DNA from: Pseudomonadota bacterium
GTDB taxonomy: Bacteria; Pseudomonadota; Gammaproteobacteria; QQUJ01
DNA: 64,000 bases
Reading direction: 5' to 3'
Assembly (NCBI GenBank): GCA_008501635.1
Contig: QQUJ01000018.1
Coordinates: 399,286 to 463,285, forward strand
Below the pieces are notes generated by a model that made no database searches, was not told the origin of the DNA, and was given only the letters and a program-made list of their open reading frames with translations. How positions within the stretch are numbered: the stretch's first letter is position 1; each line of letters begins with the position of its first letter. The translations under genes were made by a program, and so were the position numbers. Below, piece by piece: positions 1 to 64,000 of the stretch.

Positions 1-804
1 GCCGAGACCGGCACGCTGTGCCTGGTGGAGAACGAAGGCAACGGCCGCATGTGTACCACGGTGCCGCCGGTGCATATCGCGGTAATGGGTATCGAGAAGG
101 TGGTGGAGCGGCTCGATGATGTCCCGCCCCTGCTGAGTCTATTGACCCGTTCCGCGACCGGGCAGCCGATAACGACCTACTTCAACATGATCACCTCGCC
201 GCGCAAAACCGGTGAACGCGATGGCCCCGAGGAGATACACCTGGTGTTGCTCGATAACGGCCGCTCGCGTATGTACGCCGATGAGCAGTTGCGTCAGACT
301 CTGCAGTGCATCCGTTGCGGTGCCTGCATGAACCACTGCCCGGTTTACACGCGCATCGGGGGCCATGCCTACGACGCAGTCTACCCGGGACCCATCGGCA
401 AGATCCTCACCCCGCAAATCGACGGCATCGAACAGGCGGGTGAGCTCGCCACCGCATCATCGCTGTGCGGCGCGTGCGCCGAGGTGTGTCCGGTGCGCAT
501 TCCCATCCCGCAGATTCTGGTCCGTCTGCGCCGGGAGGCGGTCAATCGGCCGTCTGGCGTCGGCGCGGTGCGTGGCAGCGGTGCACGACGCAAAGGCCTG
601 GAGGCGTTGATCTGGCAAGGCTGGGCTGCGCTGCATTCCCGGCCGGGCGGGTACCGGTTCTTTACGGGATGGGGCGCCAGGTTGGGGGGGTTTTTACCCA
701 ACGTCGGTGCACTCAAGGAGTGGACCTCGGTGCGCAGCAAGCCGCAACTGGCGTCGAAGACGCTGCATCAACTGGCACGGGAAAAGGGGATCGCCGGTGA
801 GTGA
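1..804 (+). CDS. lutB: Lactate utilization iron-sulfur protein LutB, 3' part (5' end outside window)
   Basis: The reading frame is open from base 1, so the gene is cut by the window edge and only the C-terminal ~267 residues are seen. Two cysteine clusters of the ferredoxin type are visible, CIRCGACMNHCPVY and CGACAEVCPVRIP, which would bind two [4Fe-4S] clusters. The segment before them (TVPPVHIAVMGIEKVVERL) is typical of the LUD domain. In the LutABC system this protein takes part in oxidation of L-lactate to pyruvate in the cytoplasm, passing electrons through its clusters. Its stop overlaps the GTG start of the next gene by 8 bp, so the two are probably translationally coupled. lutA would be expected upstream, outside the window. 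Confidence 0.9.
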   Translation, partial: AETGTLCLVENEGNGRMCTTVPPVHIAVMGIEKVVERLDDVPPLLSLLTRSATGQPITTYFNMITSPRKTGERDGPEEIHLVLLDNGRSRMYADEQLRQTLQCIRCGACMNHCPVYTRIGGHAYDAVYPGPIGKILTPQIDGIEQAGELATASSLCGACAEVCPVRIPIPQILVRLRREAVNRPSGVGAVRGSGARRKGLEALIWQGWAALHSRPGGYRFFTGWGARLGGFLPNVGALKEWTSVRSKPQLASKTLHQLAREKGIAGE

Positions 805-1459
805 CATCGCGCGCGACAACATCCTTGGCCGCCTGCGCAGCCCCGGGCGCATGACCGACAGCGCGGTGCGAGTGGCGACGAGGTTGCCGCTAAAGCAGTG
901 GGCGTACGAGGAGAGGATTGAGCGTTTCACTACGCTGTTGACTGCGGTACACGCCGAGGTGCATCGCACTACCACCGCGCATTGGATCACGGAGCTCTGT
1001 GCATTGCTGGCCGGGCGTTCGATACGCAACATGATGTATGCATCGGAAACACCGATCGGCCAGGCCCTGGACAAGGTCGGTGAGTTACTGCCGGAGCGGA
1101 TTCGTTATGCGGAATCCATCGAGGCCTTCAAACCTGCGCTGTTCAATGATGTCGCGGCCGCGCTCACCAGCGCACATGCGGGCATTGCCGAAACCGGCAC
1201 TCTGGTGCTGTGGCCGACTATTCAGGAGCCACGGTTGATGTCGCTGGTGCCGCCCGTTCACATCGCGGTGTTGGCGGCGGATCGTCTGTTCAATACGCTC
1301 GCCGAAATCATGACGGAGGAGAATTGGGCGAGCAGCCTGCCCACCAATGCGTTGCTGATCTCCGGACCCTCGAAAACTGCGGATATCGAACAGACACTCG
1401 CCTACGGCGTGCACGGACCAAAGGAGCTGATTGTTTTCCTCCTGGAGTGCAGTGCATGA
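797..1459 (+). CDS. lutC: Lactate utilization protein C (LUD domain)
   Basis: A 220-residue LUD-domain protein, the usual size for LutC. The GTG start at 797 lies inside the end of lutB and gives the N-terminus VSDIARDNILGRLR, which fits the family; the longer reading from 707 is antisense-like and rejected. Motifs include ETGTLVLWPT and the C-terminal GPSKTADIEQTLAYGVHGPK, the conserved LUD signature. It is thought to act with LutA and LutB in L-lactate oxidation. The overlap with lutB supports one operon. Confidence 0.9.
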   Translation: MSDIARDNILGRLRSPGRMTDSAVRVATRLPLKQWAYEERIERFTTLLTAVHAEVHRTTTAHWITELCALLAGRSIRNMMYASETPIGQALDKVGELLPERIRYAESIEAFKPALFNDVAAALTSAHAGIAETGTLVLWPTIQEPRLMSLVPPVHIAVLAADRLFNTLAEIMTEENWASSLPTNALLISGPSKTADIEQTLAYGVHGPKELIVFLLECSA

Positions 1460-1724
1460 GGGTGAACTGTTACGAAGACCTCACCGCCGTTCTAGGCGAA
1501 TTTCTTCCGGGGTCACGGCGCTGCGTATCCCGGTATACGGTGCAGTCCGGCTGCGGGGACGGAATCCTCGCATTCAATTCACCACGGCGAAGCCGCGCCA
1601 CAGTGTTTGGCCTGTGAGTCAACCAATAATCCAATTCGCATGAGACCTCCCCACGCATAGGGTGATAAAGTAGCGCTACCAGTACGTATCCACTCCCACG
1701 ACCGGACAACAGGACCCACCCACC

Positions 1725-2381
1725 TTGGCGTCAACCTGCACCATTGAAAACCGCCCCCAATCCCTGGGCGAAGAGATCGCCAACAGCGTCAGCCATGGCG
1801 CGGGGATGGTGGCTGCGATCGTGGCGGTTCCGTTCCTGATGATCGCTGCGGTAAGGGGCGGTGATGCCGCAGGTATCGCGGGGGCCGCGGTCTTTGCCAC
1901 GAGCATGGTGCTGCTGTATGCGTCATCCATGCTGTTTCATGCCATCCCTCAGGGTCGTGCCAAGCGCCTCTTCCAGTTCCTCGATCACGGGGCGATCTAT
2001 CTGCTGATTGCGGGGACCTATACGCCGTTTTTGCTGGGACCGTTGCGCGGCGCCTGGGGCTGGACGCTGTTCGGTCTGGTCTGGGGCCTGGCCGTCGCGG
2101 GTATCACCGTCAAGGCGATTATCGGGGCGCACGCAGCCGGCAAAATCTCCACGTGGATCTATTTGGCCATGGGATGGCTGATTCTGATCGCCGCTGAACC
2201 TGCCTGGACACATGTGCCGAAGTGGGGGCTCTTCTGGCTGTTGATGGGCGGCATAGCCTACACGCTTGGCGTGGTCTTTTTCGCCGTGGAAAGGATCCGC
2301 TATTTCCATTTCGTCTGGCATCTGTTCGTGATCACTGGCACTGCCTGCCACTTTTACGCAGTACTCAACTACGCTATCTGA
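1725..2381 (+). CDS. Hemolysin III / YqfA-type (PAQR family) membrane protein
   Basis: A 218-residue integral membrane protein with about seven hydrophobic segments. It carries the family's conserved histidines: SHGAG near residue 25, the SSMLFH motif near 66-71, LDHG near 85, and a C-terminal HFVWHLFV...CHFY stretch. Bacterial members are named after hemolysin III, but their role is poorly known; related PAQR proteins are proposed metal-dependent hydrolases. The start chosen is TTG at 1725, because no ATG or GTG lies close upstream in frame. It sits alone between lutC and sdaA on the same strand, with a 265-bp gap upstream. Confidence 0.85.
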   Translation: MASTCTIENRPQSLGEEIANSVSHGAGMVAAIVAVPFLMIAAVRGGDAAGIAGAAVFATSMVLLYASSMLFHAIPQGRAKRLFQFLDHGAIYLLIAGTYTPFLLGPLRGAWGWTLFGLVWGLAVAGITVKAIIGAHAAGKISTWIYLAMGWLILIAAEPAWTHVPKWGLFWLLMGGIAYTLGVVFFAVERIRYFHFVWHLFVITGTACHFYAVLNYAI

Positions 2382-2412
2382 GTCGCCGTCGTTGGCGCCT
2401 CACGGATAGATC

Positions 2413-3813
2413 ATGGCCATCAGCGTTTTCGACCTGTTCAAGATCGGTATTGGCCCATCCAGTTCGCACACCGTCGGTCCGATGATCGCAGCCCGGCGGT
2501 TTGCCGTGGGTTTGAACGAGGCTGGCCTGCTGTCACGTGTTGCCCAACTTCGGGTAGAGCTGTTCGGTTCGTTGGGTGCCACGGGTAAGGGGCACGGAAG
2601 CGATAAGGCGATTTTGATGGGTCTGGAAGGGGAGACGCCCGATCAGGTCGATCCCGATGGGGTGGATGGGCGTCTCGCCGGCATCCGCCGGCAGGGTGCT
2701 CTACGGCTGCTGGGGAAACATGAGGTGGCCTTTGATGAGTCCGAGGATTTAATCCTCCACCGGCGCAAGAGTCTGCCCGATCACCCCAACGGTATGCGTT
2801 TTCTAGCCGTTGACACAACGGGGGCAAAGCTCTACACCCGTGGTTACTACTCGGTGGGTGGTGGTTTCGTGGTCGAGGAGGATGCCGCCGCAGAAGGCCA
2901 GTTACGCGCCGACGATACGTTACTTCCCCATCCCTTCAAGAGCGCCACAGAGCTGTTGGCGCTGTGTCGGAAACAAAGCGTTCGAATCAGCGACTTGATG
3001 CTGGCGAACGAGCAGGTATGGCATTCGGAAAGCGAGATCCACGAGCGACTGCTGAAGATCTGGCGGGTAATGCAGTCCTGTGTGGAGCGCGGCTGCAAGG
3101 AGGAGGGAATCCTGCCCGGCGGCATGAAGGTGCGCCGTCGAGCGGCAAGCCTGTACCGCAAACTCTGTAGCCACCCTGAAGAGGGATTGCAGGATCCGCT
3201 GACGGTACTGGACTGGGTCGATCTCTACGCGTTGGCGGTCAATGAGGAAAATGCCGCCGGTGGTCGTGTGGTGACCGCCCCCACCAACGGCGCGGCAGGG
3301 ATCGTCCCCGCGGTGCTGCACTACTACGCCCGGTTCTGCAAAGGGGCCAACGAGGATGGAGTGGTCCGTTTTCTGCTGACGGCCGGCGCTATCGGCATCC
3401 TCTACAAGGAGAATGCCTCCATCTCGGGCGCCGAAGTCGGCTGCCAGGGCGAAGTGGGTTCCGCCTGCTCGATGGCTGCGGGCGCGCTGACCGAGGTGCT
3501 GGGCGGTACTCCAGAACAGGTAGAAAACGCCGCCGAGATCGGCATGGAGCACAATCTGGGATTGACCTGCGATCCGGTGGGGGGGTTGGTTCAGGTGCCG
3601 TGCATCGAGCGCAACGCCATGGCCGCGGTCAAGGCGATCAACGCCGCGCGCATGGCGCTGCGTGGTGACGGGACGCACTTCGTCTCGCTCGACAAGGTCA
3701 TCAAGACCATGCGCGACACCGGTGCCGATATGAAGACCAAGTACAAAGAGACTGCGCGGGGCGGCCTTGCGGTTAACGTCATCGAAGTACCGGTCAACAT
3801 CATTGAGTGCTGA
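2413..3813 (+). CDS. sdaA: L-serine ammonia-lyase, single-chain iron-sulfur type
   Basis: A 466-residue enzyme that deaminates L-serine to pyruvate and ammonia. The N-terminal beta domain shows [16 protein letters not shown]; the C-terminal alpha domain shows [35 protein letters not shown] and [21 protein letters not shown]. The cysteines near residues 344, 385 and 396 are the expected ligands of the oxygen-sensitive [4Fe-4S] cluster. Length matches single-chain SdaA/SdaB (about 455 residues). It begins 31 bp after the hemolysin III gene, so co-transcription is possible. With LutBC upstream it feeds pyruvate. Confidence 0.95.
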
Positions 3814-4045
3814 CCGGTTGCTATGGGGATCTTTCCAGCACATGGCGTGTTGAAAAAAGACAGCCGGTACTTACGCTGCCTCCCTTTGGGAGGCAAGCGC
3901 AAAACGCTTGCATGCGTATTCATAATGGGCCGGGTGGTCTGCGAGGGTAGAGCCACTGTTGGGCGGACCGAGAGGCCCAATCGACGAGAGTTCCCCTGCA
4001 GCGATACTTGCGGCGCGACTGGTGCAACGTTGCGTCTTAGCCGCA

Positions 4046-5503
4046 CTATCTTGGAGGCCGCCTGCCAATCAACTGCTGAATCCATTCCTGAATAGCGCGT
4101 TGGGCCTCTGGATTGGCAGGTTCGTCTCCACTTCCGGTGAACGAAAGACGCACGAACATACCGTCCGCAATACCCGCGGGAGAGCGTTGTTGCCACGCAA
4201 AACTTCGCCAGCGCTTTCTCCAGGCATTGACGTTTTCGAGTTGCACTCCACTCAGACGACCTACCCGGTGCTCGATTCGTTCGCCCAGCGCGTAGCAGCC
4301 GTCGTCGAACACTTCGAGCCTGGTTGAGAACCCCGCAATACCGCCGACACGCTGGTACTCGATTACCTTGGTCAATCCGGCGCAGGCCGGTGTCGCTTCG
4401 GGTTGCCGCTGGTGGCTGCCACGGGCGGCGTCAAGGGGTGCATGGGTAAACAGCAGGCTGAAGCGCGTATCCTGAGGTTCGTTTCCCCGGAAGCAGGCGA
4501 CAAGGACGCTGTCTCTGCTCCAACTTGGCAGAGTACAATGGGCATCGCTGCCGTAAGCGGTCACTTGTGCGTTGCCGCCGCCGCGTCGAACAGGCTCGCC
4601 GAGCCGGATGGCGTAGAGCCCCGTCGATTTTCGCGTAATCACGATGTCACGCTTTGAGTTGGTAAAACGCGTGTCCGCACGGTATCGCGATAGGTCGGGT
4701 TTGTCCGCCCACACGTAGGTGGCGTCGGTGGTGTCGCGGGTAAAGAGCAGTGTGAATCGGGCGTCCGTGGGCTTGCGACTGGCAATCGCGAAACAGCGCA
4801 CCTCAACATCACGATCTCTCCAGCGTCGGACATTGCAGTAGACGGCTTCGTCCCCGTAAGCGGTGATCTGAATATTACCGCCTCGATTGGCAGCGCCGTC
4901 GAGGTTTACCCGGTATGCGCCTGGGCCGGTGCGGGCGATGTGCGGATGCGCGGCGGTGCGCCCTCGATTCGCGAAGATGACAGCGGGCTCGTAATTGCTT
5001 GAAGTGGGGTTATCAGCCAACAGATAGTCCTGGCCACTTCCATTGTGAAAGAGCAGCGAATAGCGTGTGTCGATTGGCGTTCCGTCGGGACCGTAGCACG
5101 CAATGTTCACGATCCCGCGCCGCCAACTCGCCGCCTGGCAATGCGCGTTGCCGCCATACGCCGTGACCTGTGCGTGTCCGCCGTAGGCGGCAATGGCACC
5201 GAGCGTGACGTTGTAGAAACCCTTGCGCACCCGGTGGATGGCGATCGGCCCGTCATTCCGACTGTAGGCAATGGCAGGCAGGTAGTCGCGTGCCAGTGGG
5301 TCGTTAGCCCAGACATAGGCGATGCGCAACGGCGACGGCATGCAGTTTTGTCCCTGCGCATTGCAAGCGTAGATGTCGACGGTGCAAAACAGCAGCAGAG
5401 TGGCGATGAACCAAACGTTGGCTGCCGTTTTCGTGCGGCACATCGTGGCGGGGGCGGCGCGTGCCGGACGGGCGTTTGAATAGGCTTTGGACTCGTGCAT
5501 CAT
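4046..5503 (-). CDS. Secreted protein with three internal ~95-residue repeats
   Basis: A 485-residue product with an N-terminal hydrophobic segment (WFIATLLLFCTVDIYA, residues ~31-46) after a basic stretch, read as a signal peptide. Residues ~58-345 hold three repeats. Each ends in a pattern like DTRYSLLFHNGSG / DARFTLLFTRDTT / DTRFSLLFTHAPL, and each has a conserved Cys pair (AHC...NIAC, VYC...EVRC, AHC...LVAC) around an ITAYG/VTAYG motif, probably a disulfide-bonded beta module. The C-terminal ~110 residues form a separate domain with a GGIAGF motif, faintly like small protease-inhibitor folds (weak). The AGGTGG before the ATG supports this start. I do not recognise the family. The location is likely periplasmic or extracellular. 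Confidence 0.75.
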   Translation of the reverse strand: MMHESKAYSNARPARAAPATMCRTKTAANVWFIATLLLFCTVDIYACNAQGQNCMPSPLRIAYVWANDPLARDYLPAIAYSRNDGPIAIHRVRKGFYNVTLGAIAAYGGHAQVTAYGGNAHCQAASWRRGIVNIACYGPDGTPIDTRYSLLFHNGSGQDYLLADNPTSSNYEPAVIFANRGRTAAHPHIARTGPGAYRVNLDGAANRGGNIQITAYGDEAVYCNVRRWRDRDVEVRCFAIASRKPTDARFTLLFTRDTTDATYVWADKPDLSRYRADTRFTNSKRDIVITRKSTGLYAIRLGEPVRRGGGNAQVTAYGSDAHCTLPSWSRDSVLVACFRGNEPQDTRFSLLFTHAPLDAARGSHQRQPEATPACAGLTKVIEYQRVGGIAGFSTRLEVFDDGCYALGERIEHRVGRLSGVQLENVNAWRKRWRSFAWQQRSPAGIADGMFVRLSFTGSGDEPANPEAQRAIQEWIQQLIGRRPPR

Positions 5504-6149
5504 TTTCCACCTAGGATGTGACAGTCACGCTCTGGTATCGCACATGAATCGGACTCCGTTTGGCACAACGATGCCCACTAAGTCGCCGTGATCGACATAT
5601 CGGTTCATTCCCAATCCCCGCAGCAGTCTGGTACAGTTTTCTCCCTGGCGCTACCGCCTGATCAAGTCGGCAGCGCCGTTACATTGTTGCGCGATCGCAT
5701 ACCCTTCGTGCGCCTCGACCGGCAGATCCACGGGGATCAAATCGTGAACGCAAATACGCTACCCCAACGAGTGCCGCACGCTAACCAATGCTCCCATCCA
5801 GCAGCCAGTGAATACGTCACATCGCACGCCGGTGAGGCGCGACGGGTAAAAGGCGCCGAAAACCGCTCCATCACCCCCACCTACCGCAGGGGATGCGGCT
5901 AGAAGAGAGGGTGGGATGGCTGCGTGGCGGCAGTTTCCAACGCATGGTTTTCATGATGCCCCTCGATGCTTAAAGGACTATTTGCAGATGCCGACAGTGA
6001 GATATATCCTGCAGCGATTACAGTGACAAGGTTAGCCGGCCGATAGCAAGGGATCTGAATAGAATACCGTACGTGACCGAGTAGGCATCATGAGCGCCTG
6101 CACTTGCACATAATGGATCCGTTTTGAGATTGGATATCTGGGGAAGTCG
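5504..6149. other. Intergenic region, 646 bp, no convincing gene
   Basis: This stretch separates a leftward secreted-protein gene from the rightward hemerythrin gene and must hold both promoters. A 104-codon frame at 5588-5902 has no recognisable product, no good ribosome site and low-complexity composition, so it is not called. The 250 bp nearest the hemerythrin gene are more A+T rich than the surroundings. I see no RNA gene. Confidence 0.5.
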
Positions 6150-6725
6150 ATGAGTTTACGTTCCGCATTTGCAGCGATTACATCGAAATTAGGTATGTCG
6201 CGTAAGGCGACGGCGCCGGGACCTGCGATTCCTCAAAAACTGCCCGAGATTGAGGCCGACACCGATATTGTCGCGAAGCTCTCCCGCGAGCATGGCCAGT
6301 TGCGCCAGGTGATGAGCAACATACTGGCCGCGGCCAGGGAAAAACGCTTTGAGGTCGCAAAGAAAGAGCTGGTTCGATTCCAGGCATTCCTGGCCCGTCA
6401 TCTGGCGACCGAAAACCGCGATTTCTATCCCGAGCTGAAACAGCATCTGCCCGAGTACTCGGGCAATATACAGCGCTGCCAGGCCGACCTGCACGGCATT
6501 GTGACCGAGCTAAAACTGGTTGCCGAGATCGGCGAGAAAGAAGCCAGGTGGCGGCCACAGACGGTGGCTTCGTTGCAACGGCTTTTCGAGCGCGTCGAAG
6601 AGCGGCTCACTTACGAAGAGAATTCACTCTTTCCGGTCTATTTTGCCATCGGCGAGAAGCAGGATATTTTCAACAAGACGCAGATCTTCGACCGTTCTTT
6701 GTACGCCCGACTCAAGAATCAGTAA
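6150..6725 (+). CDS. Hemerythrin-like (HHE) domain protein
   Basis: A 191-residue soluble protein. Helices with the HHE pattern are visible: LSREHGQLRQVM (~residue 48), FLARHLATENRDFYPEL (~90), DLHGIVTEL (~116) and ERLTYEENSLFPVYF (~155). The His and Glu residues in these helices are the expected diiron ligands. Such proteins bind O2 or NO, or sense iron or redox state. The ~45-residue N-terminal extension is of unknown role. GGGGAAG precedes the ATG. A strong terminator follows, so the gene is probably monocistronic. Confidence 0.85.
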   Translation: MSLRSAFAAITSKLGMSRKATAPGPAIPQKLPEIEADTDIVAKLSREHGQLRQVMSNILAAAREKRFEVAKKELVRFQAFLARHLATENRDFYPELKQHLPEYSGNIQRCQADLHGIVTELKLVAEIGEKEARWRPQTVASLQRLFERVEERLTYEENSLFPVYFAIGEKQDIFNKTQIFDRSLYARLKNQ

Positions 6726-6752
6726 CGGGCAGATTTGCAGGTTGACCAAGGT

Positions 6753-6785
6753 AAAACCGGCTGAGTATCTGCCGGTTTTTGTTTT
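6753..6785 (+). terminator. Rho-independent terminator after the hemerythrin gene
   Basis: A perfect 9-bp stem, AAAACCGGC / GCCGGTTTT, with a 9-nt loop and a T-rich tail, 27 bp after the stop codon. The A-run on the 5' side means it may also work for the convergent methyltransferase gene. Confidence 0.85.
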
Positions 6786-6902
6786 GCGCGCTGCACATCG
6801 GGATCTTGATGTTGTCGGGTGCGCGGGATCAGAGGCCGGTGGCGCCCGATCTGGGTGGGTGCCGGGTCCAGCGTGCTTTGGGATAGCCGGATCGATGGCG
6901 GA

Positions 6903-7712
6903 TCACGGATGGTGTGTCGTAAAGCGCAGGTGCGCGATCCGCTCCCCGTAGAGCACCCGGAACCAGGGGTTGTGCGCAACCAGACCGAGCCAGCCCCAGC
7001 GCTCGGCATGGTGATCGAGCACGCACCATTCATTGAGCAGTTTGATGCGCCGGTCCCAGTGTTCGAGTTCATGGCTGTCCGCCAGCGACCACTTGAGTTT
7101 GGCGTCGAAGCGCCACAGTGTGTCGTGGTAATGGGTCATGCCTATGGCACCGAAGGCAAGCACCTCCAGCAGCATCTCGGCGCCGGGAAAGGCGTTGACC
7201 AGATGGCGCAGGAGGCTACGCACTTCGTGGCGGGCGAAGTACATCAGCAGTCCTTCGGCGATCAACAAAACTGGGCGGTCACCGCGGTCAATCGCTTTGA
7301 ACCAGCTGGTGTCCATGACCGAGGCGGAAATGAAGCGGTAGCGAGCGTGTTCCTTGAAGTATTGACGGCGCCAGGCGATGACCTCGGGGAGATCCAGCTC
7401 GTACCACTGCACCGTTTCGTTGTCGAGGCGGTGGAAGCGGCTGTCGAGTCCGGATCCGAGATTGACGACCAGGGCGTGCGGATTCCTGCCGAGGAAATCC
7501 CGTACCGCGTCATCGAGGAGGCGAGTACGCACCGCCACCGCAACTTGCGATTTCCAGTCGTGATCGAAGCGCGCGAAGTCGTAGTCAATGCGACGCAGCA
7601 GTTCGACTGCTTTGGAATCCTCGATGATGGGATCGTGCCGTTGGGTCTCCCTGGCCCGGGCCCAGAGGGGCAGCAGCAATGTCTCTTCGACACCGGTAAG
7701 TCGAGTCTTCAT
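6903..7712 (-). CDS. Class I SAM-dependent methyltransferase, leucine carboxyl methyltransferase / TcmP-like family
   Basis: A 269-residue enzyme beginning MKTRLTGVEETLLLPLWARA. The SAM-binding loop VVNLGSGLDSRF (~residue 86) is followed by YELDLPEVIAWRRQYF and VLLIAEGLLMYF, the pattern of the LCM/TcmP O-methyltransferase family. An ATG nine codons upstream (7739) is open, but AGAGAG 8 nt before the ATG at 7712 and the family N-terminus favour the shorter form. The substrate cannot be told from sequence. The gene is convergent with the hemerythrin gene and downstream of acnA on the same strand. Confidence 0.8.
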   Translation of the reverse strand: MKTRLTGVEETLLLPLWARARETQRHDPIIEDSKAVELLRRIDYDFARFDHDWKSQVAVAVRTRLLDDAVRDFLGRNPHALVVNLGSGLDSRFHRLDNETVQWYELDLPEVIAWRRQYFKEHARYRFISASVMDTSWFKAIDRGDRPVLLIAEGLLMYFARHEVRSLLRHLVNAFPGAEMLLEVLAFGAIGMTHYHDTLWRFDAKLKWSLADSHELEHWDRRIKLLNEWCVLDHHAERWGWLGLVAHNPWFRVLYGERIAHLRFTTHHP

Positions 7713-7781
7713 CCTTGAGCTCTCTTCAGACCTGACCATGGGTTCACTCTTTGGCGCGTATTATGGCGCCATGGCATGCTG

Positions 7782-10460
<2,679 letters not shown>

Positions 10461-10487
10461 GGGGATGCTCCAAGGTATGGGATGTTT

Positions 10488-10501
10488 TCTACAATTGTAG
10501 A
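10488..10501. promoter_or_regulatory. Perfect 14-bp palindrome between divergent acnA and fumC
   Basis: TCTACAATTGTAGA reads the same on both strands and sits near the middle of the 81-bp gap between the two start codons. It contains TACAAT, a good -10 hexamer, on each strand, so it could be a pair of overlapping back-to-back -10 boxes, an operator, or both. No strong -35 is visible on either side. The role is inferred. Confidence 0.45.
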
Positions 10502-10541
10502 GGGTGCGGGCTCCCGACGAGTTCACCCAGGAAGGAAAAAA

Positions 10542-11918
<1,377 letters not shown>

Positions 11919-11928
11919 AGCGAGGGAG

Positions 11929-13179
11929 TTAGCGCGGCGGCGGTGCGTCGGCGACCAGCCTGTAGAGCGTACCCTCCTCGGTACTGTAGTCCACCAGATA
12001 GATCTCTCCGGCCTCGTCTTCGCCGAACGTACTGATATGCAGCTTGCTCGAGAGCAGGTGCTGTTGCGTCCAGCGCCCGTCAGATTGCTGCCGACCGCCC
12101 CACACCGCTCCGGTGCAGAAATCTCCGAACAGGTAAATCCCGCGCAGTGCTTTGATGGCCGCACCGCGATAGCGATAGCCGCCGATCACCGCGCAGCCGG
12201 AACGGTGATCGTAGATCAGGATGGGTGGTGTGTAGGTTTTGGCGTCGCAGGGAAAGATGCTGAAGCAGTCGGGACCGAGCAGGTCGCTCCAGCCGAAGTT
12301 GTTGCCCGAAATGCCGCGGGGTATCCAGTTGATCTCCTCCCAGTGCGACGGGCCGACATCGGCAATGAAGAGATCGCCGCTCTTGCGGTCGAAGCTCATG
12401 CGCCAGGGATTGCGCAGTCCGTAAGCCCAGATCTCGGGCCGGGCCTGGGCGATCCCGATGAACGGGTTGTCGTCGGGGACACGATACGGGAGGTCTGCGC
12501 CGACATCGATGCGCAGTATCTTGCCGAGGAGCGTTGTGAGGCTTTGGGCATGGTGGCGCGGATCATCGCCCGAATTGTCGGCATTGCTGCCAAAGTGTCC
12601 GCCATCCCCCAAGGCGATATAGAGCCGTTGATCGGGACCGAAGGTGATGGCGCCGCCGTTGTGTATCGGTGTCGGTTGCATGACGCGCAACACGGTTTCA
12701 CCACTCCCCGCAGCGATGGGTTGGCCAGGTTCTGCGGCACGATAGCGCGCAATCAGACTTGCCCCCTCCTGATCGATGTAGCTGACATAGAACAGTCTGT
12801 TCCGCGGGAAATGGGGATCGAACGCCAGTCCCAGCAATCCCTGTTCGCCGCAGCAGCGCACCGCAGCGCCCAGGTCGAGCAGGGGGACGCGCTGCAGCGC
12901 ACCGTCGCGTATCTCCAGTACCTGACCGCGTTGGGTCGCAAGAAACAGCCGTCCGCTGCCATCGTTTGCGTGCGCGATGGAGGTGATCTCCGGCAGTTTG
13001 GTCACCACCGGCTGCAATCGTACCGGGGGAAGGTCGGGCGTAAGCGTTGCATCGGAGGATTGCTGACCCGGCACTGCGCACCCCGCACCGATCAGGATGA
13101 TCAGTACCAACAAGGTCTGCAGCGTCGTGCGTTGCCTGCCTGTCCCGGGAGCCGGGTGCGCCTCGTCGGCCAGTGGCAT
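11929..13179 (-). CDS. PQQ-dependent sugar dehydrogenase (soluble aldose/sorbosone type), predicted lipoprotein
   Basis: A 416-residue beta-propeller protein. The N-terminus has a hydrophobic segment (TLLVLIILIGAGC) ending in a lipobox-like cysteine at ~34, suggesting a lipoprotein facing the periplasm. Propeller signatures include GLLGLAFDPHFPRNRLFYVSY, HNGGAITFGPDQRLYIALGDGG, YGLRNPWRMSFD and GGYRYRG, as in YliI/Asd-type aldose dehydrogenases. The substrate is unproven. GGAGG lies before the ATG. Its stop is 10 bp from the fumC stop (convergent). Confidence 0.85.
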   Translation of the reverse strand: MPLADEAHPAPGTGRQRTTLQTLLVLIILIGAGCAVPGQQSSDATLTPDLPPVRLQPVVTKLPEITSIAHANDGSGRLFLATQRGQVLEIRDGALQRVPLLDLGAAVRCCGEQGLLGLAFDPHFPRNRLFYVSYIDQEGASLIARYRAAEPGQPIAAGSGETVLRVMQPTPIHNGGAITFGPDQRLYIALGDGGHFGSNADNSGDDPRHHAQSLTTLLGKILRIDVGADLPYRVPDDNPFIGIAQARPEIWAYGLRNPWRMSFDRKSGDLFIADVGPSHWEEINWIPRGISGNNFGWSDLLGPDCFSIFPCDAKTYTPPILIYDHRSGCAVIGGYRYRGAAIKALRGIYLFGDFCTGAVWGGRQQSDGRWTQQHLLSSKLHISTFGEDEAGEIYLVDYSTEEGTLYRLVADAPPPR

Positions 13180-13241
13180 CGTGGCCTCCTCTTCTCCACC
13201 TAGTGTGGCAGATTGCGGCGGGGGCGTGAGGATTGCGAAAG

Positions 13242-14078
13242 CTAGAGGATCTGGGTCAGCAATTTACGATAACCGGGATAGTCCGTGTGATGCAGACAGT
13301 ATTTGCGTGAACTCGGTCCCCACTTCTCCTCACGGCTGCAACGCGCGAGAAACTGTTCCACGTCGACGACCTGGTTGCCACCGACGGTATGGACACCGCG
13401 GGCAAACAGAGGATCGGGAAGAAAGCCGGCGCTGGGCCCGATGATGGCAAGCCGCTCGGCGTGCCTGGAGTGCTCCAGCATGCGATCGATGGAGTCGTTG
13501 AGGAGGACGGTGCTGGTGCAAAGAATCTTGTTGCATCGGTTCAGCGCATCGGGATCAAGGGTGACCTCGAATGCCCCCTCCCGTTGCACCAACTCGGCTT
13601 TGAGTTCGATGACGGTCAGCGGAATCCCCTGTGCGCGCAGGCGCTCCACCAGCGGCGGGAAATAGCCCACCATGCCGATGTGGTCGCCAGGTTGAGGATC
13701 TATATCGGCGATGGAGTTGGTGTGGTAGTCGAGGGGGCACCGCGCAAGCCTCAGCACATGCTGGCCGATGGCGTTGATCGCCGCCAGCGCCAACGCCCTG
13801 CGGGCGGGATCGGCGTCGGTGAATCCTGCCGCCAGTTCCACGACATCGGCGCCCCGCAGCGCCTCGGGATCGAAGCGTGCCGCAATCTGTGCCAGGGTGT
13901 CTTCGAGCAGCACGAACATCAGCCCGACACTGCCGTCGTCGAGTATCACAGCGCCGAACTCGGCGCTCTTCGCGGGTTCGCTGCGCTGCGGGGGCATCCA
14001 CACCTGGCGAATCCGTGGCAGAGCCGTCGCGCCTGCAATGGCGTCGACGAGGGCGAGATAGTCTTGGGCGATGGTCAT
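13242..14078 (-). CDS. DUF364-type (putative heavy-metal chelation) protein
   Basis: A 278-residue cytoplasmic protein. The N-terminal part (residues 1-110, with VVELAAGFTDADPARRALALAAINA) resembles the DUF4213 region. The C-terminal part (GDHIGMVGYFPPLVERL, TVIELKAEL, ILCTSTVLLNDSIDRML, IIGPSAGFLPDPLF) matches the DUF364 Rossmann-like domain. Members often sit near metal or cofactor genes, but their function is not established. It lies 62 bp downstream of the AEC permease gene on the same strand, so the two could be co-transcribed. Confidence 0.7.
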   Translation of the reverse strand: MTIAQDYLALVDAIAGATALPRIRQVWMPPQRSEPAKSAEFGAVILDDGSVGLMFVLLEDTLAQIAARFDPEALRGADVVELAAGFTDADPARRALALAAINAIGQHVLRLARCPLDYHTNSIADIDPQPGDHIGMVGYFPPLVERLRAQGIPLTVIELKAELVQREGAFEVTLDPDALNRCNKILCTSTVLLNDSIDRMLEHSRHAERLAIIGPSAGFLPDPLFARGVHTVGGNQVVDVEQFLARCSREEKWGPSSRKYCLHHTDYPGYRKLLTQIL

Positions 14079-14140
14079 GGTTTAGCTCGTCCGTCTCGAC
14101 TGGCTGGCGGTGGGTTGAAAAGCGCTACCGGCGGTACCGT

Positions 14141-15016
14141 TTAGCGGAGCGCGAAGGCAAGCACGATGGGAATGCTGATAAAGCTTGTCAGGTTGCCCAG
14201 CATGACAATGGAGGCCACCCGCGAGGGTTCCTGACGGTACTTCTCGGCGACGATGAAGTTGAGTACCGCCGGCGGCAGCGCTCCGAAGATCAGCAGCAGG
14301 CTCGCCTGGAGCGGCGGCAGATCCATGAATTGCAGCAGCAGCCAGGCGATAACGAGGCCGGAGACGGGGCAGACAACAGCGCCCAAAAGGCCGATACGCC
14401 AATCTTTGATGTCCACATTGATCAGCCGCACACCCAGCGAGAACAGCAGCAACGGGATGGAAACCTGGCCCAGCATTTCGATGGTCACGTTGACCGGCTG
14501 CGGCAGCGCCCAGCCGCTGAGGCTGAAGGCGATGCCGGCCAGCGTAGCCACCACCATGGGAATGCGCAACACGTCGAGCCAGTGCGCGCGGTGATCCATG
14601 ATGTAGGTACCGAGCGTGAAGTGCAGTCCGTTCTCGACGATGAACAGCACTACCGCAGCGGGTAGCGCCTGCTCGCCGAAGGCGAAGACGGCCAGAGGCA
14701 GACCCATGTTTCCTGAATTGGTGAACATCATTGGCGGTACGAAGGTCTTGACCGGCACCTTGGCCAGTTTGGCTATCGGTAGTGCCAGCAATCCGGATCC
14801 GATAATGATCACGAGTGCGGCCAGCGCAATTTGCTGGTAGGCGGCAATATCGAAACTCTTGGAGGAAAGGACACTGAACAGCAGCGCGGGAATAAAGACG
14901 TCCATGTTGAGTTGGTTGGCGAAGGTGATATCCGGCTTCTTCAGACGGGCATAGAGGTATCCCGCTGCAACAATAGCGAAGATGGGGAAAACGATGGAGA
15001 AGATACGTAACAGCAT
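14141..15016 (-). CDS. AEC family permease (auxin efflux carrier / malate permease type)
   Basis: A 291-residue inner-membrane protein with about ten transmembrane segments. The start MLLRIFSIVFPIFAIVAAGYLYARL and the internal FTNSGNMGLPLAVFAFGE are hallmarks of AEC carriers, which move organic anions such as malate. The C-terminus ends LTSFISIPIVLAFALR. The substrate is not predictable. Genome context (lactate, serine, TCA enzymes) is compatible with a dicarboxylate. Confidence 0.88.
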   Translation of the reverse strand: MLLRIFSIVFPIFAIVAAGYLYARLKKPDITFANQLNMDVFIPALLFSVLSSKSFDIAAYQQIALAALVIIIGSGLLALPIAKLAKVPVKTFVPPMMFTNSGNMGLPLAVFAFGEQALPAAVVLFIVENGLHFTLGTYIMDHRAHWLDVLRIPMVVATLAGIAFSLSGWALPQPVNVTIEMLGQVSIPLLLFSLGVRLINVDIKDWRIGLLGAVVCPVSGLVIAWLLLQFMDLPPLQASLLLIFGALPPAVLNFIVAEKYRQEPSRVASIVMLGNLTSFISIPIVLAFALR

Positions 15017-15612
15017 GGGGTTGCCAGATCACCGACAAATAAGGCCGGCATTATCGGTTGCCGCAGGTCGTATGTCGACGCGACTCTGGCTGCAGTCGTG
15101 GAATCCTTTCCGCCGTGAGGTGCGTTGCAAGGACCGTCCCGCTGCGGCGCCGGAGACCGCCAACGAGGGGAAATGCCGGCAGACCTTGAAGTGGATTGCT
15201 TCCGCGGCGCTCCTCGCTGCTGATGTTGCGATGCAATAACCTGAACGGCCGGCGAGAACCTCAGTTGATGTCATCGTCTGCACTAAGTGCTTGATTGTTG
15301 GCGATGTGGGCGCGCCGGGTGCGGATAACCTCGAACCCATGGAAAATCACCATTAATGCAGAATGTACTCGAATGAGCCGGCAGCGGTGCTCCGCCCATT
15401 GCCCGGGGCGGTGAATTGGTCTAGGGTTTGGAGTGTGGGACCTTACGCCGCAAACCAACGCTCTCCAACCGCTTGCACAGCCATCTTTTTTGCGTGGCCG
15501 ATCAGAGGCCAACGTTGACACGCTGTCTGCCCGGGGTGCTGGAGAGGAAGGTCAGGCAGTCCTAACCAATCGCCTACCAGATCGATTTGCCTTTTACCCA
15601 CAGGAGGTAGCG
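15017..15612. other. Intergenic region, 596 bp, no convincing gene
   Basis: This gap lies between the leftward AEC gene and the rightward ydcH-like gene. The short frames on both strands look like chance openings with no family pattern. An inverted repeat CCGCCC/GGGCGG lies at about 15394-15413. I see no RNA gene. Confidence 0.45.
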
Positions 15613-15837
15613 ATGTTCGAATACGATCAGGAGATTGTCGAGGAACTTCTCGACTCGGATATCAATTTTCGCAAGCTGCACGACCTGCACCACCAGCTCA
15701 AGGACAAGGTTCGCGAGGCGGAAATAGGCACCCTGCCCTTGGACGACTTCACACTGGCCCGCCTCAAGAAAGAGAAACTGCACTGCAAAGACAAAATGGC
15801 CGCCATCATCGCCTCCCACCGAACCGAACGAGCTTAA
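15613..15837 (+). CDS. YdcH/DUF465 small coiled-coil protein
   Basis: A 74-residue, highly charged, helical protein (MFEYDQEIVEELLDSDINF...). The pattern of a short helix, then LHHQLKDKV and LARLKKEKLHCKDKMA, matches the YdcH (DUF465) family. An optimal AGGAGGT sits 5 nt before the ATG at 15613, and the upstream in-frame extension is rejected. The function of the family is unknown. A perfect hairpin follows 13 bp after the stop. Confidence 0.85.
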   Translation: MFEYDQEIVEELLDSDINFRKLHDLHHQLKDKVREAEIGTLPLDDFTLARLKKEKLHCKDKMAAIIASHRTERA

Positions 15838-15850
15838 CGGACCTTTAAGC

Positions 15851-15876
15851 GCCGGGGATGGGAGCCCATCCCCGGC
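15851..15876 (+). terminator. Perfect 12-bp inverted repeat downstream of ydcH
   Basis: GCCGGGGATGGG and its exact complement are separated by 2 bp. The stem is strong, but no T-run follows, so it may be a weak terminator, an RNA 3'-end stabiliser or a translation-blocking hairpin. It buries the ATG at 15858, the first in-frame ATG of the next gene. Confidence 0.55.
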
Positions 15877-15899
15877 CGTGTCCGAGGCCGACAGCCTTC

Positions 15900-16601
15900 A
15901 TGCAGAATTTCTTTCAGCGATTCGATCCCGAGAGTTCCACCTTTACCTATGTTCTGGTTGATGCCGGCACACGCGCCGCGCTACTTATCGATTCGGTGCG
16001 CGAGCAGGTTGAAAGGGATCTGCACTTGCTTGAAACACATCGGTTGCGGCTTGAATGGATACTGGAAACCCATATCCATGCCGACCACGTAACAGGCGCT
16101 GCGCAGCTGCAGACCCGTACCGGTGCCCGCACAGCGATGAGCGCCAGGGCTGGTGTTACATGTGCCAACCGCCTGCTTGCCGACGGCGATCAGATTCAGT
16201 TCGGTGATGAAACGCTGCGGGTGTTGGCCACCCCCGGCCACACTGCAGGATGCCTCAGTTTCCTGTGGGGCGACAGGGTTTTTACCGGCGATGCGCTATT
16301 GATCGGTGCGTGCGGCAGAACCGATTTTCAAGAGGGTGATCCTGGGTGTCTATACGACAGCATCACCCAAAAGCTTTTGATACTGCCGGATGAAACCCTG
16401 GTCTATCCTGCGCATGATTATGATGGACGCCAGGTGAGCACCATCGGCGAACAGCGCACCACCAATCCCCGCCTGGTTGGCCAGACACGTGAGTCCTTCA
16501 TTCGCCTGATGAACGGGTTGCGGCTCGACCCACCGCGCAAGATCGAGATGGCGTTGCCCGCCAACCGTCGTTGCGGGCGTCAGGACGGCGCGGCTGCCTG
16601 A
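15900..16601 (+). CDS. ETHE1-like persulfide dioxygenase (MBL-fold)
   Basis: A metallo-beta-lactamase-fold protein of 233 residues from the ATG at 15900 (MQNFFQRFDPES). The iron site motif THIHADHVTGA, the downstream TPGHTAG and PAHDY histidines, and ACGRTDFQEGD are those of ETHE1/PDO enzymes, which oxidise glutathione persulfide to sulfite. The more upstream ATG (15858) is inside a perfect hairpin and adds a non-family extension, so I prefer 15900, with GAGG 12 nt upstream. The role is probably sulfide or persulfide detoxification in the cytoplasm. Confidence 0.88.
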   Translation: MQNFFQRFDPESSTFTYVLVDAGTRAALLIDSVREQVERDLHLLETHRLRLEWILETHIHADHVTGAAQLQTRTGARTAMSARAGVTCANRLLADGDQIQFGDETLRVLATPGHTAGCLSFLWGDRVFTGDALLIGACGRTDFQEGDPGCLYDSITQKLLILPDETLVYPAHDYDGRQVSTIGEQRTTNPRLVGQTRESFIRLMNGLRLDPPRKIEMALPANRRCGRQDGAAA

Positions 16602-16902
16602 GGGTGATCGGTGGTCTGACAGAGACTGCGTTAATTAGAAATTAATATGGCGGTAACTCGCTTTTGCAGAGGATTTTGCGGATAAACTCCGCGTAAAACG
16701 AGGTTTTCGATGGATTCTGCTGATATCGCTCGATTTCCATCGAAATACTTGTCAATGGGTCGCCTTGGAGGTAGATTCTTTTCCCCATTCGTGGCCGCCC
16801 GGCCGCAACGTAACGAAGAACAAACAATGAGAGGGTGGGCAGCAAAATCGCCTGTTCCGCCGCATAAGGTCTCGATGAGGGATGGTCCAGAAAGGAGCCG
16901 GT
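16602..16902. promoter_or_regulatory. Leader region upstream of the liv operon with inverted repeats
   Basis: About 300 bp without a convincing gene. TTAATT-AGA-AATTAA is a short inverted repeat at 16631-16645. A 9-bp inverted repeat, TTTCGATGG / CCATCGAAA, occupies 16705-16713 and 16737-16745 with a 23-bp loop. These could be operator sites or a leader RNA hairpin for the transporter operon. I could not pick a clear -35/-10 pair. Confidence 0.4.
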
Positions 16903-17016
16903 ATGTTTCTGCCGGTCACTAGAATAACCATTGCAATAAACGTCACGCCACCAGTTCAGCTCTACTGTTCGGAAGCCGGTTCAACGCGCTGGCTGCTGCG
17001 CTCGCCGAGGTACTAG
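16903..17016 (+). CDS. Possible 37-residue leader peptide before livH, rich in branched-chain residues
   Basis: ATG at 16903 has an excellent AAAGGAG 5 nt upstream, better than the site of livH itself. The peptide starts MFLPVTRITIAINVTPPVQL, in which 8 of the first 20 residues are Leu, Ile or Val. Its TAG ends 2 nt before the livH GTG, so ribosomes finishing it could restart on livH. This suggests a regulatory upstream ORF responding to branched-chain aminoacyl-tRNA supply, or a simple coupling device. No family is known to me and the frame could be chance. Confidence 0.4.
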   Translation: MFLPVTRITIAINVTPPVQLYCSEAGSTRWLLRSPRY

Positions 17017-17018
17017 TC

Positions 17019-17933
17019 GTGGCCTATTTTCTGCAGCAGCTCATCAATGGTTTGACCCTGGGTATGATCTACGGTCTGATCGCCATCGGTTACACGATGG
17101 TGTACGGCATCATCGGTATGATCAATTTCGCCCATGGCGAGATCTACATGATTGCCGCCTTCCTCTCGATCATCGTCTTTACCATTCTCGGTGCGGCGGG
17201 GATCACCTTCGTGCCTTTGGCGCTGGTGATCGTGCTTATCGTCGCGATGTTTTTTACCGCGTGCTATGGCTGGACGCTGGAGCGTGTCGCCTATCGCCCC
17301 TTGCGCGGTGCACCGCGACTGGCGCCGCTGATCTCGGCTATCGGCATGTCTATTTTTCTGCAGAACTATGTCCAGCTGCTGCAGGGCGCCCGGGTGCGTC
17401 CTCTGCAGCCCATCATTCAAGGTGGTTTCAGTGTTTTTGAGCAAAACGATTTCGTGGTTCAGCTCAGCTATATCCAGATCTTCATTTGGATCCTGACCTT
17501 GGTCCTGATGACCGGGTTTGCGTTGCTGATCGCGCGAACCTCGTTGGGACGGGCGCAGCGCGCCTGCGAGCAGGATCAGAAGATGGCCGGATTGCTGGGG
17601 ATCGACGTCGATCGCACGATATCGCTCACCTTCGTCATGGGTGCATCACTGGCGGCGGTGGCCGGTGTCATGGTGACGCTCTACTACGGCGTGGTCGACT
17701 TCTTCATCGGTTTTCTCGCCGGCATGAAAGCGTTCACCGCCGCGGTGCTGGGCGGCATAGGTTCGCTGCCGGGCGCGATGCTGGGTGGTCTGATACTGGG
17801 ACTGGTAGAGGCCTTCTGGTCCGGCTACTTCACCACCGAGTACAAGGATGTTGCCGCCTTCTCGATCCTGGTGCTGGTATTGATATTCAGGCCCACGGGA
17901 CTACTGGGTCGGCCGGAAGTGGAGAAGGTATAG
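17019..17933 (+). CDS. livH: Branched-chain amino-acid ABC transporter permease LivH
   Basis: A 304-residue inner-membrane permease. It opens VAYFLQQLINGLTLGMIYGL and carries the family stretch GYTMVYGIIGMINFAHGEIYM, then RTSLGRAQRACEQD, the loop that contacts the ATPases. The start is GTG at 17019, with GAGG about 9 nt upstream, 2 nt after the small upstream ORF. It forms a heteromeric channel with LivM for import of Leu/Ile/Val or related amino acids. First structural gene of the livHMGF-K cluster. Confidence 0.94.
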   Translation: MAYFLQQLINGLTLGMIYGLIAIGYTMVYGIIGMINFAHGEIYMIAAFLSIIVFTILGAAGITFVPLALVIVLIVAMFFTACYGWTLERVAYRPLRGAPRLAPLISAIGMSIFLQNYVQLLQGARVRPLQPIIQGGFSVFEQNDFVVQLSYIQIFIWILTLVLMTGFALLIARTSLGRAQRACEQDQKMAGLLGIDVDRTISLTFVMGASLAAVAGVMVTLYYGVVDFFIGFLAGMKAFTAAVLGGIGSLPGAMLGGLILGLVEAFWSGYFTTEYKDVAAFSILVLVLIFRPTGLLGRPEVEKV

Positions 17934-17936
17934 GTC

Positions 17937-19250
17937 ATGGCCGCTATCAATCCTGTCTCGCGCACGATCGATTTTCCGCGGCTGTTCAAAGAGGCCGTAC
18001 TGGCGGCCGTGGTGGCATTCGCCCTCGCCTTGCCGATGGTCGGCTTCCAAACCGTCGATGTCACCGGAGGTCTGGATGTCGTCACCCGGTTTGACTGGGT
18101 TGCCTATGGAGTCGCCTTCGTCTTTGTCGGGCGCCTGCTGATCGGTTTCTACCGGGGTATCAAGACGCCGGTGGCGCAGGGCGATGGGCTGATGTCCAAG
18201 GCGGGGCGCGCGCTCCATCCTTATATCAGCTGGATCGTGGTTGCTGCACTTGCCTTTGCGTTTCTATTGCCACTGACACCGCTCTCCAATCGTTATGTGA
18301 TCGATGTCGCCACCACGGTGATGATTTACGTGATGCTGGGCTGGGGGCTCAATATCGTTGTCGGGCTCGCCGGGCTGCTTGATCTGGGTTACGTCGCCTT
18401 CTACGCGGTTGGCGCCTATAGCTACGCTCTGCTGGCGACCCACTTCGACTGGTCGTTCTGGGTCTGTTTGCCACTGGCCGGGATCTTTGCCACCTTCTTC
18501 GGCATTGTACTTGGTTTCCCGGTGTTGCGACTGCGCGGCGATTACCTGGCGATCGTCACTCTCGGTTTCGGTGAAATCATTCGCGTCATTCTGCTCAACT
18601 GGTATCCCCTAACCAATGGTCCGGATGGTATCTCCGGAATCGAGCGCCCCTCATTCTTCGGCCTCGAATTTACCCGCTTTCCGGGTGAGGGCGAGGTGGC
18701 CTTCCACGAGTTTTTTGGCCTGGAGTATGCCGGCCTGCATCGCGTCGTCTTCCTCTACTATCTGATTCTGATGCTGGCGCTGATCACCAATTTCTTTACC
18801 CTGCGCATCCGCAAGCTACCCATCGGCCGTGCCTGGGAGGCGTTGCGCGAGGATGAGATCGCCTGCCGCTCGCTGGGTATCAACCCAACCAATACCAAAC
18901 TGACCGCCTTTGCCATCGGCGCCATGTTTGGTGGGTTTGCGGGTTCGTTCTTCGCCACGCGCCAAGGTTTCATCAGCCCGGAGAGCTTCACCTTCATCGA
19001 ATCCGCGGTCATCCTCGCCATTGTGGTCCTGGGAGGCATGGGCAGTCAGATCGGTGTGGTGCTCGCGGCCCTGGCACTGATTCTGCTGCCGGAGTTTGGG
19101 CGTGAGTTCGCGCAGTTCCGCATGTTGATATTCGGCGGGGCGATGGTGCTGATCATGACCTGGCGCCCGCGCGGTCTGTTGGCGTACCGCGATCCGACTC
19201 TGCTGTTGCACGGTCCCGCACCTCCCAAGAAGGCGGAGGAGAAGGCATGA
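17937..19250 (+). CDS. livM: Branched-chain amino-acid ABC transporter permease LivM
   Basis: A 437-residue membrane protein starting 3 nt after livH. The family core is GLNIVVGLAGLLDLGYVAFYAVGAYSYALL, LRGDYLAIVTLGFGEIIRV and GRAWEALREDEIACRSLGIN. An extra ~110-residue N-terminal region with two or three transmembrane helices precedes the core, as in the longer LivM proteins. The last codons overlap the livG start by 4 nt, a sign of coupling. Confidence 0.94.
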   Translation: MAAINPVSRTIDFPRLFKEAVLAAVVAFALALPMVGFQTVDVTGGLDVVTRFDWVAYGVAFVFVGRLLIGFYRGIKTPVAQGDGLMSKAGRALHPYISWIVVAALAFAFLLPLTPLSNRYVIDVATTVMIYVMLGWGLNIVVGLAGLLDLGYVAFYAVGAYSYALLATHFDWSFWVCLPLAGIFATFFGIVLGFPVLRLRGDYLAIVTLGFGEIIRVILLNWYPLTNGPDGISGIERPSFFGLEFTRFPGEGEVAFHEFFGLEYAGLHRVVFLYYLILMLALITNFFTLRIRKLPIGRAWEALREDEIACRSLGINPTNTKLTAFAIGAMFGGFAGSFFATRQGFISPESFTFIESAVILAIVVLGGMGSQIGVVLAALALILLPEFGREFAQFRMLIFGGAMVLIMTWRPRGLLAYRDPTLLLHGPAPPKKAEEKA

Positions 19251-20107
19251 GTACCGGCGAACGTGAGCCGCTGCTTACCGTTGAGCACCTGACGATGCGT
19301 TTTGGTGGTCTGGTGGCCATCGATGATCTGTCGTTCGACGCCCAGCACTCGGAGATCACCGCCATCATTGGCCCCAACGGCGCCGGCAAGACCACGGTGT
19401 TCAATTGCCTGACGGGTTTCTACCGCCCTACCGAGGGGCGATTGACCCTGCGCGATGGCGGCAGAAAACGTTACCTGGAGCGCATGGAGGGGTTTCGCAT
19501 CGCCCGCGTCGGTGTGGCACGGACGTTCCAGAATATCCGTCTCTTTTCGCAGATGACGGTTCTGGAGAACCTCATTGTCGCCCAGCACAATCGGCTGATG
19601 CTCGACTCCTACTACACCATAGGCGGCCTGCTCGGGCTCTCGCACTACCGAAAGGCGGAAAAGAGTGCCGTCGAGTTCGCGGCAAGCTGGCTGAAGCGCA
19701 TCAATCTCGTCGACAAGGCTGATATGGACGCAGGCAATCTACCGTACGGCGATCAGCGACGTCTGGAAATAGCCCGTGCGATGTGCACACGGCCGAAACT
19801 GCTGTGCCTCGATGAGCCGGCCGCCGGGCTCAATCCGCGTGAGTCGGCTGATCTCAACAAGCTGCTGCGCTCGATCAGGGACGACGATGGGATTGGTCTG
19901 CTGCTCATCGAGCACGATATGAACGTGGTTATGGAGATCTCCGATCACATTATCGTGCTGGACTACGGATGCAAGATTTCCGATGGCACGCCGGACGAGG
20001 TGCGTAACGACCCCGCTGTCATTCGCGCCTATCTGGGCGAGGAGGAGACGGAAGAACTGCCGCCGGAGGTGGCCGCGGATCTCCATCTGGCAAGAGACGC
20101 AGAATGA
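19247..20107 (+). CDS. livG: Branched-chain amino-acid ABC transporter ATP-binding protein LivG
   Basis: A 286-residue ATPase. Walker A is GPNGAGKTT (~residue 44), the signature region reads LPYGDQRRLEIARAM, and Walker B is LLCLDEPAAGLNPRE. LIEHDMNVVMEISDHIIVLDYG completes the LivG pattern. It overlaps livM by 4 nt. A small perfect hairpin covers its stop codon. It pairs with LivF to power LivHM. Confidence 0.95.
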   Translation: MSTGEREPLLTVEHLTMRFGGLVAIDDLSFDAQHSEITAIIGPNGAGKTTVFNCLTGFYRPTEGRLTLRDGGRKRYLERMEGFRIARVGVARTFQNIRLFSQMTVLENLIVAQHNRLMLDSYYTIGGLLGLSHYRKAEKSAVEFAASWLKRINLVDKADMDAGNLPYGDQRRLEIARAMCTRPKLLCLDEPAAGLNPRESADLNKLLRSIRDDDGIGLLLIEHDMNVVMEISDHIIVLDYGCKISDGTPDEVRNDPAVIRAYLGEEETEELPPEVAADLHLARDAE

Positions 20108-20122
20108 TCGCTGGCAGCGATC
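20106..20122 (+). promoter_or_regulatory. Intercistronic hairpin at the livG stop codon
   Basis: GATCGCT-GGC-AGCGATC is a perfect 7-bp stem with a 3-nt loop, starting within the livG TGA and ending 20 bp before livF. There is no T-run, so it is not a terminator. It may stabilise the upstream mRNA or set the ratio between the two ATPases. The role is inferred. Confidence 0.4.
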
Positions 20123-20142
20123 GTCGCTAACGGTAACCGCCA

Positions 20143-20856
<714 letters not shown>

Positions 20857-20863
20857 GGAGCGC

Positions 20864-21220
20864 ATGATGGAAGCAATACTGGGTACCAGTGGTGGTGTTT
20901 ATATTGGCGTGGCACTGGTGCTGATGGGCTTCGCCGCGTGGATGACCGGTGCGGCGGTCGCCGGCATCTGGAAACCGGTGTGGCAGGTGGTGGGCTACTG
21001 CATCCTGTTGGGTTTCGTTTGCCGGTTTCTGATCTTCGCTCTGTTTGAAGGCACGTTGCTCTCCCTCTCCGGACTGTTGATCGATATCGCGATATTGAAT
21101 CTCTACGGTCTGGCCGCTTTTCGGGTCAACCGCATAAAAAGTTTGGTCACGCAGTACCCCTGGATGTATGTGCGCACCTCGCCGTGGAGCTGCCGGCAAA
21201 AACCGGAAGCGCAATCCTAG
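20864..21220 (+). CDS. Small membrane protein inside the liv cluster
   Basis: A 118-residue protein starting at the ATG at 20864, with GAGGAG 5 nt upstream and only 7 nt after livF. It has three hydrophobic segments: GVYIGVALVLMGFAAWMTG, VVGYCILLGFVCRFLIFALF and LSGLLIDIAILNLYGLAAF. The C-terminal tail is soluble (MYVRTSPWSC...). Position between livF and livK argues that it is part of, or modulates, the transporter. From memory it resembles a domain of unknown function (perhaps DUF6867) found with such transporters; this is not verified. Confidence 0.7.
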   Translation: MMEAILGTSGGVYIGVALVLMGFAAWMTGAAVAGIWKPVWQVVGYCILLGFVCRFLIFALFEGTLLSLSGLLIDIAILNLYGLAAFRVNRIKSLVTQYPWMYVRTSPWSCRQKPEAQS

Positions 21221-21389
21221 GTGGGTAGAGCAACGGTTGCGGTCTGGCGGCCGGCTGCTAGAGTAAGAGAGGTCCCTAAAAAGGCACAGGTTTGACACAC
21301 ATCGTTTGAGACGTTCGACCTGTAAATAAAGAACCAGCCGTTCTTGTTGGCGGCTGCAGAGAGAGGCAATCCAAAGGAGAGTTACAGCA

Positions 21390-22487
21390 ATGAAAAAGGT
21401 AATGTTGGGTGTAATGACCGCTGCGGCGCTGGGCCTTGCGGCCTCCGCACAGGCGGATATCACGATCGCGACAGCCGGTCCGATGACCGGTCAGTACGCC
21501 TCGTTCGGCGAGCAGATGAAACGCGGCGCCGAGATGGCGGTCGCGGACCTCAACGCCAAAGGCGGTGTCCTGGGCCAGATGCTGAAGCTGGAAGTGGGCG
21601 ATGATGCCTGCGATCCGAAGCAGGCGGTCGCCGTGGCCAACCAGATGGTGAACAAGGGCGTGGTTTTTGTGGCGGGCCACTTCTGCTCCGGTTCCTCCAT
21701 CCCGGCCTCTAACGTCTATGCCGAGGAGGGTATCGTGCAGATCTCACCCGCTTCCACCAACCCCCAGCTGACCGAACGCGGACTGGCCAACGTCTTCCGC
21801 ACCTGCGGGCGTGACGATGACCAGGGCAAAGTGGCGGGTGATTACATTGTCGACCATTTCGGTGCCAAGAATATCGCCGTTCTGCATGACAAGACCGCGT
21901 ATGGCAAGGGGCTGGCCGACGAGACCAAGGCGCAGATCGAAAAGCGTGGCAAGAAAGCGACCATGTACGAAGCCTACACCGCCGGCGAGAAGGACTACTC
22001 GGCACTGGTCTCCAAGATGAAGGCCGCCAATGTGGACCTGATCTATGTCGGCGGTTACCACACCGAGGCCGGACTGATCATCCGTCAGGCCCGCGAACAG
22101 GGTATGAAGGCGGTGCTGATGTCCGGTGACGCACTGGTGACCGATGAGTACTGGTCCATAACCGGTCCCTCCGGTGAGGGTACGCTGATGACCTTCAGCC
22201 CCGATCCGGCCCGCAACCCGGAGGCCAAGCCGATCGTCGACAAGTTCATGGCGCAGAACTATAAGCCCGAGGGCTACACCCTCTATACCTACGGGGCGAT
22301 CCAGGCCTGGGCGCAGGCCGCGCAGGCCGCGGGTGGCGTCGAGCCGGCCAAGATCATCAAGGCCTTGAAGGGCGGCCAGTTCAACACCGTGCTTGGTACC
22401 ATCGGCTTTAATGGTAAGGGTGACGTTACCGCGCCCGGCTATGTCATGTACGAGTGGAGCAACGGCAAGTACGACTACGTCAACTAA
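21390..22487 (+). CDS. livK: Branched-chain amino-acid ABC transporter substrate-binding protein
   Basis: A 365-residue periplasmic protein. Residues 1-22 (MKKVMLGVMTAAALGLAASAQA) form a signal peptide. The mature chain starts DITIATAGPMTGQYASFGEQMKRGAEMAV and has GDDACDPKQAVAVANQMV, GHFCSGSSIPASNVYAEEGI and SPASTNPQLTERG, typical of LivJ/LivK. AAAGGAGAG precedes the ATG. A 169-bp gap separates it from the membrane-protein gene, so it could have an extra promoter. A clear terminator follows. Confidence 0.95.
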   Translation: MKKVMLGVMTAAALGLAASAQADITIATAGPMTGQYASFGEQMKRGAEMAVADLNAKGGVLGQMLKLEVGDDACDPKQAVAVANQMVNKGVVFVAGHFCSGSSIPASNVYAEEGIVQISPASTNPQLTERGLANVFRTCGRDDDQGKVAGDYIVDHFGAKNIAVLHDKTAYGKGLADETKAQIEKRGKKATMYEAYTAGEKDYSALVSKMKAANVDLIYVGGYHTEAGLIIRQAREQGMKAVLMSGDALVTDEYWSITGPSGEGTLMTFSPDPARNPEAKPIVDKFMAQNYKPEGYTLYTYGAIQAWAQAAQAAGGVEPAKIIKALKGGQFNTVLGTIGFNGKGDVTAPGYVMYEWSNGKYDYVN

Positions 22488-22516
22488 GCTGGCGTTCGCC
22501 AATAGGCAGTGAGTGG

Positions 22517-22552
22517 AAGGCCCGGTAGTGTCACTGCCGGGCCTTTCGCTTT
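22517..22552 (+). terminator. Rho-independent terminator ending the liv operon
   Basis: AGGCCCGGTAGTG pairs with CACTGCCGGGCCT (13 bp with one G-U) around a single-base loop and is followed by TTCGCTTT. It lies 30 bp after the livK stop, separating the transporter from putA. Confidence 0.85.
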
Positions 22553-22611
22553 GCGGTCCTTGAGTCGCGGGGCTGCTCTCTCCCAACGATCTCACCCATG
22601 GAGGCTGGCCG

Positions 22612-25600
22612 GTGTTTGTCGGTATCGATAGTGCCTCGGAACCCGCTTTAGGAGCGATCAACCGGCTGTATCGTGTCGATGAGAGCACCTGTGTGGTTCA
22701 GCTGATGAGCGCGCTGCAACTCACAATCGAGGCACGCCAGCGCGTCGTTAAACAGGCTGCCGACTGGGTGCGGGCGATACGCCAGCGTGAGGTCAGCGCC
22801 AGTGGCCTGGACGCCTTTTTGCAGGAGTATGATCTCAGCAGCCGCGAAGGCGTGATGTTGATGTGTCTCGCCGAAGCGCTGCTGCGCATCCCCGATGCCG
22901 AAACCGCCAATCAACTGATTCGCGACAAGCTGGGGGAAGCCGACTGGGAGGCGCATTTGGGTGACAGCGAATCGCTGTTCGTCAATGCGTCCACCTGGGC
23001 GCTGATGCTGACCGGGCGATTGGTACGCCTCGGGCAGGAGGAGACGCGTGACTGGGGCGCGACCCTGCGGCGTCTGATCTCACGCAGCGGCGAGCCGGTG
23101 ATCCGCCGGGCCATTACCCAGTCGATGCGCATTCTCGGTCGCCAGTTCGTCATGGGGCGCACCATTGATGAGGCGATCGAACGGGCGCGCGCTTGGGAGA
23201 AACACGGCTACCGCTACTCCTACGACATGCTGGGCGAAGCCGCGCTGACACGCGCTGATGCCGAGCGCTACCAGAATCATTATCTGCAGGCCATCGCGGC
23301 GATTGGCAGCGCCGCGAAAGGTGCGGGGCCGGTCGCCGGTCCCGGCGTGTCGGTGAAACTCTCGGCGCTGCACCCACGCTACGAGGTGGCGCAACGGGAG
23401 CGTGTCCGTAAAGAGCTGACCCATAGTCTGCTGTCGCTGGCGCAGGCTGCAAAAGAGGGTGATATCAATCTTTGTGTCGATGCCGAAGAAGCCGAACGCT
23501 TGGAGCTGTCGCTGGAGATCATCGCCGCAGTAGCACGACACCCCAGCCTGCACGGGTGGGATGGCTTCGGGCTGGCGTTGCAGGCTTATCAGAAGCGCGC
23601 ACCGGCGGTGATCGACTGGTTGGCCGGATTGGCTGGCAGCACGCGTCATCGGCTGATGGTGCGGTTGGTGAAAGGGGCCTACTGGGATACTGAAATCAAG
23701 AAAGCCCAGGAACGGGGGCTGGAAGGATATCCGGTCTTTACCCGCAAGGAGAGCACCGATCTTTCCTACCTGGTGTGCGCCGAAAAGCTGCTGGCCGCCG
23801 GTCCTGTTTTTTATCCGCAGTTCGCTACCCACAATGCCCACACCATCGCGGCGGTTCTGGAAATGGCCGGGGGGCGGCGGGATCTGGAATTCCAGCGGCT
23901 GCACGGCATGGGTGAACCGCTCTGTGATCCTTTGGTGGCCGCGGGTGGCAAGGGCGCTGTGGAGTGCAGGATTTACGCACCGGTGGGTGGGCACGAGGAA
24001 TTGCTCGCCTATCTGGTACGGCGGTTGCTGGAGAACGGTGCCAATACCTCGTTCGTCAATCGTATCGTGCAGGAGGAGCTGCCGGTCGAGGAGATTGTGG
24101 CTGACCCAGTCGCCAGGATCGAAGCGTTGCAGACCCTGCCGCATCCACGCATTCCTCTGCCGGAAGAGATATACGGGTCTCAGCGGCGCAATGCTCGCGG
24201 TCTGGAACTCGCCGATCGTGCCGTTTTGGAGACGCTCTCGCAGGCCATGGCGGAGGGCTGGCGCGAATCCCGGCGGGCAGGACCGATAGTGGGCGGACGC
24301 ACCTTGGAGGAGGGCGCGGAGTGCCCCGTTGTCGATCCGGCCGATGCCCGGCGTCAGGTGGGCAGCGTCTTTTCGGCGACCGGGGACAGCGTCGATGAGG
24401 CGGTGTCGCGCGCTTACACCATAGCATCCGAGTGGGACCGGCGGGGTGCGGCGGTGCGCGCCGGGATTCTGTCGCGCGTGGCCGATTTGATGGAGATGCG
24501 CTGTGCGGAATTGATGGCCGGATGCGTACGCGAGGCAGGCAAGACTGTCCCCGATGCGCTGGCCGAAGTGCGTGAGGCGGTCGATTTCTGCCGTTACTAC
24601 GCCACGCAGGCGCAGCTGCACTTCGAACAACCGCTGGCGTTGCCTGGGCCCACCGGTGAGACCAATCAGTTGACGCTGCATGGACGCGGGGTCTTCGCCT
24701 GCATCAGTCCGTGGAATTTTCCCCTCGCTATCTTTACCGGCCAGGTGGCCGCCGCACTGGCGGCGGGCAACGCGGTTATCGCGAAACCGGCGGAGCAGAC
24801 ACCATTGATCGCCGCCGCCGCGGTACACCTGTTTCACCAGGCTGGTGTTCCGGCGGACGTATTGCATCTGCTGACCGGCGACGGTGCGGAAGTTGGCGGG
24901 CGACTGGTAGCCGATCGGCGTATCGCCGGCGTTGCCTTCACCGGCTCGACCGAAACCGCCCGTCTCATCCAACGCTCGTTGGTGGAGCGGGGCGGGCCCA
25001 TCGTGCCACTGATTGCGGAGACCGGTGGGCAGAATGCCATGTTGGTCGACTCTTCGGCGCTGCTGGAACAGGTGGTGATCGACGTGGTCAATTCGGCGTT
25101 TCGCAGTGCGGGTCAACGTTGTTCGGCGTTGCGGGTGCTGTTTGTGCAGAATGATGTGGCCGATCGATTGCTGACCATGCTGGCCGGTGCCATGGATGAA
25201 CTGGTTATCGGCGATCCTGCGCTGCTCAAAACCGATGTCGGTCCGGTGATCGACGCGGCCTCGCGCGCCATGCTGGAGCGCCATGCGGAGCGCATGCGTA
25301 CAGAGGGTCGCGTGATCCACGAGATGACACTGCCACCCGGTTGCGGGCATGGGCACTTCGTTGCACCCATGGCGGTCGAGATCGACAGCATTGCCCGGCT
25401 GGAGCGCGAGGTGTTTGGGCCTATTCTTCACGTGGTGCGTTATCGCGCCAGTGAACTCGATAAGGTGCTGAATGCGATCAATGGCACCGGCTACGGATTG
25501 ACCCTGGGCATTCATACGCGCATCGATGCGCGGGCGCGCTATATTCATCGGCGCTTGCGCGTGGGAAATACCTATGTGAATCGCAACATGATCGGGGCAG

Positions 25601-25764
25601 TGGTCGGGGTGCAACCCTTCGGTGGTGAAGGGTTGTCGGGCACCGGCCCGAAGGCGGGTGGTCCGCATTACCTGCAACGTTTCGCCACCGAGCGCACTTT
25701 GACGATCAACACCACCGCGGCGGGCGGCAACGCGACGCTGATCTCGTTGCAGGAAGACGCTTGA
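22612..25764 (+). CDS. putA: Bifunctional proline dehydrogenase / L-glutamate gamma-semialdehyde dehydrogenase
   Basis: A 1050-residue enzyme that oxidises proline to glutamate. The FAD proline-dehydrogenase barrel (~130-450) shows GPGVSVKLSALHPRYE, VDAEEAERLELSLEI, RLVKGAYWDTEIKKAQ and FATHNAHTIA. The aldehyde dehydrogenase half (~540-1040) shows SPWNFPLAIFTGQVAAAL, AETGGQNAML (general base Glu) and GQRCSALRVLF (catalytic Cys). The ribbon-helix-helix DNA-binding domain of E. coli PutA (1320 aa) is absent, so this form should not repress its own gene. GTG start with GGAGG upstream. Followed 48 bp later by ald. Confidence 0.95.
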   Translation: MFVGIDSASEPALGAINRLYRVDESTCVVQLMSALQLTIEARQRVVKQAADWVRAIRQREVSASGLDAFLQEYDLSSREGVMLMCLAEALLRIPDAETANQLIRDKLGEADWEAHLGDSESLFVNASTWALMLTGRLVRLGQEETRDWGATLRRLISRSGEPVIRRAITQSMRILGRQFVMGRTIDEAIERARAWEKHGYRYSYDMLGEAALTRADAERYQNHYLQAIAAIGSAAKGAGPVAGPGVSVKLSALHPRYEVAQRERVRKELTHSLLSLAQAAKEGDINLCVDAEEAERLELSLEIIAAVARHPSLHGWDGFGLALQAYQKRAPAVIDWLAGLAGSTRHRLMVRLVKGAYWDTEIKKAQERGLEGYPVFTRKESTDLSYLVCAEKLLAAGPVFYPQFATHNAHTIAAVLEMAGGRRDLEFQRLHGMGEPLCDPLVAAGGKGAVECRIYAPVGGHEELLAYLVRRLLENGANTSFVNRIVQEELPVEEIVADPVARIEALQTLPHPRIPLPEEIYGSQRRNARGLELADRAVLETLSQAMAEGWRESRRAGPIVGGRTLEEGAECPVVDPADARRQVGSVFSATGDSVDEAVSRAYTIASEWDRRGAAVRAGILSRVADLMEMRCAELMAGCVREAGKTVPDALAEVREAVDFCRYYATQAQLHFEQPLALPGPTGETNQLTLHGRGVFACISPWNFPLAIFTGQVAAALAAGNAVIAKPAEQTPLIAAAAVHLFHQAGVPADVLHLLTGDGAEVGGRLVADRRIAGVAFTGSTETARLIQRSLVERGGPIVPLIAETGGQNAMLVDSSALLEQVVIDVVNSAFRSAGQRCSALRVLFVQNDVADRLLTMLAGAMDELVIGDPALLKTDVGPVIDAASRAMLERHAERMRTEGRVIHEMTLPPGCGHGHFVAPMAVEIDSIARLEREVFGPILHVVRYRASELDKVLNAINGTGYGLTLGIHTRIDARARYIHRRLRVGNTYVNRNMIGAVVGVQPFGGEGLSGTGPKAGGPHYLQRFATERTLTINTTAAGGNATLISLQEDA

Positions 25765-25812
25765 GATCGCTCTGCTGCTGACCGAGAACCACCGCGACTA
25801 GGAGACGATGAG

Positions 25813-26931
25813 ATGCTGATCGGGGTTCCCAAGGAGATCAAAACTCATGAATACCGGGTGGGGCTGGTGCCCGCCAGCGTGCGTGAACTGGTCAACCGCG
25901 GCCATCAGGTGATCATCGAGAGCGGGGCCGGTGTGGGCGTCGGTATGGATGACGGTCGCTACCTGATGGCAGGCGCCGATGTCGTCGAAACCGCAGCAGA
26001 GGTGTTTGAGCGCGCAGAGATGATCGTGAAAGTCAAAGAGCCGCAGGCACAGGAGTATGTGCAACTCCGTGACGGTCAATTGCTGTTTACCTATCTGCAT
26101 CTTGCGCCCGATCCCAAACAGGCTGAAGGGCTGCTCGCCTCGGGTTGCACCGCGATAGCCTACGAGACGGTGACCGACGACCTTGGTCGTCTCCCGCTGT
26201 TGTCGCCAATGAGTGAAGTGGCAGGCCGGATGTCGATTCAGGCTGGAGCGCACTGTCTGGAGAAGGGGCAGGGCGGTAGTGGTGTGCTGATCGGTGGTGT
26301 CCCCGGGGTGGCCGCAGCGCGCGTGGTAGTGCTCGGAGCGGGGGTGGTGGGAACCAACGCGTTGCGAGTGGCGATGGGCATGGAAGGACACGTTACCGTC
26401 ATTGATAAGAACATCGATCGCCTGCGTGAACTGGATGCGCTTTTTGGCTCGCAACTCAACACCGTCTACGCCACGCAGGATGCGCTGGAGCAATATGTCG
26501 TGAAAGCGGATCTGGTCATTGGGGCGGTATTGGTGCCGGGAGCCGCGGCGCCGCATCTGGTGACTCGCGAGATGGTGACCGCGATGCGCTTAGGATCGGT
26601 GGTCGTCGATGTCTCGATCGATCAGGGCGGCTGTTTCGAAACCAGCCGGCCCACCACCCATGCGGATCCCACCTATACCGTGGATGGCGTCGTGCACTAC
26701 TGCGTGGCCAATATGCCGGGCGCAGTGCCGCGCACATCGGCCTTCGCGCTCAACAACGCCACACTGCCATTTGTGGTTCAGCTGGCGGCCAAGGGATACC
26801 GTCAAGCCCTTGCGGATAACCCGCACCTGCGTAACGGCCTGAATGTACATCAGGGTACGATTACTCATCCCGCAGTGGCCGAGGCTTTGGGCAAACCTTA
26901 CCGTTCGGCTGCGGAGGCGTTGGGTTTCTAA
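25813..26931 (+). CDS. ald: Alanine dehydrogenase
   Basis: A 372-residue NAD-dependent enzyme interconverting L-alanine and pyruvate plus ammonia. The start MLIGVPKEIKTHEYRVGLVPA, the middle HLAPD, and the NAD-binding segment VVVLGAGVVGTNALRVAMGM are diagnostic. The tail VAEALGKPYRSAAEAL is also typical. AGGAG lies before the ATG. It likely shares a transcript with putA, giving a route from transported amino acids to pyruvate and glutamate. The end overlaps the next, convergent gene by 4 bp. Confidence 0.95.
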   Translation: MLIGVPKEIKTHEYRVGLVPASVRELVNRGHQVIIESGAGVGVGMDDGRYLMAGADVVETAAEVFERAEMIVKVKEPQAQEYVQLRDGQLLFTYLHLAPDPKQAEGLLASGCTAIAYETVTDDLGRLPLLSPMSEVAGRMSIQAGAHCLEKGQGGSGVLIGGVPGVAAARVVVLGAGVVGTNALRVAMGMEGHVTVIDKNIDRLRELDALFGSQLNTVYATQDALEQYVVKADLVIGAVLVPGAAAPHLVTREMVTAMRLGSVVVDVSIDQGGCFETSRPTTHADPTYTVDGVVHYCVANMPGAVPRTSAFALNNATLPFVVQLAAKGYRQALADNPHLRNGLNVHQGTITHPAVAEALGKPYRSAAEALGF

Positions 26932-27329
26932 TCGAAGCGTGCAGGAATCACTGAGGTCGGCAACAGGTGCAAATGGACTTTGTCGTCGCCAGGGAAGAGA
27001 GTCTCCAATTCCGAGAAACTATCGTCGGGGATCGATGCCGGATCATCACACCCGATCACCAGTCGCAGGCGGTTGAATCCGCCCTGGTTGCGCTCTTTAA
27101 TCCCGTGCTTGAGCAGGTCAGCCATTGCAGTGTGGTCGGGTGGGACAGCTACGCCGGGGAGCAGATAAACCAGCAGCCGGTTACCAATGTTGATGCGCAG
27201 CGCGTGTGGCCAAGCTGCGCTGGCAATGGGGAGCGCGGAGATTTCGACCCTTTGAAATACCGCCGCGGGGCAGTTACATCCCAGGGTATCGCGTACGAAG
27301 TGTTTTAAAAGCGGCTGCTCACTGCTCAT
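26928..27329 (-). CDS. Conserved hypothetical cytoplasmic protein (133 aa)
   Basis: Starts MSSEQPLLKHFVRDTLGCNCP; GAGG lies 5 nt before the ATG. The N-terminal FVRDTLGCNCPAAVF with paired cysteines, followed by an alternating beta/alpha pattern (LRINIGNRLLVYLLPG, LRLVIGC), looks like a small folded domain. No signal peptide or membrane helix. I do not recognise a named family. It lies between ald (convergent, 4-bp overlap) and the HDOD gene (same strand). Confidence 0.65.
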   Translation of the reverse strand: MSSEQPLLKHFVRDTLGCNCPAAVFQRVEISALPIASAAWPHALRINIGNRLLVYLLPGVAVPPDHTAMADLLKHGIKERNQGGFNRLRLVIGCDDPASIPDDSFSELETLFPGDDKVHLHLLPTSVIPARFD

Positions 27330-27355
27330 GCCTCGAGAGTAGCGCTGCCGCGCCC

Positions 27356-28237
27356 TCAGGGCAAAAACATCGCGATACTTTGATCGAACTGAACGGTGGC
27401 CGCCTCTACCGCCGGGATCAGATCTTTTTTACCGATACCCAACAGCTTGAGCACCGCCTCATCCAATTCTCCATTGGGCCGGGATTCGGCCGCGAAACCG
27501 CTGCGCTCCGAACGATTGGCCAAATGATCGGCCAGGTAGAGGATCCCGGCCTCGGGACAAGGCCCTTGGGTATCGAGGGGTGTGTGATGGGCCCCGATGG
27601 CGATGCACAGCGTTTCAGGAAGCTGCCAAAGGCTGAGGATGCCTTCCCCGACTTCGGCGTGGCTGAATCCCAACCGGTGAAGCTCGGCATGGAACATCAC
27701 CTCCTCATCGCCCTGAGCCACCAACAGCAGATCGGACATGGTATCCGGGCGCTCGTTGTAGAGCAGCAGGCTACCCACGTCGTGCAACAGTCCTCCGACG
27801 AAGAGGCGTTCCGGATGGAGAACGTTGGCCCGCTTGGCCAACTCACGGCTCACCATGGCGGCGAAGACGCTGTGCCGCCAGAAACAATCCATATTGACCA
27901 AAGAGCCGGGCAGTCGCGAAAAGACCGCGGTGGCGGCCACGGCGACGGCGAGATTGAAAAGTTCGTTGCTCCCGATCACGGTCACCGCCCGCGATATCGT
28001 ATCGATCCGGCGTACCAGTCCATAGTAGGGGCTGTTGACGATCCGCAGTAAGCGCGCGGTGAGCGCAGGGTCCATGGCAATCACCTCTGCCATGTCATCG
28101 GTGGTGGAAATCGGATCGTTCAGTACCTCCAGTAATGCGAAATGCACTTGCGGAGGTGAGACCAGATCACGTGTCTCTTCGATAAGGTAAGTGATCTCGT
28201 GGTGTTGCTGCTTGCGAACGGCCTGAACTTGACTCAT
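27356..28237 (-). CDS. HDOD domain signalling protein
   Basis: A ~293-residue protein consisting mainly of an HDOD domain: SPPQVHFALLEVLNDP, MDPALTARLLRIVNSPYYGL, ISRAVTVIGSNELFNL, HSVFAAMVSRELAK and FVGGLLHDVGSLLLYNE. HDOD proteins are HD-like but usually lack phosphodiesterase activity and act in signal transduction linked to c-di-GMP, chemotaxis or stress. I use the ATG at 28237; a TTG seven codons earlier (28258) is also open, and neither has a strong ribosome site. Divergent from the DUF1631 gene. Confidence 0.88.
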   Translation of the reverse strand: MSQVQAVRKQQHHEITYLIEETRDLVSPPQVHFALLEVLNDPISTTDDMAEVIAMDPALTARLLRIVNSPYYGLVRRIDTISRAVTVIGSNELFNLAVAVAATAVFSRLPGSLVNMDCFWRHSVFAAMVSRELAKRANVLHPERLFVGGLLHDVGSLLLYNERPDTMSDLLLVAQGDEEVMFHAELHRLGFSHAEVGEGILSLWQLPETLCIAIGAHHTPLDTQGPCPEAGILYLADHLANRSERSGFAAESRPNGELDEAVLKLLGIGKKDLIPAVEAATVQFDQSIAMFLP

Positions 28238-28397
28238 CGAAGTATTCGCTATCACCAATGGATTTTCTTGATAAGGAGCCTACCCAAACGACCTCGGGGT
28301 TTTTGAGTGCCGAATCACGTTTTGCAGAATTGATCGATGATAAACATTAAACCCAAAGCGTGGCGTTCTGCGGCGCTGAATTGCAGGGGCGAGGACT

Positions 28398-30857
28398 ATG
28401 AGTGCGGGCGAATCGGGAAAAGTCGTCAATCTTCAGCGCTACGAGCGCGAACGCGGGGCAGTTGGCTCCGCCGAGGCGAAACGTGTGTTGACCGAGTGCC
28501 GTGACCGCATTTCCGAGTATCTCGCCGGCGCGGTCTCCGCTACCTTCGATAAGGCGGATGACACGTTGTTCGAGCGGGCCGACAAAGCCGTTAGCGACAA
28601 CGAGCAGACTATCTACTTCGATGCTATGCGCGAGATACGCCGGCGCCGCAGCGAGATCGAAAAGCGCACCCGGCAACTGTTTCTTGAACGCTTTGCCGAG
28701 GTGCTCAAACGCAAGCCTGGCGATGCCCCCACCAGTTCCCGCGCCGGTGATAGCGGCCTCTCGCTGAGTCTGATTGAGCACGAAGACCTCGAAGAGTCGC
28801 TAGCCGCCTCCAGCATGGCGAGCAAGGTACGCAGCACCTGTCATCGAGAACTCTTCGAGCTGGAAAAGCGGCTGCAACTCATTCTGCGCCGAAAAGAGCT
28901 GAAGAACGAAGATAATCCCATTGGCCCGGAAGTGATATGTGGCGCCTTTCGGGACGCGTGCCACGATATCGATGTGGACGTCAAGGCCAAGCTGATCGTG
29001 CTTAAACTGTTCGACAAGTTGGCGATTCCCGGCCTTCAGGCACTTTATCAGGCAATCAATCAGTATCTGATCAAGAACAAGATACTTCCGATCATTTCAC
29101 ACCAGGTGAAGCGCCCCGCGTATCAACGTCCACCCATGGCGCCGGTGCCGCCGCAAACCAGCGACCTCTCCGGCGCTTATGAACAGCCCGGCTACACCAG
29201 CGGCGAGATCAACCTCTACCAGGCGTTGCACCATTACGTAACCGGGGGGGCACCGGGTGTTTCCGGAGGGGCCCCGATGAGCGGTGGAGTGCCATTGGCG
29301 CCCGCGGTTCTGGGACCGGTCGTCGACGCCCTGACAGCCATGCAGCACGGCCTGGGCGTCGCCAACACCGGTGACGCTCCCGCTGGGGGGCAATTTGCCG
29401 GCGGTACCGTCAATGTGTTGCGGGAGATCAAAACCGCTCCCGGTCTGCAGCCGCTAGTGAGCGCAGATGGGGTGACGATTGATATCGTCGCGCTGATCTT
29501 CGATCACATCCTCGACAATGCCGATGTACCACCCGCCATGAAAGCACTGATCGGCCGACTGCAGATTCCGGTCCTCAAAGTGGCCATTATCGACAAGACG
29601 TTCTTTGCTTCGCGCAACCACCCGGCGCGTCGGTTGCTGGATACGCTGGCGCGTGCGGCGACCGGTTGGCAGGAGAGCGAATCGCGCAGCGAGGGCAGCC
29701 TCTACAGTGAGGTCGAGAGCAGCGTCGAAACGGTGCTGCGGGAGTTCAACGACGACATTACCCTGTTTGCCGAATTGGCGGATCATCTCTCTGATTTTAT
29801 CGACAACGAGCTGAACCGCGCCGAACGCGTCGAGGAACGCTCCGCCAAGGCCCTGGAGGGTGAAGAACGGGTCATGATGGCCAAGGTGATCGTGCGCGAT
29901 GAGATCGATCGCCGCGTCAACAAGCAGTCTCCTCCTGAGCCGGTAACGGCATTTTTGCGCGATCACTGGTATACGGTTTTGCTGCTCTATTTTCTTCGTG
30001 AGGGCGAGGAGGGCAACAACTGGCGGCGTTGCGTGGAACTGATGGATACCCTGCTCTGGAGCGTGCAGCCCAAGCGCACCGATCGTGAACGGCAGCGACT
30101 CGTGGGTGCATTGGGTTGGTTGCTGGAAGGATTGCAGGAGGGGATGGCGATGGCATCCACGCCCGAGGCGCTGCGTCACGCCTTTCTTGCCGATTTGAAG
30201 CAGTGCCACTCGCAGGCGTTGAGCGAGGGGCGCAGTCAACAGGCGCAGTTCGAGGCTGACGAGAAGCAGAAGGCGTTCGAGGCGCAGCGGGTCAATCTGA
30301 CAGGGATCGAGGCGTACAAACAGGATATCGCTTCGGTCGTACCCGACCTCGCCGAGATACCGGAACTCACCGAAGAGGAAGTAATGGATTATGTCGATTT
30401 CTCTGATCCCAAACAGGAGGCCAACCCCGAGGCACAGGCGGAGGAGCGGCGTCAACGCTATGAAGAGCTGGTGGAGAATCTGCGCGAGAATCAGGAGCAG
30501 GTTGAAATAGAGGAGATCACCATCGGAAATCCGTCGCCAGAACCGGAGCCCGACAGTGACGATCACTACACGGCCATGGTCGCGGAACTGCAGAAAGGTA
30601 CTTGGGTTGAGTTCACCAGGGCGGATGGAACGACCGTTCGCGGCAAACTCTCCTGGACCAGCCCACTGACGGGTACCTATCTTTTCACGAACCGCCAGGG
30701 GTTGAAGGTCGAGGATCGTACGAAGCGAGGCCTGGCACTGGAGTTTCGACGCGGAACCGCCAAACTGATCGAAGAGAAATCGCTGCTTGATCAGGCGCTA
30801 TCCAACATCCTGGGCAAGAAACCAAAAACGGCGGCCAACCATCCCGCGCCCGCCTGA
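28398..30857 (+). CDS. DUF1631 family protein
   Basis: An 819-residue cytoplasmic protein. The N-terminal region (CRDRISEYLAGAVSATFDKADDTLFERADKA...YFDAMREIRRRR) and the middle (EDLEESLAASSMASKV, IGPEVICGAFRDAC) match DUF1631, a family of unknown function in proteobacteria. A Gly/Pro-rich linker covers ~230-330 and a charged coiled-coil stretch ~600-720. The last ~80 residues (KGTWVEFTRADGTTVRGKLSWTSPLTGTYLF) look like a PilZ-like beta barrel, so c-di-GMP-linked signalling is possible but unproven. Divergent HDOD neighbour. GAGG precedes the ATG. Confidence 0.8.
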   Translation: MSAGESGKVVNLQRYERERGAVGSAEAKRVLTECRDRISEYLAGAVSATFDKADDTLFERADKAVSDNEQTIYFDAMREIRRRRSEIEKRTRQLFLERFAEVLKRKPGDAPTSSRAGDSGLSLSLIEHEDLEESLAASSMASKVRSTCHRELFELEKRLQLILRRKELKNEDNPIGPEVICGAFRDACHDIDVDVKAKLIVLKLFDKLAIPGLQALYQAINQYLIKNKILPIISHQVKRPAYQRPPMAPVPPQTSDLSGAYEQPGYTSGEINLYQALHHYVTGGAPGVSGGAPMSGGVPLAPAVLGPVVDALTAMQHGLGVANTGDAPAGGQFAGGTVNVLREIKTAPGLQPLVSADGVTIDIVALIFDHILDNADVPPAMKALIGRLQIPVLKVAIIDKTFFASRNHPARRLLDTLARAATGWQESESRSEGSLYSEVESSVETVLREFNDDITLFAELADHLSDFIDNELNRAERVEERSAKALEGEERVMMAKVIVRDEIDRRVNKQSPPEPVTAFLRDHWYTVLLLYFLREGEEGNNWRRCVELMDTLLWSVQPKRTDRERQRLVGALGWLLEGLQEGMAMASTPEALRHAFLADLKQCHSQALSEGRSQQAQFEADEKQKAFEAQRVNLTGIEAYKQDIASVVPDLAEIPELTEEEVMDYVDFSDPKQEANPEAQAEERRQRYEELVENLRENQEQVEIEEITIGNPSPEPEPDSDDHYTAMVAELQKGTWVEFTRADGTTVRGKLSWTSPLTGTYLFTNRQGLKVEDRTKRGLALEFRRGTAKLIEEKSLLDQALSNILGKKPKTAANHPAPA

Positions 30858-30880
30858 TCAGGTATCCGGCGCACCCGGGG

Positions 30881-30917
30881 AACGGTATATCCGGTAGACG
30901 GGTATGCCGTTTCTTTA
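30881..30917. terminator. Bidirectional-looking terminator between DUF1631 and SGNH genes
   Basis: AACGGTATA pairs with TATGCCGTT (one G-U) across a 13-nt loop and is followed by TCTTTAT. It starts 23 bp after the DUF1631 stop and touches the stop codon of the convergent SGNH gene. Confidence 0.6.
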
Positions 30918-31670
30918 TAGGGGGGCTACAGTCTCTCGCATCCGCTCGGCAATCGCTTCGGCCAGCACTGCTCCCCACGCTGCATACCCTTCTGATGACG
31001 GATGAAAACCGTCGCTGCTGAGGTAGTGCCTTTTGTTCTGCATTGATCCAGGCAGCACTGCGTACAGGAGTTCAGGGCGTTGGGCGCAAGCTTGCTGCGT
31101 CGCTTCGTCCAGACTTTGAGCCACCAGTCCGAATACGAACCGCAGAGGTTGTGGGATTGCGATGAATTTGCCGACGGGAGGTACTGCGGAGATCACAACG
31201 AGCTGCGGCTGAAAGCGCGATCTCACCTCGATTATCAACGACTCGAGATCCCGCAACCAACGCCGCGGAGTGCGCAATGCCAGGGTATCATTGACGCCGA
31301 GGGCGAGTACCACGATGTCCGCCCGTTCTGCTTGCACCCAGGGGAAAAGCGTAGCGGCGGTACGCTCGGTTATCAGGCCATTGAGGCCGGCAACCTCCCA
31401 ACGAATCACGCGCTGCAGCCTTTGACTCAGCGCCGTGGCGATCTGCCCCGCAAGGGATTCGCGGTGGTTTGATACACCGACACCGGCGGCGGTCGATTCA
31501 CCCAGTACCAGAATTTCAACGGCTGGTTCAGCTCCCGGTTCGCTGCCGCTCCGTTGACCTTGCGCTGGCGGTAGCCGTACCGCATGCCGGCGCAAATAGA
31601 GCGCCTGCAGGATCAGCAGTGGCGCAAGCGTCACCAGCGTGATGATGGCGAGCAGATAGCGAAGATTCAT
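30915..31670 (-). CDS. SGNH/GDSL hydrolase with N-terminal membrane anchor
   Basis: A 251-residue protein. Residues ~4-26 are a hydrophobic anchor or signal. The SGNH blocks are: block I LGESTAAG (Ser59, with GES in place of the usual GDS), Gly95 in VAGLNG, block III GVND (Asn127) and block V DGFHPS (Asp220, His223). It should be an esterase or lipase acting outside the cytoplasm; the substrate is unknown. It begins 7 bp after the photolyase stop and is the last gene of the carH-like/phr operon, an unusual partner for a DNA repair enzyme. Confidence 0.85.
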   Translation of the reverse strand: MNLRYLLAIITLVTLAPLLILQALYLRRHAVRLPPAQGQRSGSEPGAEPAVEILVLGESTAAGVGVSNHRESLAGQIATALSQRLQRVIRWEVAGLNGLITERTAATLFPWVQAERADIVVLALGVNDTLALRTPRRWLRDLESLIIEVRSRFQPQLVVISAVPPVGKFIAIPQPLRFVFGLVAQSLDEATQQACAQRPELLYAVLPGSMQNKRHYLSSDGFHPSSEGYAAWGAVLAEAIAERMRETVAPL

Positions 31671-31677
31671 GACAGGA

Positions 31678-33114
31678 CTAGTTCTTCAGGCGCTTGATTT
31701 TATCGTAGGCAACGAGCGCGTCCCTCCGACTGGCGGCGAGATCAACGACCGGGTGTGGATAGTCGATTCCGAGACGGATCTTCGCGGCGGACAATATCTC
31801 CGGTGTCGCGTTCCAGGGCTGCTGCAACCAGCGATCGGGCAGTTCTCCGAGCTCGGGTAGCCAGCGTCGTACGTACCTCCCCTGCTTATCGAATCGCTCG
31901 CCCTGTAGCACGGGATTGAAAATGCGGAAGTAGGGTGCAGCGTCCGCACCGCATCCCGCCACCCATTGCCAACCCAAGGTGTTGTTGGCGAGATCAGCGT
32001 CGACCAGTGTGTCCCAGAACCAACGGGCGCCCTCCTGCCAGGGGATGCGCAGATTCTTGGTCAGAAAAGAGGCGGCGATCATTCTTACGCGATTATGCAT
32101 CCATCCGGTTTTCCAGAGTTCGCGCATGCCGGCATCCACCAGCGGAATCCCCGTTTCTCCGCTCTGCCAGGCCTGCAGCAGAGATCGGTAGTTGGCGCGC
32201 CAGGGAAACCGGGTAAAGCGCGGATCGAGAGGTTTATCGGGGGTGTGGGGAAAGTAGTGGAGCAGATGATGGGCGAATTCGCGCCATCCCAATTGGCGTA
32301 TATAGGGCTGCGTTGATCCCGCATCACTTTGTTCCATTGACGATGCCTGCCAGAGAATCTGTCGCGGGGTTATCTCACCCAGATGAAGGTAGGGCGAGAG
32401 CCGCGATGTACCGCTCGCGGATGGCACATCGCGTAATCGGGTATAGGCGGCTATGTCATCTGAACAGAACGCTGAGCAAAGCGCTTCGGCGTTTTGTTCG
32501 CCAGGCTGCCAGCGATCCGCCAGACCTCCCTCCCAACCTACCCTGGGCAGCAGTTCGAGGGCGTCGACAGTAAGCGAGGGGATACCCTGTGGGGGTGGCG
32601 GAAATCGGGCCGGAACGGGCAACGGAGGTCCGCATGCAGGAAGCCGTTGGCAAGCCTTCCAAAACGGTGTGAAGACCCGATACGGCGCGCCGCTGGCGTT
32701 GAGCAGGGATTCGGGTTCGTGGAGCAGGGTACCGCCGAAACGCAGGAAAGAAACGCCGCGGGCAGCAAGAAGTTGCGCGATGCGCGCATCGTTTGCGACC
32801 GGGTTGGGGTCGTACACACGGCTGCAGTAAACCTGCGTGGCGCCAGTAAGTTCCGCGAGATCCGGCAGGGCGGTTTCGGTTTTGCCACACCAAACCGTGA
32901 GCCGCGAATCCGCTTGCCGTAGACGCTCGCTCAGCGCGCACAGGCTATGGTGCAACCACCAGCGTGACGCCGCGCCCAAGGGCCACCCCTTGTCACTCTC
33001 GGGATCGTGCACATAGACAGGGATCAAGCGGTCTGCATTCTGACAGGCGGTAGTCAGCGCCTCGTGATCAGCGAGGCGCAGATCACGGCGGAACCAGAGG
33101 ATTGCCACCGTCAT
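31678..33114 (-). CDS. phrB: Deoxyribodipyrimidine photolyase (class I CPD photolyase)
   Basis: A 478-residue flavoenzyme that splits UV-induced pyrimidine dimers using blue light. The N-terminal antenna domain starts MTVAILWFRRDLRLADHEAL. The FAD domain shows GWREFAHHLLHYFP, GWMHNRVRMIAASFL, DADLANNTLGWQWVAGCG and APYFRIFNP. The tryptophans of the electron-transfer chain (in WMHNR, RWFWD and GWQW) are present. The ATG at 33114 follows the regulator's stop by 6 bp, so both genes are co-transcribed. Confidence 0.95.
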   Translation of the reverse strand: MTVAILWFRRDLRLADHEALTTACQNADRLIPVYVHDPESDKGWPLGAASRWWLHHSLCALSERLRQADSRLTVWCGKTETALPDLAELTGATQVYCSRVYDPNPVANDARIAQLLAARGVSFLRFGGTLLHEPESLLNASGAPYRVFTPFWKACQRLPACGPPLPVPARFPPPPQGIPSLTVDALELLPRVGWEGGLADRWQPGEQNAEALCSAFCSDDIAAYTRLRDVPSASGTSRLSPYLHLGEITPRQILWQASSMEQSDAGSTQPYIRQLGWREFAHHLLHYFPHTPDKPLDPRFTRFPWRANYRSLLQAWQSGETGIPLVDAGMRELWKTGWMHNRVRMIAASFLTKNLRIPWQEGARWFWDTLVDADLANNTLGWQWVAGCGADAAPYFRIFNPVLQGERFDKQGRYVRRWLPELGELPDRWLQQPWNATPEILSAAKIRLGIDYPHPVVDLAASRRDALVAYDKIKRLKN

Positions 33115-33120
33115 CAAGCG

Positions 33121-34059
33121 TTATCCAGCGGGTCGCGGCTTCAACGAGTCATCCAGTTGACGCAGCGCGTGCGTGATGTCCTTGCCCACGGGGATGGCGC
33201 CTGAGCGCACGATGGCATCGCTGTGGCTTATCGACGTTTCGCCGCCAACGAAAATCGGGACGTTGACCTGTTCGTGAAGTCGCGTCATCTGTTCCTGAAG
33301 TACTGTACGTGATGGTTTGATCGACCCCGACAAGACGATCGCCCGCGCACCTGTGCGTTGTACGACCGCCGGCAGCTCCTCAAGGGGCAGGTCGGCGCCC
33401 AGCAGTATCAGCCGATAGTCGCGTTCGATGGCGGAGAGGCAAAAGAGCATCAAACCCACCTCGTGATGCTCACCTGGCAGGCAGGCGGCGATGATCTTGG
33501 GGCCATGGCCACGGCGCACCCGATGATGGAAGCGCGCCCCGAGTTTATTGCGCAAGTAGCTGCCAAACAGATGCTCCTCTGCAACGCTGCCATCGGACGA
33601 TTCCCAGCGTTCCCCCAACGTACGGAGCAGCGGAATGATCAGACGCTGCGTCACCATATCGATGGGATAGATGGAGAGTGCTTCGTTATAGGTGTCGTCG
33701 AGTGCGTATTCATCAAAACGAACCACGGCGTTGAGCATCCGCTGTTGGAACTGCTCCCAAGGGCTCGGGTCACCGCTGGTCTTCACCACACTGGTCGGGC
33801 TTTGCAGACGGCGCTTCACCTGGCTGATTGGCAATCCCTTGTCCAGCAGTTCCAACACCTGGTTTATCAGGTCGATGTCCTGTTGTGTGTAGAGACGGTG
33901 TCCCTTCGGCGTCCTTTGCGGCTGGATCAATCCATATCGTCTTTCCCAGGCCCTCAACGTGATTGAATTGACTCCGGTGAGCGCGGAAACGGTACGAATG
34001 GGAAAGAGCTCACTGTCGCTGGGTACAGCGTGTTTGTCGGGGGTTGCAGAGGTCCGCAT
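33121..34059 (-). CDS. MerR-type regulator with cobalamin-binding domain (CarH/LitR-like photoreceptor)
   Basis: A 312-residue protein. Residues ~19-88 form a MerR helix-turn-helix (IRTVSALTGVNSITLRAWERRYGL). A helical linker and a B12-binding Rossmann domain follow. The CarH cobalamin signature is present: Trp152, nine residues, Glu162-His163, and the ExHxxG motif at Glu197-His199-Gly202, where His199 should ligate cobalt. The residue after Trp152 is Glu, whereas Thermus CarH has the light-state ligand His132 there. Proteins of this class bind adenosylcobalamin, repress in the dark and release DNA in light. First gene of an operon with the photolyase. Confidence 0.9.
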   Translation of the reverse strand: MRTSATPDKHAVPSDSELFPIRTVSALTGVNSITLRAWERRYGLIQPQRTPKGHRLYTQQDIDLINQVLELLDKGLPISQVKRRLQSPTSVVKTSGDPSPWEQFQQRMLNAVVRFDEYALDDTYNEALSIYPIDMVTQRLIIPLLRTLGERWESSDGSVAEEHLFGSYLRNKLGARFHHRVRRGHGPKIIAACLPGEHHEVGLMLFCLSAIERDYRLILLGADLPLEELPAVVQRTGARAIVLSGSIKPSRTVLQEQMTRLHEQVNVPIFVGGETSISHSDAIVRSGAIPVGKDITHALRQLDDSLKPRPAG

Positions 34060-34089
34060 GGTGCATTCCTATGAGAAGTCTTGATAAAA

Positions 34090-34117
34090 CCTATACAAAA
34101 ATTATAAGTCACGTCAA
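34090..34117 (-). promoter_or_regulatory. Predicted promoter of the carH-like/phr operon
   Basis: On the minus strand, TTGACG (34117-34112), a 16-bp spacer and TATAGG (34095-34090) form a plausible sigma70 promoter 31 bp before the regulator's ATG. TATACA (34092-34097 on the plus strand) overlaps the -10; it fits the T-n-n-A-C-A pattern associated with CarH half-sites, so autoregulation is plausible. Confidence 0.5.
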
Positions 34118-34150
34118 GGGAGGCATGTAAAACGATAAAAAGGAACGATA

Positions 34151-34162
34151 ATGTACAATAAA
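34151..34162 (+). repeat. Copy 1 of the 12-bp direct repeat ATGTACAATAAA
   Basis: The same 12 bp recur at 34249-34260, 98 bp apart, both within the A+T-rich divergent promoter region between the carH-like gene and the FAS1 gene. Copy 1 lies ~35 bp upstream of the predicted carH-operon -35. The repeat core TGTACA is a palindrome. Confidence 0.6.
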
Positions 34163-34241
34163 ATACGTAGATCGGAATTACTTTAAAAACACTGAAATAC
34201 AGTCTGTTACGATATTACTAGTTGAATTAATCGCTCAGATA

Positions 34242-34268
34242 TTGACAGATGTACAATAAACGTATAAC
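34242..34268 (+). promoter_or_regulatory. Predicted FAS1-gene promoter with repeat copy 2 in its spacer
   Basis: TTGACA (34242-34247) and TATAAC (34263-34268, 15-bp spacer; TAACTT would give 17) form a promoter ~87 bp before the FAS1 start codon. The second ATGTACAATAAA (34249-34260) fills the spacer, where a bound CarH-like repressor would block RNA polymerase. The regulator assignment is inferred from adjacency. Confidence 0.55.
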
Positions 34269-34355
34269 TTTTCGCCAAGGTTGATTCCCAGAGGATAAAC
34301 CGATTGAACCCCAACTAGCGAGTGCAGGAAACTGCAACCAACAGGAGACAGAGCG

Positions 34356-34925
34356 ATGACCCAACTGATCAAACAAAACAGGACGATGTCGATGACGGCA
34401 GCTGCGGCCCTCTTGGTTTCAGCGACAGTGATTACCTCTCCCGCCCAGGCAGGCAAGGGCTATCTGAGCGAGTACGAGTACGGTGCAACCAAGACGGCCA
34501 GCAAGATGATGGATAAGGACGATATCGTCGATACCGCAGTCAAAGCAGGGTCTTTCAATACGCTGGTCACGGCCGTCAAGGCCGCGGGACTGGTGGAAGT
34601 CTTGAAGGGAGACGGGCCATTCACTGTTTTCGCGCCCACCGACGCGGCATTCGCCAAGTTGCCGGCTGGGACCGTTGAAGCCCTGTTGGCAGACAAGGCG
34701 AAGCTGGCGCAGATTCTGACTTATCACGTGGTACCGGGGCGCCTGGAAGCGAAGGACGTGGTTAACAAGGATCGGCTGAAGACGGTGCAGGGATCGAATC
34801 TCTCCATTTCCACCTCGCCCAAAGGTGCAATGGTGGATGCTGCCAACATCGTTCAGACCGATATCGTCACCAAAAACGGGATTATTCATGTCATAGATAC
34901 CGTGGTGCTTCCCAGCGGTTCGTAA
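34356..34925 (+). CDS. Secreted fasciclin (FAS1) domain protein with N-terminal YLSEYE motif
   Basis: A 189-residue secreted protein. The signal peptide runs to about residue 32 (ending SPAQA). Directly after it comes [11 protein letters not shown] (motif at 35-41), then one FAS1 domain: [20 protein letters not shown], the H1 motif [15 protein letters not shown], the H2 region ILTYHVVPG and C-terminal [16 protein letters not shown]1 domains mediate adhesion or surface interactions. AGGAGA lies before the ATG. Its promoter region is shared with the divergent CarH-like regulator, so light control is likely (inference). Confidence 0.88.
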
Positions 34926-35386
34926 GGCGAGGTGACAGAACAACCTTGTAGTTGTAGCGACGCACTTAACAGGGTTGTTGGTGAAGAGTGTTGCTTTCCA
35001 TAGAGTGCAGATCTTTTCGATCCAATAGTCGGTAAACGGTGCCGGGTACGAAAAGAACGTGGAGGCAATCGTTCCTCGCCATCGATGCAAAAGGTGAAGC
35101 CCGCCCTTTGGGCGGTCTTCTACCTACTCGAGTCGGGGCACGAAGTTCAGAGCAGGGCGAAAGCCAACGTTGTTGAGTCGCTAGCGCCCATCTCCTTGAC
35201 GAGAGTGTCTGTTGTTGTGCCTGCTCGAACACTAATCCTTTCGGTTGTATCGCGAGCGACACGGAAAGACTGTAATGATCTGGACAACATGCCGGTCTAG
35301 TAAATTACCCTGAAACACTTTCTCAGGTGCACACAAGGAATCAAGGTTTCTTGTCATCCAACGAAATTGAATGGAGATTTAGCGAA
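34926..35386. other. Intergenic region, 461 bp, between FAS1 and SEY-repeat genes
   Basis: I see no gene. CCGCCC-TTT-GGGCGG followed by TCTTCT (35101-35121) is a hairpin that could act as a weak terminator for the FAS1 transcript. The next gene therefore probably has its own promoter here, but I could not identify one confidently. No further copy of the ATGTACAATAAA repeat is visible. Confidence 0.45.
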
Positions 35387-35758
35387 ATGAAAAAGCCAAT
35401 TAGTCTACGTAACTTCCTTTCGATGGCTGCTGCATCGACTGTGCTCTCGGCTGCGTTGGTTGCATCTCCGGTAATGGCGGAAGGCAACGACACTTATAGG
35501 ACAGTTCACGCCGGGTACTTGAGCGAGTATCAAGTTCAGCCGGGTGATTTGCCCACCATGACCGGTTCGATCTTTAACGCGGAATCCGGCGATAACGTTA
35601 CTTATGCGACCATTCACAACGGATGGTTGAGCGAGTACGAAACCCAGGCAGGCGACGCTTCACGAATGACTGCGTCGTTCGACATGTTTGAATCCAGCGC
35701 CTACAAGGGTTCGAGCCGCAAGAGCTGGTTGGGCCAAGATGGCAGCAACTGGAACTAA
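35387..35758 (+). CDS. Small secreted protein with two G(Y/W)LSEY repeats
   Basis: A 123-residue protein with a clean signal peptide (MKKPISLRNFLSMAAASTVL..., cleavage after VMA, ~31). The mature part has two 36-residue repeats: TYRTVHAGYLSEYQVQPGD (motif 43-49) and TYATIHNGWLSEYETQAGD (motif 79-85), each followed by a Met-Thr pair. The tail KSWLGQDGSNWN may be a third, degenerate motif. The same GYLSEYE follows the signal peptide of the FAS1 protein upstream. GGAGA precedes the ATG. I know no family for it; role unknown. Confidence 0.75.
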   Translation: MKKPISLRNFLSMAAASTVLSAALVASPVMAEGNDTYRTVHAGYLSEYQVQPGDLPTMTGSIFNAESGDNVTYATIHNGWLSEYETQAGDASRMTASFDMFESSAYKGSSRKSWLGQDGSNWN

Positions 35759-35782
35759 TGTGCAACATTAAAGTCAACCCTG

Positions 35783-35816
35783 ACCGGTATCGTCGCAACG
35801 GCGGTGCCGGTTTTTC
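35783..35816 (+). terminator. Rho-independent terminator after the SEY-repeat gene
   Basis: ACCGGTA pairs with TGCCGGT (one G-U) across a 14-nt spacer that can itself form a short stem, followed by TTTTTCT, 24 bp after the stop codon. It may also serve the convergent phosphodiesterase gene. Confidence 0.7.
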
Positions 35817-35857
35817 TATCTTGAACTGAGTGCTCTTCGATACTGTTCGTTCTCCGA

Positions 35858-37051
35858 TCACGCGTGAACTGCATAGAGCGGGATCTGCATCTCCGGTTCG
35901 GTCATACCGCCGTGATTGCCCGGCATACAGTGGGGCGGTTCTCCACGCAAAGGTGCGGCGAGGGCGTACCCGCCTTTCGCGAGTAGAACCAGATCACCGA
36001 CGCGACCGTATAGTGCGGGATGGTGTTCACCGGGACCAAAAACCTCGGCTTCGAACAGTGCCTCGCCCTCCAGCACGGCGAAGCAATCCCGATAGTTCTG
36101 CAATCTTTTGCGAATGGCCTCGATGCGTGCCGGCCTCACATGCAGAGAGACGGCCCGCACGTCACCGGAGGGCAGCGTCGCGAGGCTGTCATACAGCGTG
36201 TCGATTCTGCTGAGATCGATATGCTTTTCCAGCGGTGTTTCAACAAAGCCGTGATCGGCGGTCACCAGCAGTGTTGTGTCGTGGGCAGTCAACACATCGC
36301 GCAGCCGCGCCAAAAACAGATCGATCTGGGCAAGGTGCTTTAAAGCTTCGGGACTGGCGGGACCGTATTGGTGGGAGATTCCGTCATAGCCTGGCCAGTA
36401 GGCATAGAGGTAGGAAGGTTGGTGTTGCCTGGAGAACTGCGCCAGTCTGTTTTCCAGCTCTGCCAACGATTCTATGGCGCAGGTCTCGCTCCAGGCGCTG
36501 GCGGCATGCGAGAAACGACTCTCCAGAATGAAGCGATGTGTCAGGGCGATACGCGGAGCAGGCATCGTAGCGATTGGCCGCGGGATCGCCAGATACTGTG
36601 CCAGGCGGAATCGATCATCGGCGATCGGCACATCGGTGCGGCTGGTCGAGGGCAGGATGGCGCTCACCACGCCCAGATCGTGCAGATTGAGGAACCAGCC
36701 GAGAATACCGTGCTCGGCGGGACTGGCGCCGCTCATCAGAGTGGTGACGGCGGCGGCCGTGGTGGCTGGGAATACGCTGGAGAGTTCGTGTGGTGTGTGT
36801 TGTCCCAGGAAGGGGCTGTCGGTCACCGCATCCAGATAAGCCTCGCGCTGGGCCAGTCCGAGTCCATCGACCACCACCAACACCACATGACGCGGCTTGG
36901 CGAGTACCTGTTCCCACGCCTGGCCCAGTCCCCTGTGGGCCGACTCACCGCCACGGGCGCGGATCACGCTTGCCATCAGATTGACCAGGCTACGGCCCTC
37001 ATAGTCGGGCCGGTAGAAACCTCGCAGAGGACCGGATTCGATGCGGGCCAT
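35858..37051 (-). CDS. Alkaline-phosphatase-superfamily nucleotide pyrophosphatase/phosphodiesterase
   Basis: A 397-residue cytoplasmic enzyme of the type I phosphodiesterase/NPP family. Metal and nucleophile motifs: VVVDGLG (Asp), FPATTAAAV (Thr nucleophile), WPGYDGISHQYG, VTADHGF (Asp-His) and PGNHGG (His). The start is the ATG at 37051, with GAGGGG upstream, 7 bp after the fdsA stop; the longer open frame runs antisense-like into fdsA and is rejected. It is thus the last gene of the formate dehydrogenase operon. It has no signal peptide; the substrate is unknown, possibly a nucleotide derivative. Confidence 0.82.
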   Translation of the reverse strand: MARIESGPLRGFYRPDYEGRSLVNLMASVIRARGGESAHRGLGQAWEQVLAKPRHVVLVVVDGLGLAQREAYLDAVTDSPFLGQHTPHELSSVFPATTAAAVTTLMSGASPAEHGILGWFLNLHDLGVVSAILPSTSRTDVPIADDRFRLAQYLAIPRPIATMPAPRIALTHRFILESRFSHAASAWSETCAIESLAELENRLAQFSRQHQPSYLYAYWPGYDGISHQYGPASPEALKHLAQIDLFLARLRDVLTAHDTTLLVTADHGFVETPLEKHIDLSRIDTLYDSLATLPSGDVRAVSLHVRPARIEAIRKRLQNYRDCFAVLEGEALFEAEVFGPGEHHPALYGRVGDLVLLAKGGYALAAPLRGEPPHCMPGNHGGMTEPEMQIPLYAVHA

Positions 37052-37058
37052 GCGCCCC

Positions 37059-39983
37059 TCAATACCCGCTGCGTGACGGGGCCTGCTCCCCGCGACGCAG
37101 CCTAACGGCCGAGTACTTGAACTCCGGAATCTTGGCGAGGGGATCGAGCGCCGGACTGGTAAGTTGATTCGCTGCCGCTTCGTAATAGCAGAAGGGCATG
37201 AATACCGTGCCGGGAGGAACGCTGCGGTCGCTGCGTGCGAATGCGCTGATCGCACCGCGACGCGACTCCACGGTAATGACATCCCCATCCGCGAGCTGCA
37301 AGGTGTGCAGATCGTCAGGGTGGACACTCACCTCGGGGCGCGGCTGCACAGTATCGAGCACCGACGCGCGGCGGGTCATCGAACCGGTGTGCCAGTGTTC
37401 CAGGATGCGCCCGGTGATCAGTACGCTGGGATAGTTTTCATCGGGCCGCTCTTCATCGCTGCAGAGACTGGCGGGAACCAGCCGCCCGCGTCCATCAGCG
37501 GTAGGGAAGTTGTCGATGAAGATCACCTCCGCACCGGGATCGCCCTCTTCAAGGCACGGATAGGTGACCGACGATTCGCGCTCCAGACGCTCCCACGTGA
37601 TGCCGGCAATACTGGGCATGGCACGGCGCATCTCGCTGAAAACCGCTTCGGCATCCGGATAATCCCACCGCAGCCCCAGTCGCTCGGCGAGTTGCTGGAT
37701 GATCCACAGATCCTGCCGCGCCTCGCCGGGCGGTTGCAGGGCTTGCCTGCCGAGCTGGACCCGCCGGTCGGTGTTGGTGAAGGTGCCGCTCTTTTCCGGG
37801 AAGGCGGAGGCGGGCAACACCACGTCGGCGAGGTATGCGGTTTCGGTGAGGAAGATATCCTGCACCACCAGGTGCTCGAGACTGGCCAATGCCGCGCGGG
37901 CGTGAGTGGCGTCGGGATCGGACATTGCGGGGTTTTCACCCATCACATACATGCCCTTGATGGCGCCGGTTCGTGCCGCGTTGAGAATCTCCACCACCGT
38001 CAGGCCGGGATTGGCATCGAGTGGGCTACGCCAGAGCGCCTCGAAGCGGGCGCGGGCATCAGCGTTGTCCACCCGCTGGTAGTCGGGGAAGACCATGGGA
38101 ATAAGCCCGGCATCGGAGGCCCCCTGGACGTTGTTCTGCCCCCGCAACGGATGCAGGCCGGTGCCGCGTCGGCCGATCTGCCCGGTGATCAACGCCAACG
38201 CAATCAGGCAGCGTGCATTGTCGGTGCCGTGCACGTGCTGGCTGATGCCCATGCCCCAGAAAATCATTGAACCCTTGGAGGTGGCGTAGCGGCGAGCGAC
38301 GGTACGCAGGGTTCCAGCGTCGATGCCGCAGATGGGCGCCATCGCCTCGGGGGTGTAGGGCGCAAGGTGTTCACACAGCGCATCGAAACCCGTGGTGCGC
38401 CGTTTGACGAATTCGGCGTCGTAGAGTTTCTCTTCGACGATGGTGTAGAGCAGAGCGTTGAGCAGCGCGACGTCGGTGTCGGGGTGAAACTGCAGCACGT
38501 GTTCAGCGTGGCGCGCCAGGTCGGTTATGCGCGGGTCGATGACGATCAGCGTCGCGCCGCGCTCGGTGGCGTTTTTGATGAAGGTGGCCGCCACCGGGTG
38601 GTTGACTGCCGGATTGGCACCGATCACGACGATGACATCAGCGTACTGAACGTCGGCTACCGGATTGGAGACCGCGCCAGAGCCGATTCCCTCCAGCAGC
38701 GCCGTCACCGAGGAGGCATGGCACAGGCGCGTGCAGTGATCGACATTGTTGGTGCCGAAACCGGTGCGGATCAGCTTCTGGAACAGATAGGCCTCCTCGT
38801 TGCTGCACTTGGCCGAGCCGAAGCCCGCCAGCGCGTTGCCGCTGTGGGCATCGCGAATGCGCTGGAAGCCGGCTGCCGCCATCGCCAGTGCCTCCTCCCA
38901 GCTCGCCTCGCGAAACACCGCCGAGGGATCAGTGGGATCGACGGGGTGCCGGGGGTTCTTGGCTGCGTCGGGGCGCCGAATCAGTGGCCGGGTAAGCCGC
39001 TGTGGGTGATGCACGTAATCCTGACCGTAGCGACCCTTGATGCACAGCCGTCCGCCGCGATTGGCAGGGCCATCGCGGCCCTCCACTGCCAGGATGCGGT
39101 TATCGGCAATATGATAGGTGAGCTGACAGCCCACGCCGCAATAGGGACAGAGCGAATCGACCTGCCGGGCGGCGGGTATCGCTAGCCCGGATTTCTTACG
39201 CCCATCCGTGGCGAGGGTGTCGCGGCGCTGCTGTGGCGGGGCGCACGCAGCGGAAGACGGTGAAGGTGTAGTAGATTCTACATCGAACCGGCTGGAGCGA
39301 GTACGTTCCGCCACAGCAAGTGGATCGGCGGCCGCAGTAGGAGAGGTGTGAGAAATGCGGGCTAAGCGCAGGCTCGCCGGGCGCAGGGCACCGGTGGGAC
39401 AGGCCTGGACGCATTCGCCACAACCGACACACGAGCTGTGGCCCATGGCATCGGCCATATCGAAGACCATGGCAGTGTGCGCGCCGCGGCGGGCAAAGCC
39501 TATGACATCGTTCACCTGCACCTCGCGGCAGGCGCGCAGGCAGCGGGTGCACTGGATGCAGGCGTCGAGGCTGACATCGATGGCCGGGTGTGAGGTATCG
39601 GCGCTGATCGATTCGCGTGCCGGAAAGCGCGGCGCCTCAAGGCCTAAACGTTGCGCCCAGAAACCAACCTCGCCCCAGCTTTCCGGCCGGTCGGCTGGCA
39701 GGTCGCTGAGCAGCAGCTCGACCACGGTGCGTTGCGCACTGCGGGCGCGATCGTTGGTGCTGCGAACCACCATGCCGGGTGTGGGTTGGCGGCGGCACGA
39801 GGCGGCCAGAACCCGCTCACCTTCGATCTCCACCATGCAGGCGCGGCAATTGCCGTCGATCCGCAGCCCTTCGCGATAGCAGAGGTGAGGGATGATCGTG
39901 CCCAGGCGCTGGGCGGCCTGCAAGATAGTCTCGCCGGTTTCGGCCGTGACGGTCCGTCCGTCCAATGTGAACTCAATTGCCAT
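37059..39983 (-). CDS. fdsA: NAD-dependent formate dehydrogenase, molybdenum alpha subunit
   Basis: A 974-residue catalytic subunit (formate to CO2). Order: N-terminal [2Fe-2S] ferredoxin domain (LCYREGLRIDGNCRACMVEIEG), NuoG-like His/Cys cluster, two [4Fe-4S] ferredoxin motifs (CIQCTRCLRAC, CVGCGECVQACP), then the molybdopterin domain with CPYCGVGCQ and VDHCTRLCHASSV. In the last motif Cys replaces the selenocysteine of E. coli FdhF, so no UGA decoding is needed. The start MAIEFTLDGRTV overlaps the preceding gene by 11 bp. Cytoplasmic, partner of the fused FdsGB protein. Confidence 0.93.
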   Translation of the reverse strand: MAIEFTLDGRTVTAETGETILQAAQRLGTIIPHLCYREGLRIDGNCRACMVEIEGERVLAASCRRQPTPGMVVRSTNDRARSAQRTVVELLLSDLPADRPESWGEVGFWAQRLGLEAPRFPARESISADTSHPAIDVSLDACIQCTRCLRACREVQVNDVIGFARRGAHTAMVFDMADAMGHSSCVGCGECVQACPTGALRPASLRLARISHTSPTAAADPLAVAERTRSSRFDVESTTPSPSSAACAPPQQRRDTLATDGRKKSGLAIPAARQVDSLCPYCGVGCQLTYHIADNRILAVEGRDGPANRGGRLCIKGRYGQDYVHHPQRLTRPLIRRPDAAKNPRHPVDPTDPSAVFREASWEEALAMAAAGFQRIRDAHSGNALAGFGSAKCSNEEAYLFQKLIRTGFGTNNVDHCTRLCHASSVTALLEGIGSGAVSNPVADVQYADVIVVIGANPAVNHPVAATFIKNATERGATLIVIDPRITDLARHAEHVLQFHPDTDVALLNALLYTIVEEKLYDAEFVKRRTTGFDALCEHLAPYTPEAMAPICGIDAGTLRTVARRYATSKGSMIFWGMGISQHVHGTDNARCLIALALITGQIGRRGTGLHPLRGQNNVQGASDAGLIPMVFPDYQRVDNADARARFEALWRSPLDANPGLTVVEILNAARTGAIKGMYVMGENPAMSDPDATHARAALASLEHLVVQDIFLTETAYLADVVLPASAFPEKSGTFTNTDRRVQLGRQALQPPGEARQDLWIIQQLAERLGLRWDYPDAEAVFSEMRRAMPSIAGITWERLERESSVTYPCLEEGDPGAEVIFIDNFPTADGRGRLVPASLCSDEERPDENYPSVLITGRILEHWHTGSMTRRASVLDTVQPRPEVSVHPDDLHTLQLADGDVITVESRRGAISAFARSDRSVPPGTVFMPFCYYEAAANQLTSPALDPLAKIPEFKYSAVRLRRGEQAPSRSGY

Positions 39984-41658
39984 CGTTCGCCTTTTGTCGC
40001 GCCTCCAGTTCATGGGGGAAATAGCGCATGACGCAAGCCAGGGGATTTGGCGCCGCCTGCCCGAGCCCGCAGATGCTGGCATCGCGTAGGGTCTGCGCCA
40101 GTTCCTCGAGCAGCGGGACGTTCCACTGCGGTGCCTCCATCAGCTGTACCGCCTTTTCGGTGCCAACGCGACACGGCGTGCACTGCCCGCAGGATTCGTG
40201 AGCGAAGAAACGCATGGCGTTGAGTGCGGCATCCACGGCACGATCCTGCTGCGACAGAACGATGACAGCGGCCGAGCCGATGAAACAGCCGTACTCCTCC
40301 AGCGTGCCGAAGTCGAGAGGCAGGTCGGCCAGACTGGCGGGGAGAATTCCTCCCGAGGCACCACCGGGCAGATAGGCGTAGAGCTCATGATCGGGCAACA
40401 TGCCCCCGGCGAACTCCTCGATCAGGCGCCGTACGCTGATGCCGCTCGGGGCGCGGTAGACACCGGGATTGACGACCCGGCCGCTGACCGAAAAGGTGCG
40501 CAAGTTTTTTCCCTTATCATCACTAAGAACCTCGGTGTTGCCCTCCAGTATGTCGCGCACCCAGTGCAGGGTCTCCAGGTTGTGTTCCAGGGTAGGGCGC
40601 CCGAACAGGCCCTGTTGGGCGATGTAAGGCGGGCGCTGGCGCGGCAGACCGCGCTTGCCTTCGAGGGATTCGATGAGCGCCGACTCCTCGCCGCAGATGT
40701 AGGCACCGGCGCCGCGCCGCAGGTGGATCTGCGGTAACTCGTCATCGAAGGTCTCGCGTAGTGCCTCGAGTTCATGGGTGAGTATCTGTCGCGCCGTGGC
40801 GTATTCGTCGCGCAGATAGAGATAGATCGAAGCCGCCTCCACCGCCCAGGCGGCGATCAGTGCCCCCTCGAGAAATCGGTGCGGATCGGATTCGAGAAAA
40901 TGGCGGTCTTTGAAAGTGCCGGGTTCACCCTCGTCGATATTGACCACCAGAACCCGCGGACCGGGGTGTTCGCGCACCAGGCGCCATTTACGCCCCGCCG
41001 GGAAGCCCGCGCCGCCCAAGCCACGCAGCCCTGCCTGGTCCAGGGTGTCGATGACCGACTCGGCGGTGAGCTCGCCATCCTGGCAGCGCTGCCAGAGCTT
41101 GTAGCCGCCGCTCTCGCTGTAGTTGCGTAAATCCGCGTAGTTGGGAATCTCCGGTTCGGTCTCCTGGTGGTGCAGCGCCTCCCTGATCAGTTCGGGTGTG
41201 GCCTGGTGCAAGGGGTTGGTTCCGACCACGGCCACCGGCGCATGCTGACAGCGCCCGATGCAGGGGACGCGCTGGAGCCGGGCCTCCGCCGGAAGGAAGG
41301 GCGCCGCGCCGGCGATCAGATCCTCGGCGCCGGCCAGCGCGCAGCTCAACGAATCGCAGATGCGGACCACCGTGCGTGGTGGTGCCGCTTCCCCCTCCGG
41401 GATCACGGCGAAGTGATGGTAGAAAGTGGCGACCTCGTAGACTTCGGTGGGCGCCAGCTTCAGCGCCTGCGCCAGGGCGCGCAGATGATCTTCCGCCAGA
41501 TGCCCGACGTGGTCCTGCAGACGGTGAAGGTATTCGATCAGCAGATCGGCACGCCGCGGCCCGTCGCCCAGCAGTTCGGCGATCAGGCGGACGGCTTCCG
41601 GGGTTGGGGGCCGGGCCGCTGCCCGGCGGCGTTGAGGAGGTTCGTCGCGTTCGGCCAT
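39973..41658 (-). CDS. fdsB: Formate dehydrogenase NADH-binding subunit, FdsG-FdsB fusion
   Basis: About 561 residues joining two subunits that are often separate. The N-terminal NuoE/FdsG-like part (to ~150) has the thioredoxin-fold [2Fe-2S] ligands CDSLSC and CIGRC. The C-terminal NuoF/FdsB-like part has the NADH loop GLGGAGFPAGRKW, the FMN site NIDEGEPGTFKDRHF, GAGAYICGEESALIESLEG, and the [4Fe-4S] motif SCGQCTPCRVG with a later SICGLG Cys. It passes electrons from FdsA to NAD+. The start is uncertain: ATG at 41658 is used; a GTG at 41727 would overlap the upstream gene. Confidence 0.92.
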   Translation of the reverse strand: MAERDEPPQRRRAAARPPTPEAVRLIAELLGDGPRRADLLIEYLHRLQDHVGHLAEDHLRALAQALKLAPTEVYEVATFYHHFAVIPEGEAAPPRTVVRICDSLSCALAGAEDLIAGAAPFLPAEARLQRVPCIGRCQHAPVAVVGTNPLHQATPELIREALHHQETEPEIPNYADLRNYSESGGYKLWQRCQDGELTAESVIDTLDQAGLRGLGGAGFPAGRKWRLVREHPGPRVLVVNIDEGEPGTFKDRHFLESDPHRFLEGALIAAWAVEAASIYLYLRDEYATARQILTHELEALRETFDDELPQIHLRRGAGAYICGEESALIESLEGKRGLPRQRPPYIAQQGLFGRPTLEHNLETLHWVRDILEGNTEVLSDDKGKNLRTFSVSGRVVNPGVYRAPSGISVRRLIEEFAGGMLPDHELYAYLPGGASGGILPASLADLPLDFGTLEEYGCFIGSAAVIVLSQQDRAVDAALNAMRFFAHESCGQCTPCRVGTEKAVQLMEAPQWNVPLLEELAQTLRDASICGLGQAAPNPLACVMRYFPHELEARQKANDGN

Positions 41659-41708
41659 AGTGTTGATTATTGCACCGTGTAAGGTGATTTGTTGAGGAGT
41701 TCCGTCGT

Positions 41709-43763
41709 TTATGCGGGCCGTATCCACACGGCGGTGTCATGAAAGACGCCGCCCCCGTTGGGCGCGGCCGGGTCGGCGCTGGTGAGGGTGTTGAGTCCGC
41801 GCCCGTCGATGAAATCGGCATTGGGCCAGATGCTCTCGATGATCGCCACGCCGCGCTGCAGGCCATCGAACAGGCGGGCATGGAGGCGGATCTCCCCCTG
41901 GCGATTGCCGACCCGCACCATGGCCGCCTCCACGATGCCGAGGTCGGCGGCATCGTCGGGGTGCAGCATCACTTCGGGCCGGCCTTCATGGCTGCGGGAG
42001 CCCGGGGTTTCGGTGAAACTGGTGTTCAGAAAATTCCGCGCCGGTGCAGTCACCAGACGGAAGGGATGCTCGGCGTTCTGCTCATCGGTTACCGCCCAGT
42101 GATCGGGCAACGCGGGCATCGCGGAGCCCAGCGGCCCCAGCGCCTGCCAGTCGGGGGCGAATCGGAAACGTTTGTCCGCATGACCGAAACCGTTGAGGAA
42201 GTGGGCCTCCTCGAACGGGAGCGCACAATCGTGCCAGGGGTGTTCACCCAGTTGATCGACCGCCGGCCAACCCGATGCGCTGAGGGTGGCGTCGATCAGT
42301 TCGCGTGCGGTCATCTGGAAACCGGCATGCTCGGCCCCCAGGCGTTGCGCCAGATCGCAGATCACGCGGTGATTGGAGCGCGCTTCGGCGAGAGGTTCAA
42401 TGGCTTGCAGACCGACCAGCAGGTGAGTATGCCCTCCGGCCTGGTAGAGGTCGTCGTGCTCCAGGAACGTGGTTGCCGGCAGGACGATGTCGGCCATCCG
42501 TGCGGTTTCGGTCATGAACTGCTCGTGGACGCAGACGAAGAGATCCTCGCGGGCGAATCCCTGGTGCACCCGATTCTGATCCGGTGCCACGGTCATGGGG
42601 TTGGTGTTCTGGATCAGCATCGCGGTGATCGGTGGACCATCGCCGAGATCACGCCGGTCGCCGGTCAGCACGGCGCCGATGCGGGTCATGTCGAGTTGAC
42701 GGATACTGGGGTCGGCCACGTCTGTGCCGTCGATGAGCGTGGTGTCCCAGTGATAGAGGGCGCTGTTGGCGTAGAGTGCGCCGCCACCGCGGTGTTGCCA
42801 GGTGCCGGTAATGGCCGGCAGGCAGCTTACCGCGTGCAGATTGGCCGCCCCGTTGCGCGATCGGGTAAAGCCATAGCCGATGCGAAGGAAGCTGCGTTTG
42901 GCGCGCCCATAGATGCGTGCAAACTCGCGGATCTCACGCGCCGGCAGCCCGGTAATGGTGCTGGCCCATTTCGGAGTGCGGGTGGCGAGATGGGCTTCCA
43001 GGCGCGCCGGGTCGTCGGTGTAACGTGTCAGGTAATCGCGGTCAGCGAAACCCTCTTCGAACAGCACCTGCATCATGGCGCAGGCCAGGGCGCCGTCGGT
43101 CCCGGGGCGCACGGCGATATGACGATCGGCCGTCTGGGCGGTGGCGTTGCGGTAGGGATCGACCACGATCACCTGGGCGCCACAATTCTTGCGCGCGCGT
43201 GCCACATGGGTCATCACGTTGACCTGCGTGGCTACCGCGTTGGTGCCCCAGATGACGATGAGATCGGACTCGGCCATTTCGCGCGGATCGGTGCCGCGAA
43301 TCGTGCCCGCTCCCGCCGTCCAGCCGGCGCGGGCGATGGTCGAGCAGATGGTTTTGTGCTGACCGGCGTAGCGTTTGGCGTGCCGCAGCCGGTTGATGCC
43401 GTCGCGCTGCACCAGCCCCATGGTGCCGGCGTAGTAATAAGGCCAGATCGATTCGCCGCCGTGCTGCCGCTCCGCCTTGAGCAGGGCCTCGGCCACCTCG
43501 TTCAGTGCTTCGTCCCATGAGATCGCTTCGAACTGGCCGCTGCCCTTGGGACCGGCGCGCCGCAAAGGCGTCTGCAGTCTATCCGGGTGATGGACGCGTT
43601 CGGCATATCGGGCCACCTTGGCGCAGACCACACCCGCAGTGTAGCTGTTGGCGCGCGCACCATGGATGCGGCCGATGGTGCGTTCGTCGATCAACTCGAC
43701 CTCAAGCGCGCAGGTCGAGGGACAGTCGTGAGGACAGGCGCTGTAGGCGATCCGGGATTTCAT
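41709..43763 (-). CDS. Molybdopterin-dependent oxidoreductase of unassigned substrate (BisC/FdhF superfamily)
   Basis: A 684-residue protein from the ATG at 43763. The N-terminal CPHDCPSTC plus a later Cys in AGVVCAK form a [4Fe-4S] site. PYYYAGTMGLVQRDG, WGTNAVATQVNVM, GTDPREMAESD and VVDPYRNATAQTADRHIAVRPGTDGAL bind the bis-MGD cofactor. The C-terminal domain (FLNTSFTETPGSRSHEGRPEVMLHPDDAADLGI) is the usual MopB cap. There is no Tat signal, so it is cytoplasmic. It heads the fds operon, 50 bp before fdsGB. It could be a second dehydrogenase using the same NADH-linked subunits; the substrate cannot be read. Confidence 0.85.
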   Translation of the reverse strand: MKSRIAYSACPHDCPSTCALEVELIDERTIGRIHGARANSYTAGVVCAKVARYAERVHHPDRLQTPLRRAGPKGSGQFEAISWDEALNEVAEALLKAERQHGGESIWPYYYAGTMGLVQRDGINRLRHAKRYAGQHKTICSTIARAGWTAGAGTIRGTDPREMAESDLIVIWGTNAVATQVNVMTHVARARKNCGAQVIVVDPYRNATAQTADRHIAVRPGTDGALACAMMQVLFEEGFADRDYLTRYTDDPARLEAHLATRTPKWASTITGLPAREIREFARIYGRAKRSFLRIGYGFTRSRNGAANLHAVSCLPAITGTWQHRGGGALYANSALYHWDTTLIDGTDVADPSIRQLDMTRIGAVLTGDRRDLGDGPPITAMLIQNTNPMTVAPDQNRVHQGFAREDLFVCVHEQFMTETARMADIVLPATTFLEHDDLYQAGGHTHLLVGLQAIEPLAEARSNHRVICDLAQRLGAEHAGFQMTARELIDATLSASGWPAVDQLGEHPWHDCALPFEEAHFLNGFGHADKRFRFAPDWQALGPLGSAMPALPDHWAVTDEQNAEHPFRLVTAPARNFLNTSFTETPGSRSHEGRPEVMLHPDDAADLGIVEAAMVRVGNRQGEIRLHARLFDGLQRGVAIIESIWPNADFIDGRGLNTLTSADPAAPNGGGVFHDTAVWIRPA

Positions 43764-43900
43764 GTCGCGTTGTAGGGTTTGGCTCTTGGGTAGAGTGGGG
43801 CAGCCTAACCGCAGCCGCAATGGGAGACAAGCGATGTGCGTTCACGCCGCGGCTGCCACTGGCGCCGAAAGCCGTTACACTGCGCCCTCGCGGAGGGGCC

Positions 43901-44665
43901 ATGTCTGTTGCGCTGGCACGAATTCTGGAAACACTGATCATGCCGCCGCTGGGATTCCTGGTGCTCCTGGCGCTGGGCGCCGTGTTATTGGCACTGCGAC
44001 GTCGTGGCGGTTGGACCCTCTTCGGCGCCGGCTGGCTGGGCCTCTACCTGATCAGTACTCCGGCAATTTCGGCCGTGCTGGCCGGATGGCTGGAGACCAC
44101 GCCGGCCGTGACCCCCGCCCAGGTCAGAGCCAGCGGGGCGGGCGCCATCGTGGTGATCAGTGCCGCCACCTACTACCGGGCACCCGAGTACGGTGCCAGC
44201 ACCTCGGGGCGCTACGAACTCGAACGGGTGCGGTACGCCGCTTATCTGAATCGCAAGACCGGACTGCCCATCGCCGTCATCGGCGCCGATCCCTATGGCG
44301 AGGGCGAGGATAGCTCCGTATGGATCCGCACCATCCTCGAGCAGGAGTTCGGCGTGCCGGTACGCTGGGCAACAGCGGGGAGCTTGAACACCCGGGAAGA
44401 TGCGCGGCGGGCGCGCAATCTGCTGCGCAGCGATCTGGTGGATCATGTCGTCCTGGTGACCCATGCAGGGCACATGCCGCGCGCGGCGTGGTCGTTCGAA
44501 CAGGAGGGTTTTCAGGTGCTCCCGGCCCCTACCGGTTTCTTTACCCACGGTTGGGCGAGGGCGGGATTCGTCACTTTTCTGCCGTCGGCCGCCGCCTTGC
44601 GCCAGAATCAGCTCTATCTGCACGAGTTGCTGGGGGCGGTCTGGTACCGATGGGTGAAGGGTTAG
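43901..44665 (+). CDS. YdcF/ElyC-type DUF218 membrane protein
   Basis: A 254-residue protein from the ATG at 43901, with GGAGGGG upstream. Two N-terminal transmembrane helices (MPPLGFLVLLALGAVLLAL; WLGLYLISTPAISAVLAGWL) precede a DUF218 domain: GAIVVISAATYYRAPEYG, RVRYAAYLNRKTGLPIAVIG, NTREDARRARNLL and VVLVTHAGHMPRAAWSF. E. coli relatives (ElyC, SanA) affect envelope integrity. The domain probably faces the periplasm. Divergent from the molybdoenzyme operon. Its end overlaps the convergent pentapeptide-repeat gene by 4 bp. Confidence 0.88.
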   Translation: MSVALARILETLIMPPLGFLVLLALGAVLLALRRRGGWTLFGAGWLGLYLISTPAISAVLAGWLETTPAVTPAQVRASGAGAIVVISAATYYRAPEYGASTSGRYELERVRYAAYLNRKTGLPIAVIGADPYGEGEDSSVWIRTILEQEFGVPVRWATAGSLNTREDARRARNLLRSDLVDHVVLVTHAGHMPRAAWSFEQEGFQVLPAPTGFFTHGWARAGFVTFLPSAAALRQNQLYLHELLGAVWYRWVKG

Positions 44666-45426
44666 CGGCAGGCCCCGACGGACCCGGGGCGGCAACGACG
44701 GCGATCGATCCAGTTGGCGTTGTCCAGCACAGCACCGTCGATCTTCGCGTTGGTGAGGTCGGCGCCCACCAGGTTCACGCGGGTCAGATCGGTATTGCTG
44801 AGATCAGCCCCCAACAGTCTGGCCTTTTGAAACTGGGCACGCTGCAGATCGGCATTTGCCAGGTTGGCGTCCTCGAGAATGGCGCCGACGAAACTGGCAG
44901 AGCGGGCCACAACCCCTGAGAGATCGGCGCGGTAGAGATCGGCCTCCTCGAAGTTGGCCTCTTCCAATTGGGCGCCCGCCAGCTGGGTTCTGGCGAGTGA
45001 CGCCGAGTAGAAAGAGGCACCGTCCAGACGGGCTCCGTTGAGCACAGCATTGCGCAGGTTGGCACGATCGAAACGCCCCTCCCGAATCGATGCACCACTC
45101 AGATCGGCGTCTTGCAGATTGGCACCGACGAAGCGTGCCTTGTAAAGCCGCGCTTCACTCAGGTTGGCGCCGCGCAGGTCGGCCAGCTGGAAGTCGGCGC
45201 CGTCGAGACGGGCATCCTTGAAATTGGCACCCTCCAGCAATGTATGACTGAAGGTGGCTCCGCGGAGATCCTCACCTTCCAGCGTGATACCACGTTTATC
45301 GCAACCGCTCCAGTTGACCCCGGGTGCGGGCGGATCCTCGCAGCCCGCGTTTGCCGGACCGGCTGTAACGGCAATCAGCAGAAACGCAGAGGTAAACAGG
45401 GCGAGACGTAGCGGGGGCGGGTGCAA
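44662..45426 (-). CDS. Secreted pentapeptide-repeat protein
   Basis: About 254 residues. A signal peptide (LRLALFTSAFLLIAVTAGPANA) is followed by a Cys-containing segment (GCEDPPAPGVNWSGCDKRG) and then some 35 tandem A(D/N)LXX repeats, such as LRGANLSEARLYKARFVGANL, predicted to fold as a right-handed quadrilateral beta-helix. It ends with IDRRRCRPGSVGACR. I prefer the TTG at 45426 (GGAG upstream) because it places the signal peptide at the N-terminus; the frame is open to 45507. Function unknown; the Cys-rich ends may form disulfides in the periplasm. Confidence 0.82.
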   Translation of the reverse strand: MHPPPLRLALFTSAFLLIAVTAGPANAGCEDPPAPGVNWSGCDKRGITLEGEDLRGATFSHTLLEGANFKDARLDGADFQLADLRGANLSEARLYKARFVGANLQDADLSGASIREGRFDRANLRNAVLNGARLDGASFYSASLARTQLAGAQLEEANFEEADLYRADLSGVVARSASFVGAILEDANLANADLQRAQFQKARLLGADLSNTDLTRVNLVGADLTNAKIDGAVLDNANWIDRRRCRPGSVGACR

Positions 45427-45515
45427 ATCAGACTCCGTAATCAGGGACCATTCATGGATGGTAGCTAACCTGACGCCCGCTGTCTTGCCGCCCTCCGTTA
45501 CCGCCATGCGCTCCG

Positions 45516-45544
45516 TTGCAACCCCAAGGCTTCTGGTTTACCCT
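45516..45544 (+). promoter_or_regulatory. Predicted tRNA-Ser promoter
   Basis: TTGCAA, a 17-bp spacer and TACCCT, followed by a G+C-rich discriminator (GTCGCGC), the type expected for stable-RNA promoters under stringent control. It ends 15 bp before the mature tRNA. Confidence 0.55.
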
Positions 45545-45559
45545 GTCGCGCTCGCTTTC

Positions 45560-46290
<731 letters not shown>

Positions 46291-46587
46291 GCGCGTCAGC
46301 ACCGCAGCATGGGCCGCGCAGCGGCGAGAGGGTGCTGCCCGCTGATCCCTCGCTCTTCCCCCAAGTGAACGTAGAATACCCGACGCAAAGACTCATCCAG
46401 TGCGTGGTTCGTTCAGGCGAAGGTGCTCGAAGGCCATTCATTTGGCAGAAACGGTCAATCTTATCGGGGTTGAGCCATTTGACCCGTAGCAGGCCTTCTA
46501 CTATTCACGCATATGCTGTATCGACCAAACCGGTTCGCCTACGAGGTGTGCACCGTGATCATGGATCACAGCTGATCTTTGGCAGGT

Positions 46588-47095
46588 GAAACTGGAACGC
46601 GATCGCATCTGTTCGCTGCCGGAGACGAGCGAAGGAAGGGGGTGCTGATTGCGGAACTGGAGGTGAGTTTCCCGGGTTCGACGGCTACACCGCCGAATCC
46701 CGCGCCGGCGAGTTGCTGCTGGGGTTGGCTACTCCCCTGGAGCAGCACAACAGCCCGATAAGTGCCGTGGCCCCGGCTGGAAACTGCGGTTCCTCTTGCC
46801 TTAGGTGCTGTTTACCGATCCGCACATCATGCTGATCGACGAGTCCACCAATAACCTCGATATCAACACCAACCGCTGGCTGGAGAATGTGCTCAACGCG
46901 CGCAACTCCACCTTGATCACTATCTTCCACAACCGCCACGTCCTGAACAGTGTCTGCACCCAACGGGCAGAACTGGATGACGGCGAGCTGCGCATCTAAC
47001 AGGGCAAATACGATGAGTAGATCACCGCCGCCAGCAAAACGCGCGAACACCAACTGTCCAGCGAATCGCGCAACACGACACGCTTGAGAGAGTTA
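46588..47095 (+). pseudogene. Decayed ABC-F ATPase (YbiT-like) fragment
   Basis: Pieces of one ABC-F protein are recognisable in shifting frames: [14 protein letters not shown] and AELEVSFPG, then (frameshift near 46675) [24 protein letters not shown], then (frameshift near 46768) GWKLRFLLP, an in-frame TAG near 46802, and [21 protein letters not shown]...[29 protein letters not shown]. This follows the first ATPase domain and linker of YbiT, where DEPTNNLDI is expected (here DESTNNLDI). N- and C-terminal parts are missing. It is a dead remnant in the island that follows tRNA-Ser. Confidence 0.85.
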
Positions 47096-47591
47096 CCTGA
47101 GCCGCCAGGCTTTGGCTTGACCCGTTGTCTCTCTGTTTTCAAGGAACCAAAAGCACCACGGAGCAGTCATCAAAGAAGGGCATGCCCTGGATTGGCGGCG
47201 CAACAAAAAAGGGGATCTCACAGGGATTCGGAGTGACCAATCCTGAATGTTTGCCCCGGACCGACGGACTGCTTCAACCACTCCGTGTCCATGCGCATTG
47301 GTCTACCTTGTTGTATCTGCGGCCTGGTTGCGAGTTTTCTATATGCCTATCACAGCGGCTGGGGCTCAGAACCCATTTGTATGGTAGAATCCACACTCTC
47401 TTCCAGCACCGCGAACTCTGGCATTTCTCTTGCCGGATTGCGGGATTCCCACGGTCCCCGAAGGACGGACTACTCCCACTGGATATTCAGCGCCTTGCAA
47501 CGGGTTTGCAGGGCACCCTTGAACAGGCGCCGTTGGACGGAACTGTCATGGTTGGTCTGAATATCCCCTGTCATTGTCAGGAGCAAAAAAC
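47096..47591. other. Region without a recognisable gene, ~500 bp
   Basis: Short frames on both strands (for example 47125-47595) show no family pattern and have unusual, low-bias composition, as expected in decayed DNA. Possible promoter elements for the small lysine-rich gene are not clear; TAGAAT near 47384 is the only -10-like site noticed. Confidence 0.4.
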
Positions 47592-47717
47592 ATGAGCAAA
47601 GAACAGAGAGGAAACAAAGAAAGTAAGAAGAAACCGGCCATGACGCCAAAAGAAAAGAAGGCTGCCAAGAAATCCAAAAAGGAATCAAAGCAGACGTTCG
47701 GCGATCTGTTTAGCTAA
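47592..47717 (+). CDS. Lysine-rich 41-residue protein
   Basis: Encodes a tiny, very basic protein starting MSKEQRGNKESKKKPAMTPK, with further runs such as EKKAAKKSKKESK and the tail TFGDLFS. AGGAGC lies 7 nt before the ATG. Small proteins beginning MSKEQRGNKE are, from memory, found in many proteobacteria, without known function. It lies between the dead ABC-F fragment and the glucan synthase, and its integrity there suggests it is expressed. Nucleic-acid binding is possible given the charge, but unproven. Confidence 0.65.
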   Translation: MSKEQRGNKESKKKPAMTPKEKKAAKKSKKESKQTFGDLFS

Positions 47718-48209
47718 GGCAAGCTGCGTAAAAGTGGATCCATTATCTCAGGAAACCTCTGATCGAGTCATGAATCGGTGTCTCGCGGCTGAAATGCTCC
47801 GGCTCGGCGTTTCGCCTTGATCCGAATCATTTCATCACCCCAGACCCTCGACCCAGACTTAATCAGCGGTTTCTCAGTAACCACAGTTGAAGAGGTTGGG
47901 GCTTTTACTGCACGCAGTCATCTGTCGACAAGCGCTAAAGCCTCGGCCTCGATTTCCTGAGCTTAACGTTCCTACGACGCTCTCCATTTTCATCATGTTG
48001 ATCTCAATTCCTGCCGAACCAGCGTCGGGAAATGACGAACGACAGGTTGCTGGCCGATGGTCTGAAAACATGTGATTTGAGTTTTCGGCAGTGCCAGTGC
48101 GGAGCTGGTCAGCTCCAGTACGAACCAGGAGCATGTCATCGGCATCAAAAAAGAGTTCGGATCGTCGGCACGCTCACGGAGTGCGCTGTATAGCGATCGA
48201 GATACTGAG
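47718..48209. promoter_or_regulatory. Upstream region of the cyclic glucan synthase gene, ~490 bp
   Basis: I see no gene. GGAGCTG-GT-CAGCTCC (48101-48116) is a perfect 7-bp inverted repeat ~95 bp before the synthase start. The synthase frame is open from 48081, but the first usual start codon is the TTG at 48210. The rest looks like non-coding or degraded sequence. Confidence 0.4.
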
Positions 48210-51200
48210 TTGCTGCGCTCGGAGCTGTTCAGCATCGAGCAACTGAAGCGTCACGCGGTAATACTGGCTGGCCAGCACAGAATTGATCCGCGTCCGGGGC
48301 CGGATCGGTTACTGCCACGCCTGGCTGACAATGAGCGCGTCCTGCTGGCGGCGTATGACGTCGTGACAGCGACAGCCACGCCGGGACAACGGATGGTGCC
48401 GGCAGAGGCCTGGTTGCTCGACAATTTCTATCTGATTGAGCAGCAGATCAGCATGGCGCGTCGGCATCTGCCGCGCGGCTACAGCCGGCAATTGCCGCGA
48501 CTGGCTGACAGTTCGTCAGCCGGGTTTCCCCGCATCTATGACCTGGCGTTGCAGTTGATCTCCCACATGGACGGTCGTGTCGGTAGCGATAACGTTACCG
48601 AACTCGTTGCCGCCTACCAGACCGTTGAGCCGTTAAAACTGGGCGAATTGTGGGCATTTCCGATCATGTTGCAGTTGGCGCTGCTGGAGAATCTTCGCCG
48701 CGTCGGCTTGCGTATCGCCCGGCGGCGCGAAGAGCGCGACACGGCCATCACTTGGGCGGACCGCATGCTCACGACGGCCGAGGTAGAGCCAAAACAGCTT
48801 ATCCAGTTGCTCGCCGAGTTTGCCAATGCCGATGTGCCACTGACCGCGCCGTTTGTGGAGGAGTTTTACGCCAGACTCCAGGCGCATGGGCCGGCTATGG
48901 CGTTCGTGCAAACCTGGGTTGAGCAACAACTGCTCGAACAGGGGGTGACTGCAACGCAATTGTTGGCGGCAGCCGGGCGAACGGCCGCGACCAACCAGAT
49001 CTCCATAGCCAACAGCATCGGCAGTCTGCGTTTTATCGGCGCAATGAACTGGAGGGATTACGTCGAGTCGCTCAGTGTCGTCGAACAGACGCTGCGTGAA
49101 GACCCGGCGGGGATGCATGCCAGTCAGGACTTCGCCACCCGCGATCGCTACCGGCATGTCATCGAGGACGTGGCCCGAGGTTGTGCGCATAGTTCGCACA
49201 GTGAGTTGGCGGTGGCGCGCGAAGCCATTGCCCTCGCGCGGGCCGCGGCAGAGCGATTGGACAGCAACGACCGCACGGCGCATGTCGGATATTACCTGGT
49301 CGATCACGGACGGCGGGCTCTGGAGCACGCGGTCGGCTGCCATTTGCCATGGAAGGTGCGGGCCGGTCGATTGGGACAGCGTTTCCGCCTGTTGCTCTAC
49401 CTCGGCCCCATCCTGTTGCTCACGCTACTTTCGACATCGGGAGTGTTTTTCTCGTTAGGAGGATTCGATCCGGGTGACTGGCGTGCCTGGTTTTTTGCAG
49501 TTACCGGCATCATCGGCACCTCGGCGTTTGTCGTCCCGCTGGTGAACCTGCTGGTCACGCTCGTATTGCCGCCACGCGCGTTGCCACGCCTGGATTTTTC
49601 CAAGGGCATTCCATCGCAACACCGCACGATGGTGGTGGTCCCCACCTTGCTGAGCCGCCCGCAGGAGATTGATGATCTCCTTGAGGCCCTGGAAATACGC
49701 TACCTCGGTAATCGAGATCCCAATCTGTTCTTTGCCTTGCTCACGGATTTCCGTGACGCCTCCGAGCGCGCGCTACCGGGCGATGACGCCCTGCTTGCCC
49801 ACGCGCGCGCCGCTGTCCAGACGCTCAACGCTACCTACCGCGAGGACCGGCCGTGCATCTTCTACCTGTTTCACCGGCCTAGGTTGTGGAATCCCTACGA
49901 ACGGGTGTGGATGGGATATGAGCGCAAGCGCGGCAAACTGGAGCAGTTCAATGCCCTGCTGCGCGGCGAGGAGCAAACGGCATTTTCGGAGATCGTCGGT
50001 GATGCATCCATCCTCGCTTCAATCAAGTACGTCATCACCCTGGATACCGATACGCACCTACCGCGCGACGCGGCACGCACACTGATCGGCAACATCGCTC
50101 ATCCACTCAATCGGCCGGTGTACGATGCGGGCAAGGAACGTATTGTCGAAGGTTACGCGATTCTGCAACCGCGCGCTTCGATCAGCCTGACCAGTGCCGG
50201 CCAGTCACGGTTCACCAGACTTTTCGCGGGCGAATCAGGTATCGACCCCTACACGCGCGAGGTATCGGATGTCTATCAGGATATTTTCGGTGAGGGGTCG
50301 TTCATCGGCAAGGGTATCTACGATGTAGACGCTTTTCGCCAGGCCGTTGATGGCCGCTTCCCGGAAAATCTCATTCTCAGCCACGACTTACTGGAAAGCG
50401 GCTATGCGCGCTCGGCATTGGTGACCGATGTCGACTTCATTGAAGAACATCCGGCCAGTTACGCCATGGAGAGCAGCCGGCGACACCGGTGGATACGCGG
50501 TGACTGGCAGCTTTCCGGCTGGCTGTTGCCGCGCGTGCCCGGACCGCCCAGTTCGGTCGGGTCAAATGGATCGCAGCCAACGCGGCAACCGAACCCGCTC
50601 AGCGCCTTGTCGGTATGGAAAATTCTCGACAACCTTCGACGCAGCCTCGTGCCGTTATCGTTACTGGCACTGCTGGTAGGGGGTTGGTTGTTTGGTCCGG
50701 GGTCGGCGTGGTTCTGGACCCTGCTGGTCGCGGGGGTGGTGCTCGTGCCCACCTTGCTTGGCGCTGTGATCGAGCTTATCCGTAAAGCTGAAGAACGTGA
50801 TTGGCAGGTGCATCTTATCCTGACGAGCAAATCGACATGCCGACCAATGATGCTCGCTTTGTTGACACTGGTCTTTTTGCCCTACGACGCGCTGATTTAC
50901 CTGGATGCGATCCTGCGCTCGGGTGTGCGGATGCTGTTCACGCGCAGCGGATTGTTACTCTGGCAACTGCGCTCCTATTCAAGCCGCAACGCGCGCCGTA
51001 CGCTGGCCGATTTGCTTGTGGAGATGTGGATCGCGCCTGTTGTGGCGCTGGGGCTGGCCTTTGCATTGTGGCAAACACGCGCGGTGGAGTGGTACTTCTG
51101 GGCACCTGTCTTGTTGCTCTGGCTGGCGTCGCCCGTCGTTGGCTGGTGGATCAGCATTCCGCTTGTGCCCCCCGCACTGGACTTGACCGTAGAGCAACAG

Positions 51201-54200
51201 GCATTCCTGCGGGCGTCGGCCCGGCGAACCTGGCGCTACTTCGCGGATTTCACCGGTCCTGAGGACAACTGGCTGCCGCCCGATAACTTCCAGGAGTATC
51301 CGGCGCCGGCCATCGCCTCGCGTACCTCGCCCACAAACATCGGCATGTCGTTGCTGGCGGACCTGGCGGCGTACGATTTTGGTTATATCACCGCCGGAGA
51401 ATTGCTGCGCCTCGTTGAGAACACACTGGCGACGATGGAAAAGCTGGAACGCTACCGCGGCCATTTTTACAACTGGTACGACACACGCACGCTGAAACCG
51501 CTGCGCCCGCAATTTGTCTCTTCGGTGGACAGCGGCAACCTGGCCGGTAGCCTGCTCACTCTTCATGCGGGACTGACCGAGTTGAAAGATCAACCGGTGC
51601 TGTCAGCAAATGCGTTTCAGGGGCTGCAGGACACCTTGCAGGTACTCGTCGAACATCTGCCCGCGTCACCCGCCCCGGATCTTGCGCAGAGGGTCAGGTT
51701 GCTGCAGGACACACTGCACTCACTCACCCTAAACGGAAAGCCGCAAACCCTGGTCGCCGCCGATAGCTTGCTAGATGAGATTCACCGTACTGGCGGAGGA
51801 TTGGTTGCGTGGCTGCCAGCGGATATCGATATCGATGGCGAACTGTATTACTGGGCGCGGGCATTTGACCGGCAATCCTGCGCCATACGCGAAGATCTTC
51901 GATTCCTGGTGCCCGAAACCGATCCGGGGCCTGAACAGGGGCCAGGGCGCATCCCCACTATCCCAACATTGGCGGAATTGGCCAGAGAGAAAACAGTTGG
52001 AACTGAAGCGCTGCCATCGGCGGTGGGGGCAGGACCACGCTATAAGGGCGTGGTCGAACGGCTCAGAATCATCGACGATTTGGTTGATCGTTGCCAGAAA
52101 CTGGCAGTGATGGATTTTGAATTTCTCTATGATACGTCGCGCTGCTTGCTGAGCATCGATTACGACGTGGATGAACGGCGTCGTGATCCGGCCTGCTACG
52201 ACTTGCTGGCATCCGAAGCGCGCCTGGCCAGTTTCCTGCTCATCGCGCAGGGACAGGTACCACAAAAACATTGGTTCTCACTTGGCCGCCTGCTGACCAG
52301 CCATGGTGGCGACGTGAGCTTGATTTCGTGGAGCGGCTCGATGTTCGAATATCTCATGCCGCAGCTGATCATGCCGAGTTATGAGAACACCTTGTTGGAT
52401 CAGACCTGCAAGGCCGCGGTATTGCGCCAGATCGAATACGGCCGACAACGTGCTGTGCCGTGGGGCATTTCCGAGTCCTGCTATAACGCCACCGATATGC
52501 ACCAAGTCTATCAATATCGGGCTTTTGGCGTACCCGGGCTGGGCCTCAAGCACGGGCTGGGAGACGACCTGGTCATCGCCCCTTACGCCAGCGCATTGGC
52601 GCTGACGGTGATGCCACAGGAGGCGTGTCGCAACATGCAGCGGCTGGCCGCCGAAGGTCTGCTCGGTATTTACGGGTTCTACGAGGCGGTCGATTACACG
52701 CCAACGCGCGTGCCGCGCGGCAAGCCGTACGCCATCGTGCGGGCGTTCATGGCGCATCACCAGGGCATGAGCCTGCTCGCTTTTGCGCATGTATTGCTCG
52801 ACCAGCCGATGCAGCGCCGCTTCATGTCAGATCCCCTCGCACGGGCGACCGAGTTGTTGCTGCAGGAACGTGTACCGAAGAAGGGGGCAACGTTGCACCC
52901 GCACGCGGCCGAAGTGATCGCCGCCGCACAACCCGCCGTCGCAGAAGCCGGCGCGATCATGCGTGTATTTGCCGACCCGAACACCCCGATACCTGAAGTC
53001 CACCTGTTATCCAACGGCCGCTACCATGTCGTGGCGACCCATGCCGGTGGCGGTTACAGCCGCTGGCGCGACCTGGCCGTTACTCGCTGGCGCGAGGATG
53101 TTACTTGCGATGGCTGGGGCACCTTCATTTATTTGCGCGACTGCGACACGGGGCATTATTGGTCAACCGCGTACCAACCGACACTGTGCGAGGCCGATCA
53201 CTACGAGGCGATCTTCGTGCAGGCGTGCGCCGAATACCGGCGGCTTGACCATGCGATTGACACGCACACCGAGATCTGCGTCTCACCGGAAGACGACGTC
53301 GAGATCCGCCGTGTCGACCTCACCAACCAGTCGTCACACACCCGTCACATCGAGGTGACGAGCTACGCGGAAGTGGTGTTGGCGCCGTTGAATGCCGATC
53401 TGGCGCATCGCTCGTTCAGCAATCTGTTCGTGCAGACTGAAATCCTGCCCGACCGGCAGGCGATCCTCTGCACGCGCCGCCGCCGCACACCGGGGGAGCA
53501 GGTACCGTGGATGTTTCACCTGTTGGCGGCACCCGGTGCTATCGCCGATGAGCCGTCTTACGAGACCGACCGCGCCAGATTCATCGGCCGGGGCCGAACG
53601 GCGGCCAACCCAGTGGTGCTGGATGGCAGTGACAACCCATTGACTTTGTCGAACACCGATGGTTCGGTGCTCGATCCCATCGTAGCGATCCGCTGTACTA
53701 TCACCTTGCCGGCTGACGCATCGGCGACCGTGCAGATCATCTCCGGTGTTGCAGATACGCGTGAGGCGGCACTGGCGCTGATTGACAAATATTGTGACCG
53801 CCACTTTGTTGAACGTGCTTTTGAGATGGCGTGGTTCCAGAGTCAGGAAGTACTTCGCCATCTCAACGCAACCGAAGCCGATGCGCAGGTCTATGGGCGC
53901 CTGGCCAGCTCCGTCATTTACGGCAATGCCTTGCGTCGTACCGCGCCCAGCGTCATTGCCCGCAACCAGTCGGGTCAGACCGGGCTTTGGCGTTTCGGCG
54001 TCTCGGGCGATCTGCCGATCATCCTGATACACATCGGCAACCTGGACCGCATCGATTTGGTAAAACAGGCGTTGCAAGCCCATGCCTATTGGCGGATGAA
54101 GGGCTTGACTGTGGACTTGGTGATAGTGAACGAGGATTTCTCGGGCTACCGGGCGGTACTGCAAGATCAGATCATGGGGCTGATCAACGCGGGTCCCGAG

Positions 54201-56858
54201 GCGCACATCATCGACAAGCCGGGCGGGGTCTTTGTGCGGCGCGCCGAAGAACTTACCGAAGAGGATCGGGTCTTGTTCCAATCCGTCGCCCGCATCATGT
54301 TCACCGATACCGCCGAGACATTGGTCGAGCAGATGGAACGCCGCGCGCCGGTAGATCGTGTGCCGGACCAGCTGCAGCCATTGCTGAAACCGGCGACTGA
54401 AGCGGCCCATCCACTGTCGGCACGCGAACGCGTTTTCTACAATGGCCTGGGGGGCTTCACACCCGACGGGCACGAATACGTCACCACCCTCGAGCCAGGT
54501 CAGTGCACGCCGGCGCCGTGGGCCAATGTCATCGCCAGCCCGCACATTGGCACGGTCGTCAGCGAGAGCGGCAGCGCGTATACCTGGGTGGAAAACGCGC
54601 ACGAATTCCGGTTGACCACCTGGCACAATGATCCGCTTAGCGACAGCAGCGGCGAGGCGTTCTACATCCGCGACGAGGAAACGGGTGCGTTCTGGTCACC
54701 GACGCCGTTGCCCGCCTGCGGTCGGTCAGGGTATGTGTGCCGGCATGGGTTTGGCTACAGCGTGTTCGAGCATTACGAAGCCGGTATCTCCTCGGAACTG
54801 TTCACCTACGTCGCCATGGACGCCCCGGTGAAGTTTGCGGTAGTGAAGCTGTGTAATCATTCCGGGCGCCCGCGTCGATTGTCGCTGACCGGGTACTGGG
54901 AACTGGTGCTCGGTGAGTGGCGGCACGCCAATCTGATGCATATTGTTACCGAGATGGATCCACACAGTGGGGCGCTGTTTGCCCGCAATGCCTACGGCCG
55001 CGAATGCGCCAATCGGATCGTCTTTGCGCAGGTCAGCGAGCTGGAGCGCACGCTGTCCGGAAACCGTACCGAGTTCATTGGCCGCAACGGCTCGCTGGCC
55101 AGCCCGGCGGCGATGCGCCGCATGCATTTGTCGGACAAGACCGGCGCGGGTCTTGATCCGTGCGCCGCGATACAGACCCCGATCGAGCTGGCCGACGGGC
55201 AAGAGCGCGAGATCGTGTTCGTGTTCGGCGCGGCCCGCAACGCCGACGAAGCGCAGCATTTCATCCAGCAATACTGCGGACCGGCTGGCGCTCGACAGGC
55301 ATTGGAATCGGTATGGGAATACTGGAACCGCACCCTGGGCGCGGTGCGTGTGGAGACGCCAGACCCTGCGTTGGACGTGTTGGCTAACGGTTGGCTGATC
55401 TACCAGACCCTGTCCTGCAGGCTCTGGGGCCGCAGCGGCTATTACCAGTCCGGCGGCGCCTACGGGTTCCGCGATCAACTGCAGGACACCCTAGCGCTGA
55501 TCCATACGACACCTTGGCTCGCCCGCGAGCACCTGCTCCGATGCGCCGAGCGCCAGTTCGTCCAGGGTGATGTGCAACACTGGTGGCATCCGCCCAACGG
55601 CCAGGGCGTGCGCACCCATTTCTCCGATGACTATCTGTGGCTGCCGTATGCCACCTGTCGCTACGTGCTGGCGACTGGCGATACGGGGGTGCTCGACGAG
55701 TCCGTCCATTTTCTGGAAGGACGTGAGCTGTATGCGGAAGAGGAGGCCTACTACGATCAGCCGCAACGCTCAACCGAAACGGCCAGCCTGTATGAGCATT
55801 GTGTGCGTGCCATCAAGCACGGGCTGCGCTTCGGCATCCACCACCTGCCGCTGATGGGCTGCGGCGACTGGAACGACGGCATGAACCTGGTCGGCAAGGA
55901 GGGCCGTGGCGAAAGTGTGTGGCTGGCGTGGTTCCTGGTCGAGAACCTTGAATTGTTCGCGGGCCTGGCACGTGGCCGGGACGACGAGGCCTTTGCCGAG
56001 GTATGCAGCGGCCAGGCGGCGCAACTGCGTACCCACATCGAGGCCCAGGCCTGGGATGGCGCCTGGTACCTGCGCGCCTGGTTCGACGACGGCACCCCGC
56101 TCGGCTCGGCCAGCAACGATGAATGCCAGATCGATTCGATCAGCCAGAGCTGGGCGGTTATTTCCGGCGCTGGTGATCCCCTGCGGGCTCGCCAGGCGAT
56201 GGCGGCGGTGGACCAACGCCTGGTACGACGCGATGCGCGGTTAATCCAACTGCTCGACCCGCCCTTCGACAAGTCCGCGCTGGAGCCCGGCTACATCAAG
56301 GGCTATATCCCCGGCGTGCGCGAGAACGGTGGCCAATATACCCATGCCGCGATCTGGACCACGATGGCGTTTGCGATGTTGAATGACAGGGAACGCGCAT
56401 GGGAGTTGTACGCCATGCTCAATCCCGTCCATCACGGCAGCACGCCCGAGGCGATCGAACGCTACAGGGTCGAGCCGTATGTCATGTGCGCGGATGTCTA
56501 CGGCGCACCCCCCCATACAGGCCGGGGCGGTTGGAGCTGGTACACCGGGGCGGCGGGTCTGATGTACCGGCTGATCGTGGAAACACTACTGGGCCTGCGC
56601 CTGGAATTGGATCATCTGCGCATTGCACCGTGTATCCCGGCCCATTGGGAGTCGTACAAAATTCACTACCGCTATCGCGAGACCTTCTACCACATCACAG
56701 TCAGGCGCATCGGTGAAAAGTCGGAGCCAGCGATCCGCGTGACGGTAGACGGTGCCGTGGTAGCTGGAGCTGGCGTGGATGGGACAGGGCGCGCGCAAGG
56801 CATGATTCCCCTTGTGGACGACCGCCGGGAGCATAACGTCGAGGTTGATTTGATCTGA
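48210..56858 (+). CDS. Cyclic beta-1,2-glucan synthase (NdvB/Cgs-like), 2882 aa
   Basis: A giant inner-membrane enzyme that builds and cyclises beta-1,2-glucan from UDP-glucose for the periplasm. N-terminal soluble part; membrane helices ~390-455; GT84 glycosyltransferase ~470-780 with VVVPTLL, LDTDTHLPRD (~607) and RRHRWIRGDWQ (~756); more helices ~815-990; glucoamylase-like domain ~1005-1530 (YNATDMHQVYQYRAFGVPGLG); and a C-terminal GH94 phosphorylase-like region ~1590-2850 with CGDWNDGMN (~2550). Length matches the family. TTG start; no better one in frame. It stands alone without ndvA and is flanked by decayed genes. Likely roles are osmoadaptation or surface interaction. Confidence 0.92.
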   Translation: MLRSELFSIEQLKRHAVILAGQHRIDPRPGPDRLLPRLADNERVLLAAYDVVTATATPGQRMVPAEAWLLDNFYLIEQQISMARRHLPRGYSRQLPRLADSSSAGFPRIYDLALQLISHMDGRVGSDNVTELVAAYQTVEPLKLGELWAFPIMLQLALLENLRRVGLRIARRREERDTAITWADRMLTTAEVEPKQLIQLLAEFANADVPLTAPFVEEFYARLQAHGPAMAFVQTWVEQQLLEQGVTATQLLAAAGRTAATNQISIANSIGSLRFIGAMNWRDYVESLSVVEQTLREDPAGMHASQDFATRDRYRHVIEDVARGCAHSSHSELAVAREAIALARAAAERLDSNDRTAHVGYYLVDHGRRALEHAVGCHLPWKVRAGRLGQRFRLLLYLGPILLLTLLSTSGVFFSLGGFDPGDWRAWFFAVTGIIGTSAFVVPLVNLLVTLVLPPRALPRLDFSKGIPSQHRTMVVVPTLLSRPQEIDDLLEALEIRYLGNRDPNLFFALLTDFRDASERALPGDDALLAHARAAVQTLNATYREDRPCIFYLFHRPRLWNPYERVWMGYERKRGKLEQFNALLRGEEQTAFSEIVGDASILASIKYVITLDTDTHLPRDAARTLIGNIAHPLNRPVYDAGKERIVEGYAILQPRASISLTSAGQSRFTRLFAGESGIDPYTREVSDVYQDIFGEGSFIGKGIYDVDAFRQAVDGRFPENLILSHDLLESGYARSALVTDVDFIEEHPASYAMESSRRHRWIRGDWQLSGWLLPRVPGPPSSVGSNGSQPTRQPNPLSALSVWKILDNLRRSLVPLSLLALLVGGWLFGPGSAWFWTLLVAGVVLVPTLLGAVIELIRKAEERDWQVHLILTSKSTCRPMMLALLTLVFLPYDALIYLDAILRSGVRMLFTRSGLLLWQLRSYSSRNARRTLADLLVEMWIAPVVALGLAFALWQTRAVEWYFWAPVLLLWLASPVVGWWISIPLVPPALDLTVEQQAFLRASARRTWRYFADFTGPEDNWLPPDNFQEYPAPAIASRTSPTNIGMSLLADLAAYDFGYITAGELLRLVENTLATMEKLERYRGHFYNWYDTRTLKPLRPQFVSSVDSGNLAGSLLTLHAGLTELKDQPVLSANAFQGLQDTLQVLVEHLPASPAPDLAQRVRLLQDTLHSLTLNGKPQTLVAADSLLDEIHRTGGGLVAWLPADIDIDGELYYWARAFDRQSCAIREDLRFLVPETDPGPEQGPGRIPTIPTLAELAREKTVGTEALPSAVGAGPRYKGVVERLRIIDDLVDRCQKLAVMDFEFLYDTSRCLLSIDYDVDERRRDPACYDLLASEARLASFLLIAQGQVPQKHWFSLGRLLTSHGGDVSLISWSGSMFEYLMPQLIMPSYENTLLDQTCKAAVLRQIEYGRQRAVPWGISESCYNATDMHQVYQYRAFGVPGLGLKHGLGDDLVIAPYASALALTVMPQEACRNMQRLAAEGLLGIYGFYEAVDYTPTRVPRGKPYAIVRAFMAHHQGMSLLAFAHVLLDQPMQRRFMSDPLARATELLLQERVPKKGATLHPHAAEVIAAAQPAVAEAGAIMRVFADPNTPIPEVHLLSNGRYHVVATHAGGGYSRWRDLAVTRWREDVTCDGWGTFIYLRDCDTGHYWSTAYQPTLCEADHYEAIFVQACAEYRRLDHAIDTHTEICVSPEDDVEIRRVDLTNQSSHTRHIEVTSYAEVVLAPLNADLAHRSFSNLFVQTEILPDRQAILCTRRRRTPGEQVPWMFHLLAAPGAIADEPSYETDRARFIGRGRTAANPVVLDGSDNPLTLSNTDGSVLDPIVAIRCTITLPADASATVQIISGVADTREAALALIDKYCDRHFVERAFEMAWFQSQEVLRHLNATEADAQVYGRLASSVIYGNALRRTAPSVIARNQSGQTGLWRFGVSGDLPIILIHIGNLDRIDLVKQALQAHAYWRMKGLTVDLVIVNEDFSGYRAVLQDQIMGLINAGPEAHIIDKPGGVFVRRAEELTEEDRVLFQSVARIMFTDTAETLVEQMERRAPVDRVPDQLQPLLKPATEAAHPLSARERVFYNGLGGFTPDGHEYVTTLEPGQCTPAPWANVIASPHIGTVVSESGSAYTWVENAHEFRLTTWHNDPLSDSSGEAFYIRDEETGAFWSPTPLPACGRSGYVCRHGFGYSVFEHYEAGISSELFTYVAMDAPVKFAVVKLCNHSGRPRRLSLTGYWELVLGEWRHANLMHIVTEMDPHSGALFARNAYGRECANRIVFAQVSELERTLSGNRTEFIGRNGSLASPAAMRRMHLSDKTGAGLDPCAAIQTPIELADGQEREIVFVFGAARNADEAQHFIQQYCGPAGARQALESVWEYWNRTLGAVRVETPDPALDVLANGWLIYQTLSCRLWGRSGYYQSGGAYGFRDQLQDTLALIHTTPWLAREHLLRCAERQFVQGDVQHWWHPPNGQGVRTHFSDDYLWLPYATCRYVLATGDTGVLDESVHFLEGRELYAEEEAYYDQPQRSTETASLYEHCVRAIKHGLRFGIHHLPLMGCGDWNDGMNLVGKEGRGESVWLAWFLVENLELFAGLARGRDDEAFAEVCSGQAAQLRTHIEAQAWDGAWYLRAWFDDGTPLGSASNDECQIDSISQSWAVISGAGDPLRARQAMAAVDQRLVRRDARLIQLLDPPFDKSALEPGYIKGYIPGVRENGGQYTHAAIWTTMAFAMLNDRERAWELYAMLNPVHHGSTPEAIERYRVEPYVMCADVYGAPPHTGRGGWSWYTGAAGLMYRLIVETLLGLRLELDHLRIAPCIPAHWESYKIHYRYRETFYHITVRRIGEKSEPAIRVTVDGAVVAGAGVDGTGRAQGMIPLVDDRREHNVEVDLI

Positions 56859-56950
56859 AGGTGTTTTGCATTGCCCATATCCCTGCCTGGTGACCACTGG
56901 ATATGGGCGGGCGTGGCGGTTTCAGCTGTGGATAATGTCCCGGAACACGT

Positions 56951-57217
56951 GGGCGCCGACAATGCCTTCGCGCTGCTCTCATGGTGGGCAAATACCTCTT
57001 CGTTGTCCGACGTTACGGTGTGGACGCGCTCAGCGAGTGGCTCCAGCAGTTCGAGCACTGCTTGTTTGACGCCTTCGGCACCCGTGTTGGGGACTTTGGC
57101 GAACCACGCCAGCCGCGACTTGCGCCCCGTTGAAGGGACAAGGGCCTGCTCATGGCCGTTGCCGGTGACGGTATCGGGTTCCCGGTCACCCAGACGGGCG
57201 CGGCGTACCTCACGACC
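56951..57217 (-). mobile_element. IS30-type transposase fragment
   Basis: The minus-strand reading RARLGDREPDTVTGNGHEQ, then KQAVLELLEPLAERVHTVTSDN, EEVFAHHESSAKALSA matches the start of the IS30 rve/DDE domain (usual pattern RIGDWEIDTVIGKGH ... VHTITSDNGKEFAHHE). Only ~90 residues remain, and key residues are changed (DNEEVF for DNGKEF). The fragment runs in frame from the ptsP-like remnant, so an old insertion junction lies near 57220. No terminal repeats were found. Confidence 0.8.
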
Positions 57218-57226
57218 GACCGTATC

Positions 57227-57583
57227 ACCGAGCGCCCGTGCTCGTTTCAACGTGTAAGTACGAATCGCCAGCTTGACGCGTCCGAAACCGGCGGGGCGCA
57301 TGCTCAGGGCATCGACCCCCCTGCCGAGAAGCACGAGCGCTGCGGCGGCATCGCCGGCCATTTCGCCGCACACACTCACAGGCGTACTCTGGAAGTGGGC
57401 GTGGGCGTCGCGGATTATCATGTTGATTGCGTTGAGAACGGCGGGATGCAGGGTGTCGCTCGGCGCCGTGACCCGAGCGTTCATTCGGTCTGCCGCGAGA
57501 ATGTACTGGGCGAGGTTGTTCGTCCCGGCGGAAAGACAGTCGAGACGGGCCGCCGAGGCCTTAGTCAAGAACACGGCGAACGG
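57227..57583 (-). pseudogene. C-terminal fragment of PEP-protein phosphotransferase (PtsP/enzyme I)
   Basis: The minus-strand reading LSAGTNNLAQYILAADRMN, LHPAVLNAIN, STPVSVCGEMAGDAAAALVLLG and VDALSMRPAGFGRVKLAIRT is the C-terminal PEP-binding domain of enzyme I, closest by eye to PtsP (EI-Ntr), including the catalytic Cys in VCGEMAG. The upstream ~600 residues are absent and the end runs into an IS30 fragment, so it cannot be functional. Confidence 0.85.
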
Positions 57584-57769
57584 CACCCGGCCGCTTGGCG
57601 GTTGCCTTCCTTCCCCATGTCGCTGCTGACGGCTGTGTGCGGTGGTCAAAGCGAATGGGCGATATGTCCGGGACCGCACATATCTGGTAAGCTCGGTGTG
57701 TGCTGCGCAACGTGGTGAAACGCGACCTGCGACGACTGGCAGGACTACCGCAAAAAAGGTGATCGTGAA

Positions 57770-58489
57770 GTGAATTCCAGCGAGAAACTCGGCGATCTGA
57801 AGCGAAACCGCCTGCTCGCAGCGCTTCCCGCGGATGTTCTGGGTCGTCTTCAACCCACTATGGAACCGGTTAAACTGGCCTTGGGGCAGGTGATCTACGA
57901 GCCGGACGAGACGCTTTCGCACGTCTACTTCCCCACCACCGCCATCGTTTCGCTGCTCTATACCATGGAGAACGGTACCTCGGCCGAGATGGGGGTCGTT
58001 GGCTGTGACGGCGTCGTGGGCATCGCCGTGTTCATGGGCGGTGATACGACGCCTAATCGGGCCGTGGTTCAAAGCGCGGGCGACGCCTTCCGGTTGGGGC
58101 TTAAATTCTTTCGCGACGAATTCAGGCGAATTGCAGAACTGCATCGGCTGTTGCTGCTCTACACGCAGGCATTGCTCACGCAGATGTCGCAGACCGCCGT
58201 GTGCAATCGGCTCCACTCGGTAGAGCAGCAACTGTGCCGCTGGCTACTGCTGAGCCACGACCGGCTGGAATCCGATGAGCTGGTCATGACTCAGGAGTTG
58301 ATAGCCAACATGCTGGGCGTGCGCCGGGAAGGCGTATCGGTCGCAGCCCATCGACTCCACAAAGCCGGACTGATCCGTTACCGACGCGGTCACATTACGA
58401 TCATCGACCGTCGTGGCCTGGAGCGCGCGGTCTGCGAATGCTACCAGGTGGTCAAGACGGAGTGTGATCGCCTCTCACCGCCCAGGTGA
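57770..58489 (+). CDS. Crp/Fnr-family transcriptional regulator, paralogue 1
   Basis: A 239-residue protein (GTG start): N-terminal cyclic-nucleotide-binding-like beta barrel (LGQVIYEPDETLSHVYFPTTAIVSLLYTM, GCDGVVGIAVFMGG), a dimer helix (QTAVCNRLHSVEQQLCRWLLLSHDRL) and a C-terminal winged helix (MTQELIANMLGVRREGVSVAAHRL). It lacks the N-terminal FNR cysteine cluster and the canonical cAMP-pocket RxS motif, so its ligand is unknown. It is one of three closely similar paralogues within 6 kb. It points towards the second, with a 270-bp gap. Confidence 0.88.
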   Translation: MNSSEKLGDLKRNRLLAALPADVLGRLQPTMEPVKLALGQVIYEPDETLSHVYFPTTAIVSLLYTMENGTSAEMGVVGCDGVVGIAVFMGGDTTPNRAVVQSAGDAFRLGLKFFRDEFRRIAELHRLLLLYTQALLTQMSQTAVCNRLHSVEQQLCRWLLLSHDRLESDELVMTQELIANMLGVRREGVSVAAHRLHKAGLIRYRRGHITIIDRRGLERAVCECYQVVKTECDRLSPPR

Positions 58490-58759
58490 AACGCCCCGGC
58501 GTGTCGGGCAAGCCCATCGGCCGCATTGCACGCCGGCGCACGGACGGCGGGCCAGGCGCACGCCAATTTGCTGACTCGCAGGCTTCTGTGATGCGCCAAA
58601 CTGGCCATCTAAAGAGCGATTACGGGATGCATCCGCTTGAATCGTGCTGTGTATCCGAATGATCGTTACGGTCGTTCGGACAGGCGAAGGCGGTTGGCGA
58701 TGGCTTAGGAAGTGGTGGTGGGTGGCAGCCTGCACCCACCTGCGTTCGATAAAACGCAA

Positions 58760-59479
58760 TCAGGCGTCGAGCTTGCCTGGCATCAGGCGCTCGGACTCTG
58801 TCTTGACCACCTGGTAGCACTCGCAGACCCGCTTCTCCAATCCCGGCCGATCGAGGACGGTGATCTTGCCGCGGGCATAATGAATGAGCCCGGCGCTCTG
58901 CAACCTCCCGGCGGCCTCGGTCACACCCTCGCGGCGTACGCCCAGCATATTGGCGATCAGTTCCTGGGTCATGGTCAGCTGGTTGGACGGCAGGCGGTCC
59001 AGGCTCAACAGTAGCCAGCGACACAGTTGCTGGTCCACGGAGTGGTGCCGGTTGCACACCGCCGTTTGCGCCATCTGGGTCAGTAGCGCCTGGGTATAGC
59101 GCAGCAACAGCCGCTGCATCGGACCGCCGCGAAAGAACTCATTCTTCAGGTGCTGCCCGGTCAGCCGATAGGCGTGGCCGGCGCTTTGCACCACCGACCA
59201 ACTGGACGTGGTCTCGCCCCCCATGAACAGCGCCACGCCGACGATCCCTTCGTTGCCGACCACGGCGATCTCCGCCGAGGCGCCATCCTCCATGATATGG
59301 AGCAGCGAGACGATGGCGGTGGTCGGGAAATAGACGTGGCGCATCGGCAGGCCCGGGGAAGAGACCGTATCGCCCAGCGCCATTTCCACTGGTTCCAGAT
59401 CGGGAAAGATGCGCGCGCGTTCGATTGCCGGAAGGGCGGCGAGCAGGTGATTGTCGCCCGGGTTTTGAGCGTTTTTCAT
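58760..59479 (-). CDS. Crp/Fnr-family transcriptional regulator, paralogue 2
   Basis: A 239-residue protein of the same length and plan as its convergent neighbour: HVYFPTTAIVSLLHIMEDGASAE, NEGIVGVALFMGGETTSSWSV, QTAVCNRHHSVDQQLCRWLLLS and MTQELIANMLGVRREGVTEAAGRL. The ends are also alike (CECYQVVKTESERL versus CECYQVVKTECDRL), pointing to duplication. No Fe-S cysteines as in FNR. Divergent from the dead csbD and PAS-GGDEF genes, whose expression it might control. Confidence 0.88.
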   Translation of the reverse strand: MKNAQNPGDNHLLAALPAIERARIFPDLEPVEMALGDTVSSPGLPMRHVYFPTTAIVSLLHIMEDGASAEIAVVGNEGIVGVALFMGGETTSSWSVVQSAGHAYRLTGQHLKNEFFRGGPMQRLLLRYTQALLTQMAQTAVCNRHHSVDQQLCRWLLLSLDRLPSNQLTMTQELIANMLGVRREGVTEAAGRLQSAGLIHYARGKITVLDRPGLEKRVCECYQVVKTESERLMPGKLDA

Positions 59480-59737
59480 AGCGAAACCCCGCGCGGACCT
59501 AAGGCGTTGATGACGCCTGCCGCGAAGGCGATGAATACCGAATTATAGCACCGCACCACTGCGTCATACGGCGCACAGACAAAAAATGCCCACGCGCCGA
59601 GTCCACCCCGGTGCAGGTCAATGGCGAGTTCGCCACCAGGCCAGGCGGGCGCTGTGTACGGTAACGTACAGACGACGGTTGCAGCCCGCCATACGCTGAT
59701 TTCCTCAGACGGAATCGTGGACGAAAGCGAGCCGGAT

Positions 59738-59911
59738 ATGAACCGGGATTTCGTTCAAGGCAATTGGAAACAGTTCGAGAGCACGGTGCAGTCTCGGTGA
59801 CGCAAGCTCAATGAGGATCAAATCGATGTCATCGCCGGTAATCGCGACGAGCTTGCCGGCAGTGTTCAGGAGGTTTGCGCCCTGACGCGCTAAGACGCCG
59901 AGAAGCAGGTC
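59738..59911 (+). pseudogene. csbD-like stress-protein gene with two in-frame stops
   Basis: One uninterrupted frame reads MNRDFVQGNWKQFESTVQSR, stop, RKLNEDQIDVIAGNRDELAG, SVQEVCALTR, stop, DAEKQV. This is the CsbD family pattern (usual form MNWDxIEGNWKQFKGKVKExWGKLTDDDLDVIAGKRDQLxGKIQ...DEAEKQV). The TGA at 59798 replaces the conserved Trp codon and the TAA at 59891 lies in the second helix. The frame is otherwise preserved, so inactivation looks recent. It sits 245 bp upstream of the PAS-GGDEF gene. Confidence 0.85.
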
Positions 59912-59982
59912 AAATGCTGTGAGGATAGCACCTGCAATTGCGGTCATTTGAGGAGTGTAGTCCTAGCCACAGGGAGATAAGG

Positions 59983-61437
59983 ATGGGGAAAATGGATCGA
60001 TATCCCATCGGCGCAGCCGATCAGTCTTACAACCAGCCAGCAGTCGCGGAGCTCAAAGCGCATTCCGACCGAGTCGACGCCGACGCGATGCACCATGCCC
60101 TTGAGTGCAGTAGCGACGATCCGCTCAACCTTCAATGGATGAAACGACTCTGCGATGCCTCCCTGTTGGGCATGGTTATATCCGACGCGCAGGACAACTG
60201 CATCTATGCCAACGCCGCTTTTCGCAAGATCACCGGGCTGACAATGAAAGAGGCGCTCGGCACGCAGTGGATCAACGCGGTACACCCGGAGGACTGGCAG
60301 CGCGTGTTGTCCGGGCGGCAGGTCGCCGCGAGGAACCGGAAGCCGTTCCAGTCGGAGATCCGCGTGGTGCGGCGGTGCGATGGCAGCGTGGTTTGGACGC
60401 GCCTGAACGCAGCCGTGGCGCCAAACCGAGGCGAGCAGAACATCAGCCTGCTGATTGTTGAAGACATTGTCGCGCGCAAATCCGTGGAGGCGGAGTTGCA
60501 GGCGGCGGAAGAGGCCCTGTTCGCGGAAAAGGAACGTGCCCAGGTCATGCTCGACTTCATCGGTGACGCAGTGCTGACCACCGATCAGGCGGGCACGGTG
60601 ACCTATCTGAATCTGGAGGCGGAGACGATGACCGGCTGGTCCCATGATGAAGCCTTGGGTCGGCCGCTGGCCGAGGTGTTCCGCATCATCGACGGGACGA
60701 CGCGCGCCGTGGCCATGAATCCGGCACAACAGGCCATGGACAAAAACCAGACGGTGGGTTTGGCCATGGGTTGTACCCTGGTGCGCCGCGATGGTTCCGA
60801 GGTCGAGATCGAGGACTCCGTCGCGCCCATCCACGACCGTAACGGCGGGGTCACCGGCGCGGTGATCGTGTTCCACGACGCGGCTCAATCGCGCACTCGG
60901 GCAGAACAGATGGAGCACCTGGCCTGGCACGATTTTCTCACCGGCTTGCCGAACTCCGCGCTACTGACGGAGCGGTTGTCCCAGGCAATCGGCCTGGCGC
61001 GCCGCAACCACAGGCAAGTGGCAGTGCTGTTTCTCGACCTGGATGATTTCAAGTTCGTCAACGATTCGTTTGGACACCTGATCGGCGACCGGCTCCTGCA
61101 GACGGTCGCGGCGCGACTGCAGACCTGCGTACGAGCCACGGACACGATTTGTCGGCGCGGTGGTGACGAGTTCGTGATCCTGCTGGCGGAAATCGCACAT
61201 TCGAAGGATGCTGCGCAGGTCGCCGAGCAGGTGATTGCAAGCCTGGCGGAGCCGAAGAACATCGAGGGCATCGAAGTGCGGGTGAGCGCGAGCGTCGGCA
61301 TCAGTGTCTACCCGGATCACGGTGACGACCCAGTGACCCTCATGCAATACGCCGATACCGCCATGTACCAGGCAAAGGCAAGTGGCCGGAACGGTTACCG
61401 GTTCTTTGCTGCCGATTGCAGCCGCAGGCGGGACTGA
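59983..61437 (+). CDS. PAS-PAS-GGDEF diguanylate cyclase
   Basis: A 484-residue soluble protein from the ATG at 59983 (AGGGAG 7 nt upstream; an upstream ATG at 59938 is less likely). Two PAS domains: ~50-165 (MVISDAQDNCIYANAAFRKITGL) and ~185-310 (AVLTTDQAGTVTYLNLEAETMTGW), followed by a GGDEF domain ~325-480. The catalytic GGDEF at 393-397 is intact, and RATD five residues before it is a product-inhibition I-site. It should make c-di-GMP in response to a PAS-sensed signal. No transmembrane segment. Confidence 0.92.
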   Translation: MGKMDRYPIGAADQSYNQPAVAELKAHSDRVDADAMHHALECSSDDPLNLQWMKRLCDASLLGMVISDAQDNCIYANAAFRKITGLTMKEALGTQWINAVHPEDWQRVLSGRQVAARNRKPFQSEIRVVRRCDGSVVWTRLNAAVAPNRGEQNISLLIVEDIVARKSVEAELQAAEEALFAEKERAQVMLDFIGDAVLTTDQAGTVTYLNLEAETMTGWSHDEALGRPLAEVFRIIDGTTRAVAMNPAQQAMDKNQTVGLAMGCTLVRRDGSEVEIEDSVAPIHDRNGGVTGAVIVFHDAAQSRTRAEQMEHLAWHDFLTGLPNSALLTERLSQAIGLARRNHRQVAVLFLDLDDFKFVNDSFGHLIGDRLLQTVAARLQTCVRATDTICRRGGDEFVILLAEIAHSKDAAQVAEQVIASLAEPKNIEGIEVRVSASVGISVYPDHGDDPVTLMQYADTAMYQAKASGRNGYRFFAADCSRRRD

Positions 61438-61472
61438 AACAGCCTGAACTTCCACATTTGGAGACTCCCGAA

Positions 61473-61805
61473 ATGAAATCCAGCAATTCAGCTCTTTCCG
61501 CCCTGTTCCTGACCGCGACCCTGGTGTCCGGCGCGGGCCTGGTCAGCATTGCCGGCTGCGCCTCCACGCAGACGCAGTCAGGGACCGGCGAATACTTCGA
61601 CGACACCGTCGTCACCACCAAGGTTAAGGCGGCCATACTCCGCGACCCGATGCTCAAGGTCTTGGATATCAACGTCGAGACCTTCAGGGGCGTGGTGCAA
61701 CTGAGCGGCTTCGTGGGATCCCAAAGTGAAATCGATCGGGCTGTCACGGTGGCGCGCGGGGTTGCGGGCGTGAAATCCGTTAAGAACGACATGAAGATGA
61801 AGTGA
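61473..61805 (+). CDS. BON-domain lipoprotein
   Basis: A 110-residue protein with a signal peptide ending in a lipobox (VSIAGC, Cys ~29), then one BON domain: YFDDTVVTTKVKAAILRDP, VETFRGVVQLSGFVGSQSEI and AVTVARGVAGVKSVKNDM. BON proteins (OsmY, DolP) associate with envelope phospholipid and with osmotic stress. The start is the ATG at 61473, 35 bp after the diguanylate cyclase stop; co-transcription is likely. Confidence 0.88.
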   Translation: MKSSNSALSALFLTATLVSGAGLVSIAGCASTQTQSGTGEYFDDTVVTTKVKAAILRDPMLKVLDINVETFRGVVQLSGFVGSQSEIDRAVTVARGVAGVKSVKNDMKMK

Positions 61806-61818
61806 CAGGGGATCGAAG

Positions 61819-62349
61819 GTGTTCAACCCCGGCCATCCAGACAGGCGCATGGTGTTGATTGTGATCGGTCTGACCCTCGTTCTCGGCGGTGCCGCGCTGT
61901 CCGGTATCGGCCGGGATACGGCCGTCGCCTACGCCGCACGGGTGGTGTTCGTGGGTGAGTACGGGCCGGTCGCGGTGAACCGGGGCGATGGCATGACGTT
62001 TGAAATTCCCGGCACATGTCTTGTTTCCCGCTTTCGTGCACTGCGAAGCCCACTGTTGCCAGGGCGCATGGAGCACCTGGTTCCTCCCCAAATCGTCACG
62101 GGTCGGCGCCGGTTTGACGTGGCCGGCCCGTGGCAGCCTGCCGCTGTCGGCGACCCGCGCAGCGGCCGGGCAATGGGGTACACAGAGGGGCAATGGGGTG
62201 CCAAGGATCGCGTCGTCCAACCGGTCCAGCGACTGCGCACCGCCCTGTGGGAATACATCGCACTGGAACCGGGCGCACGTTCTGCGTGGCCGGTCGTGCC
62301 GGCGCCGGGGCGCGAAGGCCCGCGGTGTGCCGTTGCGATATGGATCTAG
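61819..62349 (+). CDS. Uncertain ORF with one membrane segment
   Basis: A 176-codon frame 13 bp after the BON gene. The beginning (MVLIVIGLTLVLGGAALSGIG...AARVVFVG) is a hydrophobic segment faintly like small DUF1328-type membrane proteins found beside stress genes, while the remainder has no recognisable pattern and resembles translated non-coding sequence. It may be a short membrane-protein gene broken by a frameshift around residue 40, or no gene at all. Confidence 0.25.
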   Translation: MFNPGHPDRRMVLIVIGLTLVLGGAALSGIGRDTAVAYAARVVFVGEYGPVAVNRGDGMTFEIPGTCLVSRFRALRSPLLPGRMEHLVPPQIVTGRRRFDVAGPWQPAAVGDPRSGRAMGYTEGQWGAKDRVVQPVQRLRTALWEYIALEPGARSAWPVVPAPGREGPRCAVAIWI

Positions 62350-62448
62350 CCCGCCTATCTCACCGATGTCTTGTCGTAAACCCGTCCGGGACCCTTCCAA
62401 CGGTTTGCTGGTCGATACCTGGACTTTGACGAGAGAGGGGGTGTGATC

Positions 62449-62781
62449 ATGCTGGTAACTTTTTCCTGCCCAGCCTATGCGGATATCACCCTGTTCGGCG
62501 ATGTGGCGATCCACCTGCTCAGGATGATGGGACACAGCGGAACGATACCCGGTGCGCTTGATGCCGCCGATGTTCCGCTGGCGCTCGAGCGGCTGGAGGC
62601 GGCGCTGGCGCTGGAGGGGCAGTCGCCGGGGCCGGGAGTATCCTCTCCGGTAGAGGACGAGGAACCCGCCGTCAGTCTCCATCACCGCGCTCTGCCCGTG
62701 GTCGAACTGCTCAGGGCCGCGACCAGGGCCGAGTGCTATGTGATGTGGGACAGCAACCCGCAATCGGGCACAGTCAGTTGA
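62449..62781 (+). CDS. DUF1840 family protein
   Basis: A 110-residue cytoplasmic protein. The start MLVTFSCPAYADITLFGDVA is followed by HLLRMMGHSGTIPGALDAADVPLALERLEAAL, a variable linker, and VSLHHRALPVVELLRAA...YVMW, which is the DUF1840 pattern. Function unknown. GAGAGAGGGG precedes the ATG at 62449; a GTG two codons earlier is an alternative. Confidence 0.85.
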   Translation: MLVTFSCPAYADITLFGDVAIHLLRMMGHSGTIPGALDAADVPLALERLEAALALEGQSPGPGVSSPVEDEEPAVSLHHRALPVVELLRAATRAECYVMWDSNPQSGTVS

Positions 62782-62961
62782 TGGCGACAGTCAACGACCA
62801 ACCTGATTCTCGGGCCAAGGTCAATGGCCTGGGCCTGAGGCCGAACAGGACGGATCGTAACCCTGCCGCTGAGCCCTGCCTAAGCCCCATCCATTCGACT
62901 GCTTGCAAAACCCGAGATCTCGGCGGTCTGTCTTCGTGCAAAATGCGGGCTGGACGCGGCG

Positions 62962-63669
62962 CTAACCCATGACGCGCGCATAGGTGGTCCTGTCAATCGC
63001 GTAGCAGTCGCAGGTTGCCGCCTCGAGGCCGCTGCGGTCAAGAATCGTAATTGCACCGCGGCTATAGTGGATCAGCTTACGCCGCTTCAGGGCACTGGCG
63101 GCCTTGGTGACGCCGACGCGACGCACACCCAGCATATAGGCGAGGAATTCCTGCGTGACATGAAAGCTGTCCGAGTGCGCCCGGTCGTGTGTCATCAGCA
63201 GCCAACGTGCGAGGCGCGCCTCGACCTGATGAAAGTGGGTGCAGGCCGCGGTCTGTGCAATCTGGCTCAATAGCACGTAGACGTAGCGCTTTATGACGCG
63301 TTCGAGTACCTGGTTTTGCTCGAGCTCGCGGTTAAACGATGCCGCGTTCATGCGCAGCGCCGGGCCTGCCCCCTGCACCAGGGCGCGCAGAGGCGAGACA
63401 TTCACGCCGAGGAGCAGTGAAATCCCGAGCATGCCCTCATCGCCGATAAGCCCAACCTCAAGGGTAGTGCCGCGGTCGCTGGGCGTGGTCAGGGAAATGA
63501 AACTCTCGGTGGGAAAGTAGACATGGCGAATGCGCTCGCCAGGCTCGGCCAGGCTCTCGCCAAATGTCAGATAGATCGGCTTGCAATCTGCCGCAAAACG
63601 CTGGCTGTCTTTGCGCGGCAAGGCGGCAAGTAACCGATTGCCGATAGTGGCAACGGGGGTGGGCGGCAC
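62962..63669 (-). CDS. Crp/Fnr-family transcriptional regulator, paralogue 3
   Basis: A 235-residue regulator from the GTG at 63669 (AGGAG 7 nt upstream). The frame is open to 63828, but the extra 53 residues are atypical and the shorter form equals its paralogues in length. Features: VYFPTESFISLTTPSDRGTTLE, GDEGMLGISLLLG, the dimer helix QTAACTHFHQVEARLARWLLM and the winged helix VTQEFLAYMLGVRRVGVTKAASAL. The C-terminal CDCYAID parallels the CECYQVV of the other two. More diverged than they are from each other. The ligand is unknown. Confidence 0.86.
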   Translation of the reverse strand: MPPTPVATIGNRLLAALPRKDSQRFAADCKPIYLTFGESLAEPGERIRHVYFPTESFISLTTPSDRGTTLEVGLIGDEGMLGISLLLGVNVSPLRALVQGAGPALRMNAASFNRELEQNQVLERVIKRYVYVLLSQIAQTAACTHFHQVEARLARWLLMTHDRAHSDSFHVTQEFLAYMLGVRRVGVTKAASALKRRKLIHYSRGAITILDRSGLEAATCDCYAIDRTTYARVMG

Positions 63670-64000
63670 GTGCGCTCTCCTGATGGCGGGGAAATAACCG
63701 GAAGCGACACCAGCGATCCAGCCGATGCCATGCGGATGCGGGGTGCCGGCCAACACCGAAAGGCCTCCCCAAGATGATTGGCTCGCATTATGGGGAGTAA
63801 CCGGCTGGTTGTCTGCTCGCTTGCGCACATAGCAGGCTTGCGATGCAAATGGGCGGGCAACAATCCGCCCGCGAGCGTTGGTGGGCTGCCAGCATTGAAA
63901 GCGGGTTTATGTGCGCATGCGTACAGAAGGCGTGTCGTGCACGGTGTAAGTTCGAATCGAAACGGGGACCAGACAACGAATGCTGGAGCACTGCACGGCG
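63670..64000. other. Upstream region of paralogue 3 to window end
   Basis: This stretch must contain the promoter of the leftward Crp/Fnr-like gene. No further gene is supported. A GTTCGAATC string near 63950 looks like a tRNA T-loop, but no tRNA can be folded around it within the window. Confidence 0.4.

Follow-up and report, generated by a model that had tools for sequence, protein, structure and literature searches.

According to the available portions of two reports (PMC8156234, PMC9304148), the sites of CarH in Thermus and Bacillus megaterium are tandem 11-bp repeats (nAnnTnnACAn or nnnnTnnACAn) that lie over the -35 or the -10 element. As described there, the operators consist of three or four 11-bp repeats, partial ones being allowed, the repeats bound in the published cases are contiguous, and a single full repeat accompanied by partial ones is enough for binding in myxobacteria. 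A different geometry is described, in the available portion of a third report, for the class II regulators PplR1 of P. putida and PmlR2 of P. mendocina, which bind TGTACA-N12-TGTACA with an 18-bp period (PMC9758184). PmlR2 is judged in that report not to bind AdoB12, and the light signal arrives via a LOV protein.

The locus analyzed here comes from a Pseudomonadota bacterium (Gammaproteobacteria; QQUJ01; assembly GCA_008501635.1), whose genome sequence comprises 3,929,709 bases in 30 contigs. We analyzed a stretch of 64,000 nt, called the window (contig QQUJ01000018.1, positions 399,286-463,285, forward strand). In it, an intergenic region of 296 bp separates the start of a gene for a CarH/LitR-type regulator from a divergently oriented FAS1 gene, and a photolyase/cryptochrome-family gene follows the regulator gene (Table 1). 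The top NCBIfam model for the photolyase-family protein was a plant-like cryptochrome, with a score under the cut-off. The FAS1 protein carries a G(Y/W)LSEY motif close to its N-terminus (34458-34475), and the small ORF that follows has two more (35513-35530 and 35621-35638). This ORF (35327-35758) had no Pfam or NCBIfam match and, among 369 genomes of the class, matched its own genome only. A tRNA-Ser (gga) gene is present at 45560-45650 on the + strand.

Table 1. Coordinates of genes, half-sites, predicted promoters and proposed operators in the window.
Feature	Position	Strand	Details
Photolyase/cryptochrome-family gene	31678-33117	-	Pfam; immediately 3' of the regulator gene
CarH/LitR-type regulator gene	33121-34059	-	312 aa; Pfam MerR HTH, B12-binding_2 and B12-binding
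Proposed regulator-side operator	34077-34109	+	11-bp register, read against the published consensus: AGTCTTGATAA (partial), AACCTATACAA (full nnnnTnnACAn), AAATTATAAGT (partial)
Predicted regulator promoter	34090-34117	-	TTGACG (34117-34112) N16 TATAGG (34095-34090); read by eye
TGTAAA, weaker half-site-like word	34126-34131	+	26 bp ahead of the 34152 half-site; matrix score 4.25
Repeat copy 1 (middle copy)	34151-34162	+	From sequence; TGTACA half-site at 34152-34157; no 11-bp partner in either direction
Predicted FAS1 promoter	34242-34268	+	TTGACA (34242-34247) N15 TATAAC (34263-34268); read by eye
Proposed FAS1-side operator	34246-34267	+	11-bp register, over the predicted -10: CAGATGTACAA (34246-34256; full fit to CarH consensus nAnnTnnACAn), TAAACGTATAA (34257-34267; partial)
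Repeat copy 2	34249-34260	+	From sequence; TGTACA half-site at 34250-34255, within the predicted FAS1 promoter spacer
FAS1 (fasciclin) domain protein gene	34356-34925	+	Pfam; divergent from the regulator gene

An earlier reading of this DNA, made from the sequence alone (the sequence-only reading), had called the neighboring regulator CarH-like, and analysis of the protein agreed with this. Its domain order is MerR HTH, B12-binding_2 and B12-binding; the first two domains scored above the Pfam cut-offs, and the B12-binding domain, at 31.0 bits (E 2.4e-07), was slightly below the cut-off of 32.1. The W-x9-E-H capping motif and the lower-ligand His (W152, E162, H163 and H199) were invariant in all seven sequences compared, and the solved structure most like the regulator was that of Thermus CarH (5c8d, E 3.6e-35). 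We refer to the protein as CarH/LitR-type and not as a CarH equivalog, because its score of 156.9 bits against NCBIfam NF052513 is far under the curated cut-off of 400. The genome encodes a PduO-type cobalamin adenosyltransferase and gave no match to a BtuR-type one; the presence of the PduO-type enzyme makes synthesis of AdoCbl in the host cell plausible.

The 12-bp sequence ATGTACAATAAA is present as two exact copies, 98 bp apart, just where the sequence-only reading had placed them, and a scan of the 3.93 Mb of its own genome found no third exact copy. Dinucleotide shuffling of the intergenic region produced an exact 12-mer direct repeat in 15 of 5000 cases, and 13 of 431 overlapping tiles of 296 bp taken from the window contained one; the bare repeat is therefore modest evidence only. 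The repeat by itself is unusual, not extreme, and its meaning sits in the TGTACA core. Candidate half-sites in the intergenic region are TGTACA at 34152 and 34250, TATACA at 34092 and TGTAAA at 34126, and three of the seven T(A/G)TA(C/T)A words in the 64-kb window fall here. At least two TGTACA words were seen in 25 of 5000 shuffles of the region, and at least three T(A/G)TA(C/T)A words in 155 of 5000. When scored with a half-site matrix built from relatives, with the window left out, the summed scores of the two best and the three best half-sites were each reached in 0 of 1000 shuffles.

We then considered the position of these half-sites relative to the predicted promoters. The repeat had been described as lying in divergent promoters; this holds for the FAS1-side copy, which lies between TTGACA and TATAAC as claimed, whereas the middle copy is in neither predicted promoter. 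The spacer of the predicted FAS1 promoter is 15 bp, short of the usual 16-18 bp, and a stricter promoter consensus scan reported no promoter-like site, either on the FAS1 side or for the regulator. On the other side of the region, TATACA (34092-34097) does overlap the predicted -10 of the regulator operon, as had been proposed. Both predicted -10 elements are overlapped by the proposed operators, where the promoters are those read by eye and the scan gave none. T-n-n-A-C-A, which the sequence-only reading had named as the CarH half-site, is indeed in print as part of the tandem 11-bp repeat, in the available portions of the reports (PMC8156234, PMC9304148).

Spacing within the region was less telling. 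The FAS1-side 11-bp pair, TGTACA-ATAAA-CGTATA (34250/34261), gave p 0.005 for the whole intergenic region and p 0.002 for its FAS1-proximal part, and the regulator-side 11-bp pair by itself did not reach significance (p 0.13). In the window, strict T(A/G)TA(C/T)A half-sites form no 11-bp pair. None of 1000 shuffles matched a 26-bp pair, TGTAAA/TGTACA (34126/34152), and several further spacings gave p <0.05 among the 24 tried in the intergenic region; the 11-bp spacing within this one region is therefore suggestive only, and what marks out 11 bp is the relatives, not the window region by itself.

Relatives of the regulator were drawn from 56 genomes, from genome contigs (best 80 of 573) and from the 369 class genomes, of which 43 had a match at E <=1e-50 and loci were taken for the best 30 of the 43. 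A total of 111 loci, window included, were tested; L012-L034 (weaker matches from the 56 genomes) and L115-L120 (repeats of earlier loci) were left out. Dropping 13 loci with near-identical upstreams gave 98, namely group A with W-x9-EH (n = 64, window included) and group B without it (n = 34). All 64 group A rows carry the W, E, H and H residues. We scanned the 200 bp before each regulator start; a script assigned the start codons and placed several of them, including those of L006, L058, L061, L124 and L125, a few bases off.

A hexamer search that was given no motif returned TGTACA as the most enriched hexamer in both groups, present in 36 of 64 group A upstreams against 3.4 expected and in 18 of 34 group B upstreams against 1.1. 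In group A, T(A/G)TA(C/T)A was found at 155 sites compared to 23.2 in shuffles, and random 200-bp windows from the same loci held a mean of 5.4 and a maximum of 13 sites in 200 draws. These sites lie in 53 of the 64 group A upstreams, window included, so the half-site is present in orthologous intergenic regions, from which its absence had been named as a point against the sequence-only reading; 11 of the 64 lacked a strict site of any kind within 200 bp. The most AT-rich 200-bp window elsewhere in each locus served as a further control, and in group A it held 28 sites in 13 of 64 loci. In group B this control held 48 sites in 23 of 34 loci and exceeded the upstreams (32 sites in 21), and the group B enrichment is therefore not specific to the regulator's own start. 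In four Pseudomonas class II loci (L105, L110, L111 and L112), two 18-bp T(A/G)TA(C/T)A pairs, about 50 bp from each other, lie some 1 kb upstream of the regulator gene, possibly in front of the operon's first gene; these pairs may account for part of the excess in the group B control.

The two groups differed in the spacing of the half-sites. In group A, 40 T(A/G)TA(C/T)A pairs were 11 bp apart against 0.09 expected (0 of 200 shuffles), and group B had 8 pairs at 18 bp against 0.0 expected. By rows, an 11-bp pair was present in 28 of 64 group A upstreams (two of which had an 18-bp pair too) and 2 of 34 group B upstreams, and an 18-bp pair in 8 of 34 group B upstreams; 36 of the 64 group A upstreams had no strict pair at either spacing. 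These spacings, found without prior assumption, are the ones already published, since the described CarH and PplR1/PmlR2 sites show them, as far as the available portions of those reports go. The 18-bp rows all belong to one Halomonas/Pseudomonas clade of 27 rows (support 100/99), 8 of which show the pair in the 200 bp scanned, and the 11-bp form is distributed across the remainder of the tree. This remainder includes five group B rows (L076, L079, L082, L092 and L104) that have the 11-bp spacing with a relaxed half-site, and so the spacing tracks clade and not B12 residues alone. Within the flanking sequence retrieved, 24 of 64 regulators in group A and 32 of 34 in group B had a photolyase homologue nearby. 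For the window, the 12-bp repeat gives way to its TGTACA core, which is enriched in relatives; the likely functional period is 11 bp, and only the FAS1-side copy has an 11-bp partner.

Taken together, these results suggest that the ATGTACAATAAA copies and TATACA (34092) are probably half-sites of the adjacent AdoCbl-dependent CarH/LitR-type repressor, which would act as a light switch on both promoters. The candidate operators resemble those of CarH in Thermus thermophilus, Bacillus megaterium and Myxococcales, as available descriptions give them, in 11-bp phasing, in T-n-n-A-C-A, in overlap with the -35/-10 elements (here of predicted promoters) and in the use of partial repeats, and the promoters are divergent, as in some of the published species. 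Unlike the operators in those descriptions, which control carotenoid genes, the ones here have FAS1 and photolyase as predicted targets; the half-site in this group is specifically T(A/G)TA(C/T)A, and the FAS1-side array of the window is short, with one full and one partial repeat.

The half-sites at 34152 and 34250 might instead be CarH half-sites that act jointly over 98 bp, through looping or a larger oligomer bridging the promoters, and not as separate 11-bp arrays. Both copies share 12 identical bases yet are without strict 11-bp partners, and relatives often have further strict sites that belong to no 11-bp pair. Joint action is nevertheless improbable, because the dominant spacing in relatives is 11 bp in a histogram of spacings up to 60 bp, and CarH binds contiguous repeats in the cases described in the available parts of PMC8156234 and PMC9304148. 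Still less probable is that the regulator uses a class II, PplR-like geometry, or that it represses or activates from these sites independently of light. The sites described for PplR1 and PmlR2 share the TGTACA half-site, their regulators share the MerR-type HTH (available portion of PMC9758184), and the HTH residues are nearly identical in groups A and B. However, the period of those sites is 18 bp, the report portion cited describes PmlR2 as lacking AdoB12 binding and as receiving light through a LOV relay, and the B12 residues of the window regulator are intact, unlike those of the class II clade. No strict TGTACA-N12-TGTACA pair is present in the window, and the best loose 18-bp pair, GATAAA/TGTACA (34134/34152, p 0.019), lies away from both predicted promoters. 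Classic MerR activation uses a promoter spacer of 19-20 bp, and the spacer predicted for FAS1 is 15 bp. Chance, in the form of a 12-bp repeat with a promoter-like word that arose by accident in an AT-rich spacer, is very unlikely: the shuffle and tile counts for the exact repeat and for three or more half-sites leave it some room, but the hexamer enriched ahead of the regulator's relatives is TGTACA itself, and the counts for two or more TGTACA words and for the top-three score sum speak against it.

A motif scan of the genome had been suggested as a way to define a regulon, and it gave no excess over control. The 11-bp paired motif, at <=1 mismatch, was found at 13 places, one fewer than the 14 of the reversed control, and no wider regulon is seen in the own genome. 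Reading frames were listed around all 13 places and Pfam was run on four neighboring frames. Three of the four gave a match: to a DctP solute-binding protein, to a DNA-binding protein and, in a frame about 400 bp away, to an acyl-CoA dehydrogenase. Within the listed frames, no light-response-like gene was seen after any other of the 13 places. At <=1 mismatch ATGTACAATAAA was found at 4 places against 3 for the reversed control. The sequence TGTACAATA occurred four times, against two for its reversed control; two occurrences are in this intergenic region, one lies within a reading frame (L213) and one near the starts of transglycosylase and methyltransferase frames (L214). Control of carotenoid synthesis by the regulator is not supported, because the locus of the only squalene/phytoene synthase gene shows no strict site ahead of that gene.

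We also looked for the association with FAS1 elsewhere. At L127 the gene order is the same, with a photolyase gene behind the regulator and a divergent FAS1 gene (59% identical), and TTGACA-N5-TGTATC-N5-TGTACA, in three 11-bp steps, lies ahead of FAS1. A CarH-like regulator was found in the flank of 5 of 30 FAS1 loci: the window (L158), L164 (the same place as L127), L159, L161 and L163. Like the window regulator, those of L159, L161 and L163 adjoin a FAS1 gene and have TnnACA at 11 bp; they differ from it in belonging to a distant clade (25-29% identity) and in having TGGACA, TAGACA or TTGACA half-sites, here ahead of FAS1, instead of TGTACA. Upstreams of this distant clade contain GGACAA/TGGACA words, and TnnACA formed 18 pairs at 11 bp against 0.46 expected (0 of 200 shuffles) in 21 loci, a set that includes a few other CarH-like kinds and two group A regulators. 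The difference in half-site hints that a change of letters from one clade to another can be read. Of the FAS1 loci, 3 of the 5 with a CarH-like regulator and 4 of the 25 without had strict TnnACA pairs at 11 bp; the window and L164 fail this strict test because their arrays contain partial repeats, and with four loci lacking the regulator passing it, the FAS1 link rests on few loci. No report of FAS1 as a CarH/LitR target was found in the literature searched, from which subscription papers were largely absent.

A broader view that these comparisons make possible, if not quite probable, is that gammaproteobacterial and some betaproteobacterial CarH-type repressors share T(A/G)TA(C/T)A, mostly as 11-bp direct repeats, while their recognition helix has hardly changed; that the Halomonas/Pseudomonas class II clade, without the B12 residues, moved this half-site to an 18-bp spacing; that a separate CarH-like clade reads TGGACA at 11 bp; and that both clades repeatedly have FAS1 as a target.

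The sequence-only reading, which had seen dark repression by occlusion in both directions, is partly supported overall. From the features of the locus we infer binding by the window regulator, a response to light and the direction of control. In the dark, an oligomer of the B12-bound repressor would bind the 11-bp-phased half-sites over the FAS1 promoter, covering its -10, and the same repressor would cover the regulator-photolyase promoter, so that RNA polymerase would be kept off both. Light would cleave the cobalt-carbon bond and cause the oligomer to fall apart, and FAS1 and the regulator-photolyase pair would then be expressed. A role for the middle copy is rather doubtful; it may be an extra, possibly weaker, site.

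If this model is true, light control of the CarH type extends to a FAS1 protein, of the cell-surface or adhesion type, and to a photolyase. The comparison also provides an operator consensus, T(A/G)TA(C/T)A with an 11-bp period, for the B12-type regulators of a large, mostly uncultured gammaproteobacterial group. Use of the same half-site at 11 bp or 18 bp according to clade would allow a direct test of how oligomer form relates to DNA spacing, and if FAS1 is a recurrent target in both clades, FAS1 secretion would be a light response.
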